Below are positions 1 through 64,000 of a stretch of 64,000 nucleotides of DNA, in pieces. Both the position numbers and the translations under genes were made by a program. The notes under the pieces are model-generated. The model ran no database searches, was not told the origin of the DNA, and saw only the letters and a list, made by a program, of their open reading frames with translations. The DNA is taken from NCBI RefSeq assembly GCF_011683955.1, contig NZ_JAAQPI010000004.1, forward strand, positions 186,001 to 250,000. The letters run 5' to 3'. Source of the stretch: Pseudomaricurvus alkylphenolicus (GTDB lineage Bacteria; Pseudomonadota; Gammaproteobacteria; Pseudomonadales; Cellvibrionaceae). Numbering within the stretch: the first letter of the stretch is position 1; each line of letters begins with the position of its first letter.

Positions 1-1
1 G

Positions 2-1654
2 CCGAGTGTCTACGAAGCTTTCCGCGACAGCGTGAGCCTGTGTCCGTCCAACCCGTTTATTCATATTCCAGCCGCTGCCTGTGCTCAGTATCACGACGGC
101 CCCATTGAGCTGACCTACGCCGAAGCCGGAGATCAGGTGGAACAGCTGCAACTTCACTACGGCAGTGCCGGCTACGGCATAGGCCACCGAGTAGGGTTGC
201 TGCTGGAGAATCGGGTGGAGTTCTTTCTGCACTGGATCGCCCTGAACGCCCTCGGCGTAAGTGTAGTACCTGTTAACGGCGAGATGACCGCCGAAGAAAA
301 AGCCTACCTCTTGGGCCACAGTGAGTCTTGTCTGGTGATCACTCTGCCGCACCGACTGCAAGATCTGGAAGCCACCAACCTACTGCTGCCGGAAGCACTG
401 CCACTGGTCCCCATCACTGACCTGACATCTTTACCTGCGGTGACAACGCCAGCCTCCAAAGGTAGGCCGAGTGACGACACCGAGTGCGCCCTGCTATATA
501 CCTCCGGCAGTACCGGCAAACCCAAGGGCTGCGTCCTCACCAACGATTACTTTCTTACCAGTGGCCGCTGGTACGCTGAGCTGGGCGGCTTGTGCGCGCT
601 GGAGACGGGCAAAGAGCGGTTGTTGACGCCCCTGCCCGTGGTGCATATGAACGCCATGGCCTGTTCCACCATGGTGATGATTCTGACCGGTGGTTGCATC
701 GTTCAGCTCGACCGTTTTCACCCCAAGAGCTGGTGGAAAACTGTACGCGACAGCGGCGCCACCGTTGTGCACTATCTGGGTGTGATGCCGGCCATCTTAT
801 TAAACATGGATGCCGATACCAGCGATACTCAACACGCGATCAAATTCGGCTTTGGTGCGGGCGTGAATCCCACACATCACGCTGCGTTTGAAGATCGCTT
901 TAACTTCCCTCTGATCGAAGCCTGGGCGATGACGGAATCCGGATGCGCCGGCGCCATTATTGCCAACCATGAGCCTCGCCATGTGGGCACTTCCTGCATC
1001 GGCAAACCCTCGGCCGCTATCGAGGTAAAACTGGTGGATGAACAGGGCGAAGAAGTCGTTTTTGGCGAACCCGGTGAACTGCTGGTGCGCGCCGCAGGTG
1101 ATAATCCCCGCAAGGGATTTTTTGTAGAGTATTTAAAGAATCCCGAAGCTACCGCCGAAACCTGGGCCGGAGATTGGTTGCACACCGGCGATGTGGTACG
1201 TTTTGGCGAAGATGGCCAGCTGCACTTTGTGGACCGTCGCAAGAATGTGATTCGCCGCAGCGGCGAAAATATTTCGGCACTGGAAGTGGAAGCCGCGTTA
1301 TCAACACATCCGGCTATCGACCAAGTGGCCGTCGCGCCCGTGCCCGATGAAATTCGTGGCGATGAAGTGACAGCCTGCATTGTATTGGCTGACGGTTTCG
1401 CGGCCGACGAGAATACCGCACGCGATATCTACGACCATTGCTTCGAGGCTCTGGTTTACTTTAAAACACCCGGCTATATCGCCTTTGTGGACGCCCTGCC
1501 ACTGACACCTTCTCAAAAGCCCCAACGCGGTGAACTCAAGACACTGTGTCGAGAATTGGTGCAAGCGCAAAACTGCCTGGACCTTCGCGATTGGAAAAAG
1601 CGCAGCTATGTACCCGGTGCTTCGATAACAGCGGCGGAGGCCAAGGCAGGATGA
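2..1654 (+). CDS. AMP-forming acyl-CoA ligase, 5' end outside window
   Basis: Activates a carboxylic acid to its CoA thioester with ATP, the usual entry step of aromatic or side-chain catabolism. The adenylate-forming motifs are in order: the phosphate loop YTSGSTGKPKG, the AWAMTES motif, LHTGDVVRFGEDGQ, the hinge DRRKNVIRRSGENIS, and a C-terminal TPSQKPQRGELK carrying the likely catalytic lysine. The reading frame is open to the window edge, with family-like residues (SVYEAFRDS) before the first GTG at 32, so the true start probably lies upstream. CaiC-like ligases look closest, but the substrate is unknown. The stop overlaps the next start (ATGA), so the pair is translationally coupled. Confidence 0.9.
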   Translation, partial: PSVYEAFRDSVSLCPSNPFIHIPAAACAQYHDGPIELTYAEAGDQVEQLQLHYGSAGYGIGHRVGLLLENRVEFFLHWIALNALGVSVVPVNGEMTAEEKAYLLGHSESCLVITLPHRLQDLEATNLLLPEALPLVPITDLTSLPAVTTPASKGRPSDDTECALLYTSGSTGKPKGCVLTNDYFLTSGRWYAELGGLCALETGKERLLTPLPVVHMNAMACSTMVMILTGGCIVQLDRFHPKSWWKTVRDSGATVVHYLGVMPAILLNMDADTSDTQHAIKFGFGAGVNPTHHAAFEDRFNFPLIEAWAMTESGCAGAIIANHEPRHVGTSCIGKPSAAIEVKLVDEQGEEVVFGEPGELLVRAAGDNPRKGFFVEYLKNPEATAETWAGDWLHTGDVVRFGEDGQLHFVDRRKNVIRRSGENISALEVEAALSTHPAIDQVAVAPVPDEIRGDEVTACIVLADGFAADENTARDIYDHCFEALVYFKTPGYIAFVDALPLTPSQKPQRGELKTLCRELVQAQNCLDLRDWKKRSYVPGASITAAEAKAG

Positions 1655-2835
1655 GCCGACCACAACCCTACACAGGCGTCGCCATACTGGCACCGGTGAC
1701 TGTGCCTTACGCACGCTTTAGTGATCACAGTGCAGCCTGGTTTATCGGCAATGCACTGGCGACTATGCTCCGGCAAACCGGCATCGACAAAAAGGAAGTG
1801 GACGGCCTCAGTATTTCCAGCTTTACCCTGGGTTCGGACTCGGCTGTCAGTCTGACAGAACACTTCGGATTGGTGCCTCGTTGGTTGGAGCAGATTCCCT
1901 TTGGTGGCTCCTCGGGCGTGGTGAGTTTGCGCCGAGCCGCGCGTGCCATCCAAAACGGCGATGCCGACATGATTGCCTGCATCGGTGGCGACACCTCTCA
2001 GACACAGAGCTTTAAAGAGACAGTCGCCAACTTCAGTACCTTTAGCACCGACGCCGTCTATCCCTACGGCTCCCCCGGTCCCAATGGTCCCTTTTCTCTG
2101 ATCACTCAGCGCTATATGGACACCTACGGCGCCACACGGGAAGATTTCGGCCGTATCGCCGTCTCTCAACGCTATAACGCCAATCACAACCCCAATGCGC
2201 TGCTGGGTCACAAAACCCTGACAATGGAGCAATACCTGCAGGCACGGCCCATTGCCGGGCCGGTGCATTTGTTTGACTGTGTGATGCCCTGTGCCGGCGC
2301 GGACGGATTTCTCGTCACCAGCGTAGCGCGTGCAGAAGCCCTGGGGCTACCCTATGCCACGCTGTTAGCGGCAGACGAAAGACACAATGCCTTCCACCAA
2401 GACCCCGTGCAATTGCGTGGCGGCTGGTCACTGTTTCGCGACGATCTCTACAATTTGGCGGGCGTCGGCCCACAAGATATCGACTGCCTGCAAACCTACG
2501 ACGACTACCCTGTCATCTGCATGTTGCAAATGGAGGGCCTGGGTTTCTGCGAGCAGGGCAGCGCGCCGGAGTTTGTACGCAACAACTCACTCAGCTTTGA
2601 CGGCGGTGGATTGCCCCACAACACCAACGGCGGACAACTTTCGGTTGGACAAGCCGGCTGCGGTTACCTCGGTGTGGTGGAAACGATTAAGCAGGTTTTG
2701 AACTGCGCTGGTGATCACCAGGTGCCCTCCGCCCGTATCGGCATGGTCAGCGGCTACGGCATGGTCAACTATGATCGCGGCCTTTGCAGTGCCGCCGCAA
2801 TTGTTCGCGGTGAAAAACAGGGAGGCCTGGCATGA
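1651..2835 (+). CDS. Thiolase-like (SCP2/Ltp type) protein without nucleophilic Cys
   Basis: 394 residues with a thiolase fold, but the usual active-site Cys position reads FGGSSGVVSL (Ser87/Ser88), and the C-terminal GHP motif is replaced by GQAG after NTNGGQLS. True thiolases need that Cys and His. Ltp2-like family members that lack them pair with DUF35 proteins and act as retro-aldolases on acyl-CoAs; BbsB of toluene degradation is another DUF35-paired relative. A motif around QTYDDYPV could supply an Ltp2-like catalytic tyrosine (inference). The start at 1651 is chosen because it gives the ATGA overlap with the ligase. The end overlaps the DUF35 gene in the same way, which supports a stoichiometric complex. 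Confidence 0.85.
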   Translation: MSRPQPYTGVAILAPVTVPYARFSDHSAAWFIGNALATMLRQTGIDKKEVDGLSISSFTLGSDSAVSLTEHFGLVPRWLEQIPFGGSSGVVSLRRAARAIQNGDADMIACIGGDTSQTQSFKETVANFSTFSTDAVYPYGSPGPNGPFSLITQRYMDTYGATREDFGRIAVSQRYNANHNPNALLGHKTLTMEQYLQARPIAGPVHLFDCVMPCAGADGFLVTSVARAEALGLPYATLLAADERHNAFHQDPVQLRGGWSLFRDDLYNLAGVGPQDIDCLQTYDDYPVICMLQMEGLGFCEQGSAPEFVRNNSLSFDGGGLPHNTNGGQLSVGQAGCGYLGVVETIKQVLNCAGDHQVPSARIGMVSGYGMVNYDRGLCSAAAIVRGEKQGGLA

Positions 2836-3224
2836 GCCATCCACTACCCCCAAGCCATCGCACCCCACTGGGTTTTCAACTTCGCGATGCACAGACACGA
2901 GACCAACTGGTGCTGCAGGTTTGCCAGCAATGCGAAACGGTGCAATACCCGCCGCGCAACGTTTGCGTGAATTGCCTGGACAATGACCTCAACTGGCAGC
3001 CCGTAAGCGCGGAAGGCAAAGTCCTGGCCAGTAACCAACTGCACAGCAGCGTAGAAGAATATTACCAAGAAGGCATTCCCTTCGAGTTAGCTTCGGTCAA
3101 GCTCAACGCAGGCCCGGTGGTGTTGGCGTGTAACTCTATAGATGCCACAGCAGGCGATCAGGTACGTGTTCTGGGTGAACAAGACGAACACGGCAACCTG
3201 CTGCTGCGAGCGTTGAAACCATGA
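2832..3224 (+). CDS. DUF35 OB-fold/zinc-ribbon partner of the thiolase-like protein
   Basis: 130 residues. A rubredoxin-like zinc ribbon is formed by Cys31, Cys34, Cys45 and Cys48, followed by an OB-fold region containing GKVLASNQLH. DUF35 proteins bind acyl-CoA and pair with thiolase-like proteins, for example ChsH2 with Ltp2, PhlB in PhlACB, and BbsA with BbsB. Its ATG overlaps the stop of the preceding gene by 4 bp, the arrangement expected for obligate partners. It probably helps form the acyl-CoA site of an aldolase or acyltransferase complex. The substrate cannot be read from sequence. Confidence 0.88.
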   Translation: MSHPLPPSHRTPLGFQLRDAQTRDQLVLQVCQQCETVQYPPRNVCVNCLDNDLNWQPVSAEGKVLASNQLHSSVEEYYQEGIPFELASVKLNAGPVVLACNSIDATAGDQVRVLGEQDEHGNLLLRALKP

Positions 3225-3252
3225 ACAAGATAGATAACAGGAGAGAGAACTG

Positions 3253-3981
3253 ATGAGCAAACACACCGCCCTGGTCACCGGAGGCAGCAGTGGCATCGGC
3301 CTGGAGATTTGCCGCCAACTGCTGGACAGCGATTACGAGGTGATCAACCTGTCACGCCGTCCAGCGCCGCTGGAACACCCGGCTCTGCACAATTACACCG
3401 CCGATCTTTCCGACCTGGAGCAAACCAAAGCCGTGGCGCAAGAGGTTTGCAGCAAGTTTGAAGTGGATACTCTGATTCACAACGCCGGCCTGATTCGCGC
3501 AGCACTGATCGAAGATGTCTCCATTGAAGACCTTCACCACTTGACCGATGTACATCTGGGTGCGGATATCCTGTTGACCCAAGCGGTTCTGCCCAATATG
3601 AAAGCGAAAGGTTATGGCCGCATCATTAATATGGCCACCCGCGCCCTGCAGGGAATGGAAACCCGCACCTGTTACTCCGCCACTAAAGCGGCCATGGCCG
3701 CCATGACGCGCACCTGGGCGCTGGAGATGGGGGGTCACGGCATAACCGTGAACGCCGTAGCTCCCGGCCCGATTGCCGAAACCGAAATGTTCCACAACGT
3801 GATCCCGGAAGAAAGCGAAAAAATGAAATCCATGGCGGCAGGCCTGCCGGTCAAACGCCTGGGCAGCCCCGGCGATGTCGCCCGCGCCGTTATGTTTCTC
3901 GCCTCACCGGACAACGGATTTATCACCGGCCAGACGCTGTTTGTCTGCGGCGGTGCCAGCCTTGGAGGACTGTCACTATGA
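3253..3981 (+). CDS. Short-chain dehydrogenase/reductase with altered catalytic Ser
   Basis: 242-residue classical SDR: nucleotide-binding TGGSSGIG near the N-terminus, HNAG in the middle, and the YSATK catalytic Tyr/Lys motif. The residue 13 before the Tyr, normally the catalytic Ser, is Ala within MATRAL; a Thr follows at -12. Either the Thr substitutes or the enzyme is impaired. AGGAG lies about 9 bp before the ATG. The gene sits between the DUF35 gene (28-bp gap) and the Rieske oxygenase (ATGA overlap), so it probably oxidises or reduces an intermediate such as a cis-diol or hydroxyacyl-CoA in the same pathway. Confidence 0.88.
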   Translation: MSKHTALVTGGSSGIGLEICRQLLDSDYEVINLSRRPAPLEHPALHNYTADLSDLEQTKAVAQEVCSKFEVDTLIHNAGLIRAALIEDVSIEDLHHLTDVHLGADILLTQAVLPNMKAKGYGRIINMATRALQGMETRTCYSATKAAMAAMTRTWALEMGGHGITVNAVAPGPIAETEMFHNVIPEESEKMKSMAAGLPVKRLGSPGDVARAVMFLASPDNGFITGQTLFVCGGASLGGLSL

Positions 3982-5345
3982 CCACAGCCACAGAAGCACG
4001 CAACAACATCATTGCCCGACAGCAGCAAACACTCGGCCACAGCAACGAAGAACTCACCAGCCTGGTGGAGAAAGACCGCGTTCACCGCGACGTATATCTG
4101 GACCCGGAAATCTTCGATCTGGAAATGGAACGCATTTGGGGCCAGGCCTGGGTCTTTGTCGGTCACGACTCGCAGGTGAAAAAGCCAGGCGACTTTATTA
4201 CCACTACCATCGGCAAGGAACCGGTGGTAATGGTGCGCGACAAGAAAGGCGAAGTTAACGTGGTATACAACCGCTGCGGCCACAAAGGCGCCAAAGTCGT
4301 GGGTAAACCCTGTGGCAATGCGCAGATGTTTCGCTGCCCTTACCACGGCTGGACCTTCCAACTGGATGGTACCCTTAACGCTACACCACATAAATGCGGC
4401 TATGAAGACACCGCCTTCGACCCCGCTGATCCGCAGTTCAGTATGCAGAAGGTGGCCAGAGTTGAGAATTATCGCGGCTTTGTTTTCGCCAATTTGTCCG
4501 AGCAGGGTGACGACTTTGAAACCTTTATGGGCGCTGCGCTGGAAACCATCGACAATATGGCCGACCGCTCGCCGCAAGGCGAGGTGGAAGTGGTCGGTGC
4601 CTGCCTGCCCTACTTTCACGACTGCAACTGGAAGATGTTTTTCGAGAATCTGAACGATGCCCAGCACCCCATGGTGTGCCACGGCTCCGTTGGTGTTGCC
4701 ACCAAGAAGACTGTACGTGAATTGCCCGAAGGCACCCCAGTCCCCAAAGAAGTTGAAATCATTTCGCCCTTCGGCAGCTCCTACGAACTGTTCGACGATA
4801 TGGGCGTAACCGTGATGGAGAACGGTCATAGTTTTATGGGCGGCAAGCACAGTATCCACTCGTCTTACTCGGAGATTCCCGGCTACATGGAGGCTATGAT
4901 CGAAAGCCACGGCCAGGAAAAAACCGAGCGGGTTCTGGGCAGCAACCGTCACAACACCGCCATCTACCCGTCGTTTACGATTAAGGATGCGGTACAGATC
5001 ATTCGTGTGGTGCGTCCAGTATCCGTCGACAAGACTCTGATTCAGACCTGGCACTTCCGCCTTAAGGGTGCACCGGAGCAAATGCTGCATCGGACCATCA
5101 CCTACTCACGCCTGATCAATTCACCGGCCTCCATGGTCGGCCCTGACGACTGGGATTGCTACGCCCGCATGCAGGAATCCCTGCGCTCCAACAGCGCTGA
5201 GTGGGTCGACATGCGCCGCTATATTGGCAGAGAAGAAAGCGCTGATGGCTTGACCCGTGCCAAAGGCACCAGCGACCTGTCCATGCGCAACCAGTACAAA
5301 GCATGGACAAACTACATGACTCAAACCAGCGAGCAGGAGGCCTGA
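3978..5345 (+). CDS. Rieske ring-hydroxylating oxygenase, large (alpha) subunit
   Basis: 455 residues. The Rieske [2Fe-2S] site is Cys100-x-His102 with Cys120-x2-His123 (RCGHKG and RCPYHGWTF). The catalytic mononuclear iron triad begins with Asp227 and His230/His235 in NLNDAQHPMVCH; an Asp in PDDWDCY near the C-terminus is the likely third ligand. Such enzymes add O2 to an aromatic or related ring, typically giving a cis-diol, using electrons from a ferredoxin/reductase that is not present here. It overlaps the SDR by ATGA and is followed at 2 bp by its beta subunit. Co-transcription with a CoA ligase and an aldolase-type pair suggests a substrate with both ring and acyl side chain. Confidence 0.93.
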   Translation: MTTATEARNNIIARQQQTLGHSNEELTSLVEKDRVHRDVYLDPEIFDLEMERIWGQAWVFVGHDSQVKKPGDFITTTIGKEPVVMVRDKKGEVNVVYNRCGHKGAKVVGKPCGNAQMFRCPYHGWTFQLDGTLNATPHKCGYEDTAFDPADPQFSMQKVARVENYRGFVFANLSEQGDDFETFMGAALETIDNMADRSPQGEVEVVGACLPYFHDCNWKMFFENLNDAQHPMVCHGSVGVATKKTVRELPEGTPVPKEVEIISPFGSSYELFDDMGVTVMENGHSFMGGKHSIHSSYSEIPGYMEAMIESHGQEKTERVLGSNRHNTAIYPSFTIKDAVQIIRVVRPVSVDKTLIQTWHFRLKGAPEQMLHRTITYSRLINSPASMVGPDDWDCYARMQESLRSNSAEWVDMRRYIGREESADGLTRAKGTSDLSMRNQYKAWTNYMTQTSEQEA

Positions 5346-5347
5346 TC

Positions 5348-5854
5348 ATGAGCACAAACACGGCACAAACCCTGTATACCCAACCGCAGACCAGCGAGCT
5401 GGAGCAGTTTCTCTACCACGAGGCCGACCTGCTGGACAATAACGACCTGAAGAGCTGGATGGAACTGTTTACTGAAGACGGCACCTACTGGATGCCCGTC
5501 GCCAGGGACCAGGACGATCCCCACGGGCATATTTCCATCCTGTTTGAAAACCGCGCTGTTATGGCCGTGCGCGCCAATAATTTTGGCCATCGGTTGTCGG
5601 CTTCCATGGAGTACGATATTCGCACCTCTCATTTGATTGGTAATGTACGGGTGACGGAGTTTGATGAAAATAGCGGCGATTGCACGGTGAAATCGAATTT
5701 CCAGGCGGTGCTGTATTATCGTGAACAGACGTTGTTTGCAGGAACCTGTACCCATCAGCTAAAGCGTCAGGGTGAGGGATATAGGATTTTGCAGAAGCGC
5801 GTGGATATTTTGAATTGCGACGCGCCGCATCGGTCGATTATGACGTATATCTGA
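5348..5854 (+). CDS. Ring-hydroxylating oxygenase, small (beta) subunit
   Basis: 168 residues of the NTF2-like beta-subunit fold, with an early FLYHEADLLD segment, WMELFTEDGTYWMP and a C-terminal KRVDILNCDAP typical of these subunits. It has no cofactor motif; beta subunits are structural parts of an alpha3beta3 oxygenase. The ATG at 5348 is preferred because GAGGAG lies just upstream at the end of the alpha gene and because the family begins here. It is the last gene of the operon and converges on the minus-strand gene ending at 5901. No clear terminator is seen in the 46-bp gap. Confidence 0.92.
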   Translation: MSTNTAQTLYTQPQTSELEQFLYHEADLLDNNDLKSWMELFTEDGTYWMPVARDQDDPHGHISILFENRAVMAVRANNFGHRLSASMEYDIRTSHLIGNVRVTEFDENSGDCTVKSNFQAVLYYREQTLFAGTCTHQLKRQGEGYRILQKRVDILNCDAPHRSIMTYI

Positions 5855-5900
5855 TGCGGCTTTTGACCCACAGCACTTGATTGGCCAGAAAGCCTGCGAA

Positions 5901-7241
5901 CTATCCCTGAGCGTCGTCCCGATAGAGCCGTAGTGCAAGCAACTGTTGGTCAATCTGGTCAGTCAAACGGCGATAGGCTTCGCTGTCGATATCACCGTAA
6001 CGCTGTCGGAACTCGGCTTGGCTCAACCCTTCCGGCAGGCGGTTAATCGGAATCATCAGGTCTGATTCTTGCAGCGGCAGATCGAACCGCGCAAGCAGCT
6101 CAGCGGCCTGTTGCGGGTCACGGCTGGCACGCATTGCAAATAGAGTCCCGGCGCGATCCGCGGCCAGATCGGCAAAGCTGAAACCGCTGCCGCCGGCAAC
6201 ACTATCCAGCATCTCCTTGAATTCGCCGATGGCGTAGCTGGAACCGGCGTCGCCCAGCACCTGTATTGCGGCGGAATAAACAAAGTGCAGGCGCAGATCA
6301 ATCCGTCCACGCAGCAGTGTGCGGTGGTGAGGAGGATTCTGTCGCTGTTGCTCATTCAATACCGGCCCAGTCAGTTGCTCGAAATGGTGGCTACCCAGAT
6401 AGAGCGACAGTGCCAGAATCGCCGAGCGAGCGTGCAGGTGTTGCTCTCCCTCGGCAGCCTGCTGTTGTACATTGAGCATCAACGGGGCCAGGAAATAGCT
6501 CAACGACACCCATTCATGCGGCTCCAAAGCCTGGCCTTCTCGCAACAGCTGATCGTAGTAATGAGCGATGCGAATCGAATCCAGCCCGGAGTTGTCGTCG
6601 AAGCTGCGCAGCCGCTCCAGCAGTCGGCTGAGTTGCTGTCGAGGATCTGAGGGCGGTTGAATCAACAGCTGCAGTTGATCCTCTTGCGCCTGTTGCAATC
6701 GAACCAGATCCAGCAGTAGCTGCCCCTGCTGTTGACCAAACACCCGCTCCACCAGCGACGGCAGCAACCGGCGGGTCCAGCTGTCGGGCAGCGTTATACT
6801 GCCCAACTGCACGTTAGTCAGCTGCAGTTGCTGTGGCGATACTGGCAGATGCAGCTGCAGTGACAGATAACGTCCGAATATGTTGTCGGGAAGCTCAATG
6901 CTGGCTCTGATCCAGAGTCCATCAGTGGTCGGGTTAAAGTGGCTGTGGATCGGGTAGGCGCGAGCCAGCAGGCTATTGAGGCTCTGCAGCTCGGCATAGC
7001 TGATATCAAGTCGGTCCGGTTGTTGGCGCTGCATCAGCCTTAGGGTGCGCTTGACCAGCTGCTTGGCGTGGTAAACCTGCTGAGGGTTGGCAGTTAACGG
7101 CGGATCCACCAGCGGCTGGTCATCGATAAGATGACTTAGCACCCACACCAGCCCGAATACGCCGAGTAACGCCAGCACTCCGAGACCTAGCGATAACCTT
7201 AGCAGCAGTTTCAATCTGACACCCCCAAATCTTAAATACAC
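5901..7241 (-). CDS. Unknown protein with N-terminal membrane anchor
   Basis: About 446 residues from a GTG start that overlaps the kinase stop by one base. One strong hydrophobic segment (about residues 10-33) acts as a signal anchor. The rest is hydrophilic, Gln/Leu-rich and mainly helical, so it is probably periplasmic. A small central-to-late region contains DLAADRAG, which superficially resembles metalloprotease-like motifs, but no HExxH is present. I do not recognise a family. Its position directly after a histidine kinase suggests a linked role, but nothing in the sequence fixes it. Confidence 0.7.
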   Translation of the reverse strand: MYLRFGGVRLKLLLRLSLGLGVLALLGVFGLVWVLSHLIDDQPLVDPPLTANPQQVYHAKQLVKRTLRLMQRQQPDRLDISYAELQSLNSLLARAYPIHSHFNPTTDGLWIRASIELPDNIFGRYLSLQLHLPVSPQQLQLTNVQLGSITLPDSWTRRLLPSLVERVFGQQQGQLLLDLVRLQQAQEDQLQLLIQPPSDPRQQLSRLLERLRSFDDNSGLDSIRIAHYYDQLLREGQALEPHEWVSLSYFLAPLMLNVQQQAAEGEQHLHARSAILALSLYLGSHHFEQLTGPVLNEQQRQNPPHHRTLLRGRIDLRLHFVYSAAIQVLGDAGSSYAIGEFKEMLDSVAGGSGFSFADLAADRAGTLFAMRASRDPQQAAELLARFDLPLQESDLMIPINRLPEGLSQAEFRQRYGDIDSEAYRRLTDQIDQQLLALRLYRDDAQG

Positions 7242-8755
7242 TAAGTCTGCGCATCAATGGCGGGCAAGGTAATGCTCAAGCAACTATAGCTAACCCCATC
7301 CGAGTCCACTTCAATAACCCCGCCGTGGGTCTCGATAATCGTCCGGGAAATGGATAGCCCCATTCCCAGGCCTTCCTCTTTTGACGTCACATAAGGCTCA
7401 AACAGTTTTTCCGTCATGTGCTCGTCAATACCGGCACCATAGTCAGTTATCCTGATCTGCAGCTCTGCATTTCGAACCTGAGTGGTGAGTCGAACTATTT
7501 TGTTCTCCCGTTGCACTTCCTTATAGGCGTCCATGGCATTGCGCAGGAGATTGACCAATACCTGTTCGATCTGAATTCGATCAGCGTCAATCGCCGGTTC
7601 GGAGTCACAGAGTTCAAATTCAATCTCGACACCTTCCGCCGAGATATCATGTTTCATAAATTCCACCACGTCGCGACAGACCGGATTGATTTCAAAGATC
7701 TGGCGTTGGTAAGGCGTCTTTTTAATTAATGCGCGCAGGCGCTTAACGATGCTTGCAGCACGGTCCGCCTGGCGGGCGATATTGCTGAGCACCGGCATCA
7801 GCTGCTCCACGGCCGTTATTTTCCCCAGCTCGATCTGACGCATGGCGCCGCGCGCGTAATTCAAGGTGGTAGCCAGCGGCTGATTGATTTCGTGGGCGAT
7901 GCCTGAAGCCATCTCCCCCATGGTCATCAGGCGCGAGGCATGGGCAATTTCTGCCTGGTGTTGTTGAGCCTCACGTTCGGCCAACAGGCGATCGGTCACA
8001 TCACGAATCATCAGCGTGTAGTAGTCGTCACTCTCGGTATAGCTGCGCTGGGGATGAACCAGCACTTCCTGCAGTTCCATGCGGCGACCGGCAAAGCGGG
8101 GAGAGTTGAGCACAATATTGCCTCGCCAATGACCTTTTTGGCGGGCCAGCTGGCAGGCCAGGGTTTTAACCCGCTGAGTGCTTTCTCTGTTGATCAGATC
8201 AGCAAAGCCATTAACCTCCGAACTGTCCTTTAATCCGAAGCCTTCCAGAGCAGAGCCGTTCATGTAGGTGACGTGAAATTCGCGATCACAGAACACCACC
8301 AGGTCGGTGGAGACCTGCAGCACATCCGCCAATCTTCGAGAGGCCATCTCTGCCTGAACCTGGGCGGTGATATCGCGGGTAACCGTGATAATCTCTTTCA
8401 GTTCACCGCTATCCTCATCGCGTATGGAGCGGTGCGTGCTCTCCACCCAAAAATAACCGCCGCTCTTGTGACGATGGCGATAGCGAAACGTGCGAACCCC
8501 GTGGCGATGGATAGCCGGAATCAGCTTTTGCTTCATGGCCTCGGCATCTTCAGGGTAGAAAAAGTCGTAGGCGGGTTTGCCCAGGACTTCTTCCGGTGTG
8601 TAACCGAAGCAATCTTTTACCGCTGGATTAACCGCTGTATAAACCCAGTCGCCCGGGCGATGTGTGCTGATCATCTCACCGGACTGCTCCACCAGAAAGC
8701 GGTAACGTTCGGCTCCAAAATTCAGGTCACTGGCATCCTTGGGCTCGGCGGTCAT
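7241..8755 (-). CDS. Soluble PAS-domain sensor histidine kinase
   Basis: 504 residues without transmembrane segments. A PAS/PAC module lies at about residues 15-135 and a second at about 140-260. The HisKA dimerisation helix has phospho-acceptor His288 in SGIAHEINQPLA. The HATPase domain has its N-box near 402-409 (NLLRNAMD), a DYGAGI box at 438-443 and GLGMGLSISR at about 462-471. The layout resembles FixL/TodS-like cytoplasmic kinases that sense redox state or small ligands; no haem-binding feature was identified. No response regulator is encoded nearby, so its partner is elsewhere. It sits 27 bp after the SDR gene and overlaps the next gene. Confidence 0.92.
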   Translation of the reverse strand: MTAEPKDASDLNFGAERYRFLVEQSGEMISTHRPGDWVYTAVNPAVKDCFGYTPEEVLGKPAYDFFYPEDAEAMKQKLIPAIHRHGVRTFRYRHRHKSGGYFWVESTHRSIRDEDSGELKEIITVTRDITAQVQAEMASRRLADVLQVSTDLVVFCDREFHVTYMNGSALEGFGLKDSSEVNGFADLINRESTQRVKTLACQLARQKGHWRGNIVLNSPRFAGRRMELQEVLVHPQRSYTESDDYYTLMIRDVTDRLLAEREAQQHQAEIAHASRLMTMGEMASGIAHEINQPLATTLNYARGAMRQIELGKITAVEQLMPVLSNIARQADRAASIVKRLRALIKKTPYQRQIFEINPVCRDVVEFMKHDISAEGVEIEFELCDSEPAIDADRIQIEQVLVNLLRNAMDAYKEVQRENKIVRLTTQVRNAELQIRITDYGAGIDEHMTEKLFEPYVTSKEEGLGMGLSISRTIIETHGGVIEVDSDGVSYSCLSITLPAIDAQT

Positions 8756-8782
8756 GGCGGGCTAATCCATTGTCACCGGGCC

Positions 8783-9556
8783 TCAGATCCTGAGGCCGGC
8801 ATCGATTTCAAAGGTGCGGCCGGAGACATAGTCATTCTCCAGAATAAAGCTGACGGTGCGAGCGATATGCTCGGGCTGCCCCAAACGTTTGAGGGGGATT
8901 TGCCGGGTCATCATCTCCAGGGCTTCCGGCTTCATGGCGGCGACCATTTCCGTCTCCATATAACCGGGGGCGATGGAGGCGCTGCGGATGCCGTAACGAG
9001 CCAGCTCCTTGGCCCAGGTAACGCTCATGGCCTCCACCCCGGCCTTGGCAGCTGAATAGTTGGTCTGGCCAATATTGCCTGCTTTGCTGATGCTGGCAAT
9101 ATTAATGATGGCGCCCTCGCAGCCCAGCTCAATCATCTTGGTAGCCGCTTCGCGACCACATAGGAACACACCGGTCAGGTTCACATCCATCACCGATTGC
9201 CATTGTTGCAGGCTCATGCGCTTTTCCACCACCCCCTTGCTTGCTTTGATCAGCAGGGCGTCGCGGGTAATACCAGCATTGTTGACCAGACCGTGCAGCG
9301 CACCAAAGTCACGGCTGATGGCAGCAAACACCGCTTCCACTTCGTTTTCGCTGGCTACATTACCGGTATAGCAGCGGATCTCCGGTGAGTGATCGCCCAC
9401 TTCTTGCTGGCAGGCTTTGGCTGCAACCTCGAGCTTTTCTGCGTCCAGATCAATCAACGCCAGTTGCGCCCCCTGTGCAGCCAGATATCTGGCAGTTGCC
9501 AATCCCAGCCCCTGAGCACCACCGGTGATCGCGATCACTTTACCTTGAATGTTCAT
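8783..9556 (-). CDS. FabG-like short-chain dehydrogenase
   Basis: 257 residues from the ATG at 9556, chosen because AAAGG lies about 9 bp upstream and MNIQGKVIAITGGAQGLG starts exactly where the family does. It has TGGAQGLG, NNAG and an intact Ser-Tyr-Lys triad in NIASISKAGNIGQTNYSAAKAG-like context, with a C-terminal YVSGRTFEIDAG. FabG/3-hydroxyacyl-CoA dehydrogenases look closest, so oxidation or reduction of a 3-hydroxyacyl thioester is likely. It is divergent from the acyl-CoA dehydrogenase at 9843 and leads the operon with the histidine kinase. Confidence 0.9.
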   Translation of the reverse strand: MNIQGKVIAITGGAQGLGLATARYLAAQGAQLALIDLDAEKLEVAAKACQQEVGDHSPEIRCYTGNVASENEVEAVFAAISRDFGALHGLVNNAGITRDALLIKASKGVVEKRMSLQQWQSVMDVNLTGVFLCGREAATKMIELGCEGAIINIASISKAGNIGQTNYSAAKAGVEAMSVTWAKELARYGIRSASIAPGYMETEMVAAMKPEALEMMTRQIPLKRLGQPEHIARTVSFILENDYVSGRTFEIDAGLRI

Positions 9557-9842
9557 TGTCGAATGACCTTTGTTAGGGTTAATCATTATGTGTAAGGGTC
9601 TTCGATCTTCCGTAATCAAACTCCGATGCCACCAAGTTTAATCCAGCAACCTATTGAAAAATAACACTTATTCAGAATTTCACGTATTAGTAATACACGC
9701 TTTGGCATCTGGAATCGCACCATTCTATAGAAATTCAACGCTTGATCAAACAATTACCTTTCCTGTACATTCCCGATTAAATTCGGGTAAACCCCTATTT
9801 CGGTGAACCTCTAAATAGTATCACCCAATGAGCGAGGCATCT
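9557..9842. promoter_or_regulatory. Divergent promoter region with CCCGA-N6-TCGGG palindrome
   Basis: 286 bp between the minus-strand SDR and the plus-strand acyl-CoA dehydrogenase. An inverted repeat CCCGATTAAATTCGGG lies at 9772-9787, about 55 bp before the dehydrogenase start, a plausible operator. The sequence is A+T-rich. No open frame of note is seen. Confidence 0.4.
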
Positions 9843-11645
9843 ATGAGCCATCCCCTACTCAATGAGCGAGAGCTGGACTTTCTGCTCTACGAACTGCTGG
9901 ACACAGAGGCGCTGTTACAGAGGCCCCGCTACCAGGAGCATTCGCGAGAGGTCTTCAAAGCGACCCTGGAAACGGCTCGCACGGTTGCCGAGCGCTATTT
10001 CGCCAACCACAATGCCAAGGGCGATGCCAACGAGCCCAGCTTTGATGGCGACAAGGTTCACCTGATTCCGGAAACCCAGGAGGCCTGGGACGCCTTCGCC
10101 GAGGCCGGATTCCTCGCGGCCCACTACGATTTTGAGGACGGCGGCATGCAGCTGCCTGAAATCGTGCTGCGCGCCAGCATGGCGTACTTTAGCGCCGCCA
10201 ACATAGCCTCCACCGGTTATCCGTTCCTTAGCATCGGCGCCGCCAATCTGATTCAGTCGTTCGGCACCGAGGAACAAAAGAGCAGGTTTCTGCCCCCCAT
10301 GCAGGAGGGTCGGTTCGCCGGCACAATGGCTCTGACTGAGCCCGGCCAGGGGTCGGCACTGGCCGATATCAAAACCATCGCCAGACCTGCCGAGGACGGC
10401 AGCTACCGTCTATTTGGCCAAAAGATGTTTATTTCAGGCGGCGACCAGAGCCTGACCGAAAACATTGTGCATATGGTGTTGGCCAAAATCGAAGGTGCGC
10501 CTGCCGGTGTCAACGGCATTTCACTCTTTATATGTCCCAAAGTATTGGTTAATGAGGACGGCAGTCTCGGCGAGCGCAACGACGTTGCTCTGGCGGGGTT
10601 GCTGCACAAAATGGGCTACCGCAACACCACTTCCACGGTGCTCAATTTCGGCGAACAGGATGGTGCGGTGGGGTATCTGATCGGCGAACCCCATAAGGGT
10701 TTGCAGTGCATGTTCCAAATGATGAACGAAGCCCGAATTGGCGTGGGTATGGGTGCCGCCGTACTCGGCTATCAAGGCTTCACTTATTCTCTCGATTATG
10801 CCCGCCAGAGGCCGCAGGGAAGACTGCCTTCCAACAAAGACCCCGAGTCAAAACAAGTCAGCCTGATTGAGCACGCGGATGTGCGCCGCATGCTGCTGGC
10901 TCAGAAAGCCTATGCTGAAGGTTCTCTGGCCATGTGTCTGTTCGCCAGCAGTCTGTTCGAAGATTCTCACACGGCTGATACCGAAGAGAAACGTCGCGAT
11001 GCTTATCTGCTGCTGGACTTGATCACGCCCATGGTCAAGTCCTGGCCGTCCAAGTACGGTTTAAAAGCCAATGAACTGGCCATCCAGATTCTTGGTGGTT
11101 CCGGCTATATCCGCGAGTATCCCGTAGAGCAGTATTATCGTGACAACCGCCTGAATCCCATCCACGAAGGTGCCGAAGCCATTCACGGTTTGGACATTCT
11201 GGGTCGCAAAGTCATTATGAAGCGGGGCGCGGGATTCAGACTGTTCAATGAAGCCGTGCAACAGACTTTGCAGCAGGCAAAAGATTCTGAATTGTGTCAT
11301 GAATTTGCAGCACCTCTGAGCGAAGCGCTTAATACTCTTAACCGGGTCACCGAAACTCTGGTGGGCAAGCTCAAAGAAGACCCGGACACCACGCTGGCCA
11401 ATGCCACCATTTACCTGGATTTGTTCGGCCGTGTATTTGCCGCCTGGCTCTGGCTGCAGCAAGCCTTGAAGGCGGCGGAAGGCCTGGACACCCAATGCGG
11501 CGACAGTGATCGCGACTACTACTTGGGCAAACTCCAGGCCGCCCGCTATTACATCCAATGGGAATTGCCCGAGATTGGAGCGCAAGCTGAACTGCTGATG
11601 CAATTTAACAGCGTCCCGCTGGATATGCAGGACGCCTGGTTCTAA
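9843..11645 (+). CDS. Acyl-CoA dehydrogenase (large, about 600-residue class)
   Basis: FAD-dependent alpha,beta-dehydrogenation of an acyl-CoA. At 600 residues it belongs to the longer ACAD class with extra N- and C-terminal domains. Visible features are the FAD-binding GTMALTEPGQGSALADI, ISGGDQ, the central QILGGSGYIREYPVEQ, and IHEGAEAIHGLDILGRK with the probable catalytic Glu. The ATG at 9843 has GAGG 6-7 bp upstream; the ATG at 9828 lacks a ribosome-binding site, so the shorter form is preferred. It is followed by fadB- and fadA-like genes, making a complete beta-oxidation set. Confidence 0.93.
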   Translation: MSHPLLNERELDFLLYELLDTEALLQRPRYQEHSREVFKATLETARTVAERYFANHNAKGDANEPSFDGDKVHLIPETQEAWDAFAEAGFLAAHYDFEDGGMQLPEIVLRASMAYFSAANIASTGYPFLSIGAANLIQSFGTEEQKSRFLPPMQEGRFAGTMALTEPGQGSALADIKTIARPAEDGSYRLFGQKMFISGGDQSLTENIVHMVLAKIEGAPAGVNGISLFICPKVLVNEDGSLGERNDVALAGLLHKMGYRNTTSTVLNFGEQDGAVGYLIGEPHKGLQCMFQMMNEARIGVGMGAAVLGYQGFTYSLDYARQRPQGRLPSNKDPESKQVSLIEHADVRRMLLAQKAYAEGSLAMCLFASSLFEDSHTADTEEKRRDAYLLLDLITPMVKSWPSKYGLKANELAIQILGGSGYIREYPVEQYYRDNRLNPIHEGAEAIHGLDILGRKVIMKRGAGFRLFNEAVQQTLQQAKDSELCHEFAAPLSEALNTLNRVTETLVGKLKEDPDTTLANATIYLDLFGRVFAAWLWLQQALKAAEGLDTQCGDSDRDYYLGKLQAARYYIQWELPEIGAQAELLMQFNSVPLDMQDAWF

Positions 11646-11685
11646 ACCGAATATTCAAAACGAAACAAGAGACAGGAACATTCCA

Positions 11686-13803
11686 ATGAGTCAATTTACC
11701 AGTTACGAAGTCCGCGACAATATCGCGGTAATCACCCTGAACAGCCCACCGGTAAACGGCCTGGGACTGGGATTGCGTGCTGCCATTATGGATGGTTTTG
11801 ACCAGGCAACGGCTGACGAAAAGGTGCAGGCGATTGTCGTGGCCTCCGCCGGCAAGCTGTTTTGTGGCGGTGCCGACATCAGCGAGTTCGGCAGCGACAA
11901 AGCCATGACCTCTCCTACCCTGCCGGAAGTCTGCAATACCTTGGAAGAGTCCGCCAAGCCCATTGTCGCTGCGCTTAACGGCATGGCTTTGGGCGGCGGC
12001 TGTGAACTGGCACTGGCCTGTGATTACCGCATTGCCCTGCCTGCTGTTAAAATCGGCTTGCCCGAAGTGAACCTGGGCATCCTGCCCGGCGCAGGTGGTA
12101 CACAACGTATGCCAAGATTGGCCGGCGCACAGCTGGCCTTGGAAATGATCACCTCCGGCAAACCGGTTGGCGCCAAGAAAATGCTGGCGGCCGGGGTGAT
12201 CGATCGCATTCACGAAGGCGAAGGCAGTATTCTCGACGCGGCTGTCCAGTACGCGCAGGAATTGCTCGACACCAACGCGCCTGTGCGCAGCTGTGCTCAA
12301 ATGAGCGTGGATACCAGTGAGCTGCCGGAAAACTTTTTTGCAGAGTTCCGTAAATCCATTGCTCGTCGTACCCGCGGTTTTTACGCGCCGGAGCGCTGCA
12401 TCCAGTGTGTCGAAGCAGCCTGCGAGCTACCGCTGCATGAAGGTTTGGCCAAAGAAGGTGAACTGTTCCGTGAGTGCATGAACACCTCTCAGGCTCGCGC
12501 ACAGCAGCATTTGTTCTTTGCCGAACGTGCCGCCACCAAGATTCCCGGCGTTGACCCCAAAACCCCACTGCGCGACGTCAAAAAGGTGGCCATTATCGGC
12601 TCCGGCACCATGGGTGGCGGCATTGCCATGAACTTCGTCAATGTGGGTATTCCCACGGTGATCCTGGACCTGAACGCCGAGGCCCTGGAGCGTGGACTGG
12701 GTGTGATTCGCACCAACTATGAGATCAGCGCCAAGAAGGGCCGTCTCTCTGAAGCGCAGGTTGAAGAGCGCATGAACCTGCTGCAGGCCACCACGGAGTA
12801 CAGCGAGATTGGTGATGTGGACCTGGTGATCGAAGCGGTGTTCGAAAATATGGACATCAAGAAAAAGGTGTTCCAGACCCTGGATGAAGTCTGTAAGCCC
12901 GGCGCTATTCTCGCCACCAACACTTCCACCTTGGACGTTGACGAGATTGCCTCTGTTACCGCTCGCCCTCAGGATGTGATTGGTTTGCACTTCTTCAGCC
13001 CCGCCAATGTGATGCGTCTGCTGGAAATCGTTCGAGGTGGCAAGACGGCCGATGACGCACTGCTGACTACCATCAAAATGGCTCAGGCCATTGGCAAGGT
13101 GCCCGTTGTGGCCGGTGTTTGCTGGGGCTTTATCGGCAACCGTATTCTGGAACCCTATGGGCGCGAAGCCGCACGGCTTATTCTGGAGGGCGCCACTCCC
13201 GCCCAGATCGACAAGGTACTCTACGATTTCGGTCTGGCCATGGGGCTGCCCAGCATGATCGACCTGGCCGGTATCGATGTGGGTTATCTGACCCGTCAGG
13301 GCAATCAGGAAGCCTTCTATGGACGCGATCCCGGTTATGCTGCCATTTGCGACAAACTGCATGAGCTGGGCCGTTTTGGCCAGAAGACCGGACGTGGTTT
13401 TTACATCTATGAAGGCCGCGACAAGAAGGAAGACCCCGAAGTCATCAGCCTGGCGGAAACCCTGGCCGCCGAGCAGAGCATCACCCGCCGGGAAATCTCA
13501 GATCAGGAAGTGCTTGAGCGCACCATTTACATGCTGATTAATGAAGGCGCTCAGGTGCTCGAAGATGGCATCGCCTACCGCTCCAGCGATATCGATACCG
13601 TTTACTGCAACGGTTATGGATTCCCGGGGCATCGCGGTGGCCCGATGCAGTATGCGGACGAGATTGGTCTCGACACTGTTGTGAATGCACTGAATAAATA
13701 CCGCGACCAACTGGGTGCCTACGGCGAGGAGTGGTTTAAACCGGCTCCGCTGCTGGAGAAGCTGGCTGCGGAAGGCAAGACCTTTAAAGAGTTTACCGCC
13801 TGA
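11686..13803 (+). CDS. Enoyl-CoA hydratase/3-hydroxyacyl-CoA dehydrogenase fusion (FadB/FadJ-like)
   Basis: 705 residues. The N-terminal crotonase domain carries the CoA oxyanion segments CGGADISEF and LGGGCELALACDY and the catalytic Glu motif LPEVNLGILPGAGGTQR. A linker at about 270-295 leads to the NAD-binding IIGSGTMGGGIA and the dehydrogenase motif GLHFFSPANVMRLLEIV with catalytic His. C-terminal domains include KTGRGFYIY and YGFPGHRGGPM. It hydrates 2-enoyl-CoA and oxidises the 3-hydroxyacyl-CoA. AGGA lies 9 bp upstream, and 40 bp separate it from the dehydrogenase gene. The shape is that of the peroxisomal-type monofunctional-chain fusion rather than a FadB tied to FadA. Confidence 0.94.
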   Translation: MSQFTSYEVRDNIAVITLNSPPVNGLGLGLRAAIMDGFDQATADEKVQAIVVASAGKLFCGGADISEFGSDKAMTSPTLPEVCNTLEESAKPIVAALNGMALGGGCELALACDYRIALPAVKIGLPEVNLGILPGAGGTQRMPRLAGAQLALEMITSGKPVGAKKMLAAGVIDRIHEGEGSILDAAVQYAQELLDTNAPVRSCAQMSVDTSELPENFFAEFRKSIARRTRGFYAPERCIQCVEAACELPLHEGLAKEGELFRECMNTSQARAQQHLFFAERAATKIPGVDPKTPLRDVKKVAIIGSGTMGGGIAMNFVNVGIPTVILDLNAEALERGLGVIRTNYEISAKKGRLSEAQVEERMNLLQATTEYSEIGDVDLVIEAVFENMDIKKKVFQTLDEVCKPGAILATNTSTLDVDEIASVTARPQDVIGLHFFSPANVMRLLEIVRGGKTADDALLTTIKMAQAIGKVPVVAGVCWGFIGNRILEPYGREAARLILEGATPAQIDKVLYDFGLAMGLPSMIDLAGIDVGYLTRQGNQEAFYGRDPGYAAICDKLHELGRFGQKTGRGFYIYEGRDKKEDPEVISLAETLAAEQSITRREISDQEVLERTIYMLINEGAQVLEDGIAYRSSDIDTVYCNGYGFPGHRGGPMQYADEIGLDTVVNALNKYRDQLGAYGEEWFKPAPLLEKLAAEGKTFKEFTA

Positions 13804-13925
13804 AGGTAACTGCAACGAACAACACCAAAGCCTCGAAGACAAAAACATAAGTAGCAAATGCTTGGAAAGCACTTCGATTGAGAAAACTCACTGCTACAGC
13901 CAACTGTTAATATAGGATTACTCAC

Positions 13926-15110
13926 ATGAAAGAAGCGGTTATCGTATCCACAGCACGCACCCCGATCGGCAAAGCCTTTCGCGGCGCCTTTAACAACACC
14001 AAATCTCCTACCCTGATGGGTCACGCCATCAAGCACGCGGTCGAGCGCTCCGGCGTCGACGGTGGCGAAATCGATGATGTGATTATCGGCTCCGCACTGA
14101 ATGCCGGTAGCGCCGGCGGCAATATCGCCCGCAACGCCCTGCTGGCGGCAGGCCTGCCATACAGTGCGTCCGGCCAGACTATCGACCGTCAGTGCTCCTC
14201 CGGCCTGATGTCCATCGCCACTGCCGCCAAGCAGATTATGGTGGACGGCATGAACGTTGTGGTTGCCGGCGGCCAGGAAAATATCTCCGAAATCCAACAG
14301 CCGTACTTTGAGTGGTCCAGCAAGTGTCAGGATGAAAACGTACTGATGCACGCTGAACACGCCTATATGCCGATGCTGTTCACTGCGGAGAATGTGAGCA
14401 AGAAATACAACATCTCCCGTGAGTCTCAGGACGAATACTCTCTGTCCTCTCAACAGCGCACGGCTGCCGCCCAGGAAGCCGGCAAGTTTGACGACGAAAT
14501 TGTTCCGATGACGGCCACCAAAAAAGTGGTTAACAAAGAAACCAAGGAAGTGACATTCGAAGAAGTCACTCTGACCAAAGACGAAGGCAACCGTCCCTCC
14601 ACAACACTGGAAAGCCTGCAGGGTCTGGCCCCGGTTATCGACGGCGGCTTTATTACTGCCGGTAACGCCAGCCAACTCTCTGACGGAGCCTCCGCCAGTG
14701 TGCTGATGGACAGCAAACTGGCCGAGCAACGTGGCCTGGAGCCCCTGGGTATTTACCGTGGCATGATGGTTGCCGGTAACGAGCCGGAAGAAATGGGTAT
14801 TGGCCCTATCTACGCGATACCAAAGCTGTTGAAAGCACACGGTCTGAGTATTAATGACATCGGCCTGTGGGAACTGAACGAAGCCTTTGCCTGCCAGGCA
14901 CTGTACTGTCGCGACCACCTGGGTATCGACCCGGAGATCTACAACGTTAACGGCGGTGGCATTTCTATTGGCCACCCTTACGGCATGACCGGTGCACGTC
15001 TGGTGGGACACGCACTGATCGAAGGTAAACGTCGCGGCGTCAAATACGTGGTCATTACCATGTGTGTTGGCGGTGGTATGGGTGCCGCAGGTCTATTTGA
15101 AGTCGCCTGA
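13926..15110 (+). CDS. Acetyl-CoA C-acyltransferase (FadA-like thiolase)
   Basis: 394 residues with the full degradative-thiolase triad: Cys90 in [12 protein letters not shown], His350 in [12 protein letters not shown] and Cys380 in [11 protein letters not shown]. It cleaves 3-ketoacyl-CoA to acetyl-CoA and a shortened acyl-CoA. This intact enzyme contrasts with the Cys-less homologue at 1651. The 122-bp spacer from the FadB-like gene is longer than elsewhere in the operon and shows no strong promoter. AGGA lies about 8 bp before the ATG, and a rho-independent terminator follows. Confidence 0.94.
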
Positions 15111-15153
15111 TCTCTTAGGCTTCCGACATTCACTCTAATTTGTGGCTTGCACA

Positions 15154-15188
15154 GCGTGGTACCGGGTAAACCGGCACCGCGCTTTTTT
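15154..15188 (+). terminator. Rho-independent terminator after the beta-oxidation operon
   Basis: Interrupted stem GCG-T-GGT-AC-CGG / CCG-GC-ACC-G-CGC with a short GTAAA loop, followed at once by six T residues. It lies between the thiolase stop (15110) and the convergent TonB receptor stop (15208), and the T tract points to use by the thiolase operon. Confidence 0.8.
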
Positions 15189-15207
15189 GTAATTAAATAC
15201 CCCGACA

Positions 15208-17445
15208 TCACCAGTTGTAGGTTGCCGTCACCCCGTACCAGCGAGGTGGAGCATACTGGCGCTGAACAAACCCGCCAATGTCCAGGCTGTAGATCGCCCA
15301 TTCCTCGTCATTGATGTTTTTCACCCAGGCTCGTAGATCCCAGGTTTCGTCCGCTGATCGATAACTCAAACTGAAGTTGGTTGTGTTGTAGCCCTCCTGC
15401 AGCGACGAACCGCCGTTGTGACTTTCAAGATATTGTTCATCGTTGTAAACCCCGTCCAGTTGCGCGGCCATATTGCCGCCAAGGGCATCCCAGTTGTAGC
15501 GAAACAGGTAGTTGAAACTATAGCCCGGCGCCTGCGGAAGCTCTGCATCTTCTACAAAGCTGTCGGCTGCAGCACCAGGCGCTTTTTCGATTTCTGAATC
15601 GATAAATGACAGTCCCAACATAACATCCAGATTCTCGGTGGGAGTCAAGAACAATTCCACTTCGCCGCCCTGATTGCTGGCATCAGAGTTTGTCACCTGT
15701 GGTGTGAGGTTAGTGAGAGAAAACGCCTGGTAGTCTTGGTAGTCATAATAGAATGCGGTGGCGTTTAAACGTGCCCGGCCTTCAGCCAACGTCGTTTTGA
15801 TGCCCAATTCGTACGCATGTAAGGTTTCTTCTTTGTGTTTGAAGTTTTCAATGGTCACCGAGGAGTTTGGTGACCAATTCCCGCCTTTGATGCCACGATT
15901 GTAGGAAGCAAACACCAGAGTGTCGTCGCCGGCTTGCCAGTTAAGCTGCACTCGAGCGGCATAATCGCCGTAGTCTATATCCGACACATTGGCATAAGGT
16001 CCCACAGCCTCCTGCCGTAAATCGAATAAAACAGTCCCCGCCGGGGTATCACCCAACCCTGTCGTCGCCACGTTGACGAAGTCAATGTCTTTGTCATCCT
16101 GGGACCAACGGTAACCCGCAATAACGGTAAACTGATCTGACAGATCATATTCCACCTGCCCAAACACGGACCAGTTGTGCGACTCCAATTCGGTATAGCT
16201 GTCAATTACGCCCTGAGGATCCCCAGTGATTAAGGGCCCACCGACTGCAGCCCTGGCGCTGAGATCCATATTCAGATAATAGGCCCCCACCTGCCAGCGA
16301 AGTCTTTCCTCTTCCCCGGATAGACGCAATTCTTGAGACCATTGTTGGTACTGCGCTTCGGTGGCAAATGGAAAGTTAATTAAACCCGAGCCCGCATCTT
16401 CGAAATGAGATTTGTCCAGGTCCATCCAATTAGTGATAGAAAGAAACTCCATGCCGTCGGAAAGTTCTGTGCTGAAGCGTGCTGTCAAACTGGTGGCTTC
16501 CCGATCCAGACCGGTATCATTGCCACCAATCGACTCGTCTCCGCCTGCGTGTTTGTGTACATCTCCCGTCAGGGGATTGTCAGCATCCAGCTCCAGTCCC
16601 AAACCGTCTTCATCAACATCGACCAAGTACACCAGATACTGCCCCACAGGAACGTCATCGTCCCTGGAGTAGGACGCCGTCAGATCCAGCTGGGAAGCCT
16701 CTCCTATATCTATTTGCAGATTAGCTCGCAAGGACAAGCCGTCCGCGCCATTGGCGTCACTGCCATTGCCACCCATCGCTGGGCTACCCTCACCCAGTGC
16801 GCCGGACAGAATGGGTCCTGCCTCAAAATAACCGTCGGATTGCTCCCAGCGTCCTGCGATTCTGCCCCGAATATGATCCGTTATCGCGCCACCTGCAGCG
16901 GCCTCGATATTGTAGGAATTAAACTCGGAAACCTCCGCGCTGACATAGCCATTCAGCTCTTCGTCGTCCGCCTTACGGGTAACAAAGTGAATCAATCCAC
17001 CGGTGGCGTTGCGACCGAAAAGGGTTCCCTGTGGCCCCCTGAGCACCTCCGTTCTTTGCATATCGAACATCTGACCTCCGATGGCGTTCATACTGCCAAT
17101 ATAGACGTCGTCAAAGTAAACCGCGACGGGTGCTTCCAGGTTGTCCTGGAAATTATTCTGGGACACACCCCGCAGATTAAAAATAGTAAAACCCGGTGTA
17201 AACGACTGTACCTGCAGCCCGGGAATTTGCTGGGTGATTTCCTGGGTATTATCCAGGCCCAGTGCTTCCATTTGATCCCCGGACATGGCACTGACGGAGA
17301 TACCCACATCCTGTAGACTCTGCTCCCGCTTTTGAGCTGTGACTATAACCTCTTCCAGAACCAGAGCCTGAGTGGGGCAAATTGTAACCACGGCGGAGAC
17401 GGCTACAGCCAATTGGGAGCGGTTAAAGAATGATGTATTTTTCAT
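15208..17445 (-). CDS. TonB-dependent outer-membrane receptor (paralogue 1)
   Basis: 745 residues: signal peptide (about 1-28), TonB-box-like EEVIVTAQKREQS, plug domain with VLRGPQGTLFGRNATGGLIHF, and a beta-barrel ending in RWYGVTATYNW (terminal aromatic). It takes up a scarce substrate across the outer membrane using TonB energy. The substrate class is unknown; such receptors in marine Gammaproteobacteria often serve carbon sources as well as siderophores. GAGAGG lies 6 bp before the ATG. Its promoter has two CCGTC-N4-GACGG palindromes shared with the nearby oxidoreductase and TetR genes. It strongly resembles the receptor at 40376-42586. Confidence 0.93.
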   Translation of the reverse strand: MKNTSFFNRSQLAVAVSAVVTICPTQALVLEEVIVTAQKREQSLQDVGISVSAMSGDQMEALGLDNTQEITQQIPGLQVQSFTPGFTIFNLRGVSQNNFQDNLEAPVAVYFDDVYIGSMNAIGGQMFDMQRTEVLRGPQGTLFGRNATGGLIHFVTRKADDEELNGYVSAEVSEFNSYNIEAAAGGAITDHIRGRIAGRWEQSDGYFEAGPILSGALGEGSPAMGGNGSDANGADGLSLRANLQIDIGEASQLDLTASYSRDDDVPVGQYLVYLVDVDEDGLGLELDADNPLTGDVHKHAGGDESIGGNDTGLDREATSLTARFSTELSDGMEFLSITNWMDLDKSHFEDAGSGLINFPFATEAQYQQWSQELRLSGEEERLRWQVGAYYLNMDLSARAAVGGPLITGDPQGVIDSYTELESHNWSVFGQVEYDLSDQFTVIAGYRWSQDDKDIDFVNVATTGLGDTPAGTVLFDLRQEAVGPYANVSDIDYGDYAARVQLNWQAGDDTLVFASYNRGIKGGNWSPNSSVTIENFKHKEETLHAYELGIKTTLAEGRARLNATAFYYDYQDYQAFSLTNLTPQVTNSDASNQGGEVELFLTPTENLDVMLGLSFIDSEIEKAPGAAADSFVEDAELPQAPGYSFNYLFRYNWDALGGNMAAQLDGVYNDEQYLESHNGGSSLQEGYNTTNFSLSYRSADETWDLRAWVKNINDEEWAIYSLDIGGFVQRQYAPPRWYGVTATYNW

Positions 17446-17476
17446 GACGACCTCTCACTTGATTTAGTTTTATTTT

Positions 17477-17547
17477 CCGTCATTTGACGGTATTTATATT
17501 TATACGCCCGCCATGCAGAACGGTCAATGTCTTCCGTCATATGACGG
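17477..17547. promoter_or_regulatory. Two CCGTC-N4-GACGG operators upstream of the TonB receptor
   Basis: CCGTCATTTGACGG at 17477-17490 and CCGTCATATGACGG at 17534-17547, with starts 57 bp apart, 32 and 89 bp before the receptor ATG. An extra half-site GACGG lies at 17551. The same 14-bp motif recurs three times beside the TetR gene at 19903, the likely regulator. Confidence 0.8.
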
Positions 17548-17577
17548 TAAGACGGTATGTTGCTGTCAGGAAACAAT

Positions 17578-17616
17578 AAAAAAGGCCGACGGACCCTTCC
17601 AGAGATCGCGCCGGCC
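17578..17616 (-). terminator. Rho-independent terminator of the FAD oxidoreductase gene
   Basis: Read on the minus strand, GGCCGGCG pairs with CGTCGGCC (one G-U) and is followed by six T residues (17578-17583 as A on the plus strand). It lies about 70 bp after the oxidoreductase stop and just before the TonB receptor promoter. Confidence 0.7.
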
Positions 17617-17687
17617 AGGAGAGAGACAGTTTCTGAATGACCGTGAACGTGGCTTCCTGTCTCAGGGAACTTGGGCTAAACGCCACT

Positions 17688-19652
17688 TCACGACATCGCC
17701 AGGATCTGCTTGGCGGCGCGCTCGCCCTCATGACAGGCATTGGTCCACAGCTGCTCGCCTGACAGTTCAGAGTGAGCAAACCGAACCCGACCATAGCCCT
17801 CACGAACCACATCCCGAGGGGCGGGGCGGCCGTCCTTTCCAAAAAAGAAGCCCGGCTGCGGTGCCACATAAGCGTGTCCCCAGCGATTGGTGATCAGGCC
17901 CGCAATATCTTTTTTGGCATCAAATCCGTATGGACCAAACATTTCGGTCATCTGCTTGCGCAAACGATACTCAATATCCCGATAGCTCATGCTGAACAAC
18001 GAGGCTCTCGCGATGCTGCCCTGGGCCTGGATAGGCAGCCCCTTGTCGGAGACTTCATCGGTAAACGTGTTATAGAAGGTCAGCGTCGTCGGTAAATCCG
18101 GATCTAAAGGCATATGGCGTCCGTCGATATTCATGGGAGCGCGGACATTGGTAAACCAGCCAAAGCCTTCAAACCAACGCGCGGCCGTAATGCCCAGGCG
18201 TTCCATAAAACGCCAATTGCGAACCGCCAGATTCATCACCAACATGGGCGCATGGAAGAACTCGCCCATGGCCCAACGCAAATCTTCCGGCGCATCCCGA
18301 ATTACGTGCTTGTTAATCCACTGACCACCCGCCATCACCACATGTTTGGCTTTTATTCGTGTGGGAGTATGTGTGGCATTGTCGATGTAGGTCACATTAA
18401 CACTATCGGCCGACTCCGCGGGCCCTTCGTGCTCTACAGAGACTGCGGTTGAATTGACTCTTATACGCAAATCCTGCCCTTTACGATCCAGCGAAGACCA
18501 GTTGATATTGCCGTAGACAATGTCGTGCAGATTGTCTTGGCCTTCAATGGAATCGGGAATCATTTTTTTAACAAAATGGCGGGCGATGGCCGCGTTACCA
18601 CCGGGAAAGCTTACCAAGTTAAGGTCGTAATCGCCCAGTGGGTTAGAGTGCCCATTCGCTCGTGGCACATCACTGACGCCCGGCATGCCAAACGAAAGCG
18701 CCCCGAGTGCCGAAATCACATCCGTACCCAGCCCGGGGCCATGGGCAGCCATCATCGGATTCAGATAGTTCAGTACGTGGGGATCGCCAACACCAACCTC
18801 GTTGGTGATAAACTCCTTGTAGGTCATGGAATCCAGCCATTGTTCCCAATGCTTGCGAGCGCTTGCGCCCTTGTAGTTTTCCAACGCCAACATTTCCTGT
18901 TTGGCACGTTCAGAAATTGGCGCATCCCTGAAGCCGTTATCCCACGGATTAATCGCCCAGGAGCCTTTACCGTTTTTGTCCTTGTAGTAGTAACCCAATG
19001 TCGCCGTGTGCTTGAACAACTGCATAGCATCGTAGTTGTCTTCAGTAAACTTTAGCGGCTTATCGGTACCGGACGCCTTGTATTCAAATTTGAGCGCATT
19101 GGGGCTGTTCTTGCCTGGGAGCCCCAGATCAAACCAAACAGGGTGATAGAAGAAACCGGCTTTCTCGGCCTCTTCCGGAGGCCACAAGGTACCGTTCGAA
19201 CCCTGAGGTGCATGCAAGTGATACCCATCCACCACCATTTCATTCTGCTTGCCCTCCCCACCGAAAATGGGATGGTTTTCAACCATCAGCACCTTGCCTT
19301 TACCCTCTTTCAGATAGGTAAACGCTGTCATCAGCCCGGCAAAGCCTCCGCCCACAATCACGAGATCGTATTCCTCACCGGAATCCATCATCTTCGCGGG
19401 AATATCCTTCCATAGCCCGTCGCGAATGGAATGAGCGCCGTTGACGACTTCGTGAGTATTGCCGTTTGAACGAGCATAGTCTCCGACACCGCCGGGACCT
19501 GTCCATTGATTATCCAGACCTTGAGAGCGAGCGTGAGTGGATACCCCGGCTGTCGCGCCCGCCAGAAGTGCGGCGCCACTGCCCTTTAACACACCTGACG
19601 TAAAGTCCCGTCGAGTGATCGCGGTGTTCATGCCCAGTTTTGATTCGCTCAT
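17688..19652 (-). CDS. Tat-exported FAD-dependent oxidoreductase (spermidine-dehydrogenase-like)
   Basis: 654 residues. A twin-arginine signal (TRRDFTSGVLKGSGAALLAG, about 14-33) predicts folded export to the periplasm. After it, the Rossmann dinucleotide motif DLVIVGGGFAGLMTA binds FAD, then HLHAPQGSNGTLWPP and a C-terminal GWGY-like segment RWGHAYVAPQPG. The overall shape matches NAD(P)-binding/SpdH-like amine or alcohol oxidoreductases, but the substrate is not readable. It is divergent from the TetR gene, shares its operators, and is likely co-regulated with the TonB receptor, suggesting that the receptor's cargo is oxidised in the periplasm. Confidence 0.8.
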   Translation of the reverse strand: MSESKLGMNTAITRRDFTSGVLKGSGAALLAGATAGVSTHARSQGLDNQWTGPGGVGDYARSNGNTHEVVNGAHSIRDGLWKDIPAKMMDSGEEYDLVIVGGGFAGLMTAFTYLKEGKGKVLMVENHPIFGGEGKQNEMVVDGYHLHAPQGSNGTLWPPEEAEKAGFFYHPVWFDLGLPGKNSPNALKFEYKASGTDKPLKFTEDNYDAMQLFKHTATLGYYYKDKNGKGSWAINPWDNGFRDAPISERAKQEMLALENYKGASARKHWEQWLDSMTYKEFITNEVGVGDPHVLNYLNPMMAAHGPGLGTDVISALGALSFGMPGVSDVPRANGHSNPLGDYDLNLVSFPGGNAAIARHFVKKMIPDSIEGQDNLHDIVYGNINWSSLDRKGQDLRIRVNSTAVSVEHEGPAESADSVNVTYIDNATHTPTRIKAKHVVMAGGQWINKHVIRDAPEDLRWAMGEFFHAPMLVMNLAVRNWRFMERLGITAARWFEGFGWFTNVRAPMNIDGRHMPLDPDLPTTLTFYNTFTDEVSDKGLPIQAQGSIARASLFSMSYRDIEYRLRKQMTEMFGPYGFDAKKDIAGLITNRWGHAYVAPQPGFFFGKDGRPAPRDVVREGYGRVRFAHSELSGEQLWTNACHEGERAAKQILAMS

Positions 19653-19707
19653 TTGAATACTCTCTCCGCAGTGTCTCTGGTATTAGTTGCTGCCCGGTTT
19701 TTAATTG

Positions 19708-19752
19708 CCGTCATTTGACGGCCTTTAATTAATTTATACCGTCGGCCGACGG
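19708..19752. promoter_or_regulatory. Two CCGTC-N4-GACGG operators upstream of the FAD oxidoreductase
   Basis: CCGTCATTTGACGG at 19708-19721 and the perfect palindrome CCGTCGGCCGACGG at 19739-19752, 31 bp apart start to start, 56 and 87 bp before the minus-strand ATG. The spacing of about three helical turns puts both on the same DNA face. Confidence 0.8.
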
Positions 19753-19851
19753 TGTGTCAATGGAAAATTAGGTCGCAAGTTATTTTGTTAAAATTCAATC
19801 ACTTAGATAAAGACACGCCCCTATTCATCCGTTCAGAGGGGTGTTAGACTT

Positions 19852-19865
19852 CCGTCTATCGACGG
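19852..19865. promoter_or_regulatory. CCGTC-N4-GACGG operator before the TetR gene
   Basis: CCGTCTATCGACGG lies 38 bp before the regulator's ATG, in the position expected for autorepression. Confidence 0.75.
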
Positions 19866-19902
19866 CATACCGCTCATAATTAAGACCAAGAGGTTGAATT
19901 CC

Positions 19903-20544
19903 ATGCCAGCAACAACCGCTCCCACCAAGAAAACAGACGGCAGAAGAACAGAGCGTGCAAGTTCGAAACGACGACGCCTGGACATTTTGGAAGCGGCCCG
20001 CTTGATCTTCAGCGAGGAAGGGTATGATCAACTGACCCTCAGAAATGTGGCCTCCAAGGTTGGCATCCACCTGAAGACACTGCAGCACTATTTCCCCTCC
20101 AAGGAGGAATTGGTGCAGTCGATGTTGATTTACCATGATGAAACTTATGCCCAGGCCTATGAGTACTTGCGTTTGGAATCAGACGATCCCGAAGAACTGT
20201 TTCGCAAGGCCATGGCATTTTTGATCAAGGACGACAAGGACAGGCAGACAGCGGGATTTTTCTACCAGCTTTGGGCGCGGGCACACAATGACGAACATGC
20301 CAATTCCGTAATGCATGGCATGTACCGCAACCACTGCAGCAATATCGAAAAGTTGATGGAACCCCTCAATCCCGACCTGCCCAAGCAGGCCCGCAAGCAG
20401 CGGGCGATTATGATTATTTCGATGATCGAAGGGTTGATGTTGATGATCGGCTACGGAAAGAAAAAGCCCTGGGGAGTGGGAAATCTCGAACAACAAACCA
20501 TAGAGCTGGCGGTTAAGTTGGCGAAGGATCCAGATATCATCTGA
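19903..20544 (+). CDS. TetR-family regulator of the TonB/oxidoreductase unit
   Basis: 213 residues from the ATG at 19903, which has AAGAGG 9 bp upstream; an in-frame TTG at 19894 is less likely. The N-terminal helix-turn-helix reads through LTLRNVASKVGIHLKTLQHYF, the classical TetR pattern; the C-terminal ligand domain is family-specific. It is divergent from the FAD oxidoreductase, and three copies of the CCGTC palindrome sit between them, with two more at the TonB receptor. It is therefore the best candidate to bind that motif. The ligand is unknown, possibly the transported compound or its oxidation product. Confidence 0.9.
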   Translation: MPATTAPTKKTDGRRTERASSKRRRLDILEAARLIFSEEGYDQLTLRNVASKVGIHLKTLQHYFPSKEELVQSMLIYHDETYAQAYEYLRLESDDPEELFRKAMAFLIKDDKDRQTAGFFYQLWARAHNDEHANSVMHGMYRNHCSNIEKLMEPLNPDLPKQARKQRAIMIISMIEGLMLMIGYGKKKPWGVGNLEQQTIELAVKLAKDPDII

Positions 20545-20568
20545 ATCCCCGCAATAACACTTTCTCTT

Positions 20569-21042
20569 TTAGCGACTCGCTACGTCGAACTCGCCGGGCA
20601 CGTACATTTCCCCGTGGGACCACCACTCACCGTCGATACGCTCCCACAGGAATAACATTTTAAACACAAACGGCTGCATGCCGGATTCTTTCGGCGGCGT
20701 CACGTAGAAATTTACCCAATCCCAACCAAGATCGCCTTTGACCTTGGTTTTGTAGGATTTGATTTTGACTTCTGCACCGATTATCTCATTGTAAACCGGG
20801 CGCAGTTCGTTTCGACCTTCGTGGGTGTGTCCCTCAGGATCGGTTGACACAACCTGATCCAGATAGAAACGTGTCAAAATTGGCTCGGGATCGTTATTGT
20901 GAAAAGCCTGCTCTTTCATGTCGTACTTCTCTCTAATCTGTTGCTTGAATGATTCCAACTCATTCACACCCGCACAGGCCGACAGTGATACGGACAGACA
21001 AAAAGCAGACGCTAGACGCAGCGCACTCTTCAAGATTTTCAT
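20569..21042 (-). CDS. NTF2/SnoaL-like lipoprotein
   Basis: 157 residues. A lipoprotein signal ends in SLSAC with the lipidated Cys at 23. The mature part has an NTF2-like appearance: AFHNNDPEPILTRFYLDQVV, then DPEGHTHEGRNELRPVY and WVNFYV segments, like DUF4440/SnoaL proteins. It probably binds a small ligand at the membrane; no catalytic residue is evident. GGAGA precedes the ATG. It converges on the TetR gene with a 24-bp gap and is otherwise isolated. Confidence 0.75.
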   Translation of the reverse strand: MKILKSALRLASAFCLSVSLSACAGVNELESFKQQIREKYDMKEQAFHNNDPEPILTRFYLDQVVSTDPEGHTHEGRNELRPVYNEIIGAEVKIKSYKTKVKGDLGWDWVNFYVTPPKESGMQPFVFKMLFLWERIDGEWWSHGEMYVPGEFDVASR

Positions 21043-21432
21043 GATTTTTCTCCAAACGGTTTTTGATGGATGCGCTGGAAATCAGACGCTCTATTCAATG
21101 TAGTGTCTGAGAGCGATCGGAGACAATCATCGATTCTGATGAGCAGGCCCTGTCATTAACACCTCAGCAGCAACAGTCTTTTGCCAATGTTTTTGACTGC
21201 TGGAACTTGCACAGAAAACAGGTGTGTGCCGATGATCCGTACCACAACATCGCCGCAACTGTTGATAATGACGCAACTCATCCATCAATGTCATCACATC
21301 GTTATTCAGTTGATGCTGCAAGGCCATCTCAATATAGGAATGATAGTAATCGGCAATGGCTTGTCGCCCTTGGGGGTTCTGAATTGGTCAAACCCCCACC
21401 CCTGGACTATATTGGAGGCATGGAGGTGTCAG
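21043..21432. other. 390-bp spacer without a confident gene
   Basis: Between the divergent lipoprotein and the small gene at 21433. It holds a possible minus-strand short frame (21127-21327) and is otherwise featureless. A C-rich run (CCCCCACCCC) lies near 21400. Confidence 0.4.
21127..21327 (-). CDS. Doubtful small frame, possible gene remnant
   Basis: 66 codons from an ATG without a ribosome-binding site. The frame is open further upstream (through GRQAIADYYHSYIE) to a stop, with no better start. The hydrophilic, helix-prone composition looks protein-like, which could mean the C-terminal remnant of a lost gene. No family is recognised. Confidence 0.2.
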   Translation of the reverse strand: MALQHQLNNDVMTLMDELRHYQQLRRCCGTDHRHTPVFCASSSSQKHWQKTVAAEVLMTGPAHQNR

Positions 21433-21753
21433 ATGTCCACGGCCGTCCCACTCACCGCTGGAACCGAGATTGCCCGCAGTTTTGCTGCGAGTACGGTGTC
21501 CTCTGCGGAACCGGCCACTCCCGACCTGCCCCGATCTGATCCCTTTGCCTCCGACACCCTTACCCTATCCCGCCTTGCCCGCGAGCGGCAGCAGAATGAG
21601 ACCCTCGTCAACGACAGCGCCGGTGCTGAAGTGCCAGAATCCGGCGATGAATCGGTGTCAGTGTCGTCGAGCACGGGGCAGAGCAGCTCCCGCGGTGGTC
21701 TGGCGCAGCAGGAAGCCATTGCCTTGTACCAGCGGGTCGCCAGCCTGTTGTGA
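21433..21753 (+). CDS. Small unrecognised protein, 106 residues
   Basis: GGAGG lies 6 bp before the ATG at 21433, which decides the start. The protein has a Ser/Thr/Ala-rich, probably disordered first half (to about residue 70) and a short C-terminal helix with QQEAIALYQRVASLL. There is no signal peptide, membrane segment or Cys motif. It precedes the 264-residue unknown gene by 110 bp on the same strand and may be its partner. I do not recognise it. Confidence 0.5.
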   Translation: MSTAVPLTAGTEIARSFAASTVSSAEPATPDLPRSDPFASDTLTLSRLARERQQNETLVNDSAGAEVPESGDESVSVSSSTGQSSSRGGLAQQEAIALYQRVASLL

Positions 21754-21863
21754 ATTTCGGCCACTGTTGGCAAGGGAAGCAAGTTTCAATACACTCCGAT
21801 ACTGTTACACCAAAACTTGGCGCCGCCGATGCAGAAGGCTGCCACCAACGCATAACAATAACC

Positions 21864-22658
21864 ATGTTTACAAAATCAAGGTTTTCCAAATCCGGTTTGT
21901 TTAAGTCCAGGAAGCAGGCGAACGAATCAGCTGCCGCCTCAGACCTTCCTGCGGCATCTGTTTCTGAGACACTGAACCCCTGCCGGGCAGGCAATAGGCG
22001 GTTTTTGTTGGCCGGGGATCAACAGCAGCAGCTTCTCGAACGCATGCTGCTCGACTGCCTGCGGCAAGGTCGGGCGGCGGTACTGTTCAGCATTTACGAC
22101 TATCTGGACCAACCCGATAGCCTGCAGTCACTGTGCGACAGGGCGGGTGCCAGTGTCCGCATTCGTCACTTTTCCGTGGCGGAACTCCCCTCTCATTCCA
22201 TCGACCCGGCTGCCGCGGAAGTCTGGCTGGTTGCCCCCTGTTCCGGCACCACCGAGGGCAGTAACCAACTGGAGATTATCGAGTTTTTATGCTGGTACTC
22301 GAAATCTTTGTTCGGTATTGCAGCCGAACAGGCTCCGGTCTTGTTTATGGAAGGCTTTGACCATGACGAGTTGTTGGACGACCCGGATGTCATGGTGTCC
22401 TTGAGTATCATTGAACATCGCCGCCACCCGTTGGTCATGAAGAATCGCTGGATGAGTCTCAACAGTCATCAGATCCTGTGCGAACGTGAATATATTCAGG
22501 TCATTTCAAGAACCGAGCATGATGCTCTGCAAAACGAGTTGCGCCGACATGGACTGCGCGGCGACATTGGCAAACTCACTGATGATCAAATCCTGATCCT
22601 GCAACAGTGGGATACGGTTGACAGTGCGCTGACACATCTGCCACCGCTGCGTTTTTAA
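21864..22658 (+). CDS. Unrecognised protein, about 264 residues
   Basis: Start taken at the ATG 21864; upstream in-frame codons to 21750 look non-coding. After a basic N-terminal stretch it has an alpha/beta pattern (RFLLAGDQQQQLLERMLLDCL, then VLFSIYDYLD), an acidic FMEGFDHDELLDDPDV, and a C-terminal helix. The predicted protein is soluble and has no known motif. The last 4 bases overlap the convergent binding-protein gene. Function not assigned. Confidence 0.6.
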   Translation: MFTKSRFSKSGLFKSRKQANESAAASDLPAASVSETLNPCRAGNRRFLLAGDQQQQLLERMLLDCLRQGRAAVLFSIYDYLDQPDSLQSLCDRAGASVRIRHFSVAELPSHSIDPAAAEVWLVAPCSGTTEGSNQLEIIEFLCWYSKSLFGIAAEQAPVLFMEGFDHDELLDDPDVMVSLSIIEHRRHPLVMKNRWMSLNSHQILCEREYIQVISRTEHDALQNELRRHGLRGDIGKLTDDQILILQQWDTVDSALTHLPPLRF

Positions 22659-23587
22659 CGGGGCTCGTTTATGAGCGGCTCAGCATCTTCCGTCGCCACG
22701 TTTTCCTGCAGTGGCCTGTAGAGATATTGATCCACATCGTAGGGAAAATCCAACATATGAGGATTGTCCAGCTCAAAAACCCTGCGTTTGTGAAGCTCCA
22801 CGAAGTCCACACTGGGCTGGTAATACTTCAGCCCCAACTCCTGCACTAAACCTTTGCGGTGCGCAATTTTCAGTCCTTTCAAAATCCACTCAGCCAGTTC
22901 CTTATTGCTGGCATGGGTATAGAAAAAACGCGGAAAGGGATAATACAGAACAAAGGATTTGTCGTAACTCAGATCTTCGATATGGCGGTGAGCACGGTAT
23001 TCGCGGTACAACTCGCTGGCTCCACGACAAAAAAAGTCGATGCGATTCTTCGCAACCATTTTAAACAAGCTCTCGAAATTGGACATCTCCAACACGTTAA
23101 AACCGTTGTAGCGCAATACTTCGACATCACGCCAGCCTTTGCCCTGACCGTGCACATAATCCAGTAGTTGATCCAGTGATTCGACAGAACCCAGCTCTCG
23201 CTCCAGAGATGATGACATAAAACACACCCGGTAACCGTGAATACCGAGATTGACGGGGAAAGGGATAGCAATGAGGTTGTGTTGAGAATATTCTTTTTTG
23301 TAACCCAGCGAAGCGACAAAACCTGGAATCGAGTTGTTGCCAATCATCGCCACTGTGCGGGCATTATTGATGGATGGAACCGGCTTTAGCGTGACTTTCG
23401 GCAGCGACGGATCCTGCTCCAACGCCAACTTAAGCAGCTGCAAGTCATAGACAAAACGCGCGTCCCCTTCGTGTTCCTGTGCACGATAGTGGACCACAAT
23501 CCCGGCGTTAACACTGGAACACAGCACCCCTGCCAGGATAGATCCCAGTAGAGAAAGCCGGAAAACCCTATTTAAGATGCACCGCAT
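22655..23587 (-). CDS. Periplasmic solute-binding-like protein (SBP family 3 type)
   Basis: About 310 residues from the ATG at 23587, where MRCILNRVFRLSLLGSILAG forms a signal peptide. The mature part reads like the transporter-independent family 3 binding folds common in marine Gammaproteobacteria: an early VVHYR strand, GYRVCFMSSS, a middle FESLFKMVAKNRIDFFCRGAS and a late FFYTHASNKELAEWILKGL. No permease is nearby, so it may be a sensor or a stray uptake component. Its start lies 20 bp inside the end of the GntR gene, suggesting coupled translation. Confidence 0.7.
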   Translation of the reverse strand: MRCILNRVFRLSLLGSILAGVLCSSVNAGIVVHYRAQEHEGDARFVYDLQLLKLALEQDPSLPKVTLKPVPSINNARTVAMIGNNSIPGFVASLGYKKEYSQHNLIAIPFPVNLGIHGYRVCFMSSSLERELGSVESLDQLLDYVHGQGKGWRDVEVLRYNGFNVLEMSNFESLFKMVAKNRIDFFCRGASELYREYRAHRHIEDLSYDKSFVLYYPFPRFFYTHASNKELAEWILKGLKIAHRKGLVQELGLKYYQPSVDFVELHKRRVFELDNPHMLDFPYDVDQYLYRPLQENVATEDAEPLINEPR

Positions 23588-24287
23588 AAACAAAGTTTTC
23601 GGTACTACAGTAGGCCTGGCTGCACTCCACCACACGACCGTCAATATTGATGCTTTGGCGCTCCACCATCAGCACCGGGGAACCCGCCGGCAGCCCCAGC
23701 TGTTTGGCGTATTCCTTGGGCAGGGCTGTCGCATGCAGTTCATCTTTTACCGACACAATACTGATGCCATATTTCTCCTGATAGAGGATATACAGAGCGT
23801 TGGGCAGTTCGGTTTGCTTGTCAATATCAGGAAATACAGACAGGGGTTGGATAACCTTCTCAACGATGGCCGGCTCGCCATTGAGATAGCGCACCCGCAA
23901 CAGTTCCACCACCTGGGTTTTACCTTCCAGGCCGAGCTTTTTGCGCTCCTCTTTGGTGGGTGCGCGGCGCGATGAGCCCAGCACCTCGGTTTCGGGGATC
24001 ATACTCTCGCCCTGGGGTTCTCGAAGGCGAAAGAAGCGGAACAGAGAGCTTTCCTGGGTATGCTCCGCCACATAAGTGCCCTTGCCCTGGCGTCGCTCCA
24101 GCAGGTTTTCAGCCACCATATGGTTGAGAGCCTTGCGTACCGTGCCCTGGCTGACGCCCAGTTCCGCCGCCAGCGCCATTTCACTGGGCAAGGGTTCCGA
24201 GGGTTTCCAGTAGCCCTCGACCAGACGCTCGGTCAGCAGGTCGTAAACTTGCTTGTACAGTGGCTGGAAACCTTTGCTCAACGACAT
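23568..24287 (-). CDS. GntR/HutC-family regulator with UTRA domain
   Basis: 239 residues. The N-terminal winged helix is PSEMALAAELGVSQGTVRKALNHMV with the following wing ERRQGKGTYV; the C-terminal UTRA ligand-binding domain is evident in VVELLRVRYLNGEPAIVEK. HutC-type regulators bind a sugar or acid and repress nearby uptake genes. AAGGG precedes the ATG. It sits beside a TonB receptor, and palindromes of the form GTCTT-N4-AAGAY occur at four downstream promoters, so it is the best candidate to control region 24455-35277. None of these lie at its own promoter. Confidence 0.9.
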   Translation of the reverse strand: MSLSKGFQPLYKQVYDLLTERLVEGYWKPSEPLPSEMALAAELGVSQGTVRKALNHMVAENLLERRQGKGTYVAEHTQESSLFRFFRLREPQGESMIPETEVLGSSRRAPTKEERKKLGLEGKTQVVELLRVRYLNGEPAIVEKVIQPLSVFPDIDKQTELPNALYILYQEKYGISIVSVKDELHATALPKEYAKQLGLPAGSPVLMVERQSINIDGRVVECSQAYCSTENFVYAVHLK

Positions 24288-24324
24288 TGAATACCCTTAC
24301 TTGCAATCCTGGAGCCGCGAAAAA

Positions 24325-24350
24325 CGCGATAGTTGGCACTCATTATCGCG
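24325..24350. promoter_or_regulatory. Inverted repeat upstream of the GntR gene
   Basis: CGCGATA at 24325-24331 pairs with TATCGCG at 24344-24350 across a 12-nt spacer, 38 bp before the GntR ATG. It could be an autoregulatory site of a sequence unlike the GTCTT family. Confidence 0.35.
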
Positions 24351-24393
24351 ATATGGCCGACAGGGGTCAAAGGATTGTCGGTTGGCGGCCCGG

Positions 24394-24417
24394 AAAAATC
24401 GGGGGGCTTAGCCCCCC
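24394..24417 (-). terminator. Rho-independent terminator of the TonB receptor gene
   Basis: Perfect stem GGGGGGC-TTA-GCCCCCC (24401-24417), followed on the minus strand by GATTTTT. It lies about 40 bp after the receptor stop at 24455. Confidence 0.8.
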
Positions 24418-24454
24418 GGCCTGACAGGCCCAAGCATAGACAGTCGCTACAAGT

Positions 24455-26854
24455 TTAGAAAGAGGCGCGGAATGCCGCCCCAAAGTAACGCTCCGCGTCG
24501 CGGGGCACCTGGTAGCGGAAGCCGTCACCACTGTAAGTGGTTACATACTCCTCATCGCCCAAGTTCTTGCCGATCAGCGAGATACGATAGCGATCATCGT
24601 CAAATGAGAAACCGATGCTGGCGTTGAAGATATCGTATTCGGGCAGTACGGCCGCCGGATTTTCCGAACCATCGTTGCCAGGCAGCGTTGCCACCTGCTC
24701 GTCAGTATGAACGAAGGAGCCATTCAGGATGATGTCCATATTCTCCATCGGAATCACGTACTCGGCCATAAGCGAGTACTTGAGCTCCGGTGCAAAGGGC
24801 ACGGGCAGTCCGGAACGATCCGAGCAAGAGGTGGCCTCCAGAGGGCAATTAAACTTGTCGATCTCTGCCTCGATGGAGGCGATACCACCGTAGAACGTCA
24901 GGTTTTCCATGGGACGCCAGGTGAAATCCAGCTCGATACCCTCGGTGGTGACATCACCGGCATTGGTCAGGCGAGTGATGCAGGTGCCGTCTGAGCAGTC
25001 AAAGTTGTTTGCCTGAAAGTCCGAAATCTCGGTGCGGAAAATCGCTGCGTTCAGGATCAGGGTATCGGCGGTGTACTTCCAGCCCAGCTCCAGTGCGTCG
25101 GAGGTCTCTTCTGAGATGGGCGCGGCATCGTCACCATTGGCCTTAAAGTTATAGTAGATGTTAAAGCCCGGGCCCTTGTAACCCTGGGAGGCGGTGGCAT
25201 AAACCATGGATTCTTCATTGAGATCCCACTGGAAGCCGAGCTTGCCGGAGACATTGGTTTCATCCGCTTTGCCAGAGAAATCGGTATTCTCGGTGGCTGG
25301 TCGAACGCCTACACCACGGCGACCAAATTCGTCATTACTGCGACGTTTATGACTGTATTCAATCTCATCGTCGGTATAGCGCAAACCAAACAGGACTCGC
25401 ATGTCGTCACTGACATTGACCTTACCGTCACCAAAAAAGGCCCAGTTGTTAAATTCCGTGCGCATATGAGCCGTGGCAGAGACAATATCGTTGGCGTTAC
25501 AGGTGACACCCAGGCTCTCGGTAAAGCCTTCGATGTCCGCCAGGGCATTCTCAAGTTCAGAACCGCTGAGGGTTTCGTTGGCGTACCAGGTCATGGCCTG
25601 GTTCAGCTGGCCATTGTTGTTCTGGCAGCTGGCATCACGGGTAAAGCTGCGCTCAGACTCGATGTTCCAATAAAAGGCGCCCAGCTGGTATTCAATAAAC
25701 TCACCCACCGGTGAGGCAAGACGGAACTCCTGGGAAAGTTGGCGCCATTCCTGGGGACCAATGTCGTGCAGCTGAAAAGGCACGCCGAATACGGGTTCAG
25801 TGCTGTCACCCGCGATGGAGGTAAAATCACCTTCACGGATCTCTGTGTTGTCCCAGGCGCGATAAGCGGTAATGGAGGTGAACTCATATTCACCCATGGT
25901 CTTATTGATCTGTACGGAGAAGGCAGTGGTTTCGTCCAGAGTGACGGTGGTCAGATCGTGATCGACCTTGCGCAAACCCAGATCCAGATCGGCCTTGCCG
26001 TTTACGATACCATTGCTGTCCGGCGCAGCCGGAGAATCAGGGTTGCGGCCACTGGGCAACAGCTCCAGATCGGTACAGCACTCGTCCTCAGCCTCGTAAC
26101 GCTCAACAATAAACAACATATTGAGGTCTTCGGCCGCATCGAACTCCAACATACCACGCAGGCCCTGGCGGTCGTAACCGTTGGTCATTTGATTGTTGAA
26201 TTCGTTTTTGATGTAGCCGTCAAACTGCTTGTCCAGCACGGTCAAACTACCGCGGGTACGGTCGGTTAGGGGGCCAGACACCATTGCTTTAAGACTGTAT
26301 TCGTTGTCCTGGAAAATCTGCGCTTCCACAGAGCCTTCGAACTCGTCGCCGGGACGTTTGGTGGTCATATTTACCACACCGGCGGAGGCATTTTTGCCAA
26401 ACAGGGTGCCCTGAGGCCCTCGCAGGACTTCCACCCGTTCCAGGTCGTAAAGATCACCGAAGGCCTGTCCGGAACGGCCCAGTACCACACCATCCACCAC
26501 GGTGGAGACGCTGGGCTCAGCGGCGATGCTGAATGAAATGGTTCCAATACCACGAATGGTCAGCGCAGAGTTTCGGGTGGTATTGCCTTTACGGAAACTG
26601 ACCGAGGGTGCCATCTGCTGCAGGCCTTCGATGTTATTGGCAAAGGCGGCGTCGATCTGGTCAGAGTTCATCACGGTGACCGCTACGGGGACATCGCTGA
26701 GTTTTTCCTGGCGTTTCTGGGCGGTAACCACTACCTCTTCCAGCGCCCAACCGTCGTCCTTCTGTGCATAGCTGGCAGTGCTGAGTGCAAAACCGGCCAC
26801 CAAGGCCGTAGTGGTCGCAACCGCGCGGCTAATCGGATTCTTCTTTGGCATCAT
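24455..26854 (-). CDS. TonB-dependent receptor of the GntR regulon
   Basis: About 799 residues from the first of two ATGs at 26854, with AGGAG 7 bp upstream; longer starts have no ribosome-binding site. Signal peptide to about residue 30, TonB-box EEVVVTAQKRQEK, plug motif VLRGPQGTLFGKNASAGVVNM, and a barrel ending in RYFGAAFRASF. Four or more Cys in extracellular-loop-like segments (for example DECCTD and NFDCSDGTCITR) suggest disulfides. Adjacent GH31, symporter and oxygenase genes suggest it imports a glycoside or related sugar. An operator lies about 76 bp before the start. Confidence 0.92.
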   Translation of the reverse strand: MMPKKNPISRAVATTTALVAGFALSTASYAQKDDGWALEEVVVTAQKRQEKLSDVPVAVTVMNSDQIDAAFANNIEGLQQMAPSVSFRKGNTTRNSALTIRGIGTISFSIAAEPSVSTVVDGVVLGRSGQAFGDLYDLERVEVLRGPQGTLFGKNASAGVVNMTTKRPGDEFEGSVEAQIFQDNEYSLKAMVSGPLTDRTRGSLTVLDKQFDGYIKNEFNNQMTNGYDRQGLRGMLEFDAAEDLNMLFIVERYEAEDECCTDLELLPSGRNPDSPAAPDSNGIVNGKADLDLGLRKVDHDLTTVTLDETTAFSVQINKTMGEYEFTSITAYRAWDNTEIREGDFTSIAGDSTEPVFGVPFQLHDIGPQEWRQLSQEFRLASPVGEFIEYQLGAFYWNIESERSFTRDASCQNNNGQLNQAMTWYANETLSGSELENALADIEGFTESLGVTCNANDIVSATAHMRTEFNNWAFFGDGKVNVSDDMRVLFGLRYTDDEIEYSHKRRSNDEFGRRGVGVRPATENTDFSGKADETNVSGKLGFQWDLNEESMVYATASQGYKGPGFNIYYNFKANGDDAAPISEETSDALELGWKYTADTLILNAAIFRTEISDFQANNFDCSDGTCITRLTNAGDVTTEGIELDFTWRPMENLTFYGGIASIEAEIDKFNCPLEATSCSDRSGLPVPFAPELKYSLMAEYVIPMENMDIILNGSFVHTDEQVATLPGNDGSENPAAVLPEYDIFNASIGFSFDDDRYRISLIGKNLGDEEYVTTYSGDGFRYQVPRDAERYFGAAFRASF

Positions 26855-26929
26855 TGTTATCTCCTGAATCGTTGTAATTATTTCGCTGTGTATTCTTATA
26901 GCTTTGACCAACTCTATAATACATCTTAT

Positions 26930-26943
26930 GTCTTATACAAGAC
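26930..26943. promoter_or_regulatory. GTCTT-N4-AAGAC operator, TonB receptor promoter
   Basis: GTCTTATACAAGAC, 76 bp before the receptor ATG, preceded by ATCTTAT. The same composite ATCTTAT/ATTCTTAT plus palindrome occurs at 33272-33292. Confidence 0.75.
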
Positions 26944-27038
26944 TAATTTTGCATATTAATCCCCCTCGATCCAGCGTTTTGCTGATTTACGTCCTCCCTG
27001 AAAGCTCAATGGGAGTATCATGGAGCCTGCCCCCAATG

Positions 27039-27170
27039 CACTTACTCAAGCCAGTTTGACACTGTTCTCTGTAGCAGCCCGCTCTGAGGGCGACCGGGTT
27101 TGGCACGTTATCGCGCTCGGAGCGCGCTGCTACGGAGAGTTCAAACACTGAGTTTATGCTTAAGTAAGTG
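27039..27170. repeat. 132-bp imperfect inverted-repeat (MITE-like) element
   Basis: Terminal arms CACTTACTCAAGC (27039-27051) and GCTTAAGTAAGTG (27158-27170) match at 12 of 13 pairs. An inner pair GTAGCAGC/GCTGCTAC with flanking TCTC/GAGAG and a G/C-rich REP-like core continues the symmetry. It has no coding capacity. It could be a MITE, a BIME or a bidirectional terminator between the symporter and the receptor promoter. Confidence 0.6.
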
Positions 27171-27217
27171 TCATTCGAGTCTGGCCCCTTGATTGTTAAA
27201 TACGTTTGATCGCAACT

Positions 27218-28942
27218 TTAGGTTTCATTCCAGTGTAGCCGCTGGCTGTATTTCTGCCGCCAGCGGTTCATGCTGATCACGCACAGGGCAATGTTGATGA
27301 CCACCAGGCTGCCCATCACCGGCCAGAACGCCGGGCTTAGACCGCCGACCAGTCCGATGGGCGAAAACAACACATAAGTCATGACGATACCGCACATCAA
27401 CGTAATAGCCACCGGCAAGGCGTAAACCCAGGGGGTCATGTCCACTTTCGCCTGCTCATGGTAATGCCAGGGTTTTTCCAGAGGCATCCAACGACCGATC
27501 GCGAGCATGATTCCGACCTCAATAAAGAAGAGAATCGCGTAGATATGGATAAAGTTAAGGTCCACCTCGATAACAAACTTAAGCAGACCGTACACAATAA
27601 TGTGGAAAATAATGGCCACTTTTGCTGCCAATGGTGGTACACGCTTGGTAAATAACCCCACCAAAACTACGGCAATAACAGGAATATTATAGAAGCCGGT
27701 AAAGATGCGAATCACCTGGAACAGACCTTCGGGCGCGTACTGCAGCAATGGCGACACCACAAAGGAAAACAGAGCTATCACCACACTGGCCATCTTGGCC
27801 ACCCTGATCAGCTGGTCATCGCTGACCTGGTCGTTCTTCCAGGGCTTGTAGATATCCAGCACGAACAGGGTCGCGGCGCTGTTCAACAGGGAGTTGAATG
27901 AACTGAACACCGCTCCCAACAACACCGCCAGGAAGAAACCTGACATATACACCGGCAGCACATTTTTCACCAATTCCGGAAACGCGAGATCTATGGATTT
28001 AAGCTCGCCGCCGTAAAGATGAAAGGCGATCACACCGGGCAGCATCATCAGGAAAGGCACGAGCAACTTGAAGTATCCCGAAAACAGAACCCCCTTTTGA
28101 CCTTCCGCCAGATTTTTTGCCCCCAAAGTGCGCTGAATAACGTATTGATTGGTACCCCAGTAAAACAGATTGGCAAAGATCATGCCCGTAAAGATCGTGC
28201 CAAAGGGAGTGGGATCGGTTGCGGCACCAATGGCGTTAAGCTTCTCGGTGTGTGTGGTCATGACCTCATTGATGCCGGCGGAAACACTGCCGTCTCCCAA
28301 AGCGGCAAAACCAAACAGAGGCACGGTGATACCGATAATCAACAGACCCACACCGTTGATCGTGTCGGAAACGGCCACTGCTTTCAGGCCACCGAACACG
28401 GCGTAGATAGAACCGATCAGCCCAACGGAGATAATCGTGATGACCAGAGCGGCGCTGTAGCTGACACCCAGCAGCGCCGGCACATCAAACAACTGCAGTA
28501 CGGCAATGGACCCGGAATAGAGGATGGACGGGATGGTGATTAACCCATAACCCACCATAAACAACACCACGGTCAGACGCCTCACACCATCGTCGAAGCG
28601 CCCCTTAAGAAACTCAGGCAGGGTGGAAAAAGCACCGGACAAATACTTGGGCAGGAATACCAGCGCCATGATGATCGTGGCAAAGGCAGCGGTTACCTCC
28701 CAGGCCATACTGCTCATGTTGTGGCCATAGGCGGAACCATTAAGCCCGATCATCTGCTCGGCGGAGAGGTTGGTCAACACCATGGAGCCGGCAATAAAAA
28801 CACCGGTCAGCCCCCTGCCTGCCAGGAAATAGCCGTCCTTGGTATCCACTTCGCCTTTGGTTTTCTGATAGGAAACCCAGGCGACGATACCCATAAAAAA
28901 CACGCAGGACGCCAGCGTGGTGATTACATAGTTGAGCTCCAC
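27218..28942 (-). CDS. Sodium:solute symporter (SSS family)
   Basis: 574 residues with about 14 hydrophobic segments, from YVITTLASCVFFMGIVAWVSY onward, and SSS-type motifs AGSMVLTNLSAEQMIGLNG and VAVSDTINGVGLLI. Such proteins import sugars, sialic acid or similar solutes with Na+. GTG start with AAGGA 9 bp upstream. It lies 106 bp after the GH31 gene on the same strand, with an intercistronic hairpin, so it is probably the inner-membrane importer for that glycosidase's substrate. Confidence 0.92.
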   Translation of the reverse strand: MELNYVITTLASCVFFMGIVAWVSYQKTKGEVDTKDGYFLAGRGLTGVFIAGSMVLTNLSAEQMIGLNGSAYGHNMSSMAWEVTAAFATIIMALVFLPKYLSGAFSTLPEFLKGRFDDGVRRLTVVLFMVGYGLITIPSILYSGSIAVLQLFDVPALLGVSYSAALVITIISVGLIGSIYAVFGGLKAVAVSDTINGVGLLIIGITVPLFGFAALGDGSVSAGINEVMTTHTEKLNAIGAATDPTPFGTIFTGMIFANLFYWGTNQYVIQRTLGAKNLAEGQKGVLFSGYFKLLVPFLMMLPGVIAFHLYGGELKSIDLAFPELVKNVLPVYMSGFFLAVLLGAVFSSFNSLLNSAATLFVLDIYKPWKNDQVSDDQLIRVAKMASVVIALFSFVVSPLLQYAPEGLFQVIRIFTGFYNIPVIAVVLVGLFTKRVPPLAAKVAIIFHIIVYGLLKFVIEVDLNFIHIYAILFFIEVGIMLAIGRWMPLEKPWHYHEQAKVDMTPWVYALPVAITLMCGIVMTYVLFSPIGLVGGLSPAFWPVMGSLVVINIALCVISMNRWRQKYSQRLHWNET

Positions 28943-28982
28943 GATTGTGATCCTTTGGCTGTTGTCATCATTATTATGGTTG

Positions 28983-29022
28983 GGCTATTCCTCTACCGCG
29001 GCTGTACAACGCAGGAATAGCC
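28983..29022. other. Intercistronic hairpin between GH31 and symporter genes
   Basis: GGCTATTCCT (28983-28992) is perfectly complementary to AGGAATAGCC (29013-29022) with a 20-nt loop. There is no T tract on the minus strand, so a processing or mRNA-stability hairpin is more likely than a terminator. Confidence 0.5.
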
Positions 29023-29048
29023 TCCTCTTTGTTTTTGTATTTTGAACA

Positions 29049-31136
29049 TTATTTCGCTTGCCATTCGTTGATCACCGGCAGGCCACCCTGCTGTGTCAAC
29101 ACATCACTGTACTCCACCGCAGGTCCCATCGGGATTGTGCGACCCTCGGGAACAAACACCGCAATCTCATCCAGTGGCATCTTCAGCTTGTGGCTCTTGC
29201 CACCTTCGAACTTTTCGCCCGACGGGAAACGACACCAGCTTTCGCTGACACTGCAGGGCAGATAGACCTCGACTTCGCCGCCCGGTGCTACACAGGGAGC
29301 TACGAGCATATCGTCGCCGAAGAAAAACTGATCTTCGAACGCCCAGGCCGCTTTTTCATCCGGGCAGGTCAGTACCATGGCACGCTGTACAGGCAGACCG
29401 GTATTGCTCGCCTGTTCCATCACATCGCTCATGTAAGGGAAGAGTTCGTAGCGCAGCTTGAGCGCTTTATTCACCGCCTGCCCGGCCTCCTCACCATAGG
29501 ACCAGGGCTCGCGCTGACCAATGCCATGTAAACGCATATGAGCGGAGAACACAGCTGCCTGAGACCATCGCACGTAGAGTTCTGAATCCCGTTGGTCGCC
29601 GTAAAACCCGCCCACGTCCGTCGCATAAAAAGGTGCACCGGACATACCCCAGGACAGGCCACCTCTCAGGCTGCCGGCCAGCCCACCCCAGTCCGCCTGG
29701 GGGTCACCGCCCCACTGGGCCGGATAGCGCTGGGAGCCCGTCCAGGACGAGCGGCTGAACAGGAACGGACCGCTCTTGCAGTAGCGCTCCGCCGCTTCGT
29801 ACACGCAGCGGTTGTAGAGCAGCGTATAAGCGTTGTGCAGGGTTTCTCCACTGTCGCCATTATGCGCCAACATGTTTTCTTCCACCTGCTCACCGAAATC
29901 CGCCTTGATCATATCAACGCCCAGATCAAACAACGGCTTGTGGCTGTCGCGCCAGAAGGCGTAGGCCTCGGGGTGGGTAAAATCCACAATGCCCGATTCA
30001 GGCAGCGGCGTCAGCACTTCGCCAAAGCAGCTCATGTCCCACTGATAGCGATAGGTATCGCCAGTACGGCGATCCTTGAGCAACCAACCCTTTTCGGCCA
30101 TTTTGTCGAATAAAGGGTTCTCTACCGATACCAGCGGATATTCCCAAACACAAACCTTAAAGTTCATCGCCTTGAGCTCGTTCATCACCGCTGCCGGATC
30201 AGGATAACGCTTGGGGTCCCACTCAAAGGCAAAGCGGGTGTCGGTGTCCTGCCAGGCGCGACCATCGAGCGTGATCACATCGCAAGGCATTTTATGCTCG
30301 CGTACTGCACGGGCGGTGGCCAGCAGCTCGTCCACATCCTTGTAATAGGCTTTGGAGAGGATCACCCCCAGACTCCAGGTCGGCGGTACCGGTGCGCGCC
30401 CGGTCAATGCGGTGTAGCTTTCGAGCATGGCAGCGCCGTTATCTGCCGACAACAACATCAGATCCATGGAGGTATCTTCCACCAACAGGCCGTAGGCGCG
30501 CTGAGACCAGGCTGCAAAGCCAACACCGTGGGTCACCGGGGCAGGGGTATGCACAAACGCGCCCCAGCCGTTGGGGCTCCAGGCGAAAGGGGTATTTTTG
30601 TAAGAGATTTCGGCGTTAACGCCCAGGGCATCATGATTATAGGAACGCACCAGCTGGCCACGCTTGTCCAGGCGGCCCCACTTTTCACCCAGCCCGTAGA
30701 CCGGTTCGCTGCTATCCAGCTCCAGGCTGACAAACCAGCCTTCCTCCACCCGAGCCACCGGCGGTAAACGGAAGCGCCGTACAAAGTGACCGTCAGTGGG
30801 AGACTTTTGAATGCAACGCTCGCCCTTGAAAAGTTCAAAAGAGAGAGGCTCGTGGCACAGCTTGAGTGTGTGGCCGGCGCCTTTAATAACAGTGTGGGCG
30901 TCCTGGCTGTCCAGAGTCAGAGACTCACCGGTGGGCTCTTCGACCAACATGCCGTACTCACCAAACTGGCAATCACCAAACCGCAGGCGGGCTCCAAAGG
31001 GATGAAGGGATATGGTCAGCGGACCTTCGCTGGTATAAGCGGTGACCTGATTGGCCGCCGTCAGGGAAATGCTTCCAGAAACCTTCAGCGCTGGAATATC
31101 GTTCCAGGCCGGAGACGCCGAGTTAAATTTAGCCAT
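29049..31136 (-). CDS. Glycoside hydrolase family 31 (alpha-xylosidase/alpha-glucosidase type)
   Basis: 695 residues without a signal peptide, so probably cytoplasmic. The nucleophile is Asp413 in MIKADFGEQ; the acid/base is Asp478 in AQWGGDPQADW; GGLSWGMSGAPFYATDVGGF follows, as in YicI. The region before the nucleophile reads DVITLDGRAWQDTDTRFAFEW, matching the YicI pattern. The Trp/Arg sulfonate-binding signature of YihQ sulfoquinovosidases is absent. It releases xylose or glucose from an imported alpha-glycoside. Two GTCTT operators lie upstream, and the symporter follows it. Confidence 0.9.
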   Translation of the reverse strand: MAKFNSASPAWNDIPALKVSGSISLTAANQVTAYTSEGPLTISLHPFGARLRFGDCQFGEYGMLVEEPTGESLTLDSQDAHTVIKGAGHTLKLCHEPLSFELFKGERCIQKSPTDGHFVRRFRLPPVARVEEGWFVSLELDSSEPVYGLGEKWGRLDKRGQLVRSYNHDALGVNAEISYKNTPFAWSPNGWGAFVHTPAPVTHGVGFAAWSQRAYGLLVEDTSMDLMLLSADNGAAMLESYTALTGRAPVPPTWSLGVILSKAYYKDVDELLATARAVREHKMPCDVITLDGRAWQDTDTRFAFEWDPKRYPDPAAVMNELKAMNFKVCVWEYPLVSVENPLFDKMAEKGWLLKDRRTGDTYRYQWDMSCFGEVLTPLPESGIVDFTHPEAYAFWRDSHKPLFDLGVDMIKADFGEQVEENMLAHNGDSGETLHNAYTLLYNRCVYEAAERYCKSGPFLFSRSSWTGSQRYPAQWGGDPQADWGGLAGSLRGGLSWGMSGAPFYATDVGGFYGDQRDSELYVRWSQAAVFSAHMRLHGIGQREPWSYGEEAGQAVNKALKLRYELFPYMSDVMEQASNTGLPVQRAMVLTCPDEKAAWAFEDQFFFGDDMLVAPCVAPGGEVEVYLPCSVSESWCRFPSGEKFEGGKSHKLKMPLDEIAVFVPEGRTIPMGPAVEYSDVLTQQGGLPVINEWQAK

Positions 31137-31344
31137 CTACTCAAACTCCAAGAAAGTGGTGTCGGCAATCGGGTTGCCGTTTATTATCTCTTTATCTCTT
31201 TGCTGTTATGCCTGCGTTACCTGTACTGACAGGCGCCCTATTGTTGGATTTGCCATGGTGCGGACGAGCACTCTATCGAGTATGGCACCGACCTGCGATC
31301 CTGGCTGTTTATTGGGCATTGTGGAGATACTACCCATATCCAAT

Positions 31345-31373
31345 GTCTTTTACAAGACTGTCTTATATAAGAC
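31345..31373. promoter_or_regulatory. Tandem GTCTT-N4-AAGAC operators, GH31 promoter
   Basis: GTCTTTTACAAGAC (31345-31358) and the perfect palindrome GTCTTATATAAGAC (31360-31373), almost abutting, about 210-237 bp before the GH31 ATG. Placement between SulP and GH31 implies GH31 has its own regulated promoter. Confidence 0.75.
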
Positions 31374-31424
31374 TGAAGTCCACACTTGAATTTTATTACT
31401 CAGTCGTTGGACGTAACACCACCA

Positions 31425-33146
31425 TCAACCATCATTGGTTTGCAGCGCACTGCGGGCATGCACATTAACGCCGCCATCAATATAAACAATGGCATCGTTG
31501 ATTGTCGAAAACATCGTTTTTTCGCACATATAGTCGCGCATCGGCGACGTACTGATCACGTCGCGCACAGGGCCGATGGCATTGGTGATATAAAATTGCA
31601 CGCCTTGGCTTCTCAGGTTTTCGATGACTTGTTGCAACATCTGAATCGCCGTTGAGTCCACACTGTTGACGGCTTCCGCATCGAATAGTACATACATCAG
31701 CTTGTCACTTTGCCGATGTTTGATCCAGGCATACAACTGCTCTACAAAGTAGTCTTTGTTGGCAAAATACAACGGCGCGTCAAAGCGAAAAATCAGTACG
31801 TCATCCCGCACCTTGGCATCGGAGAAGCGATTGACGTTACGAAACAAGCGACCGTTTTCGATGGAACCCAACTCGGTCATATGGGGATTGGCGGTATTGT
31901 AAATCACCATACCGATTGACAAAGCCACCCCCACAAACAAACCTTCCTGCACGCCCAGCAACAAGGTAATGACGAACGTTGCCATCAAGATGGCAAACTC
32001 CCGACGACTGTGACGTGAGAGCTTTATCATCTCTTTGTATTTAAACAGCCCGACAACGGAAACAATAATGATAGCCGATAGCAAGGCTTTGGGTAACGGG
32101 TAGGTTTGAAAATAGGGTGTCAGAAATAAAACCGTAATCAGAATAAAAAAGGAAGACACCAGTGCCGACACCTGAGTCATCGCACCGGCCTCCCGAAACG
32201 CCGCACTGCGGGAAAAACTGGCCGATACCGGAAACGCCTTAAAAAAAGCCCCTACCAGATTGGCGGCTCCAACAGCCAATAACTCCTGATTGGGTTTTGC
32301 GCTGATTTTGTCGGTAGGTTTCTCCTGGGATTTACAAATGGACATGGTGCCCACATATCCCATCAACGCCACCGTCAAGGCAACGGGCATCAGATCAATA
32401 AAATCCTCTGCCCCCAGATTCGGCAAAGTCAAATCCGGCAAACCCTGGGGAATAGAAGACACGACATCAACGCCATAACCCTGAGCGTTCCAGACTCCCG
32501 AAGCGACCATACCTAACACCAACAGAATCAATGCATAGGGTGGCCCCGAATAGATGCGCTTGGAGTACACCATAAACAGCAAACCAAAAGCACCGATGCC
32601 AACGGTGACCCAGTTCCAGTCTTGCATACTCATCAGCAATTGATAAACCAGCTGGAACAGGTTGCCGCCTTCAACGTCCACCCCCAACATATTCTCGAAC
32701 TGGCTGCCCATAATGATCAGTGCCGCCGCCGAGGTATAACCGACAATCACCGGATTAGACAAAAAGTTGGCGATAAAACCAAAGCGAATAAAACCAAAAA
32801 ACGCCTGAATCACCCCCACCATTAAAGTCAGTGCGATGGCCAGTTCCAGGTAATGGTCCGAACCCGGTTCAGCCAGCACACTCAGCCCCGTAATAATCAG
32901 AATGGAATCGAGTGCAACCGGGCCAATGGAAATTTTGTTGGAGGTACCGAGCAGTGCATAAATAACCGGGGGAATAATGCAGGCATAAAGCCCGTACTCG
33001 GGTGGCAGACCTGCCACCACGGCGTAACCCATGCCCTGTGGAATTAACATCACCGCTATGGCCAGACCGGAAAACAGGTCACTGCGAAAAGTATCGCCAT
33101 CATAACCCTGCAACCACAGCAATCCGGGGAAGAACTTACTCAACAT
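31425..33146 (-). CDS. SulP-family anion permease with STAS domain
   Basis: 573 residues. Ten or more membrane helices (about 1-420) with the SulP signature GLPPEYGLYACIIPPVIYALLG and VGAANLVGAFFKAFPVSASF, then a cytoplasmic STAS domain (about 430-560) with FDAEAVNSVDSTAIQML. It carries sulfate, bicarbonate or organic anions in symport or exchange. It is divergent from the aldo/keto reductase; the shared region has a GTCTT operator, so it may be co-induced, perhaps to export sulfate or to import an acid. Confidence 0.93.
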   Translation of the reverse strand: MLSKFFPGLLWLQGYDGDTFRSDLFSGLAIAVMLIPQGMGYAVVAGLPPEYGLYACIIPPVIYALLGTSNKISIGPVALDSILIITGLSVLAEPGSDHYLELAIALTLMVGVIQAFFGFIRFGFIANFLSNPVIVGYTSAAALIIMGSQFENMLGVDVEGGNLFQLVYQLLMSMQDWNWVTVGIGAFGLLFMVYSKRIYSGPPYALILLVLGMVASGVWNAQGYGVDVVSSIPQGLPDLTLPNLGAEDFIDLMPVALTVALMGYVGTMSICKSQEKPTDKISAKPNQELLAVGAANLVGAFFKAFPVSASFSRSAAFREAGAMTQVSALVSSFFILITVLFLTPYFQTYPLPKALLSAIIIVSVVGLFKYKEMIKLSRHSRREFAILMATFVITLLLGVQEGLFVGVALSIGMVIYNTANPHMTELGSIENGRLFRNVNRFSDAKVRDDVLIFRFDAPLYFANKDYFVEQLYAWIKHRQSDKLMYVLFDAEAVNSVDSTAIQMLQQVIENLRSQGVQFYITNAIGPVRDVISTSPMRDYMCEKTMFSTINDAIVYIDGGVNVHARSALQTNDG

Positions 33147-33278
33147 AAACCAGTACTCGCTTGGGCGAACGCCCTTTCGATTTCACCAATAACCTTTTCT
33201 TTATATTTATAGCTGTTATCTGAGCTTTCTGAACCACCAACCGCTACCAGTCACATATAATCGATTGACAATTCTTAT

Positions 33279-33292
33279 GTCTTATATAAGAT
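33279..33292. promoter_or_regulatory. GTCTT-N4-AAGAT operator in the SulP/aldo-keto reductase divergent promoter
   Basis: GTCTTATATAAGAT, 40 bp before the reductase ATG and 133 bp before SulP. Flanking CTTAT half-sites (33274 and 33296) give a cluster of three. Confidence 0.75.
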
Positions 33293-33331
33293 ACATCTTA
33301 TCACTGACACACAACATTAGCGAGCGCAGAA

Positions 33332-34291
33332 ATGTCAATCTCGAAAAAGCCAAAGATAGGCCTGGGGCTCTGGAAGATACCAACGCCCGAATGTGCCGAC
33401 GTCGTCTACAACGCCATTAAAGTCGGTTACCGCCACCTGGATAGTGCCTGCGACTACGGCAATGAGGTCGAAGTGGGCCAGGGTATCCAGCGCGCCATCG
33501 CTGACGGACTGTGCAGCCGCGACGATCTGTGGATTACCTCCAAGCTCTGGAACACCTACCATCGTCCCGAGCATGTACAACCGGCGCTGGAGAAAACCCT
33601 GAACGATCTTGGGCTGGAATACCTCGATTCCTACCTGATTCACTTTCCCATCGCGCAGCCATTTGTGCCTTTTGAAACCCGCTACCCGCCAGAGTGGTTC
33701 CTCGACCCGGACGCTGCAAACCCCGAGATGAAAATCGAACCCGTGCCCCTGCACCAAACCTGGCAGGCCATGGAAGCATTGGTGGAAAAAGGCCTGGTCA
33801 AACACATAGGTGTCTGTAACTACAACACCGGTCTGCTGAATGACCTGATGGCTTACGCACGCATTAAACCGGCGGAGCTGCAGATTGAATCTCACCCCTA
33901 CCTGACCCAGGAACGCCTGATTCGCCTGGCCCAGGATTACGGCATAGAAGTGACTGCCTTCTCTCCACTCGGCGCGCTTTCTTATTTTGAGTTAAATATG
34001 GCCGAGCCGATTGAATCCGTGATCACCCAGCAAGCCGTTGTGGACATCGCTGAAGCCCATGGAAAAACCCCCGCCCAAGTGGTCCTGCGCTGGGGCGTAC
34101 AGCGCGACACCGTCGTGATCACCAAGAGCACCAAGACCGAACGCCTGCAAGAGAATATCAACATATTCGACTTTACCCTCAGCGATGACGAAATGGCGGC
34201 CATTTCCGCCCTGAATCGCAACCGTCGTTTTAACGATCCCGGCGATTTTTGCGAGGGTGCCTTTAACAAGTTTTATCCCATTTACGACTAG
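33332..34291 (+). CDS. Aldo/keto reductase (xylose-reductase-like)
   Basis: 319 residues. The catalytic tetrad is Asp37, Tyr42, Lys71 and His104, in HLDSACDYGNE, TSKLWN and LIHFP. The C-terminal RFNDPGDF and the NAD(P) motif ITKSTKTERLQEN resemble xylose reductases (AKR2). It reduces an aldose or other aldehyde with NAD(P)H. It starts 11 bp before the Fe/2OG oxygenase gene and lies downstream of a GTCTT operator. A role in reducing the sugar freed by the GH31 enzyme, or an aldehyde made by the oxygenase, is inferred. Confidence 0.92.
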   Translation: MSISKKPKIGLGLWKIPTPECADVVYNAIKVGYRHLDSACDYGNEVEVGQGIQRAIADGLCSRDDLWITSKLWNTYHRPEHVQPALEKTLNDLGLEYLDSYLIHFPIAQPFVPFETRYPPEWFLDPDAANPEMKIEPVPLHQTWQAMEALVEKGLVKHIGVCNYNTGLLNDLMAYARIKPAELQIESHPYLTQERLIRLAQDYGIEVTAFSPLGALSYFELNMAEPIESVITQQAVVDIAEAHGKTPAQVVLRWGVQRDTVVITKSTKTERLQENINIFDFTLSDDEMAAISALNRNRRFNDPGDFCEGAFNKFYPIYD

Positions 34292-34302
34292 GAGATGACA
34301 GA

Positions 34303-35277
34303 GTGCCTTATATAAGTACGATGGTTACCGATCTTGAATACAACCCCGAGCACTTTCCCACCGTTGTGGTTAACGACGGCTCGGTGGAAAACCTGGAACA
34401 GGCCAAACAGTTTGTGGCAAACAACGTCGACGCACTGAAAAAAGAGCTGGGCAGCACCGGTGCGATACTGTTCCGCGGCTTCCCCATTACCGATGCGGAA
34501 AGCTACGATGCGTTTTTTTCATCCTTTGGCTATCCAAACTTCACTTACAAGGAATCTTTGTCCAACGCCGTTCGCATCAATCACACCGAGTATGTGTTTA
34601 CCGCCAACGAAGCCCCTAAAGACGTGGAAATTTACCTCCACAACGAAATGGCGCAGACACCGATTTACCCCAACATTATTTCCCTGTTTTGTGAGGCTGC
34701 TGCCGACCAGGGTGGTGCCACCGTCGTCTGTCGCTCCGATAATATGTACACCGAACTGATGAAGAACGCACCGGAAATGACGGAAAAACTGGAGAAGGTC
34801 GGCGTCAAGTACACCACCGTGATGCCCTACGACGACTCGCCCGAATCCGGCCAGGGTCGCAGCTGGCGCGGCACCCTCGGCGTGGAAACCAAAGAACAGG
34901 CAGAAGAGAAACTGAGCAGCCTGGGTTACTCCTGGGTATGGAACGACGACCAGTCCCTGGCCGCACAAACCGGCGCACTACCCGCCATTAAAACCCTGGA
35001 AGGTGGCCGCAAGGTATTCTTTAACCAGATCATCGCAGCCTATATGGGCTGGAAAGGCGTGCGAGAAAATCCAAGCGTGGCCCTGTGTTTTGGGGACGGC
35101 TCCGACTTCACCAAGGATTACCTGGATGAAATCGTGGCGGCTTCCAGGAAACTCTCTTACGACATCGAATGGCAGGATGGTGATGTGGCCATTGTCGACA
35201 ACCACCTGGCCATGCATGGCCGCATGCCCTACTCCGGCGATCGTAAACGCAAGGTCCTGGTTGTACTGGGTCGCTAA
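34303..35277 (+). CDS. Fe(II)/2-oxoglutarate oxygenase (TauD/clavaminate-synthase-like)
   Basis: 324 residues. Iron ligands are His113 and Glu115 in LHNEMAQ (an HxE rather than HxD pair) and distal His305 in NHLAMHGR; a following Arg should bind 2-oxoglutarate. This resembles SyrP/clavaminate-type members more than taurine dioxygenase. The GTG at 34303 has AGGAGA 7 bp upstream, preferred over the ATG at 34321. It hydroxylates a substrate of unknown type. Linkage to the glycosidase/SulP unit suggests a sugar, perhaps sulfonated, but this is speculative. Confidence 0.88.
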   Translation: MPYISTMVTDLEYNPEHFPTVVVNDGSVENLEQAKQFVANNVDALKKELGSTGAILFRGFPITDAESYDAFFSSFGYPNFTYKESLSNAVRINHTEYVFTANEAPKDVEIYLHNEMAQTPIYPNIISLFCEAAADQGGATVVCRSDNMYTELMKNAPEMTEKLEKVGVKYTTVMPYDDSPESGQGRSWRGTLGVETKEQAEEKLSSLGYSWVWNDDQSLAAQTGALPAIKTLEGGRKVFFNQIIAAYMGWKGVRENPSVALCFGDGSDFTKDYLDEIVAASRKLSYDIEWQDGDVAIVDNHLAMHGRMPYSGDRKRKVLVVLGR

Positions 35278-35292
35278 GTCAGCTGGCTGCTT

Positions 35293-35312
35293 CCGACACA
35301 GGGAGGTGTCGG
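35293..35312. other. Short hairpin in the convergent gap after the oxygenase
   Basis: CCGACAC (35293-35299) pairs with GTGTCGG (35306-35312) around a 6-nt loop, without a T tract on either strand. It could be a weak terminator for the oxygenase or for the convergent AraC gene. Confidence 0.35.
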
Positions 35313-35361
35313 CAAAGTCGCAGTCCTCCTTTTCGCGTTTTAATAAAGCCTGGAAAACTCT

Positions 35362-36255
35362 TTAGAAACCTGAGAAAGATCCAGGCGTCGCATTAAAGTG
35401 GCGTTTGAACTCCCGGCTAAACTGCGACGTACTGGTATAGCCCACCAGCATGGCCGCGTCACTCGCCCGACGGCCCTGCAACTCAATCAACTCCTTGGCC
35501 TTGGTCAGCCGCAGCTTCTTCAAGTACTGCAGCGGCGACTCTGCGGTCACCTGCTTGAACGCCCGGTGAAACCCGGACACGCTCATATTTGCCTGCTCCG
35601 CCAGGCTCTCCACCGTAATCACCTCCGCGTACTGCCGATGCAGACGCTTGAGCGACTTGGCAATCTTGGCGTAGTGGCTGTCGTGGCGGGCAAGATCGAA
35701 CAAAACATGACCGCGATCGCCAATCAATATTCGATAAACGATTTCCTCAACAATGGCGGGGCCAAGTACAGCCGCATCTCTGTCGTTGTGCATCGCCACC
35801 AAAAGTCGTTTAAAGCAATCATTCAAGGCATCATTCAAGCAATCAAATTGAATACCCAGATCCAACGCCGCCGGGGCCACTGCAGAGCTTCCGCCCAGCT
35901 CATCGCTGCTGAGCAGATTCACCAACTTGTGCAAGGTTTCGGAATGGACGTTAATCGTGATGCCCAGTAAAGGTTTGCCGTTATCCGTGCGAGCATCGCA
36001 CGTTAAAGGCAGAGGCACTCCAAGAACCAGATAATCGCCCGCGCCATAGGTCGCACAGCTGTCACCAAAATAAACCGTCTTCTGCCCCTGCCCCATCACA
36101 ATAATGCCCGACTGGTACATCAACGGTTTGCGGTCACAATCCACTTCAGAGCGATAAAGATACACCCCTGGAATATTCGTTCGGGCGCTGCCCTCCAATG
36201 TATTCAACTCGCGCTGATCCACGTAGGACTGCATCAACCCGGCAAGATTGCCCAT
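35362..36255 (-). CDS. AraC-family regulator (YqhC-like)
   Basis: 297 residues. The N-terminal AraC_N-type sensor domain covers about 1-180, with PLMYQSGIIVMGQGQKTVYFG near the start. Two C-terminal helix-turn-helix motifs lie at 200-290 (SLAEQANMSVSGFHRAFK and MLVGYTSTSQFSREFKRHF). It is divergent from a YqhD-like alcohol dehydrogenase, the same arrangement as E. coli yqhC-yqhD, so it probably activates that gene in response to aldehydes. AAGAGGTG precedes the start. Confidence 0.9.
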   Translation of the reverse strand: MGNLAGLMQSYVDQRELNTLEGSARTNIPGVYLYRSEVDCDRKPLMYQSGIIVMGQGQKTVYFGDSCATYGAGDYLVLGVPLPLTCDARTDNGKPLLGITINVHSETLHKLVNLLSSDELGGSSAVAPAALDLGIQFDCLNDALNDCFKRLLVAMHNDRDAAVLGPAIVEEIVYRILIGDRGHVLFDLARHDSHYAKIAKSLKRLHRQYAEVITVESLAEQANMSVSGFHRAFKQVTAESPLQYLKKLRLTKAKELIELQGRRASDAAMLVGYTSTSQFSREFKRHFNATPGSFSGF

Positions 36256-36438
36256 ACATCACCTCTTCACAGCTCGACCGACAAGTCATACAAAAATATC
36301 GCACACTGCAGAAATAGGCAATTAATTTGGAGATATGTAGCTTTTTAATCAACATCAACGACACTAATATGCATTCTCACCGGCATCGCCCACCCCGGGC
36401 GCAAGCCCGCCCCTACCTATGACCGCAGAGGTGTTCCC

Positions 36439-37587
36439 ATGGAATTTTCATACGTTAATCCCACTCACATTCTTTTCGGCAGAGGCCAGACGGCCAATAT
36501 CGCCCGCCAAGTACCCCAGGAACAAAAAGTCCTCGTCATCTACGGCGGCGGCTCCATCAAGCGCAATGGTGTCTACGACCAGGTGACAGAAGCCCTGGCG
36601 GGGCATCAATGGGTGGAATTCGCCGGCGTGGAAGCCAACCCGACGGTAGAAACCCTGGACAAGGCCGTGGCACAGGCCAAGGCCGAAAAAGCACAATACA
36701 TCCTGGCCGTAGGTGGCGGCTCCGTCATCGACGGCGCCAAATACGTCGCCGCAGCCGCCCTCTACGACGGCAAAGGCTGGGACATCATGGAAGGCAAACA
36801 CCGTGTAAAAAACGCCCTGCCCCTCGGCGCGGTCCTGACCCTGCCCGCCACCGGCTCCGAATCCAATGGCGGCGCTGTCATCACCCGTGCAGCCACCCAC
36901 GACAAACTCTCCTTTATGTCGCCCGCGGTACGTCCCCGCTTCGCGGTGCTTGATCCCGACGTTATGAAAAGCCTGCCAGAACGACAACTGATCAACGGTA
37001 TCGTCGACGCCTGGGTACACGTTTGCGAGCAATACCTGACCCGCCCCACCGGCGCCATGGTACAAGACGGCTACGCCGAAACCCTGCTGCGCACCCTGCA
37101 CCACCTCGGCCAGACCTACCCGCAACGGGACAACGACCAATGGCGTGAAAACCTTATGTGGAGCGCCAACCAGGCCCTCAACGGTTTAATCGGCGCCGGC
37201 GTCCCTCAAGACTGGTCCACCCATATGATCGGCCACGAACTCACCGCGCTTTATGGTGTAGACCACGCCCGCTCACTGGCCATCGTTCAGCCCTCATTGC
37301 TGCGTCATCAGATCGACGTCAAACGAGAGAAACTGGAACAAATGGGACAAAGAGTCTTCGAGCTGCCCAAAACCGACGACCTGGCAGAACGCACCATCGA
37401 CACCATTGAGCAGTTCTACCAACAACTGGACGTTGCCACCCAGTTAACCGAACACGGCGACAACAAACCCGCAGCGATCGAAGCGGTGATTGCGCAACTC
37501 AAACAACACGGAATGATCAAGCTGGGCGAAAATCGAACAATTGATCTGACAACATCCGCGGAAATTCTGCAACAAGCCATAGCCTGA
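36439..37587 (+). CDS. Iron-containing alcohol dehydrogenase (YqhD-like)
   Basis: 382 residues. The NAD(P) motif GGGSVIDGAKY, the metal-binding region around HMIGHELTALYGVDHARSLAI (two His) and MEFSYVNPTHILFGRGQ at the start are characteristic of YqhD/BDH. It reduces aldehydes to alcohols with NADPH. It is divergent from the AraC gene. A link with the GntR regulon is not evident. Confidence 0.93.
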   Translation: MEFSYVNPTHILFGRGQTANIARQVPQEQKVLVIYGGGSIKRNGVYDQVTEALAGHQWVEFAGVEANPTVETLDKAVAQAKAEKAQYILAVGGGSVIDGAKYVAAAALYDGKGWDIMEGKHRVKNALPLGAVLTLPATGSESNGGAVITRAATHDKLSFMSPAVRPRFAVLDPDVMKSLPERQLINGIVDAWVHVCEQYLTRPTGAMVQDGYAETLLRTLHHLGQTYPQRDNDQWRENLMWSANQALNGLIGAGVPQDWSTHMIGHELTALYGVDHARSLAIVQPSLLRHQIDVKREKLEQMGQRVFELPKTDDLAERTIDTIEQFYQQLDVATQLTEHGDNKPAAIEAVIAQLKQHGMIKLGENRTIDLTTSAEILQQAIA

Positions 37588-37646
37588 CCAAGCAAGCTGA
37601 TTGGTTATTGATCAAACAGCGTTAGATGGAAGCTCTCCGATCCCAA

Positions 37647-37801
37647 GGTGGCTGGGGGTTTCGTTTCCAGAGCATTAAAGAGGGCGCCGAAGGAGGGAAA
37701 AAGACCGAGGTTTTTTGTCGGGCTTTTTCCTGACTGAGGGAAGGCCGGAGGGCCGCCCGACCGCTCTGGAAACGGAACCCCCAGCCGCCGATTGAGGCAC
37801 A
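37647..37801 (+). repeat. Structured repeat, copy A (partner at 49916)
   Basis: Arms 37647-37673 and 37763-37789 (27 bp each, two U-G pairs) enclose a core with AAAAAGACCG...CGGGCTTTTT, then TGACTGAGGG and GGAGGGCCGCC, ending with TGAGGCACA. The core matches copy B closely. Six arm pairs differ between the copies by compensatory changes, as does an inner stem pair (GG/CC here, CC/GG there). This indicates a conserved fold, RNA or cruciform. It does not match an Rfam family I know. Confidence 0.75.
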
Positions 37802-37832
37802 GAACCTACAGCCCGGGTCTGACCAGAATATT

Positions 37833-37868
37833 GGCGGATTACGTCGCTTCGCGACTAATCCGCCCTAC
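37833..37868. repeat. REP-like palindrome GGCGGATTA...TAATCCGCC
   Basis: Perfect 9-bp arms (37833-37841 and 37856-37864) with an inner CGTCGC/GCGAC, followed by CTAC. It is of the same family as the two units near 58344 and 58490 (GTCGGATTA...TAATCCGAC). Confidence 0.6.
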
Positions 37869-37940
37869 GGGTTTGCGGGTTTGCGGGTTTGCGGGTTTGC
37901 GGTTTTGCGGTTTTGCGGGTTTTACCGGGTTTTCGGGTTT
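37868..37940. repeat. Tandem 8-bp tract, CGGGTTTG type
   Basis: Four exact copies of CGGGTTTG, then two CGGTTTTG, then degenerate CGGGTTTT units. The length is prone to slippage. It lies 170 bp before nhaD, too far for direct promoter spacing effects. Confidence 0.75.
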
Positions 37941-38106
37941 AGTGTAATTGCCTGGAGTAGGTGCCATTTGGATCAACCCCGCAGCATCACTTTCATTGTC
38001 AAAACAAAAGCAATTCCAATAAATTTCAAATCACTTCCTTCACAACACCAATCCTCCACTATACTCAGGGTAAAAAACAAAACTCACGGATTAGCGAGTC
38101 GCATTG

Positions 38107-39501
38107 ATGAAATCAATCGCCCTGTTCATAACCAGCTGGATGCTACCGGCGATCACCCTTGCCGCCCAGGGCAACGAACAACACCTCGACCTCACCAATG
38201 ACTGGGTCGGCCACGCCGCCCTGCTGGTCTTCGCCATCGCCTACATCTTCGTCATCCTCGAAGAACACCTCAACCTCAGAAAATCCAAACCCGTACTTAT
38301 GGCCGCCGGCATCATCTGGATACTCATCGCCGTCGCCTACCGCGAACACCACATGTCCGCCGCCGTCGAAGAAGGCATCCGCCACAACTTCCTCGAATAC
38401 ACCGAACTCTTCTTCTTCCTGCTCGTCGCCCTTACCTACATCAACGCCATGCTCGAACGGGGCGTCTTCGATGCTTTGAGAGATTGGCTTGTCGACCGCA
38501 AATTCAGCTACCGCAGCATGTTCTGGTTGACCGGCATACTCGCCTTCATCATCTCCCCCATCGCCGACAACCTCACCACCGCGCTGATCATGTGCTCCGT
38601 GGTACTCGCCATCGGCCAGGGCCAGCCCACATTCGTGGCCGTCGCCTGCACCAACATCGTCGTCGGTGCCAACGCCGGTGGCGCCTTCAGCCCCTTCGGC
38701 GACATCACCACACTCATGGTCTGGCAAAAAGGCATCCTCGAATTCACCACCTTCTTCAAACTCTTCCTCCCCGCCGTCGTGAACTTCATTATCCCGGCTG
38801 CCATCATGCAACTGGCCATACCCACCGGCTGCCCATTGCCCGTCAAACACGAACGCACCCAAATCAAATTTGGCGGCATACCCATCGTCTTTATGTTCCT
38901 CGCCACCATTGTCACCGCCGTCAGCTTTCACAGCCTGCTCAACCTGCCACCGGTGTACGGCATGATGACCGGCATGGCCTACCTCAAACTGTTGGGGTAC
39001 TTTATTGCCCGCAAAGAACACCGGCTGATTGACGTTAGCGACACCCCCACCAATGGCAGTGAATCCGGCCCCTTCGACATCTTCAGCCAAATCGCCAAAG
39101 CCGAGTGGGATACCCTGTTTTTCTTCTATGGGGTTATTCTTGCCGTAGGTGGACTCGGCTTTATTGGCTACCTGGGAATGACGTCAGAATTTTTTTACGG
39201 AGAACTCGGGCACACAACAGCCAACATCCTGGTCGGCATACTGTCCGCTATCGTTGATAACATCCCGGTAATGTTTGCGGTGCTCACCATGTACCCGGAC
39301 ATGAATGAAACTCAGTGGTTGCTGGCCACCCTTACCGCCGGAGTTGGCGGCAGCCTGTTGTCGATAGGCTCCGCCGCTGGTGTCGCCCTTATGGGGCAGG
39401 CCAGGGGACAATACACATTCTTTAGCCACCTGAAATGGACACCCGTGATCGCGCTGGGATATGGCGCCAGTATATGGGTACACCTGCTGATTAACAGCTA
39501 A
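38107..39501 (+). CDS. nhaD: NhaD-type Na+/H+ antiporter
   Basis: 464 residues from the ATG at 38107. About 12 membrane segments, with PIADNLTTALIMCSVVLAIG and NIVVGANAGGAFSPFGDITT (the NhaD/ArsB-like signature with conserved Asp and Asn), and late GILSAIVDNIPVMFAVLTM. It expels Na+ or Li+ in exchange for protons, a typical trait of marine and haloalkaliphilic bacteria. The gene stands alone after a repeat-rich spacer. Confidence 0.92.
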   Translation: MKSIALFITSWMLPAITLAAQGNEQHLDLTNDWVGHAALLVFAIAYIFVILEEHLNLRKSKPVLMAAGIIWILIAVAYREHHMSAAVEEGIRHNFLEYTELFFFLLVALTYINAMLERGVFDALRDWLVDRKFSYRSMFWLTGILAFIISPIADNLTTALIMCSVVLAIGQGQPTFVAVACTNIVVGANAGGAFSPFGDITTLMVWQKGILEFTTFFKLFLPAVVNFIIPAAIMQLAIPTGCPLPVKHERTQIKFGGIPIVFMFLATIVTAVSFHSLLNLPPVYGMMTGMAYLKLLGYFIARKEHRLIDVSDTPTNGSESGPFDIFSQIAKAEWDTLFFFYGVILAVGGLGFIGYLGMTSEFFYGELGHTTANILVGILSAIVDNIPVMFAVLTMYPDMNETQWLLATLTAGVGGSLLSIGSAAGVALMGQARGQYTFFSHLKWTPVIALGYGASIWVHLLINS

Positions 39502-39584
39502 AACAGACTCACCTGTTGGGTTCCAATTTAAATTCAGGTCATCTATTCTGGGAAACATTGACCCACAAAGAAATAGGGTGAGTA

Positions 39585-40322
39585 ATGCCCAATCCTAATA
39601 CACGGCCTGCTGATTTACCCAGAGAATTCGCCGAGGAAGCCATGCAATTGGTTTCAAGCATGATCCCCACCACGGCCTTGAGCTTTTATTTCCTCGACCC
39701 GCACATGCATCTGAAAGGTTTTGTGGGAATCAATGTCGATGACACCATTAATAGCGAGTACGGCGCAGAATACTGGAAACTGGACCCTCTTCACCCAAGG
39801 AACTTTGCTGACAGCGAAGAACTGCTCGTTTGCTCCAACACAACCATGCCCTACAAACAATGGCGACAGACCATCTTCTATCAGGATTTTATGGAACCCA
39901 GGGGATTTTCTCACTCGGCCGACATCTTTTTTCGCAATGACGAGAGCATTATTGCCGCATTGCTCACCACGCGCTCCAAAGAACTGGGAGAATACCAACC
40001 TGAGGAGCTGAGATTAATGAGAGGCGCACAGCGTTTTATCCAGTTCTCACTCAACAGGATTTACCTGCCACCCAGAATTGCTGAGAGGCAATACGTCGAA
40101 GAACGTTACGGCCTCACCCAACGGGAACTGGACGTCCTGGAATCCGCCATGGCCGGGCACAGCAATAAGATTATGTGCGAAGATTTGAAAATGCGACTGC
40201 CAACCTTGAGAACGCATCTGCACCATATCTTCGAAAAGGTCGGTGTCAGCGGAACCAATGAACTGATCTCACGAATCTTTCGCGAGCTAAGCGATCGCGA
40301 TCATCGTATGGAGGTCGAGTAG
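39585..40322 (+). CDS. LuxR-family transcriptional regulator
   Basis: 245 residues. The N-terminal domain (about 1-165) is GAF/PAS-like with AEYWKLDPLHPRNF; the acyl-homoserine-lactone residue pattern is not recognised. The C-terminal GerE-type helix-turn-helix is YGLTQRELDVLESAMAGHSNKIMCEDL and the helix after it. AGGGTGA precedes the ATG. It is convergent with the TonB receptor and 2.7 kb from the dehalogenase, so it is the nearest candidate to regulate that locus. Confidence 0.85.
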   Translation: MPNPNTRPADLPREFAEEAMQLVSSMIPTTALSFYFLDPHMHLKGFVGINVDDTINSEYGAEYWKLDPLHPRNFADSEELLVCSNTTMPYKQWRQTIFYQDFMEPRGFSHSADIFFRNDESIIAALLTTRSKELGEYQPEELRLMRGAQRFIQFSLNRIYLPPRIAERQYVEERYGLTQRELDVLESAMAGHSNKIMCEDLKMRLPTLRTHLHHIFEKVGVSGTNELISRIFRELSDRDHRMEVE

Positions 40323-40366
40323 CCCTTCCGCACCAGGTACTGATGCAGAAGGGATGTCGTTTTTTT
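40323..40366 (+). terminator. Rho-independent terminator after the LuxR gene
   Basis: Interrupted stem CCCTTC-C-GCA-C-CAG / CTG-A-TGC-A-GAAGGG (40323-40353), then T residues at 40360-40366. It overlaps the gap to the convergent TonB receptor stop. Confidence 0.8.
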
Positions 40367-40375
40367 CAGATATCC

Positions 40376-42586
40376 TTAAAAGTGATAGGAAGCCGTAAAT
40401 CCGTACCAACGTGGTGGTCCGAAAACGGACTCGTTAAAAGGGGTTCCCCCAACCACATCAGCCCCCGCCAAATCCAGGTTATACACTCTGTACTCGGTAT
40501 TGGTCACGTTCTTGACCCAGGCCATGACTTTCCATTGCGCATCTGCCGCTGTGTAGGCGACATTGGCATTGCCAATAAAGTGGGCATCCTCGAAGGAAGC
40601 CGGCGCGTTGGTCGTTTCCAGATACTGGTCACCATTGTAGTTGAAGTCAAACTGCGCTGACATGGTCCCGCCAAGAGCCGCCCACTCGTAGCGAACCAAT
40701 CCATTGATACTGACCTTCGGAGCCATGGGCAACTCAGCATCCACCTCCACGCCCTCGGTGACGGCGGGTACATTCTCTACATGTGAATCCACCACGGACA
40801 AACCAAGTAGTACGTCCCACCCCTCGGCAGGTAACAATGTCAGCTCCAATTCGCCGCCAACCGCTTCGGCATCCCGGTTAACGACGGTCTGAATAAAATT
40901 GGTCGTAGAAAAGGACTGATAGTCCTGATAATCGTAGTAAAAGAGTGTGGCATTCAGGCGTGCCGCCCCGTCCAAAAAGCTGAATTTGGTACCGACTTCA
41001 TAGGAGTAGAGTGTCTCTTCGTCGTGTCTGAGTACACCTGCTGGAATTTCCCCGGTGCTGAAATCAACCACATCCACAAAGAAGGAAGGCGTCACCCAGT
41101 TGCCGCCCTTAATGCCCCTATTCCAGGCCACAAATGCCAGGGTATTTTCGTTGGGACGCCAATCCAGCTGCACTCTGGCAGCCCAATCGCCATAGTCGAT
41201 ATCTTCTTCGTAGTCTGCTTCCAAGACGGATTCAAATCCGGCTCCAAAATCGAGAATCCGCTGACCGCCATAGTTAAAATCTTTATCGTCTTGCGACCAA
41301 CGGTAGCCCGTCACCAACGTCATTGTCTCACCAATATCGTACTCGTATTGCCCAAACACGGACCAGTTAGTAGCGTCCAGGCTGTTTTGCATATCGAAGC
41401 CGCCTTCCTCTCCACCACCCCCCGAGGCAATAAACCCTCTGACGGTTGCAGAGTTTTCCTGCTCAAACGACAAGTAGTAGAGGCCGGCCTGCCAGCGGGA
41501 GCGCTCCCCTTCACCGGACAGTCGAAGCTCCTGCGACCACTGTTCGTGGTCTGATTTCGCGCCAAATATGAAAATGGGTGCAGGGCGGGCATCGGCGTCT
41601 TCCAGATACACCTTGTCGTTGGCCATATAGTTGGTGATAGACACCAGCTCCAAATCGTCAAGGTCCCACGTTAATTTAATGGTCGCGGATGTATTTTCAC
41701 GATCCATATATCCATCAGTATCGGAGTTAATCTCGTGTACATCCGTCTGCGACTCGATGTTACCCAACCCCGTGACGGGATCCGGCGTGGAGGGCGCGTA
41801 CTTGTAGGTGCCGGTGGGTACATCGTCGTCTTCGGCATAGCTGATTTTGATCCAGGCATCCAGATTATCGGTGACGTCAAACTGTAGCTGTCCTTTCAAG
41901 GCGTAACCATCCAGGCCGCTGGAATCTCTTCCTCCGGGGTACTGGTTTTCGAGATAGCCTTCAGAAGTCTCCCAGCGAGCGGACAGTCGGCCCAACACAT
42001 CCTCACTGATTTGGCCGCTAATGGCGCCCTCGACACTGAACTTGTCATAGTCGGCCGCACTGACCTCCACATAACCTTCGGTATCTTCCGTGGGTTTTTT
42101 GCTGATGAAATGAACCAGTCCGCCAGTGGCATTGCGACCGAAGAGTGTTCCCTGTGGCCCTCTCAACACTTCCGCTCTTTCCGTATCGAACAGCTGGCCA
42201 TTTATCGCATTCATACTCACGATGTAAGCATCGTCGACATAGGTAGCAACCGGTGCCTCCAGGTTATCAGAAAAATTATTTTGAGAAATTCCACGAAGGT
42301 TAAAAATAGTAATTGCCGGGCTAAAGCTGTTCATATTAAAGCCGGGTACCTGTTGGGTAATTTCAACGGTATTGGTCACCCCCAGCGCCTTCAGCTGGTC
42401 CCCGTCAAACGCGGAAACCGATATGCCGACATCCTGCATGGACTGTTCACGCTTTTGAGCTGTGACAGTTATTTCCTCTAGTATTGCGGCATGTGTGGTT
42501 GGTATCGACACACCCATCACCAGTGTGCTGGCGAGAGTAGCCAGGCCAGAGGCCCTTCGCTGAACATTGGATGTTGTGTTTATCAT
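40376..42586 (-). CDS. TonB-dependent receptor (paralogue 2), beside the dehalogenase
   Basis: 736 residues: signal peptide to about 33, EEITVTAQKREQS, plug motif VLRGPQGTLFGRNATGGLVHF, C-terminal WYGFTASYHF. Long stretches match the receptor at 15208 (TIFNLRGISQNNF and NLEAPVATYVDDAYI against TIFNLRGVSQNNF and NLEAPVAVYFDDVYI), so the two are close paralogues. It is divergent from the fused reductive dehalogenase; it may import halogenated aromatics or a corrinoid. GAGGA lies 9 bp before the ATG. Confidence 0.92.
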   Translation of the reverse strand: MINTTSNVQRRASGLATLASTLVMGVSIPTTHAAILEEITVTAQKREQSMQDVGISVSAFDGDQLKALGVTNTVEITQQVPGFNMNSFSPAITIFNLRGISQNNFSDNLEAPVATYVDDAYIVSMNAINGQLFDTERAEVLRGPQGTLFGRNATGGLVHFISKKPTEDTEGYVEVSAADYDKFSVEGAISGQISEDVLGRLSARWETSEGYLENQYPGGRDSSGLDGYALKGQLQFDVTDNLDAWIKISYAEDDDVPTGTYKYAPSTPDPVTGLGNIESQTDVHEINSDTDGYMDRENTSATIKLTWDLDDLELVSITNYMANDKVYLEDADARPAPIFIFGAKSDHEQWSQELRLSGEGERSRWQAGLYYLSFEQENSATVRGFIASGGGGEEGGFDMQNSLDATNWSVFGQYEYDIGETMTLVTGYRWSQDDKDFNYGGQRILDFGAGFESVLEADYEEDIDYGDWAARVQLDWRPNENTLAFVAWNRGIKGGNWVTPSFFVDVVDFSTGEIPAGVLRHDEETLYSYEVGTKFSFLDGAARLNATLFYYDYQDYQSFSTTNFIQTVVNRDAEAVGGELELTLLPAEGWDVLLGLSVVDSHVENVPAVTEGVEVDAELPMAPKVSINGLVRYEWAALGGTMSAQFDFNYNGDQYLETTNAPASFEDAHFIGNANVAYTAADAQWKVMAWVKNVTNTEYRVYNLDLAGADVVGGTPFNESVFGPPRWYGFTASYHF

Positions 42587-43001
42587 TAGATCTATCCTCG
42601 TAATTTCTTTTGGCTATTTATTTCGTGTTGCGTTATATAGATTGTTCCTCTTGACTTCGTGCGATTCGGAAAACCAGAACGGTTCCATTGAAAACGGTGC
42701 CTGTCCCCAGATCCGGCCATCGTCAGAATGTATGATATGCAGAAGCGATATGAGCCTCCGAAAAAGGGGGGCTACAACGTCAATGAGAAGTCAGCAGCCC
42801 CTTAAGGTCGTCAAGAGAGATTTCGTCAAGAAATCAACTGCAGCCTACCGCCACCACTATGATCGGCCCATCATATATTTGTATGATGCTGGAAAATTGT
42901 CCGCATGATCTGAAGCTGTTTCTCTGGATCATCACTTTTAACGATAGTCCCGCCTGCACCCGAGTCTATATTCTCTCAGCTCGCACTTCAGGATTGTCAG
43001 T
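42587..43001. promoter_or_regulatory. 415-bp divergent promoter region, TonB receptor/dehalogenase
   Basis: It holds the palindrome at 42869-42888, CATCATATATTTGTATGATG (7-bp arms, 6-bp spacer), 114 bp before the dehalogenase ATG, with related ATGAT half-sites around it (42859, 42905). A G/C-rich imperfect hairpin lies at about 42765-42801. AGGA at about 42991 is the dehalogenase ribosome-binding site. There is no CCGTC or GTCTT operator. Confidence 0.5.
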
Positions 43002-46000
43002 ATGAGATTGTTTTCCTATAAAAACCGCGCCATCGCCATGGGGCCACTGCCCTACGAAAAACTGAAACGGACTGGGTCACCCGTTGATTTGTCCACTGTT
43101 ACCTCTCGGCAACCGTTAGAATTTCGCTGCGAAGACAATCCCGCATCATTGGTCAATGCCATGCAAATCTACGCCGCTTATATGGACGCATCCCGCAATG
43201 GACCGGTCTCGGATCAGATGCCCGATATCCCCGCCTGCCCTCAGCAACGAGCCGAACAGGTGAAGTCCATGGGCTATTTTATGGATGCCTTGCAAGTCAG
43301 CTGTTGTTCCATCTCCGGCGAGTTGTTTCTGAACGAAAGTTACATCAATCCACACCTGTCCGATGTTGAGAATGAACTCCATGCGTTGCCGCCGGAGCGT
43401 CCGGGATTCCATCATCATATCGCGCACGAATTGGACCAGAGCATCGAATCAAACGCGGAGTCCATTCAGCACCATACTCACACCATTGTGCTTATCTACG
43501 ATGTTCCTCGGGAGTTGCAACTCGAAGAGTCCGCCTATGACTGGCTCGCCGACTGCGGACTTCACCGAGGCAGTATCCGCGCCTCGGAAACCGCCGTCGT
43601 ACTGGCCAACTATATCCGTGCGCTGGGCTTCGAGGCACGTGCGCATACGGAATCCACCACCGATATAGACCTCGCCAGGGCGGCAGTTGCAGCCGGTGCC
43701 GCAGAGATCGACGAGAAGGGAAGGCTTCACCACCCCTACCTGGGGCAGAGATTTGCCGTCGCTGCCGTCACCACCACTCTGGAAGTCGCCGCCGACCAAC
43801 CTTTGGCTCCCCGAGGCCTGGCGGACAGTATTCGATCCCACGGCCCTGCATGGATGCTGGGCAGGGGGAAGGCGTCGGGCACCCTTAAAAACGCCTTTAA
43901 TCTCGACCCCTATAAACACAAAAGCTATGAGCGGGACATCTATGGCCTTGACAGAATCAAGCGTCGACAAGAACCGACAACACTGATCGATGAGCCCAGA
44001 ATCCCCCGCGTCCCCAAACGCCACGATGTCTTCTGGCGAGCCAACTTCGGCGATATGGGCAAGGCGGTGCAGGATGCTTGTGTGGATGAATTCTGCGTGG
44101 TTAAAACAGCCTCCGCTGAAGCCCAGTATGGTCTTATTGGAAGTTTGCACCTGTTGGAGCGCAGAACACCCGCGGCAGACAAAGCTCCCGGACATTGCGA
44201 TCCCCGACTCAATGCCAAGAAAATAAAGTCCGCACTGCATTACCTGGGTGCCGACATGGTCGGAATATCCGAGGCACCCGACTGGGTCTGGTATTCCCAC
44301 GATTTGGATGGTTCGGAAATTCATCCTCCCCATAAAAACGCGATCACCCTGTTGATCGATCAAGGTCACGAAACCATGGAGGGCGCCAGCGGTGACGATT
44401 GGATAGCTGCCAGCCAAAGTATGCGCGCTTACCTTCGCGGCATGTTGCTGGGGGGCATTGTTGCCGAACAAATCCGCAACCTGGGATACAGTGCCTCCAC
44501 CCACAGTGTTGTCGACAGCGATGTGATTCACACGCCACTGGTTTTGCTGTCGGGCCTGGGGGAAATCAGCCGTATCGGAGACACTGCGCTGAATCCGTTT
44601 TTGGGGCCGCGTTTGAAAACCCTGGTCATTACCACGGATATGCCCCTGGAAGCGGACAAACCCATCGACTTTGGCTTGCAGGCATTTTGCAACGCCTGTA
44701 AAAAGTGTGCTCGCGAGTGTCCCTCTGGCGCGATCTCTGCGGGCCCAAAAGTGATGTTTAACGGCTACGAAACCTGGAAAGCGGATGTCGAAAAATGCGG
44801 GCGCTATCGAATGACCCAGGACCAGGGTGCCATGTGCGGCCGCTGCATGAAAACCTGTCCCTGGAACCTGGAAGGGTTGTTTGTAGAATCGCCGTTCCGC
44901 TGGCTGGCCATGAAGGTTCCGCAGGCGGCCAAAGGGCTAACCTGGTTGGACGACAAATTGGGGCATGGCAACATCAATCCGATGAAAAAATGGTGGTGGG
45001 ATATAGAAACCACCCAGACCGGCGTTAAACAGGTGGTGCCTGAAGAACGGATTAACGTTCGAGAATTGAATTTGGATCTGGACCTGCAGCCTGAAGACCA
45101 GACTCTGGCCTGCTACCCGGCGGATATGGCACCGGCCCCTGTACCCATTGTGCAGCCAATGGATAGAGAGCTGGCCATCGAACGCTACCAAAATCTATTG
45201 TCGCCTGAGGAATACCAAGCGAAATTGGACAGGGGCGATACCGACAACCTGGTACCTGTCTATCAAATTCCGGAAGATACGCCTGACGTGCAGTATCTGC
45301 GTATTGCAAAGCGGGAAATGAGTGCCGAAGGCGTTGTCCGGTTTGAACTGGAAAGTCCAGACGGCAAGCCTTTAACCCCTTTTACAGCGGGTGCCCACAT
45401 TGATCTGGTGATCGATGCCCCCTTCACCCGACAGTACAGCCTGGCCGGCGATCCCGCTGATCGCTCCAAATATGTGCTGGGAATTTTGAATGAACCGGAA
45501 GGACGTGGAGGTTCGCTCCGCGCCCATGAACGTTTGTTAGAAGGCGCAATTGTTCCCGTTACCGGTCCCCGTAACCATTTCGAACTGGAAGCGTCGGCAG
45601 AGAAAACACTTTTGTTTGGCGGCGGTATCGGCATTACCCCCATGATCGCTATGGGTCATCATTTATACGCCATCGGCGCTGATTTCGATCTTCACTACAG
45701 CTTTCGCTCACGCTCGACGGCGGGATTTATCGAAGAGCTATTGGCAACGCCCTGGGCAGATCGGGTACATCTTCATATATCAGCGGAAGGCACTCGAGCG
45801 GATCTGGCGGCACTCATTGGCGCAGCTGAACCGGGCAAGTTTCTATACACCTGCGGACCCAATGCGTTTATGGACGCTGTGCTCACTACAGGAGAAACCC
45901 TGGGTTGGCATGAACACAACCTGAGAAGAGAATATTTCTCAGCACCGGAACACGATGAGTATGAGAATTTCCCGTTTAAGGTAAAAATTGCCAGCACCGG

Positions 46001-46238
46001 TAAAACCATTGATGTTCCTGCAGAAAAATCCCTGGCCGAGGTCCTGGAAGAGAATCATATTCCCGTAATCACCAAGTGCAACGACGGTATTTGCGGTGTC
46101 TGTTCGACAAGGTACATTGAAGGTGATGTGGAGCACAGGGATTTCGTACTGTCCCGGGACGAACGCCGGGAGCATCTTATCGCCTGTTGTTCCCGTGTCA
46201 CCCCGGAAAGTGAGCAGGTTTTGGTCCTGGATAGATGA
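43002..46238 (+). CDS. Catabolic reductive dehalogenase fused to a flavin/[2Fe-2S] reductase
   Basis: 1078 residues, no Tat signal or membrane segment, so cytoplasmic. Residues about 1-560: an RdhA-like cobalamin-binding region, apparently a degenerate repeat (to about 330) followed by the active module with WYSHDLDGSEIHPPHKNAI. Two [4Fe-4S] clusters: Cys563, 566, 569, 573 (CNACKKCARECP) and Cys599, 612, 615, 619 (CGRCMKTCPWN). Residues about 760-990: a ferredoxin-NADP reductase-like domain with RQYSLAGD and GGGIGITPM. C-terminal plant-type [2Fe-2S] with Cys1026, 1031, 1034 and 1062/1063. This is the plan of self-sufficient, oxygen-tolerant RdhAs such as BhbA, which debrominate phenols using NAD(P)H. 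Confidence 0.9.
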   Translation: MRLFSYKNRAIAMGPLPYEKLKRTGSPVDLSTVTSRQPLEFRCEDNPASLVNAMQIYAAYMDASRNGPVSDQMPDIPACPQQRAEQVKSMGYFMDALQVSCCSISGELFLNESYINPHLSDVENELHALPPERPGFHHHIAHELDQSIESNAESIQHHTHTIVLIYDVPRELQLEESAYDWLADCGLHRGSIRASETAVVLANYIRALGFEARAHTESTTDIDLARAAVAAGAAEIDEKGRLHHPYLGQRFAVAAVTTTLEVAADQPLAPRGLADSIRSHGPAWMLGRGKASGTLKNAFNLDPYKHKSYERDIYGLDRIKRRQEPTTLIDEPRIPRVPKRHDVFWRANFGDMGKAVQDACVDEFCVVKTASAEAQYGLIGSLHLLERRTPAADKAPGHCDPRLNAKKIKSALHYLGADMVGISEAPDWVWYSHDLDGSEIHPPHKNAITLLIDQGHETMEGASGDDWIAASQSMRAYLRGMLLGGIVAEQIRNLGYSASTHSVVDSDVIHTPLVLLSGLGEISRIGDTALNPFLGPRLKTLVITTDMPLEADKPIDFGLQAFCNACKKCARECPSGAISAGPKVMFNGYETWKADVEKCGRYRMTQDQGAMCGRCMKTCPWNLEGLFVESPFRWLAMKVPQAAKGLTWLDDKLGHGNINPMKKWWWDIETTQTGVKQVVPEERINVRELNLDLDLQPEDQTLACYPADMAPAPVPIVQPMDRELAIERYQNLLSPEEYQAKLDRGDTDNLVPVYQIPEDTPDVQYLRIAKREMSAEGVVRFELESPDGKPLTPFTAGAHIDLVIDAPFTRQYSLAGDPADRSKYVLGILNEPEGRGGSLRAHERLLEGAIVPVTGPRNHFELEASAEKTLLFGGGIGITPMIAMGHHLYAIGADFDLHYSFRSRSTAGFIEELLATPWADRVHLHISAEGTRADLAALIGAAEPGKFLYTCGPNAFMDAVLTTGETLGWHEHNLRREYFSAPEHDEYENFPFKVKIASTGKTIDVPAEKSLAEVLEENHIPVITKCNDGICGVCSTRYIEGDVEHRDFVLSRDERREHLIACCSRVTPESEQVLVLDR

Positions 46239-46252
46239 TCTCGTGGGAGTGT

Positions 46253-46777
46253 CTAGTCCCGATCCAGGGCTTCGCACCAATTCAGCAACGCTGGAACCTC
46301 ACAGGGCAGGAGATCACTGCAACCGCCGGTAAACTCCTGCCAGCGTTCCTGCACGCCGGCTGGCACCGCAACCAGAATAGGAATACCGTCCGCCATGGCA
46401 TGCAGAATCTCGTCGGCAAGACCGCCTCCCTGCTGCTCCTGTTCGCCGAATTTCTCAACCACCACCAGGTCAACGCGGTCAGCAATGGCCTTTCTCAACA
46501 CGGCTGTAGCGTCGGTCAGCGCTGAGAGATTCAGCGAGCATTCATTGTTTTCGATCTGCTCCCTGGTGGGGCGATTGATCGGAATACGCTCGCCGGTGGA
46601 TACATCGATAATATCGACTTGCGTCTTGTAGCCATCTTTATGGCGATGAATCTCCTGCACCACTCCGCCAACGCGCCAGCCACGCTCGAGCAGTTCTTGA
46701 GCCACCAGATTGAGTGCGTCTCGGGAAGGCGTTTCTTTGGTATACAGGACGGCGCCGGCGCGCACGTGGTCGAGCAT
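46253..46777 (-). CDS. DUF2478-family protein
   Basis: 174 residues from the ATG at 46777 (a TTG at 46798 is the alternative). GAVLYTKETPSRDALNLVAQEL at the start, VVQEIHRHKDGY, RVDLVVVEKFGEQEQQGGGL with a Walker-B-like strand, and PILVAVPAG are typical of DUF2478, a P-loop-like family whose role is uncertain and which is sometimes linked to molybdenum or nucleotide metabolism. It is convergent with the dehalogenase (14-bp gap). Confidence 0.75.
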   Translation of the reverse strand: MLDHVRAGAVLYTKETPSRDALNLVAQELLERGWRVGGVVQEIHRHKDGYKTQVDIIDVSTGERIPINRPTREQIENNECSLNLSALTDATAVLRKAIADRVDLVVVEKFGEQEQQGGGLADEILHAMADGIPILVAVPAGVQERWQEFTGGCSDLLPCEVPALLNWCEALDRD

Positions 46778-46869
46778 GGGGTTCTCGCTTGATGTCAATC
46801 AAAATCCAACGCTCACTATACGATAATTACACGGTGTCTGTCCCCTGTCTCAAGACATCGGACGAACCA

Positions 46870-48480
46870 CTAACTGGCATCCTCCAGGATCATGGCGGCC
46901 CCTTTTTCCGCAATCATCACCGTTGGTGCATTGGTATTGCCAGAGACGATGGTGGGCATAATAGAGGCATCAATGACTCGTAGCTGGTCGACCCCGTGTA
47001 CCTGCAAGCGGTCGTTGACCACCGCCTCGGCATCTGAGCCCATTTTGCAGGTACCCACTGGGTGAAAAATGGTGGTACCGAGATCACCGGCAGCGTGGGC
47101 CAATTGTTCGTCCGTCTGCAAGTCCGACCCCGGCTTCCATTCCGTGGGGTTATAGGGCTTGAGCGCATCAGCCGCCATGATACGGCGGGTAAATTTGAGT
47201 CCGTCGATGGCCACTTTCCGGTCTTCCTCGGTGGAGAGGTAGTTAAGTTTGATTTCCGGCGCGCTGTTGGGATTGTCATCTTTAATCCGGATATGCCCCC
47301 GACTTGAGGGTCGCAAGTTACAGACTGAGGGTGTCACGGCATTAAAGCGATGAAGCGGCTCGCCAAATTTATCCAGCGACAGGGGCTGTACGTGCCATTC
47401 GATATTGGCGCTGGGCTGGTCGGGGTCGCTCTTGGCAAAAGCCCCCAGTTGCGAGGGTGGCATAGTGAGAGGACCGGTTCTAAACAGCAGGTATTGAAGC
47501 CCCATTTTGGCTTTGCCCACCAGGCTATTGGCCAGTTGGTTGAGGGTAACGGTGTTTTCCACCTGGTAGACGGTACGGATCTGAAGGTGGTCTTGCAGAT
47601 TCTCCCCCACCCCGGCCAGATGATGATTAACCGAAATGCCCATACTTTGCAGTTGCTGTGAATTACCGATACCAGACAGTTGCAGTATCTGCGGCGAACC
47701 GATGGAGCCGGCGGCCAGGATAACTTCGCGGTTAGCGCTGAACACCTGGGAGGGTGCGCCATTGATGCTGACTTTTACTCCCGTTGCGCGCTGTTGTTCG
47801 GAGCCACCTTCGAGCTCCAGCTGTTCAACAATCGCATTGGAAATGATCGTTAAATTGGGACGATTTTTGACAGGATCGAGAAACGCCCTGGCTGCGCTCC
47901 AGCGCTTGCCTCGGCGCTGGTTCATCTGGAAGTAGGCAGTACCGAAGTTATCGCCACGATTAAATTCCTCGATTTTTGGGATACCCGTTTCTGCAGCCGC
48001 ATCCCGCCAGGCGTCAAGTATTTCCCAATTGACCCGCCGTTCTTCGACACGAAGCTCGCCATCGGCGCCGTGAAATTCGTCAGCGCCATGCTGGTAGCTT
48101 TCGGATTGTTTGAAAATGGGCAGCACATCCTGCCATCCCCAACCTCGATTGCCAAGCTCAGCCCAATGGTCGTAGTCGCTGCGCTGGCCACGCATATAAA
48201 TCATGGCATTGATGGAGGAACAGCCACCCAGAACTTTGCCACGGGCATAGCCGAGGCTGCGGCCATTGAGGCCAGTATCAGGTTCAGTCTGATAACACCA
48301 GTCCGTGCGGGGGTTGTTGATCGTGTAGAGGTAACCGACGGGAATGTCGATCCAGAAGTAATTGTCTTTGCCACCGGCTTCGAGCAGAAGTACGTTGTTG
48401 TTGGGGTTATTGCTGAGGCGATTGGCGAGGACGCAGCCGGCGGTGCCGGCGCCGACGATGATGTAGTCGTAGGTGTTCAT
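46870..48480 (-). CDS. GMC-family FAD oxidoreductase (choline/alcohol dehydrogenase type)
   Basis: 536 residues: FAD-binding YIIVGAGTAGCVLANRL at the start, GMC signature GKVLGGCSSINAMIYMRG, second signature AGSIGSPQILQLSGIG and the catalytic His/Asn in FHPVGTCKMG and SGNTNAP. It oxidises a primary alcohol to the aldehyde using a quinone or O2. BetA/AlkJ-type dehydrogenases look closest. It follows the MFS gene by 61 bp and precedes the DUF2478 gene, all on the minus strand. A link to the dehalogenation locus is possible but not shown. Confidence 0.93.
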   Translation of the reverse strand: MNTYDYIIVGAGTAGCVLANRLSNNPNNNVLLLEAGGKDNYFWIDIPVGYLYTINNPRTDWCYQTEPDTGLNGRSLGYARGKVLGGCSSINAMIYMRGQRSDYDHWAELGNRGWGWQDVLPIFKQSESYQHGADEFHGADGELRVEERRVNWEILDAWRDAAAETGIPKIEEFNRGDNFGTAYFQMNQRRGKRWSAARAFLDPVKNRPNLTIISNAIVEQLELEGGSEQQRATGVKVSINGAPSQVFSANREVILAAGSIGSPQILQLSGIGNSQQLQSMGISVNHHLAGVGENLQDHLQIRTVYQVENTVTLNQLANSLVGKAKMGLQYLLFRTGPLTMPPSQLGAFAKSDPDQPSANIEWHVQPLSLDKFGEPLHRFNAVTPSVCNLRPSSRGHIRIKDDNPNSAPEIKLNYLSTEEDRKVAIDGLKFTRRIMAADALKPYNPTEWKPGSDLQTDEQLAHAAGDLGTTIFHPVGTCKMGSDAEAVVNDRLQVHGVDQLRVIDASIMPTIVSGNTNAPTVMIAEKGAAMILEDAS

Positions 48481-48541
48481 GGATGTTGGTCCCTCTTTGT
48501 TGCCGTGTATTGTTCAATATTGTCGCAGGAATGGCAAAAAA

Positions 48542-49786
48542 TCAGGGGATGGATTTTTTCAAACGCAGGGCAGCTATCAGACCCAACACCGAGCATAATG
48601 ACAAAAAAAGGAAATAATGTTGAAAACCGGTAGTCCCCGGATTTGCGTCGAGCAGCCGACCGGTGATGGGCGCAAAAAAGATATCGGGTGTAAAACCAAT
48701 AACTGAGATCAGACCTACCGCTGACCCCGTGATTCTGCGGTGAATATTGGACTCTTCCAACAGAGCAAAGTAAACAGCCCGTAGCGCATAAACGGCTATA
48801 AACGTTAGCAGGAGGTTGCCGATGACCAGCTGCTCTCCCACCGCCATAGGTGACAACAGGATCAGGGTCACAAACGCCAGCGCCAAGATTCCGAATAGCG
48901 TGGAGACCAGACGGCTGGTGATCCAGCGGTCCGCCAGCAGACCGGCTGCAATGGCGGCAATAGGACGTGTATAGCTGGCATTGGCAGTAAAAGCAGCGGC
49001 GTCGAGTTGGCTCATGCCGAGTACCTGCACAGCAAAGATACCGTAGTTATCCAGCCCTTTGTAGCCGCAATAGGCACACACGACAATAACGGCTTGCCAG
49101 CCAATCGCCGGGTTGGAGAAAACGGTTTTCCAGGAGGGCGCTGATCGGCGTGAGTACACAGCGTACGAAGTCGTCGCAGGTGGCAGAAGCCATATCACCA
49201 ACGCCGCAGTCAGTGCGGTGGCACCAGCATAAAACAGAATAACCGATTGCAGGGCGTTACTTTGCTGTTCCGCACTGCCGCCCTCGACCCATTGCAGCCC
49301 CATAATCAGCACCGCAAGACTGGCCAGAATGCTGGCCACCATACCGCGGCCACCATCAAGAAAGCCGAAAGCCAGACCCTGTTCGTGAGCACCGGCCCAC
49401 TCTCTTGTTGATTTAATCAACGCGGCCCAAAACAGAAGGATGCTGGTGAGCCCCCAAAAGGCAAATAGAACAAAGAGCACGGATTGACTGGGTATGGAGA
49501 CAAAAACAAAGCCGCCCATGGCAGTAGCCAGCAGTGACATCGTCATCAACGTGCGGGCAGAAAACCGATCAGCCAGCCAACCACCGGGAAAGTAAGAGAG
49601 CATAGCGACAACGCCATAGAGTGCAAATATATCGCCGAGTTGGGTATTGGTTATGGAGAAGACTTCGAGCAATGTTGGACGAAAAAAGCGCGGCACGTGG
49701 AACGGCAGACTAAAAATGATCTCACCGGCAATGATCAGGGTGACCAGTGCGGCATAATGAGACAGAGTACGTTGATTGCTGACCAT
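48542..49786 (-). CDS. Major facilitator superfamily transporter
   Basis: 414 residues with 12 predicted membrane helices and an MFS loop 2-3 motif PGGWLADRFSARTL. It resembles NNP/nitrate-oxalate-like or sugar-phosphate-like carriers in outline, but the substrate is not readable. It is co-directional with the GMC gene. The start ATG at 49786 has no strong ribosome-binding site; the region upstream holds structured repeat copy B. Confidence 0.88.
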   Translation of the reverse strand: MVSNQRTLSHYAALVTLIIAGEIIFSLPFHVPRFFRPTLLEVFSITNTQLGDIFALYGVVAMLSYFPGGWLADRFSARTLMTMSLLATAMGGFVFVSIPSQSVLFVLFAFWGLTSILLFWAALIKSTREWAGAHEQGLAFGFLDGGRGMVASILASLAVLIMGLQWVEGGSAEQQSNALQSVILFYAGATALTAALVIWLLPPATTSYAVYSRRSAPSWKTVFSNPAIGWQAVIVVCAYCGYKGLDNYGIFAVQVLGMSQLDAAAFTANASYTRPIAAIAAGLLADRWITSRLVSTLFGILALAFVTLILLSPMAVGEQLVIGNLLLTFIAVYALRAVYFALLEESNIHRRITGSAVGLISVIGFTPDIFFAPITGRLLDANPGTTGFQHYFLFLSLCSVLGLIAALRLKKSIP

Positions 49787-49915
49787 GGTCCTTCATTCGC
49801 CCTTTTCAGAGGGATACGGCATTGAACGCCAATGGCAAGCATCCTATGCCTGTCCAATCCAAGTCAACAATACAGTTAACAATGAGGCACAATTCCTGGA
49901 GAACCACGGTGTGAG

Positions 49916-50066
49916 GGCGGCCGAGGATGTTGTTTTCAGAGCGTCAAAACCGAGCGCCGAAAGAGCCAAAAAGACCGGCGTGCCGGGCTTTTTGGTGACT
50001 GAGGGCAGCCTGGAGGGCCGCCGGTTAGCTCTGAAAACAACATCCTCGGCCGCCTTTGAGGCACAA
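49916..50066 (+). repeat. Structured repeat, copy B (partner at 37647)
   Basis: Arms 49916-49942 and 50028-50054 are a perfect 27-bp inverted repeat. The core has CCAAAAAGACCGG / CCGGGCTTTTTGG, then TGACTGAGGG and GGAGGGCCGCC as in copy A. TGAGGCACAA follows the right arm (50057-50066) and also occurs before the left arm (49883-49892), a possible target duplication. It lies between two minus-strand genes, so copy orientation is not tied to transcription. Confidence 0.75.
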
Positions 50067-50080
50067 AACTCAATGACGTT

Positions 50081-51100
50081 TCAGACAGGTCCCGAAGTTA
50101 CTCGCCGAAATAAATCCGCTGCAGGATAGTTAGGAGACCCAGACTGAGATTGCTCCGCCTGCCGAACCAGATCAACAATCGCCTGATTAACCGGCGCGGA
50201 CCGCCCCAACGCCTCAGCCAACTGCACAATCTCCCCATTCAAAAAATCGATCTCCGTCCTACGCCCCAACGCCAGATCCTCATACATCGAAGAACGCGCC
50301 TTCGGATCAATCTTAATCATCGAACCGGCAATCCGTCGAAAAATCCAATCCGGCAAACACAACAAAAACGGAATAACCCCAGGACCAACCTTACCCACCT
50401 TTGCCGGCGTAATACCCGCCTGCTTCAACAGCCCCAATGCCTCCCTCTGCGACATGGCCGTAATCCGACGAAACTCACCGCGATTCAACTGCTCCTTCAA
50501 CGGAATCCCCGACAGCGCGTTGACCGAATTATTCAAATTCATCAACAGCTTGCCCCACTGAATCCCCTCCAAGTCATCAGACATCACTGTAGGGAGGTCC
50601 GCCCGCTGTAACGCCTCAACCAATGCAGACGCCGATGGGTCAGCCTCGATCATCAACTCACCCTCAGTACCGCAATGAAAATGCCCGCCACCGGCACTGA
50701 CCACATTAAAAGGCACCATACCTTTCAACACCTTGTGATCAGGCAGACACCGCCGCAACACCTCCGTATTACGCACACCATTTTGCAGACTGACCACCAC
50801 CGCCTTCGGATTCAGCGCCGACGCCATCAACAAAGCGGCGGACTCCGTGTCACCGCTCTTAACAGTGACCAACACAAAATCCGTATCGGCGAGCACGTCG
50901 TTGCTCAAAGAAAACTGAAAATTCGACCAGGGCACTTGAGCATCCCGCCCGCGCCAATCCGTCACATGCAGCCCATGCGCCTGCAACTGCTGCTGGATTC
51001 GGGGGCGGCCTATCAACGTCACCCGCGCCCTGCCCGCCGCCAGACAGCCGCCGACATAGCAACCGATACTGCCCGCCCCCAGAACTGCAATCTTAACCAT
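50081..51100 (-). CDS. Ketopantoate-reductase-like (PanE/ApbA) dehydrogenase
   Basis: 339 residues. N-terminal NADP motif KIAVLGAGSIGCYVGG, the middle LQNGVRN, catalytic Lys in QWGKLLMNLNNSVNAL, and Glu/Asp in SSMYEDLALGRRTEIDFLNGEI. Family members reduce 2-dehydropantoate or other 2-keto acids. It starts 4 bp after the stop of the PhyH-like oxygenase, so the two form an operon; a role in metabolising that oxygenase's product rather than in pantothenate synthesis is plausible. Confidence 0.9.
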   Translation of the reverse strand: MVKIAVLGAGSIGCYVGGCLAAGRARVTLIGRPRIQQQLQAHGLHVTDWRGRDAQVPWSNFQFSLSNDVLADTDFVLVTVKSGDTESAALLMASALNPKAVVVSLQNGVRNTEVLRRCLPDHKVLKGMVPFNVVSAGGGHFHCGTEGELMIEADPSASALVEALQRADLPTVMSDDLEGIQWGKLLMNLNNSVNALSGIPLKEQLNRGEFRRITAMSQREALGLLKQAGITPAKVGKVGPGVIPFLLCLPDWIFRRIAGSMIKIDPKARSSMYEDLALGRRTEIDFLNGEIVQLAEALGRSAPVNQAIVDLVRQAEQSQSGSPNYPAADLFRRVTSGPV

Positions 51101-51104
51101 ATTG

Positions 51105-52277
51105 TCAGATACTCAAATCGTAGAGGTTATAGTCCTTAATATCAGCCTTTGCCGCCGCATCCCACCGATACTGCTCACCGCTATCGCGAAGCGGCTGATA
51201 ATCGTAGGGTACCTCATCCGGAAAGCGCTGGCGTCTGGCATCAATGCCATAGCCGATCAGACGCGAACGTTTGCGAATAAACTCATCGTCATACACCAGC
51301 GCCTCTGCATGAATACCCGCCCCTTTGACATCCAGCACTGAAGATCGACGATGGAAACCGAAGTTTACCGTTACACGAGGCTCGAAACCGGTATTGGCAA
51401 ACGAACCATGCACTAATTGACGATTACAAATCACCACATCCCCCGGATTACACACAATTGGAACCGCGTTTAACAAACGCTCACTACCCGCCTCTTCAAC
51501 CAGTTTGGTGATATCCACCTTTCCCTGCTTGTGAGTACCGGGTACCACCCAGACACCGTTCACAGCCGTGCTGCCATACACCTGTGCCATAAAATTAAAG
51601 CCGTGAATGCCTTCATCAAAGTCAGGGTTGTTCCAATGGGTGTCGCCATCCTGATGCCAGGAAACCGCCGCCCCCAAACCGGGATCTTTAATAAACAGAC
51701 TCTCATGGAAAGGGGCAAAGTCCTCGCCATTGACCTCAGCCGCCACCTTCAGCAATTGGGGATGCCCGTAAACCCTCAGACAGCTCTCTGAAAACTGCAG
51801 CGAACCCATCATCACAAACACCGCTTCCTCTGGAGCATCCGCCGCTGCCTCCGGCTCAAACAATTTGGTCTGGTGGCGACCATTGGCAATGGCGGTTCCC
51901 CCCAGAGGGTCACCCAAAGGCTTGGACCAGATCAGATTCAGACCCGCACAATCCGAACCCAGCGCCGGTCCGCCACTCACTGAGATCTTATCGCCATTTC
52001 TCGCCGGAAAACGACTGCGCATCTCCTCAAGGTCCGCCTTGATATCCTCAACCTCCTCCTGATCGAGAATCCCTTCGAAGATATAGAAACCGTAGCGAGA
52101 GTATGCTTCCAGGATCTTCGGATCCAGCCTGCCCTGGGAGTCAAAGCGAATGGGGCCACGGTTGTCGAGAGCCAGCGCCTGGCGCTCTCCCTCCAGTAAA
52201 TATTGGCGCATGGCTTCTTCGTCTTTGCCATAGTGAGCCGCGCAGGCATCGATGGATGTTTTCGTATCAACGTTCAT
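51105..52277 (-). CDS. Phytanoyl-CoA-dioxygenase-like (PhyH) Fe/2OG oxygenase
   Basis: 390 residues from the ATG at 52277 (the ATG at 52307 lacks a ribosome-binding site). Iron-binding His-x-Asp in SWHQDGDTHWN and distal His in RQLVHGSF, with FEPRVTVNFGFHRR supplying the 2-oxoglutarate Arg. It hydroxylates an alpha carbon or similar position of an unknown substrate. It is divergent from a TetR gene that has palindromes between them, which probably controls it. Confidence 0.88.
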   Translation of the reverse strand: MNVDTKTSIDACAAHYGKDEEAMRQYLLEGERQALALDNRGPIRFDSQGRLDPKILEAYSRYGFYIFEGILDQEEVEDIKADLEEMRSRFPARNGDKISVSGGPALGSDCAGLNLIWSKPLGDPLGGTAIANGRHQTKLFEPEAAADAPEEAVFVMMGSLQFSESCLRVYGHPQLLKVAAEVNGEDFAPFHESLFIKDPGLGAAVSWHQDGDTHWNNPDFDEGIHGFNFMAQVYGSTAVNGVWVVPGTHKQGKVDITKLVEEAGSERLLNAVPIVCNPGDVVICNRQLVHGSFANTGFEPRVTVNFGFHRRSSVLDVKGAGIHAEALVYDDEFIRKRSRLIGYGIDARRQRFPDEVPYDYQPLRDSGEQYRWDAAAKADIKDYNLYDLSI

Positions 52278-52319
52278 GGTAGACTTTCTCTCACAGTTTT
52301 TATTCATATTAAAATTTTA

Positions 52320-52380
52320 TGACCATTAAAAAGTGTGGTCAAGCCGTTTTTTTTGAACAATAATTTTGAACAACGTGTTC
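52320..52380. promoter_or_regulatory. Two palindromes in the PhyH/TetR divergent promoter
   Basis: TGACCA-N10-TGGTCA at 52320-52341 and GAACA-ACG-TGTTC at 52368-52380, with a direct repeat TTGAACAA (52354 and 52366) between. One is probably the operator of the TetR gene at 52392. The second ends 11 bp before the TetR start. Confidence 0.55.
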
Positions 52381-52391
52381 GGAGCACACCC

Positions 52392-53054
52392 ATGACCCGC
52401 AAAAATCCCGCCCGAGGCAGCGCCACCCGTACCGCCAATATGAATAAACGCCGGGAGCAGATACTCACCTGTGCGGGCAATATCATTGCCTCTGAGGGTG
52501 TAGAGGCCTTTACGCTGAACCGCCTGGCTCAAGAGGCCGAAGTTACAGTTCCCACCATCCACAACCTGATCGGTAAAAAGTCAGATGTGGTCAAGAGATT
52601 GGTGGACGAGACGTTAATCAGAGTGGAGGAAGCCTTTAACGATCAGGTGATGAGCGACCCCATCACTGCGGTAGAGACCTTTATTGATCAATTGATGGAT
52701 CTGTTTTCGTCCAACGAGGACCTGTACCGGGCAGCCTTTATCGCTGGCGAGCAGGCTAAACTGTTTGAGCACGTCAAACCCACCGGTATCTTCTCAAAGT
52801 CTCTGCAACTGACCATTCAGGTGATCGAACACGCGCAGGCCGAGGGTTATCTGGAAGGTCGGATCAACACCCACCGGTTGGCACAGGAGATCTTTGGCTG
52901 CCAGCGATTGGCACGTCACGACTGGATGCATGGGTATATTGACCTGGATACCTACCGTAATCAGGTGTTGGTGGGAATGTTCATATTGTTTGCCGCCGAT
53001 GCGGCGCCCGAGTTTCGCAACACGTTACTACAACGGGTGGAAGAAATAAGATAA
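52392..53054 (+). CDS. TetR-family regulator
   Basis: 220 residues from the ATG at 52392 with GGAGC 7 bp upstream. The helix-turn-helix is TLNRLAQEAEVTVPTIHNLIG; the C-terminal effector domain is unassigned. It is divergent from the PhyH/PanE operon, sharing a 114-bp promoter with two palindromes, and precedes cytochrome b561 and GST genes on the same strand. It could control either or both sides. Confidence 0.88.
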   Translation: MTRKNPARGSATRTANMNKRREQILTCAGNIIASEGVEAFTLNRLAQEAEVTVPTIHNLIGKKSDVVKRLVDETLIRVEEAFNDQVMSDPITAVETFIDQLMDLFSSNEDLYRAAFIAGEQAKLFEHVKPTGIFSKSLQLTIQVIEHAQAEGYLEGRINTHRLAQEIFGCQRLARHDWMHGYIDLDTYRNQVLVGMFILFAADAAPEFRNTLLQRVEEIR

Positions 53055-53137
53055 ATGGACAAGTAATCATAATTGAATATAGTTCACTTTATAGGTACCA
53101 TTGCGTCATTCCCGACTTCTAACAAGAGGTATGAACG

Positions 53138-53677
53138 GTGGCGCTTCACTATTCCTTCTCCCAAAAACTGCTGCACTGGCTGATGGCCCTGCTCATCATC
53201 CTGGATCTGATCGTCGCCCAGAAATTTGGGGGGATAATGGAAGTCGCGGATCGGCTGGAGTCCAGGGCAGACCACGCGGGTTTAAACCTGGTGGTAATGG
53301 CGCTGTTTTTACTCAGAGTGTTCTTGCGCCGCAAGCACGGTGCGCCGCCGCTGCCCCACAACACCGTTGACTGGCAGGCCAGGCTGTCCAAAATCACGCA
53401 TCTGGCGATTTATTTCTTTATGGCGGCTCTGTTTGTCACAGGACTGACGACGGCGATCAATGCTACCTCTCCCATTGAAGTCTATGGCCTGCTGGATATC
53501 ACCCGCGGCAACAGCGACGAAAACCTGTTCCAATTTGTGCGGCAATTTCACGAATTTTCCACCCAAGTAGTGATAGCACTGATCGGCCTGCACGTGGTGG
53601 CAGTCCTCTACCATCAACTGGTAAAGCGCGACAACATCATGGCAAGAATGCTGCGCTCACCACGAAACGACTTTTGA
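53138..53677 (+). CDS. Cytochrome b561-like membrane protein
   Basis: 179 residues, GTG start with AAGAGG 8 bp upstream. Four hydrophobic helices with His residues in HYSFSQKLLHWLMALL, ADHAGLNLVVMALFLLR, THLAIYFFMAALFV and VIALIGLHVVAVLYHQL, as in the bacterial CybB family that moves electrons between quinone and periplasmic acceptors. It is followed at 13 bp by a GST gene. Confidence 0.88.
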   Translation: MALHYSFSQKLLHWLMALLIILDLIVAQKFGGIMEVADRLESRADHAGLNLVVMALFLLRVFLRRKHGAPPLPHNTVDWQARLSKITHLAIYFFMAALFVTGLTTAINATSPIEVYGLLDITRGNSDENLFQFVRQFHEFSTQVVIALIGLHVVAVLYHQLVKRDNIMARMLRSPRNDF

Positions 53678-53690
53678 AGGGAGACTTGCA

Positions 53691-54527
53691 ATGGCTGTTA
53701 TCGAACCCCAGACCCTGGAAGTAAAGGAATGGACGGGATTGCATCTTATGCACTACGGCATGAGCAACTGCTCCCAGCGTGTGCGAATCATGCTGGAGGA
53801 AAAAGGACTGACATGGAACAGTCGTATTATCGATATCCCGAAGGAAGAAAACCTGACCGACTGGTATCAGGGAATCAATCCCAATGGGGTTGTGCCTACG
53901 CTGGTGCACGATGGCAAGGTGATTATTGAGTCGACGGATATACTCGAATATCTGGACGAGCAATTTCCGGGGAGCTGTGGCAGCCTGACAAACGGCGATG
54001 GCCTGCAGCACAATACCCTGAAGGCGATGATAGCAAGAGCCAACAGCGCACAAACACAAATCAAACTGCTGTCGTTCGAATATCTGTTCAAACCTATGGC
54101 CAAGAAAAATCGAAAGCAATTGGCAACTCTGGAGCAAAAACTTCGAAATCAAGAGCTCTTGGCATTCCACCAGCGGTTTTCTTCCAAATCAGGTGTTGCT
54201 ACAGGCGAGCTGCTCAACAATATCTGTGTGATGCACGAGCATTTGCACACGTTGGAACAACAACTCTCGCAGAATTCCTGGCTGGCCGGTAATCGCTTCA
54301 GCATCGCCGATATCGCCTGGATCGTAAACATTCATCGTCTCGAATTGATGCATTTTCCCTTGGATCGCTACCCACATCTTGTGTCCTGGACTGCGCGAAT
54401 GAAATCCCGTCCCAGCTACCGAAAAGCCCTGGTCGATTACCAACCTCCAGCCATTGGTATCGTCAGGTGCTACGCCTGGTTTCGCTCCAGATTTGGACGG
54501 GCATCCTTCCGGCACGCTGTATGCTAA
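53691..54527 (+). CDS. Glutathione S-transferase-like protein
   Basis: 278 residues. The N-terminal thioredoxin-like domain has SNCSQRVRIMLEEKGL, NPNGVVPTLVHDGKVIIESTDI (with the conserved cis-Pro) and a long helical C-terminal domain with LAGNRFSIADIAW. GSTs conjugate or reduce electrophiles with glutathione; the exact class is not fixed. It lies next to cytochrome b561, and GGGAGA precedes the ATG. Confidence 0.85.
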   Translation: MAVIEPQTLEVKEWTGLHLMHYGMSNCSQRVRIMLEEKGLTWNSRIIDIPKEENLTDWYQGINPNGVVPTLVHDGKVIIESTDILEYLDEQFPGSCGSLTNGDGLQHNTLKAMIARANSAQTQIKLLSFEYLFKPMAKKNRKQLATLEQKLRNQELLAFHQRFSSKSGVATGELLNNICVMHEHLHTLEQQLSQNSWLAGNRFSIADIAWIVNIHRLELMHFPLDRYPHLVSWTARMKSRPSYRKALVDYQPPAIGIVRCYAWFRSRFGRASFRHAVC

Positions 54528-54620
54528 GACCCGGTTTCTTTTACACGTAAAATTCCGGAGTTAAATTCCCGTCATTTGTCGTATTTCTGGCATAAAGAGC
54601 TATTTCATTCTTCGTCAAAC

Positions 54621-54672
54621 ACCCCTAGAGTACAGGCCTCCTAAAATATGGAGAGGCGTTTAGGGGTATAAT
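54621..54672 (+). promoter_or_regulatory. Promoter with overlapping inverted repeat, TonB receptor 54717
   Basis: ACCCCTA (54621-54627) pairs with TAGGGGT (54661-54667), with an inner partial GGCC/GG pairing, and abuts a -10-like TATAAT (54667-54672) 45 bp before the receptor ATG. It could be an operator or a cruciform controlling the receptor. Confidence 0.45.
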
Positions 54673-54716
54673 CGCCTGACAACAATATTTGCCACAGGCA
54701 AGAACGAGGAAAACTG

Positions 54717-56783
54717 ATGAGAACAACTCAGCTGCTGCCAGCTGTCGTGATGGCCCTGTCCTGCACAGAGCTCGTCGCCGAACAGGCCCCCATGGAAACC
54801 ATGGTAGTGACGGCCACCCGTGAAGGCTCACTGCTCAAGGATATCGCCGGCAATACCTCCCTGGTAACACAGGATGCGTTGAAACTGGTCGGTCACAGCC
54901 ATATCCAAGAAGCCCTGGCCAGGGTACCGGGCGTTAATCTGGCTCGTGGTAATGGCCAGGAATACCTGCCCGCACTGCGTTCACCGGTGCTCACAGGCGC
55001 CGGCGCCTGTGGCAGTATCCTTGCAGCGGTAGATGGTATCCCACTTCGTTCAGCCGGTTTCTGCAACATCAACGAGCTGTTTGAAGCTCCCTCTGAGCAA
55101 GCCCAGCGCATCGAAGTGGTGCGCGGTCCGGGGAGTGCTCTCTATGGCTCCAATGCCATGACCGGCGTTATCAACGTGATTACCCCCAGTGTCACAGAGA
55201 AGTCTTTTTGGTCCCTGGGCCTGGAAGCCGGCCCACATGACTATTCACGCCTCAAATACAGCCAAAGTGAACGAATGGGCGACCATGGCCTGCGTGCCGA
55301 TTTGGTGTTGGCCCACGATGGCGGTTACCGGGACGACTCTGGGTTTGACCAGCAAAAGCTGACGTTGCGACATGAATACGGCACTGAGAACCTAAGCTAT
55401 ACCACCACACTACAAGCGTCCAACCTGAATCAGGAAACCGCGGGCTATGTAAACGGCACCGATGCTTATAAAGACAGCGATCTGCAGGACAGCAATCCCA
55501 ACCCGGAGGCCTATCGCGACGCTACCGCCTTAAGGCTGGCCACTCAAGTGGTCTACACGCTGGATGAACAACGCCGCTGGGTAGTGACTCCATACCTCCG
55601 CTATACCGATATGGATTTCCTGCAACATTTTTTGCCGGGTGACCCACTGGAAGAAAATGGCCAGAAGAGTCTCGGGCTGCAGAGCGCCTATTTTCATAAC
55701 CTCAACGAGAAATTGAAAATTATTGCCGGGCTGGATCTGGAATATACTGACGGTTTCCTCAAACAGAGCCAGGATGCTCCTACCCGTGGCTCCGCATTTT
55801 TACAAGCCACCATTCCTGAAGGCAAACACTACGACTACCAGGTCGACGCCATCATGGCGGCGCCCTTCGTCCACGCCAACTGGGATCTGAGCGAAAAGTT
55901 GAGCGTTCAGGCCGGTCTGCGCTTCGAAGTGATGGACTACGACTACGACAACCGCATGCTCGATGGCCGCACCGCAGAAGATGGCACTGCCTGTGGTTTT
56001 GGTGGTTGCCGCTACAGCCGTCCGGCGGATCGCGATGACCGGTTTGAAAACTGGTCGCCCAAGCTGGGAGTGCTCTACCGTATCGACAATGATACCCAGG
56101 TCTATGCCAATGTCTCGCAGGGCTTCCGCGCCCCCCAGGCCACCGAGCTCTATCGCTTACAGCGTGCTCAACAGGTGGCGGATCTGGACTCTGAGTCCCT
56201 GGACAGCCTAGAGATCGGACTTCGCGGTCAGCAGTCTCTGGTCGCATATGAAGTCATTGCTTATGCGATGAAAAAAGAGAACGTGATCTTCCGGGATTCT
56301 GACTTCTTCAATGTGGCTGACGGCGAGACACGTCACCTTGGCCTGGAGCTGGCCCTGTCTTACTCCATTAACGAGCAATGGGACGTTGCGCTGTCCGCCA
56401 GCTATGCCGAGCACGAATACGATGATGACCGTGTACTGGGAGGAATCGCCATTGATGGCAATGAAGTGGACTCCGCACCCAAGCACTTTGGTAATCTGCG
56501 GCTGGGCTGGAACCCTGTGGCTAACGCCCGTGCCGAGCTCGAATGGGTACACCAGGGTGACTACTACACCGACCCCGAAAACCTCCATTCCTATGAAGGC
56601 CACGATATACTTAACCTGCGCGGCACCTGGCAGGTGAATCAATCCACCCGCCTGACCGCGCGGGCTACCAACCTCACCGATCGCGAATATGCAGAGCGGG
56701 CTGACTACAGTGGCTTTAGTGGTGATCGTTACTTCCCCGGTGAGCCTCGGTCCTTGTACGTTGGGGTGGAGTTCAGTTATTGA
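54717..56783 (+). CDS. Siderophore-type TonB-dependent receptor
   Basis: 688 residues: signal peptide (about 1-21), TonB-box-like METMVVTATREGS, plug domain with RIEVVRGPGSALYGSNAMTGVINVI, and a barrel ending SLYVGVEFSY. The plug contains Cys98 and Cys116 in the segment LTGAGACGSIL...SAGFCNINEL, a likely disulfide. It resembles FepA/IroN-like or other metal-chelate receptors more than the other receptors here. It is translationally coupled (TGATG) to an AraC regulator. Confidence 0.92.
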   Translation: MRTTQLLPAVVMALSCTELVAEQAPMETMVVTATREGSLLKDIAGNTSLVTQDALKLVGHSHIQEALARVPGVNLARGNGQEYLPALRSPVLTGAGACGSILAAVDGIPLRSAGFCNINELFEAPSEQAQRIEVVRGPGSALYGSNAMTGVINVITPSVTEKSFWSLGLEAGPHDYSRLKYSQSERMGDHGLRADLVLAHDGGYRDDSGFDQQKLTLRHEYGTENLSYTTTLQASNLNQETAGYVNGTDAYKDSDLQDSNPNPEAYRDATALRLATQVVYTLDEQRRWVVTPYLRYTDMDFLQHFLPGDPLEENGQKSLGLQSAYFHNLNEKLKIIAGLDLEYTDGFLKQSQDAPTRGSAFLQATIPEGKHYDYQVDAIMAAPFVHANWDLSEKLSVQAGLRFEVMDYDYDNRMLDGRTAEDGTACGFGGCRYSRPADRDDRFENWSPKLGVLYRIDNDTQVYANVSQGFRAPQATELYRLQRAQQVADLDSESLDSLEIGLRGQQSLVAYEVIAYAMKKENVIFRDSDFFNVADGETRHLGLELALSYSINEQWDVALSASYAEHEYDDDRVLGGIAIDGNEVDSAPKHFGNLRLGWNPVANARAELEWVHQGDYYTDPENLHSYEGHDILNLRGTWQVNQSTRLTARATNLTDREYAERADYSGFSGDRYFPGEPRSLYVGVEFSY

Positions 56784-57616
56784 TGAGTGATCACGGGTTT
56801 TGGCGTTCTCTTCAGCTCCCCTATTTGGAGCTACGCTATGCCCGTGGCAGTCATAATGTTTATGGCCTGCATGCCCATCGAGAGTACTCTATCGGACTGG
56901 TCGCTTCGGGTGAGGCGACGTCTGTTATCAATGGGACCGAGTATCAGCTCGGACCCGGCGATTTGGTCCTGATCAATCCTGAAGAGCCCCACTCGTGTAA
57001 CCCTAACGCCGGCACATCCTGGGGCTACTATATGCTCTACATCGCTGCGGATTGGTGGCAAAAAATCGCTAATGGGTTAGCTGCTGTTCCGGGAGCCGCA
57101 AACTTTCATCTGCCCGTCGTGCGCGATGCTTCACTTGCCTCCTCGTTCACCGAATTCGCCGCTGGAGTGCTCCAGCACAATGGAGGAGCTGCTCTACCGA
57201 CCGAATTCATTGAACTTGAATTGCTGGACTGCCTGTTGAAACTAGTGGAGACAACTCATACTCTCAATCAGTCCCCTTCAGACCTCGATAAACCCAATCA
57301 GCCTCTGATTGATAAGATCAAGACCTACCTGCACTCCCATGTTGGGGACAACGTACAGCTGCAAGAACTCTGCGAAATTGCCCATCGAAGCCCCGGCAAT
57401 GTCATACGACTCTTCAAGCAACATACCGGCATGTCGCCCTACGCCTATCTGCAAAACTATCGTATCAATCAGGCGAAAGTTCTGCTGAGAGAGGGGCAAT
57501 CGATCTCTCAAGTTGCCCAATCCATGGGATTTTCCGATCAGAGTCACCTTAACCGCATTTTTAAGCGGCATGTGGCCTCTACGCCACGTCGTTATCAGAA
57601 ACCTGCGACCGGTTGA
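56783..57616 (+). CDS. AraC-family regulator with cupin sensor domain
   Basis: 277 residues from the ATG at 56783, which overlaps the TonB receptor stop as TGATG. The N-terminal cupin domain (HREYSIGLVASGEAT, LGPGDLVLINPEEPHSCNP) binds a ligand; the C-terminal double helix-turn-helix (LCEIAHRSPGNVIRLFKQHTG, then SMGFSDQSHLNRIFKRH) binds DNA. By position it regulates the receptor in response to the imported compound, like siderophore-sensing AraC regulators. Confidence 0.92.
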   Translation: MSDHGFWRSLQLPYLELRYARGSHNVYGLHAHREYSIGLVASGEATSVINGTEYQLGPGDLVLINPEEPHSCNPNAGTSWGYYMLYIAADWWQKIANGLAAVPGAANFHLPVVRDASLASSFTEFAAGVLQHNGGAALPTEFIELELLDCLLKLVETTHTLNQSPSDLDKPNQPLIDKIKTYLHSHVGDNVQLQELCEIAHRSPGNVIRLFKQHTGMSPYAYLQNYRINQAKVLLREGQSISQVAQSMGFSDQSHLNRIFKRHVASTPRRYQKPATG

Positions 57617-57705
57617 TCTGCCGACAACGGGCAATATCGTTCAATTTTTCCCGCAACGAATTCGCTACGCTTGTTTACGTCTGTTATTAATGGATGGAGA
57701 TGATC

Positions 57706-58149
57706 ATGACCGAATATCGATTAGCCCAACTTAATATTGCCGAAAGCCCCTATACTGAGAATGCTCCGGAACTACAGGAGTTTCTCGCTAACATTGATCG
57801 AATCAACAAACTGGCCGAGGAATCCCCCGGCTTCGTATGGCGATTGCAAACCGAAGAAGGAGATGCCACCAGCCTGAAGCCACTTGGGGAGCAGGTGTTT
57901 GTAAACTTGTCCGTTTGGGAGGATCTCTCCTGCCTCAGAACGTTTGTCTATAACACCGAGCACAGGCACTTTCTAAACCGGCGAGCGCAGTGGTTTATAC
58001 GTCGCCCTACAGCTCACTTGGTGTTGTGGTGGATCGATCGTGATCATCTACCCACCATTGAGGAAGCCATCGCCAGGCTGGGACTCCTGCAAGAGAAAGG
58101 ACCGACAGCACAGGCGTTTGATTTTGGGTATGCACTGCGGAATTCTTGA
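57706..58149 (+). CDS. DUF3291 protein
   Basis: 147 residues from the ATG at 57706 with GGAG 7 bp upstream. The DUF3291 pattern is clear: RLAQLNIAESPY at the start, DRINKLAEESPGFVWRLQ, VNLSVWEDLSCLRTFVY and WWI near the end, a ferredoxin-like alpha/beta fold related to monooxygenases of the ABM type. Function is unknown. It lies 89 bp after the AraC gene on the same strand. Confidence 0.85.
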   Translation: MTEYRLAQLNIAESPYTENAPELQEFLANIDRINKLAEESPGFVWRLQTEEGDATSLKPLGEQVFVNLSVWEDLSCLRTFVYNTEHRHFLNRRAQWFIRRPTAHLVLWWIDRDHLPTIEEAIARLGLLQEKGPTAQAFDFGYALRNS

Positions 58150-58153
58150 TGAC

Positions 58154-58185
58154 AATCAGTTGCCTGGCGAGACAGGCAACTGATT
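58154..58185. terminator. 13-bp perfect stem-loop after the DUF3291 gene
   Basis: AATCAGTTGCCTG pairs perfectly with CAGGCAACTGATT around a 6-nt loop, starting 5 bp after the stop. The following sequence is not T-rich, so it may be a terminator of weak type or an mRNA-end stabiliser. Confidence 0.5.
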
Positions 58186-58343
58186 GAAGTTCAATCCATT
58201 TCTGTTTCGAATCAAGCTGTTCTATTTGAACGCTATTCGCGAACTACGTTTGGAATGATCGAATAGGCAGCAAAGTGCCAGGAGCGGAAATAGAAATTCG
58301 CAGAATTTGCGTTCCAAAATGATCACGGTGGCGTTGTTCGTGC

Positions 58344-58379
58344 GTAGGTCGGATTAGGCGCTTTGCGCCGTAATCCGAC
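58344..58379. repeat. REP-like palindrome, first of an inverted pair
   Basis: GTAGGTCGGATTA ... TAATCCGAC (58344-58379) with a GGCGC/GCGCC inner stem. It has the same family signature as the unit at 37833, in opposite overall orientation to the next one. Confidence 0.65.
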
Positions 58380-58489
58380 GGCTCCGCGGGTGTTGTTCGT
58401 TGGCTTCGCCCCGGTTCTTAACACCCTTGAATGTACCTGCAACAGGTGATTTATACACGGCCGCCGCCAATTTAAACCTTCGGCGGATC

Positions 58490-58536
58490 GTCGGATTACG
58501 AAGCGCGAAGCGCGAAGCGCTTCTAATCCGACCTAC
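58490..58536. repeat. REP-like palindrome, second of an inverted pair
   Basis: GTCGGATTA ... TAATCCGACCTAC (58490-58536). The interior GAAGCGC is present in two to three tandem copies. With the unit at 58344 it forms a BIME-like inverted pair. Confidence 0.65.
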
Positions 58537-58680
58537 ATTCGTGCGGCCGTTGCGGACATTATCGAATGCCCATGGTGCCCTGAACCAGGATTATGAATTT
58601 CCGGTTATGGCACTTTTCCGCCTAAGCCTGAACTCAAACAACCAACAAGCCTTCCTGAAGACCCAATTTTAGAAAGGTGT

Positions 58681-59988
58681 TTAAAACACCTCTCGCGTCA
58701 AATTTTCCACCCCGTTTTCCGTGACCACCACATTGTCCTCGATTCTAATGCCTCCGAAAGGCATTAACTGATCAAGAAGCCTGGCATTGAGAATATTCCC
58801 TTTATCCAACCACGGCTGTAACAGCATCGGTATAAAGTAAAGACCCGGTTCAACCGTAAACACCATATTTTCTTCGGCTGTGCGGGTGCAACGCAGAGAA
58901 GGGAACTCGGGGTGGGGTTTTCGCAATTGCCCATTCGGCGATGCCAGATGACCACCCTGGTCGTGTACCTGAACACCAATCAAATGCCCAAGCCCGTGGG
59001 GTAAAAAAGCACGTGTAACTCCCAGATCATATGCTTCTTCTGCCGATACCGTCAGTAGATCCTGTGATACCAACAGAGATGCCAGCAGTCTATGGGCCTC
59101 TGCATTGAGTTCCCTGAAGTCAACACCTGGTCTCATAGATTCAACCAGTCGTTGCTGCAAGGATTCCACACCGTCGATCAACGCCCTGAAACCATCATAG
59201 CCATCACCCGTGCTATTGCTCATGTAGGTTCGGCTGATATCCGCAGCATAACCCAGACACTGAGCACCCGCATCGATCAGGAAGGACCGAGACATTTTCG
59301 GTCTTTGGGTATCAAGCACCATATGGTGAAGTACCGACGCGTGTTGGTTCAAGGCCACGATGTTGCCATAGGGGAGCTCTTCTTCACGGCAACCTACTGC
59401 CGACAAATAAGTCATATGGATTTCGTATTCAGAAAGCCCTTGCCGAAACGCTTGCTCAGCGGCCTTGTGGCCCCTGATCGCGTTTCGATTGGCATCTCGC
59501 ATCAGATCCAGTTCGAACGGAGTTTTGCAGGCGCGTTGATAGTCGATAACATTCAATATGCCTTCGGGATTGATGTTGGATGCCTCAGCTGTCCAAGGAC
59601 AAGATTCCCGAGCGCCAATAAAGGCCAGACCACGATCTTTGGGCAGCAAGCGTCTTAGCTCCTGTTCACTCTCATACTCTACAACTTCAACCGATTGCGC
59701 TACTTCATCGGGCAGAGGCTCCGGTGGGCTGTGCCAAAAATCCCTGAAGACTTTCAGCAATAGCGTTGGCCTATCGCTGTCCCGTCGAAACACGAGAAAA
59801 CAATCCGGTTGGTTAAGCTGTGGCAGGCATTCGCGAAAATAAGCGTTAACCGAAAACGGATAATTCACATCATCCCGAAATCGATACAACACAGAGCCTG
59901 AAGCAATAACAACGCCTTCGAACTCTGAGGCCTCCAATGCATGATGAATATTCTTAACTTTATGGGAAAGATGATTGGCAAAAGACAT
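58681..59988 (-). CDS. M24 metallopeptidase (Xaa-Pro aminopeptidase/creatinase type)
   Basis: 435 residues with a pita-bread fold. Metal ligands are visible as Asp in FLIDAGAQ, Asp in YAADISRTY, His in LPHGLGHLIG, Glu in FTVEPGLYF and Glu in GGIRIEDNVVV. It hydrolyses X-Pro peptides or, in creatinases, the guanidinium bond of creatine; which one cannot be told. Its start overlaps the permease stop (TAATG), so it is the last gene of the hyuA-hyuB-permease operon. Confidence 0.9.
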   Translation of the reverse strand: MSFANHLSHKVKNIHHALEASEFEGVVIASGSVLYRFRDDVNYPFSVNAYFRECLPQLNQPDCFLVFRRDSDRPTLLLKVFRDFWHSPPEPLPDEVAQSVEVVEYESEQELRRLLPKDRGLAFIGARESCPWTAEASNINPEGILNVIDYQRACKTPFELDLMRDANRNAIRGHKAAEQAFRQGLSEYEIHMTYLSAVGCREEELPYGNIVALNQHASVLHHMVLDTQRPKMSRSFLIDAGAQCLGYAADISRTYMSNSTGDGYDGFRALIDGVESLQQRLVESMRPGVDFRELNAEAHRLLASLLVSQDLLTVSAEEAYDLGVTRAFLPHGLGHLIGVQVHDQGGHLASPNGQLRKPHPEFPSLRCTRTAEENMVFTVEPGLYFIPMLLQPWLDKGNILNARLLDQLMPFGGIRIEDNVVVTENGVENLTREVF

Positions 59989-61295
59989 TAGGAAATCTCC
60001 GGCTTCTTCGATAAGGGAGAGAATAACACCTGCACTTTAAGCAACGGATACAGTAGAGCTGCAACAATTGCGGCGTCTAGAGCGGAGACGCCCGAAAGCT
60101 CCACCAGGCCGTTGCTACTGGCGTAGCCAACTCCGCTGGACAATGCCCAAGCCAACAGCGCATTGATATTAAAGGCGGGTTCATTTTTCAATGCATCTGT
60201 TGCACATCTGCCCCGCCTGACAAGCAACACATCAATCACATAGATGGCCGCCACGGGCGGGATCAGAATACCCAGAAGAACCAAAAAAGGGATGAAGTAG
60301 TCCTGTGCCTGGCTCAATGCCAATGCTGTACCTGTAACGCCAGCGGCTAAGGTGATCGAGGACAAACGCCCTTGCGAAAATACCGTCGCCAGGGACAATC
60401 CCGATGAATACAAACCGACCACATTACTGGACCAGGAACCGAGCACCAGTAACAGAAAAGCAGGCACACCAATTCCCAGGGCGATCATGATTTCTATCAG
60501 ATTCACCTGACCTGTTGCCACGCTGGGAATCGCCGCTAATACCTGAACGATCGGATAAAACACACCCAATGCCAACACCATGGCCCACGCCGATTGTCGA
60601 ACGTTGCGGGCAAACCGGCTGTAATCCGGTTGAATCACTACGCCCACGATATAGCCACCAATTACGGCGGATGTGGCTTCGGAAAACGTCATACTCGCTC
60701 CCAGAGCAACCGGCACATCCCAACCCGGAATGTGATCGACTGTGAGCCAATTGGTGTAGAGCAGAAAGAACAGCATCAAGGGCACCAACAGAAATGCCAG
60801 TCGATCAATACCACTGAATCCGACCACAGCAATCCAGATCATCAACACGCTTCCAGAGATAACGTACAGCCAGGCAGGCAACTGCCAGCCCAATCCTGCC
60901 CGAATCGCCATATCCGCTGCCTGTCCAAACACGTTGGCGGTGACGGCGTACCATCCAATCAGCGTGAGGGCGATCACAAAGTTCATGATCTTGGCGCCGG
61001 AGCGACCAAACGCAAACTCTGCCAGTACATAAGTGGACAGGCGGGTCGTTGCTCCGGTGACAGACGTCAACACACCCAATACACACAAGACAAGACTTCC
61101 CAGCAAAAATGCCGGCAGAGCCTCTGACAGCCCAAGACTGCCGCCCACCTGGGCGGAAACCAGAAAGATGGGAATGCCAATTAACGTACCCACCACGATC
61201 AGGGCAATGTGCCAACTCGACTTGGTGCAGTCTTCCGGTACCGGGGAATGAAAAAACCCATCGGGTCGAGTATTGACCCCGTTATTTGAGTTCAT
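59988..61295 (-). CDS. NCS1-family (CodB-like) nucleobase/hydantoin permease
   Basis: 435 residues from the ATG at 61295 with GAGAA upstream; earlier in-frame starts read into the preceding gene. About 12 membrane helices with ALIVVGTLIGIPIFLVSAQVG and YIVGVVIQPDYSRFARN, the NCS1 signature. Members import cytosine, purines, hydantoins or allantoin. Between hyuB and an M24 hydrolase it most likely imports the cyclic amide used by the HyuAB enzyme. Confidence 0.88.
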   Translation of the reverse strand: MNSNNGVNTRPDGFFHSPVPEDCTKSSWHIALIVVGTLIGIPIFLVSAQVGGSLGLSEALPAFLLGSLVLCVLGVLTSVTGATTRLSTYVLAEFAFGRSGAKIMNFVIALTLIGWYAVTANVFGQAADMAIRAGLGWQLPAWLYVISGSVLMIWIAVVGFSGIDRLAFLLVPLMLFFLLYTNWLTVDHIPGWDVPVALGASMTFSEATSAVIGGYIVGVVIQPDYSRFARNVRQSAWAMVLALGVFYPIVQVLAAIPSVATGQVNLIEIMIALGIGVPAFLLLVLGSWSSNVVGLYSSGLSLATVFSQGRLSSITLAAGVTGTALALSQAQDYFIPFLVLLGILIPPVAAIYVIDVLLVRRGRCATDALKNEPAFNINALLAWALSSGVGYASSNGLVELSGVSALDAAIVAALLYPLLKVQVLFSPLSKKPEIS

Positions 61296-61362
61296 AGGAA
61301 TTCTCGATAAAAAAGGCGGCGAGGATTCCCCCAGCGACTGGCGCAGGGGGATAGTGGGCAAA

Positions 61363-63030
61363 TCACTCGTGGTGGTAGTATTTCCGCGCCTGTTCCGCAG
61401 TGACATATCCGTTTTTGATATCCATCGCCACTTGCTCGCGAGGTCGCTTCGCCGGGTCGCCAAAACCCCCGCCGGTGCCTGTGGTCAAACGAATCACTTC
61501 GCCTTTTTGCGCGCGAACGGTCGTACACATGTGGTAACGTTCCGTGGAACCATCGTGACGAAGGATTTGGGCATAATTATTGGAGCCCTCCTGCCCACCA
61601 TTCATTCCCCAGGGCTTTGAAACCGTGCGAGAGGCTGCGTAGGTCAGAAACGCTTCCTCAGCCGTTACCTGATAATCCAGAACCACGCCCTTGCCGCCGC
61701 GAAACTCGCCGGCGCCGCCATCTTCATTATGAAATGCGTATTGGTTGACCTGCAGTCCATAGCGGCTTTCAAACAGCTCGATGGGAATATTGAAAGTCTC
61801 GCCATTGGCACAGCAGAATTGGCCGCTGTCACCATCGAGACCTTCAGCGGCTCCCCAGCCACCGACCAAGGGTTCACCCATAACAAACAACTCACCGGTC
61901 TGAGGATGCACTCCAGAGACGAAAGTCGCCCCGACACTGCGCTGATGGCCGGCGGGCAGGCGATCGGGCAGTATCGGCGCCAGGGCCTTCCACATAACGT
62001 CAATTGCCGCGATCAGGGGCTCGTAATAAAGCGAGACAGGCGCGGGGCTCTGGGCGCTCACCAGCGTACCGTCCGGGCAAATCACCTCCAGCGCACGAAA
62101 GCAGCCACCATTGGCGGGAATGTCGGTATTGGTCACTGCCTTGAACAGACAGCGGGCCCCCGTAACCAGACCGGTATAGGAGCAATTGATTGGCCCGGGC
62201 ACCTGCGGGTCTGTCCCGGTGTAATCGGCGATCATCTTGTCGTCAGTAATGGTAACCTTGACGCGGATTTTGAAGGGACCATTGCCGAGGCCATCATCCT
62301 CAACAATGTCTTCCGATTCATAGACACCCGTGGGCAGCTTTTGCAACTCGGCCTGAGTCATTCGTTCGCCATAGTCCAGCAGATCGTCCATGGCGAACAG
62401 GACCGACTCACAGCCGTACTTGTCGACGATTTCGCCAATTCGTTTGGCCCCTACGTTGGCTGCAGCCACTCCTGCATGCATATCACCAATCGTTGAATCC
62501 GGCAGGCGAACATTGGTTCGTATCAGGTCGATTAAGGAGGCGTTCGGTTGGCCTTTTTCGTAGAGTTTGAGGAAACGAAAATGCAGGCCCTCCTGATAAA
62601 TCTCGGTAGCAACCGTTGACACACTGCCGGGCTGCGCGCCACCCACTTCGGTCCAGTGGGCTTTGTTGACGGTCCAGGCGATCAACAGATCGTTGTGAAA
62701 AACCGGGACCAGAATCACGACATCGGAAAGGTGCGTACCACCTCCCTCGTAGGGGGAATTGGTAATAAACACGTCGCCGGGGTAGATGCTGTCTATGTCG
62801 TAGTGGGTAAGCAGACTCTGTACGGCAGTATCCAGGGTCGCCAGAAAAGCCGTGACACCGTTACCCTGTGCCAGCAAATTGCCGGCTGCATCTGTCGCCC
62901 CCACGGCGAAGTCTGTCGTCTCGTAGATGATAGGGCTCATGCTGGTCCGCACCATGGCTTCAAACATTTCGTCACCCAAGGCCACAATGGAGTCTTTAAT
63001 AATTTCGGTTGTAAACACGTCGTTAATCAT
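61363..63030 (-). CDS. hyuB: Hydantoinase/oxoprolinase subunit B
   Basis: 555 residues of the HyuB/OPLAH C-terminal family: EIIKDSIVALGDEMFEAMVRTS at the start, DVFITNSPYEGGGTHLSDV, ADYTGTDPQVPGPINCS, and a C-terminal TGTGGGFGDPAKRPREQV. With HyuA it hydrolyses a cyclic amide in an ATP-dependent manner (N-methylhydantoinase, 5-oxoprolinase or related carboxylase). GGGAGA precedes the ATG, and 12 bp separate it from hyuA. Confidence 0.93.
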   Translation of the reverse strand: MINDVFTTEIIKDSIVALGDEMFEAMVRTSMSPIIYETTDFAVGATDAAGNLLAQGNGVTAFLATLDTAVQSLLTHYDIDSIYPGDVFITNSPYEGGGTHLSDVVILVPVFHNDLLIAWTVNKAHWTEVGGAQPGSVSTVATEIYQEGLHFRFLKLYEKGQPNASLIDLIRTNVRLPDSTIGDMHAGVAAANVGAKRIGEIVDKYGCESVLFAMDDLLDYGERMTQAELQKLPTGVYESEDIVEDDGLGNGPFKIRVKVTITDDKMIADYTGTDPQVPGPINCSYTGLVTGARCLFKAVTNTDIPANGGCFRALEVICPDGTLVSAQSPAPVSLYYEPLIAAIDVMWKALAPILPDRLPAGHQRSVGATFVSGVHPQTGELFVMGEPLVGGWGAAEGLDGDSGQFCCANGETFNIPIELFESRYGLQVNQYAFHNEDGGAGEFRGGKGVVLDYQVTAEEAFLTYAASRTVSKPWGMNGGQEGSNNYAQILRHDGSTERYHMCTTVRAQKGEVIRLTTGTGGGFGDPAKRPREQVAMDIKNGYVTAEQARKYYHHE

Positions 63031-63042
63031 GATCGGTCTCCC

Positions 63043-64000
63043 TTAGCCTTGTGGTATCTGACGTACGTTGAGTTCAACATGATAGTTGCCGTAGTCGTCG
63101 AGTGTGACCCGATGCCCCGGCGAGACCACCAGGGTAACGGAAGGCTCCTGAATCACCGCAGGACCGAAAAGCGCCATGTCCGGTTCGAGTTTCAAACCGT
63201 CATAAATTACCGCGTTATGAATGCCGTGCTGATCAAAATCCACCTCGCGGGTGTGCAGCACGCAGTCTTCGAGGCGCGCACCTGTGAACGGTTTTTTGGC
63301 CAACGCCGGTTTCGGCACCAGGACTTTGGCGACCAAATGAAAATTAACGATTTCCACACCGGCGTCCAAACGATAGGTAAAGCGTTTTTCATGGGCGTTA
63401 TGAAACTGCTCGATCGCATCGCCCAACCTGACCTGGTCGTTTTCCATAGGCACCGACACCTTCACAGTATGCTCCTGACCGGTATAACGCATATCCGCAA
63501 AATATTCGTAAGCCAACTCGGCGCTGGTCATATCCACACCGTCTGTCCGGTAGTCCGCTTCCGCCTCGGCACGCAGACGGGAAAACTCCGCGCTGATCGC
63601 CTCCGTGTGCTCGTTGCTCAACAGCCCTGGGCGAGTCTGTAAATAATCCCGGCGCAAGTCAGTCAGTAACATGCCCCAGGCCGAAAACACGGATGAGTTG
63701 ACCGGCACAATCACTCGCGGCACCTTGAGCTCCTCGGCCAGCGCCACCGCGTGCATGGCGCCGCCTCCGCCAAAGGCCATGAGGGCAAAATCGCGGGGAT
63801 CATAGCCCTTATTGGTGGACACCAGACGCAGCGCATTGGTCATATTGGCATTGGCGATACGCACAATGCCCCTGGCGACCGCTTCCTTGCTCAACTCCAG
63901 CTCTTCCATCAACGGTGCAAACGCAGTATCGACAGCATTCCAATCCGGTTCGACTTCGCCACCCACAAAGCTGGCCGGATCAATCCGACCGAGCACCAGA
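63043..64000 (-). CDS. hyuA: Hydantoinase/oxoprolinase subunit A, N-terminal part outside window
   Basis: The C-terminal half of a HyuA protein; the frame is open to the window edge. LVLGRIDPASFVGGE near the edge, VARGIVRIANANMTNALRLVS, DPRDFALMAFGGGGAMHAVALAEEL, and the end VSPGHRVTLDDYGNYHVEL are characteristic. It is the ATP-using partner of HyuB. The actual start lies beyond 64000. Confidence 0.93.
   Translation of the reverse strand, partial: LVLGRIDPASFVGGEVEPDWNAVDTAFAPLMEELELSKEAVARGIVRIANANMTNALRLVSTNKGYDPRDFALMAFGGGGAMHAVALAEELKVPRVIVPVNSSVFSAWGMLLTDLRRDYLQTRPGLLSNEHTEAISAEFSRLRAEAEADYRTDGVDMTSAELAYEYFADMRYTGQEHTVKVSVPMENDQVRLGDAIEQFHNAHEKRFTYRLDAGVEIVNFHLVAKVLVPKPALAKKPFTGARLEDCVLHTREVDFDQHGIHNAVIYDGLKLEPDMALFGPAVIQEPSVTLVVSPGHRVTLDDYGNYHVELNVRQIPQG

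Follow-up and report, generated by a model that had tools for sequence, protein, structure and literature searches.

An isolated gammaproteobacterial copy of a predicted self-sufficient reductive dehalogenase

Within a 64,000-nucleotide stretch of DNA (the window) we identified a gene, here called P0001, whose product most likely is a soluble, cytoplasmic and oxygen-tolerant B12 reductive dehalogenase with its own reductase, which would use NAD(P)H to remove bromine or iodine from ortho-halogenated phenols; we hold this reading with considerable confidence. As judged from sequence and a structural model, the protein is a genuine and well-formed representative of the published BhbA/JtRdhA "self-sufficient catabolic" type. 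This type is common in some alphaproteobacteria, and P0001 is an isolated, diverged gammaproteobacterial copy of it. The architecture is not new, because the type is already published and is carried by 38 of 100 sampled genomes of one probably alphaproteobacterial family.

P0001 is an intact single frame of 1078 codons plus stop, in agreement with a preliminary description of this DNA, and its product begins with MRLFSYKNRAIAMG. The longest open run in 200 single-base shuffles of the P0001 DNA was 249 codons. The gene and its parts are:
43002-46238, forward strand: predicted self-sufficient catabolic reductive dehalogenase, 1078 aa (family score, PDB match, AlphaFold2 model, fold match)
43002-44201, forward strand: N-terminal region and vestigial (duplicated) corrinoid domain, about residues 1-400, with F344 inside (NpRdhA alignment and model)
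44202-45221, forward strand: RdhA corrinoid domain and two [4Fe-4S] motifs, about residues 401-740, with S473, M474, Y477, K539 and R603 and the cysteines at 563-573 and 599-619 (profile, PDB and alignment matches)
45279-45971, forward strand: FMN/NAD(P)H-binding reductase module of the phthalate-dioxygenase-reductase type, about residues 760-990 (profile, PDB and fold matches)
45972-46235, forward strand: C-terminal [2Fe-2S] ferredoxin domain, ligands C1026, C1031, C1034 and C1062 (Pfam Fer2 and conserved columns)

The RdhA module proposed in the preliminary description was found with the NCBIfam reductive dehalogenase model TIGR02486 (201.4 bits, cut-off 160.35). The top PDB sequence match was NpRdhA of Nitratireductor pacificus (4ras, E 1.4e-154), covering residues 157-742 with a shorter segment at 1-105. 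The N-terminal region aligned to NpRdhA residues 1-101 and from 112 on, with an approximate domain boundary drawn by eye. As P0001 matches NpRdhA over about its whole length, it includes the vestigial duplicated corrinoid domain that PMC10463259 describes for NpRdhA. Pfam placed 4Fe-4S dicluster domains at 563-622 and Fer2 at 995-1067. Residues 764-1075 gave partial matches to several NCBIfam reductase models, all below their own cut-offs, and residues 760-1071 matched phthalate dioxygenase reductase (2pia, E 9.6e-59) as well as the reductases fused to self-sufficient P450s, which bears out the FNR-like flavin/NAD(P) domain described earlier. No Tat signal is visible by eye at the N terminus, again as described.

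The two sets of [4Fe-4S] cysteines reported before (C563, C566, C569, C573 and C599, C612, C615, C619) align one to one with those of NpRdhA, and all eight are invariant across 57 aligned rows. In the same rows C1026, C1031, C1034 and C1062 are nearly invariant and C1063 is not among such positions; the proposed C-terminal [2Fe-2S] set is therefore kept, with C1062 in place of C1063 as its last ligand. When the active-site numbering was transferred through the PDB sequence alignment, F291, S422, M423, Y426, K488 and R552 of NpRdhA corresponded to F344, S473, M474, Y477, K539 and R603, all identical. None of these six residues varied across an alignment of 90 rows, which comprised P0001, 80 genome-contig loci, seven further genome loci and two plasmid proteins (88 distinct). 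Loss of the catalytic Tyr or Lys had been set beforehand as a finding that would count against the enzyme type; Y477 and K539 are kept, as is R603.

A structure prediction, proposed earlier as a check, was made with AlphaFold2 from 57 aligned sequences and gave a mean pLDDT of 84.4 and a pTM of 0.86. In a Foldseek search this model had 14 NpRdhA chains on top, with TM-scores of 0.91-0.92 by target length and 0.59-0.60 by query length over 751-759 columns, followed by CYP116B46 and 2pia. The domain order, the intact catalytic and cluster residues and the fold match are thus all observed; from them, and from analogy with characterized enzymes, we predict that P0001 binds cobalamin and dehalogenates ortho-halophenols at the expense of NAD(P)H.

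NpRdhA (4ras, 6zxu, 6zy1) is 38-39% identical to P0001 in structural alignment and shares all six checked residues. Unlike P0001, it is without a fused reductase according to PMC10463259, and its pocket residues F290 and N452 differ in P0001, as does F310 or P311, depending on the alignment. Near P0001 residue 365, 76 of the 90 rows have Tyr and P0001 alone has Cys. This column aligns with the pocket-lid stretch of NpRdhA, at F310 in the 90-row alignment or P311 in the PDB alignment, so that the exact partner is uncertain. With this lid Tyr replaced by Cys, the specificity of P0001 may differ. JtRdhA of Jhaorihella thermophila, compared by its published description and not by alignment, resembles P0001 in having no Tat signal, a duplicated corrinoid domain, two [4Fe-4S] clusters, a fused phthalate-dioxygenase-reductase module and the same Tyr, Lys and Arg (PMC10463259). 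BhbA, encoded on plasmid pBHB of Comamonas sp. 7D-2 (NC_021077.1), is likewise one fused frame and is 48.8% identical to P0001 over the full length. Respiratory PceA-type reductive dehalogenases share the corrinoid and [4Fe-4S] core, but P0001 differs from them by the Tat-less N terminus, the extra vestigial domain, the fused reductase and the lack of an RdhB-like neighbour, none having matched among the neighbours scanned. J. thermophila is an alphaproteobacterium and belongs to another group than the host of P0001.

In the proposed mechanism, NAD(P)H would pass a hydride to the C-terminal flavin. Single electrons would then move to the [2Fe-2S] domain, on to the pair of [4Fe-4S] clusters and finally to the corrinoid, which would remove the halogen from an ortho-halogenated, most likely brominated or iodinated, phenolic substrate gripped by K539, R603 and S473, and Y477 would protonate the ring carbon. 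The tolerance of oxygen, the route of the electrons, the preference among halogens and the reaction chemistry are carried over by analogy from JtRdhA and NpRdhA, as described by Fisher et al. 2023 (PMC10463259) and Halliwell et al. 2020 (PMC7565698). In the former, JtRdhA is described as using NADPH to debrominate and deiodinate phenols, also in air, and not to dechlorinate them, and as enabling growth of E. coli W on 3-bromo-4-hydroxyphenylacetate. We infer that the substrate of P0001 is a natural halophenol, and one that differs from the substrates of the paralogues located near aromatic-degradation genes.

The genes directly flanking P0001 are:
40376-42586, reverse strand: divergent TonB-dependent receptor, 736 aa, putative link (profile matches)
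46253-46798, reverse strand: convergent DUF2478/NTPase_1 protein, 181 aa, putative link (profile matches)

Around them we found a GMC oxidoreductase (choline-dehydrogenase-like, below the cut-off of that model), MFS, ketopantoate-reductase-family, PhyH, TetR-like and cytochrome b561 proteins, and a GST-family protein at 53691-54527 whose maleylacetoacetate isomerase score of 84 bits does not reach the cut-off (171). Among the neighbours scanned at 33332-63030, a few small frames excepted, no aromatic-degradation gene scored above cut-off. BhbA, in contrast, lies on a conjugative plasmid next to protocatechuate 4,5-dioxygenase genes, where an aldehyde dehydrogenase gene follows 3 kb further along, and no adjoining ring oxidation or cleavage genes of this kind were found for P0001 in the same interval. 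The preliminary description had taken the divergent TonB receptor as a sign of natural halophenol use. The receptor is present and divergent as described, but its adjacency is weak evidence because the genome encodes at least 116 TonB-type barrels (116 of 313 candidates scored). At least four other receptors of the genome are 44-55% identical to it over nearly the full length. A 40% relative of this receptor was also found directly upstream of the RdhA gene in another locus (L045), a resemblance that we judged weak since receptors of the own genome are closer.

A conserved neighbourhood was rejected on searches of relatives' loci with flanks of at most 8-10 kb. Ten of 13 neighbours (FeADH, NhaD, LuxR, DUF2478, MFS, ApbA, PhyH, TetR, cytb561 and TBDR2) had no match at 60% coverage and E 1e-15 in loci with flanks of up to 8-10 kb, many of them shorter. 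The GST neighbour matched only another region of its own genome, the GMC oxidoreductase had relatives in three RdhA loci, and the DUF2478/NTPase_1 protein had none in the other RdhA loci searched. In a second set of RdhA loci (including L126, L127 and L128) no window neighbour was matched. The window contained no RNA family or riboswitch at gathering scores, and no tRNA gene was found in it. Recent import was not indicated by composition: the GC and GC3 of P0001 (54.4% and 59.1%) are near the means of 20 window frames (54.8%, sd 2.2, and 62.2%, sd 4.5).

The host assembly (G000; 8.88 Mb, 99.6% complete, 2.1% contamination) encodes three further copies: L002 (51% identical to P0001, 1088 aa) and L003 (49%, 1072 aa) are fused, whereas L004 (46%, 758 aa) is unfused. 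A short RdhA of 415 aa (L005), which was outside the tree sampling, scored 193.9 bits, above the reductive dehalogenase cut-off, and L006 scored 94 bits, below it. P0001, L002, L003 and L004 are all separate in the tree. L002 falls among the other copies from its family, L003 joins gamma proteobacterium NOR5-3 close to BhbA, and L004 stands at the base beside the unfused outgroup L012; within this genome BhbA is thus more closely related to L003 than to P0001. A 4-hydroxybenzoate 3-monooxygenase gene (646 bits, above cut-off) lies 2.7 kb from L002, in a region that also holds a class III extradiol dioxygenase. The frame of L003 overlaps that of an aldehyde dehydrogenase with 63% identity to the one on the BhbA plasmid, and 1.6 kb away is a gene for a class III extradiol dioxygenase beta subunit, which likewise shares 63% identity with its counterpart beside BhbA. 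With aromatic-degradation genes at both paralogues and none above cut-off at P0001, a catabolic reading is well grounded for L002 and L003 and would apply to P0001 by analogy. The catabolic use of natural halophenols proposed in the preliminary description is accordingly plausible for the organism, and the neighbours of P0001 do not extend it to this copy.

A tight korA-korB-fdxA-rdhA run on L029 has L004 as its final gene:
5379-7406: 2-oxoacid:acceptor oxidoreductase alpha (663.6 bits, above cut-off)
7428-8471: putative 2-oxoacid:acceptor oxidoreductase beta (240.5 and 237.6 bits with the two best models, neither reaching its cut-off)
8506-8829: FdxA ferredoxin (144.5 bits, above cut-off)
8845-11121: rdhA (L004), unfused copy, 758 aa

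The simplest reading of this gene order is that electrons would reach L004 from a 2-oxoacid through ferredoxin. At E 1e-100, none of 28 other relatives had the alpha subunit. As a conserved rule the KorAB link was not supported: KorAB was missing from the flanks covered for all six other unfused relatives examined (L034, L126, L127, L128, a locus of 4.5 kb only, L152 and L153). L152 (G831) is the closest of these, at 58%. No such operon was found among titles and abstract openings on reductive dehalogenases and 2-oxoacids. For L004 at least, the run offers a testable answer to the question of the electron source of catabolic RdhAs that have no reductase.

Cobalamin is probably salvaged from outside and not built from the corrin ring up, as G000 has CobS and a BtuB-like receptor (416.5 bits, below the model cut-off of 599.7) about 7 kb apart on the same contig (C34) and gave no match to CbiC/CobH, the one corrin-ring gene looked for.

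Among 593 pattern matches listed in GTDB-species contigs, at least 577 encoded relatives. The 80 relatives kept from the matches listed were, judged by record title, 74 alphaproteobacterial, 5 gammaproteobacterial and 1 from a Flavobacteriales MAG, and their identity to P0001 was at most 53% by best segment and at most 54% over the aligned length. The 38 carriers mentioned above came from 100 drawn genomes of the family of G776 and had one copy each at E 1e-150, with up to seven candidates scored per genome. Among the loci compared, RdhA genes of genomes from this family were nearest to alphaproteobacterial records, Phaeobacter, Ruegeria and Rhodobacteraceae among them (72-82% DNA identity), so the family is probably the alphaproteobacterial Rhodobacteraceae. 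A further 368 genomes were sampled from the host's class, with two candidates scored per genome; six of them had a relative at E 1e-100, fused in G146, G284 and G338 and with the RdhA part only in G188, G215 and G433. Among 96 relatives of the host, full fusions were present in G026, G030 and G047, which all belong to the 60 other genomes of the host's own family, and G063 had an unfused relative; the remaining matches spanned the reductase part alone, and none of the five congeners had an RdhA relative. A gammaproteobacterial host, as had been proposed, is supported: its family includes G030, whose RdhA is identical to that of a deposited "Exilibacterium" contig, which puts this family in or close to Cellvibrionaceae. 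In a limited literature search no paper was found on reductive dehalogenases in Cellvibrionaceae, or with Pseudovibrio, Gammaproteobacteria and marine as terms; such a search is no proof of absence.

P0001 stood alone in the trees and is the most isolated fused copy of its genome. A possible grouping with the BhbA/L003 clade had a support of only 73/39 and was not rejected. A recent duplication from its family's own copy (the L002 clade) was rejected (p-AU 7.9e-5; the group was defined only once a first tree had been made). A viral origin was also rejected: one stretch in viral contigs matched P0001-derived patterns, and none encoded a relative. Overall, P0001 is of a type seldom met in the genomes sampled from its class, stands apart in the tree of its protein family and is located in an unusual genome.

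These data also bear on readings other than NAD(P)H-driven dehalogenation in catabolism. The enzyme type could be right and its role different, with P0001 detoxifying or recycling a halogenated natural product supplied by neighbours or by the organism's own halogenases, without carbon gain. We lean against this but regard it as a serious possibility: it is in line with the scanned neighbours of P0001 and with two paralogues already near aromatic-degradation genes, and G000 has six tryptophan-halogenase-family matches above 400 bits. However, catabolic genes may lie away from P0001, and these matches are putative halogenases, as the same Pfam matches even E. coli in a control search. A loss or alteration of function, in which fold and catalytic residues are kept, the pocket lid is changed and halophenols are poor substrates or none, appears unlikely. 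The divergence itself speaks for it, since P0001 has the longest end branch among the fused proteins (1.19 in the careful tree), no relative above 54% identity among the matches listed, the Cys at the lid, and departures at 31 positions kept in at least 95% of relatives, compared with 0-17 in nine of ten other rows counted and 33 in L069; but the frame is intact, its composition is like that of the window frames, the catalytic and cluster residues are retained and the model confidence is good.

A relative of epoxyqueuosine reductase (QueG), and not a dehalogenase, is a very improbable identity for P0001. QueG belongs to the same class III corrinoid family according to PMC10463259, and a weak match of P0001 to it exists, but this match (TIGR00276, 20.3 bits, cut-off 200) is far below that to the reductive dehalogenase family, and the Tyr, Lys and Arg of NpRdhA are present. 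The preliminary description had named homology to QueG only as a refuting finding; QueG is not the closest family and was ruled out on scores.

Returning to the reductive dehalogenase reading, we tentatively consider a wider version, which we regard as doubtful, that P0001 represents a deep, separate branch seen here for the first time, with its own substrate (lid Tyr to Cys) outside hydroxybenzoate catabolism. Its host would have five reductive dehalogenases, three of them fused to an NAD(P)H-dependent reductase, one supplied with electrons by a 2-oxoacid:ferredoxin oxidoreductase and one short and debrominase-like. As the enzyme type is known, P0001 by itself contributes a diverged member to it. 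Should the organism-level reading be true, one gammaproteobacterium would have parallel dehalogenation routes with different electron supplies, and its genome would be a natural test bed for bromophenol turnover by aerobes.

The host genome G000 (8.9 Mb, versus 4.0-5.7 Mb in five congeners) was found to carry, besides the fused enzyme of the window, two further reductive dehalogenases with a C-terminal NAD(P)H reductase module, both on contig G000:C11.

L027 8998-18413, region of L002, the second fused reductive dehalogenase
L028 4413-12846, region of L003, the third fused reductive dehalogenase

In the L002 region, genes for a 4-hydroxybenzoate 3-monooxygenase and a class III extradiol dioxygenase occur together with those for AraC and LysR regulators. 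L003 is related to the BhbA group and overlaps an aldehyde dehydrogenase gene, with the beta subunit of a class III extradiol dioxygenase and a P450 encoded nearby.

Three other loci encode unfused or shorter proteins.

L029 5379-11121 (G000:C70:195379-201121), tight korA-korB-fdxA-rdhA run
1471-2718 (-), L005, short reductive dehalogenase of 415 aa
1429-2559 (-), L006, class III corrinoid-like protein

In the first, the unfused catabolic-type enzyme (L004) is preceded by genes for a 2-oxoacid:ferredoxin oxidoreductase and the ferredoxin FdxA. No korA match was detected at E 1e-100 in any of 28 other relatives, and KorAB stood beside rdhA in none of the six other unfused relatives examined. 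L005 resembles Ros_A3X954, the marine debrominase of PMC13101508, in its PF13486 position and its Cys motifs; no Tat signal was seen in its N-terminus, as judged by eye. L006 scored higher as a reductive dehalogenase (94 bits) than as QueG (59 bits), under the cut-off for both.

Tryptophan-halogenase-family matches above 400 bits were located on contigs C1, C10, C23, C34 and C55, and the genome combines six of these with five reductive-dehalogenase-family proteins. At least 116 TonB-receptor barrels were counted. CbiC/CobH had no match anywhere in the genome, and a likely locus for cobalamin salvage spans about 10 kb.

G000:C34:351908-361415, CobS and BtuB-like receptor, likely cobalamin salvage locus
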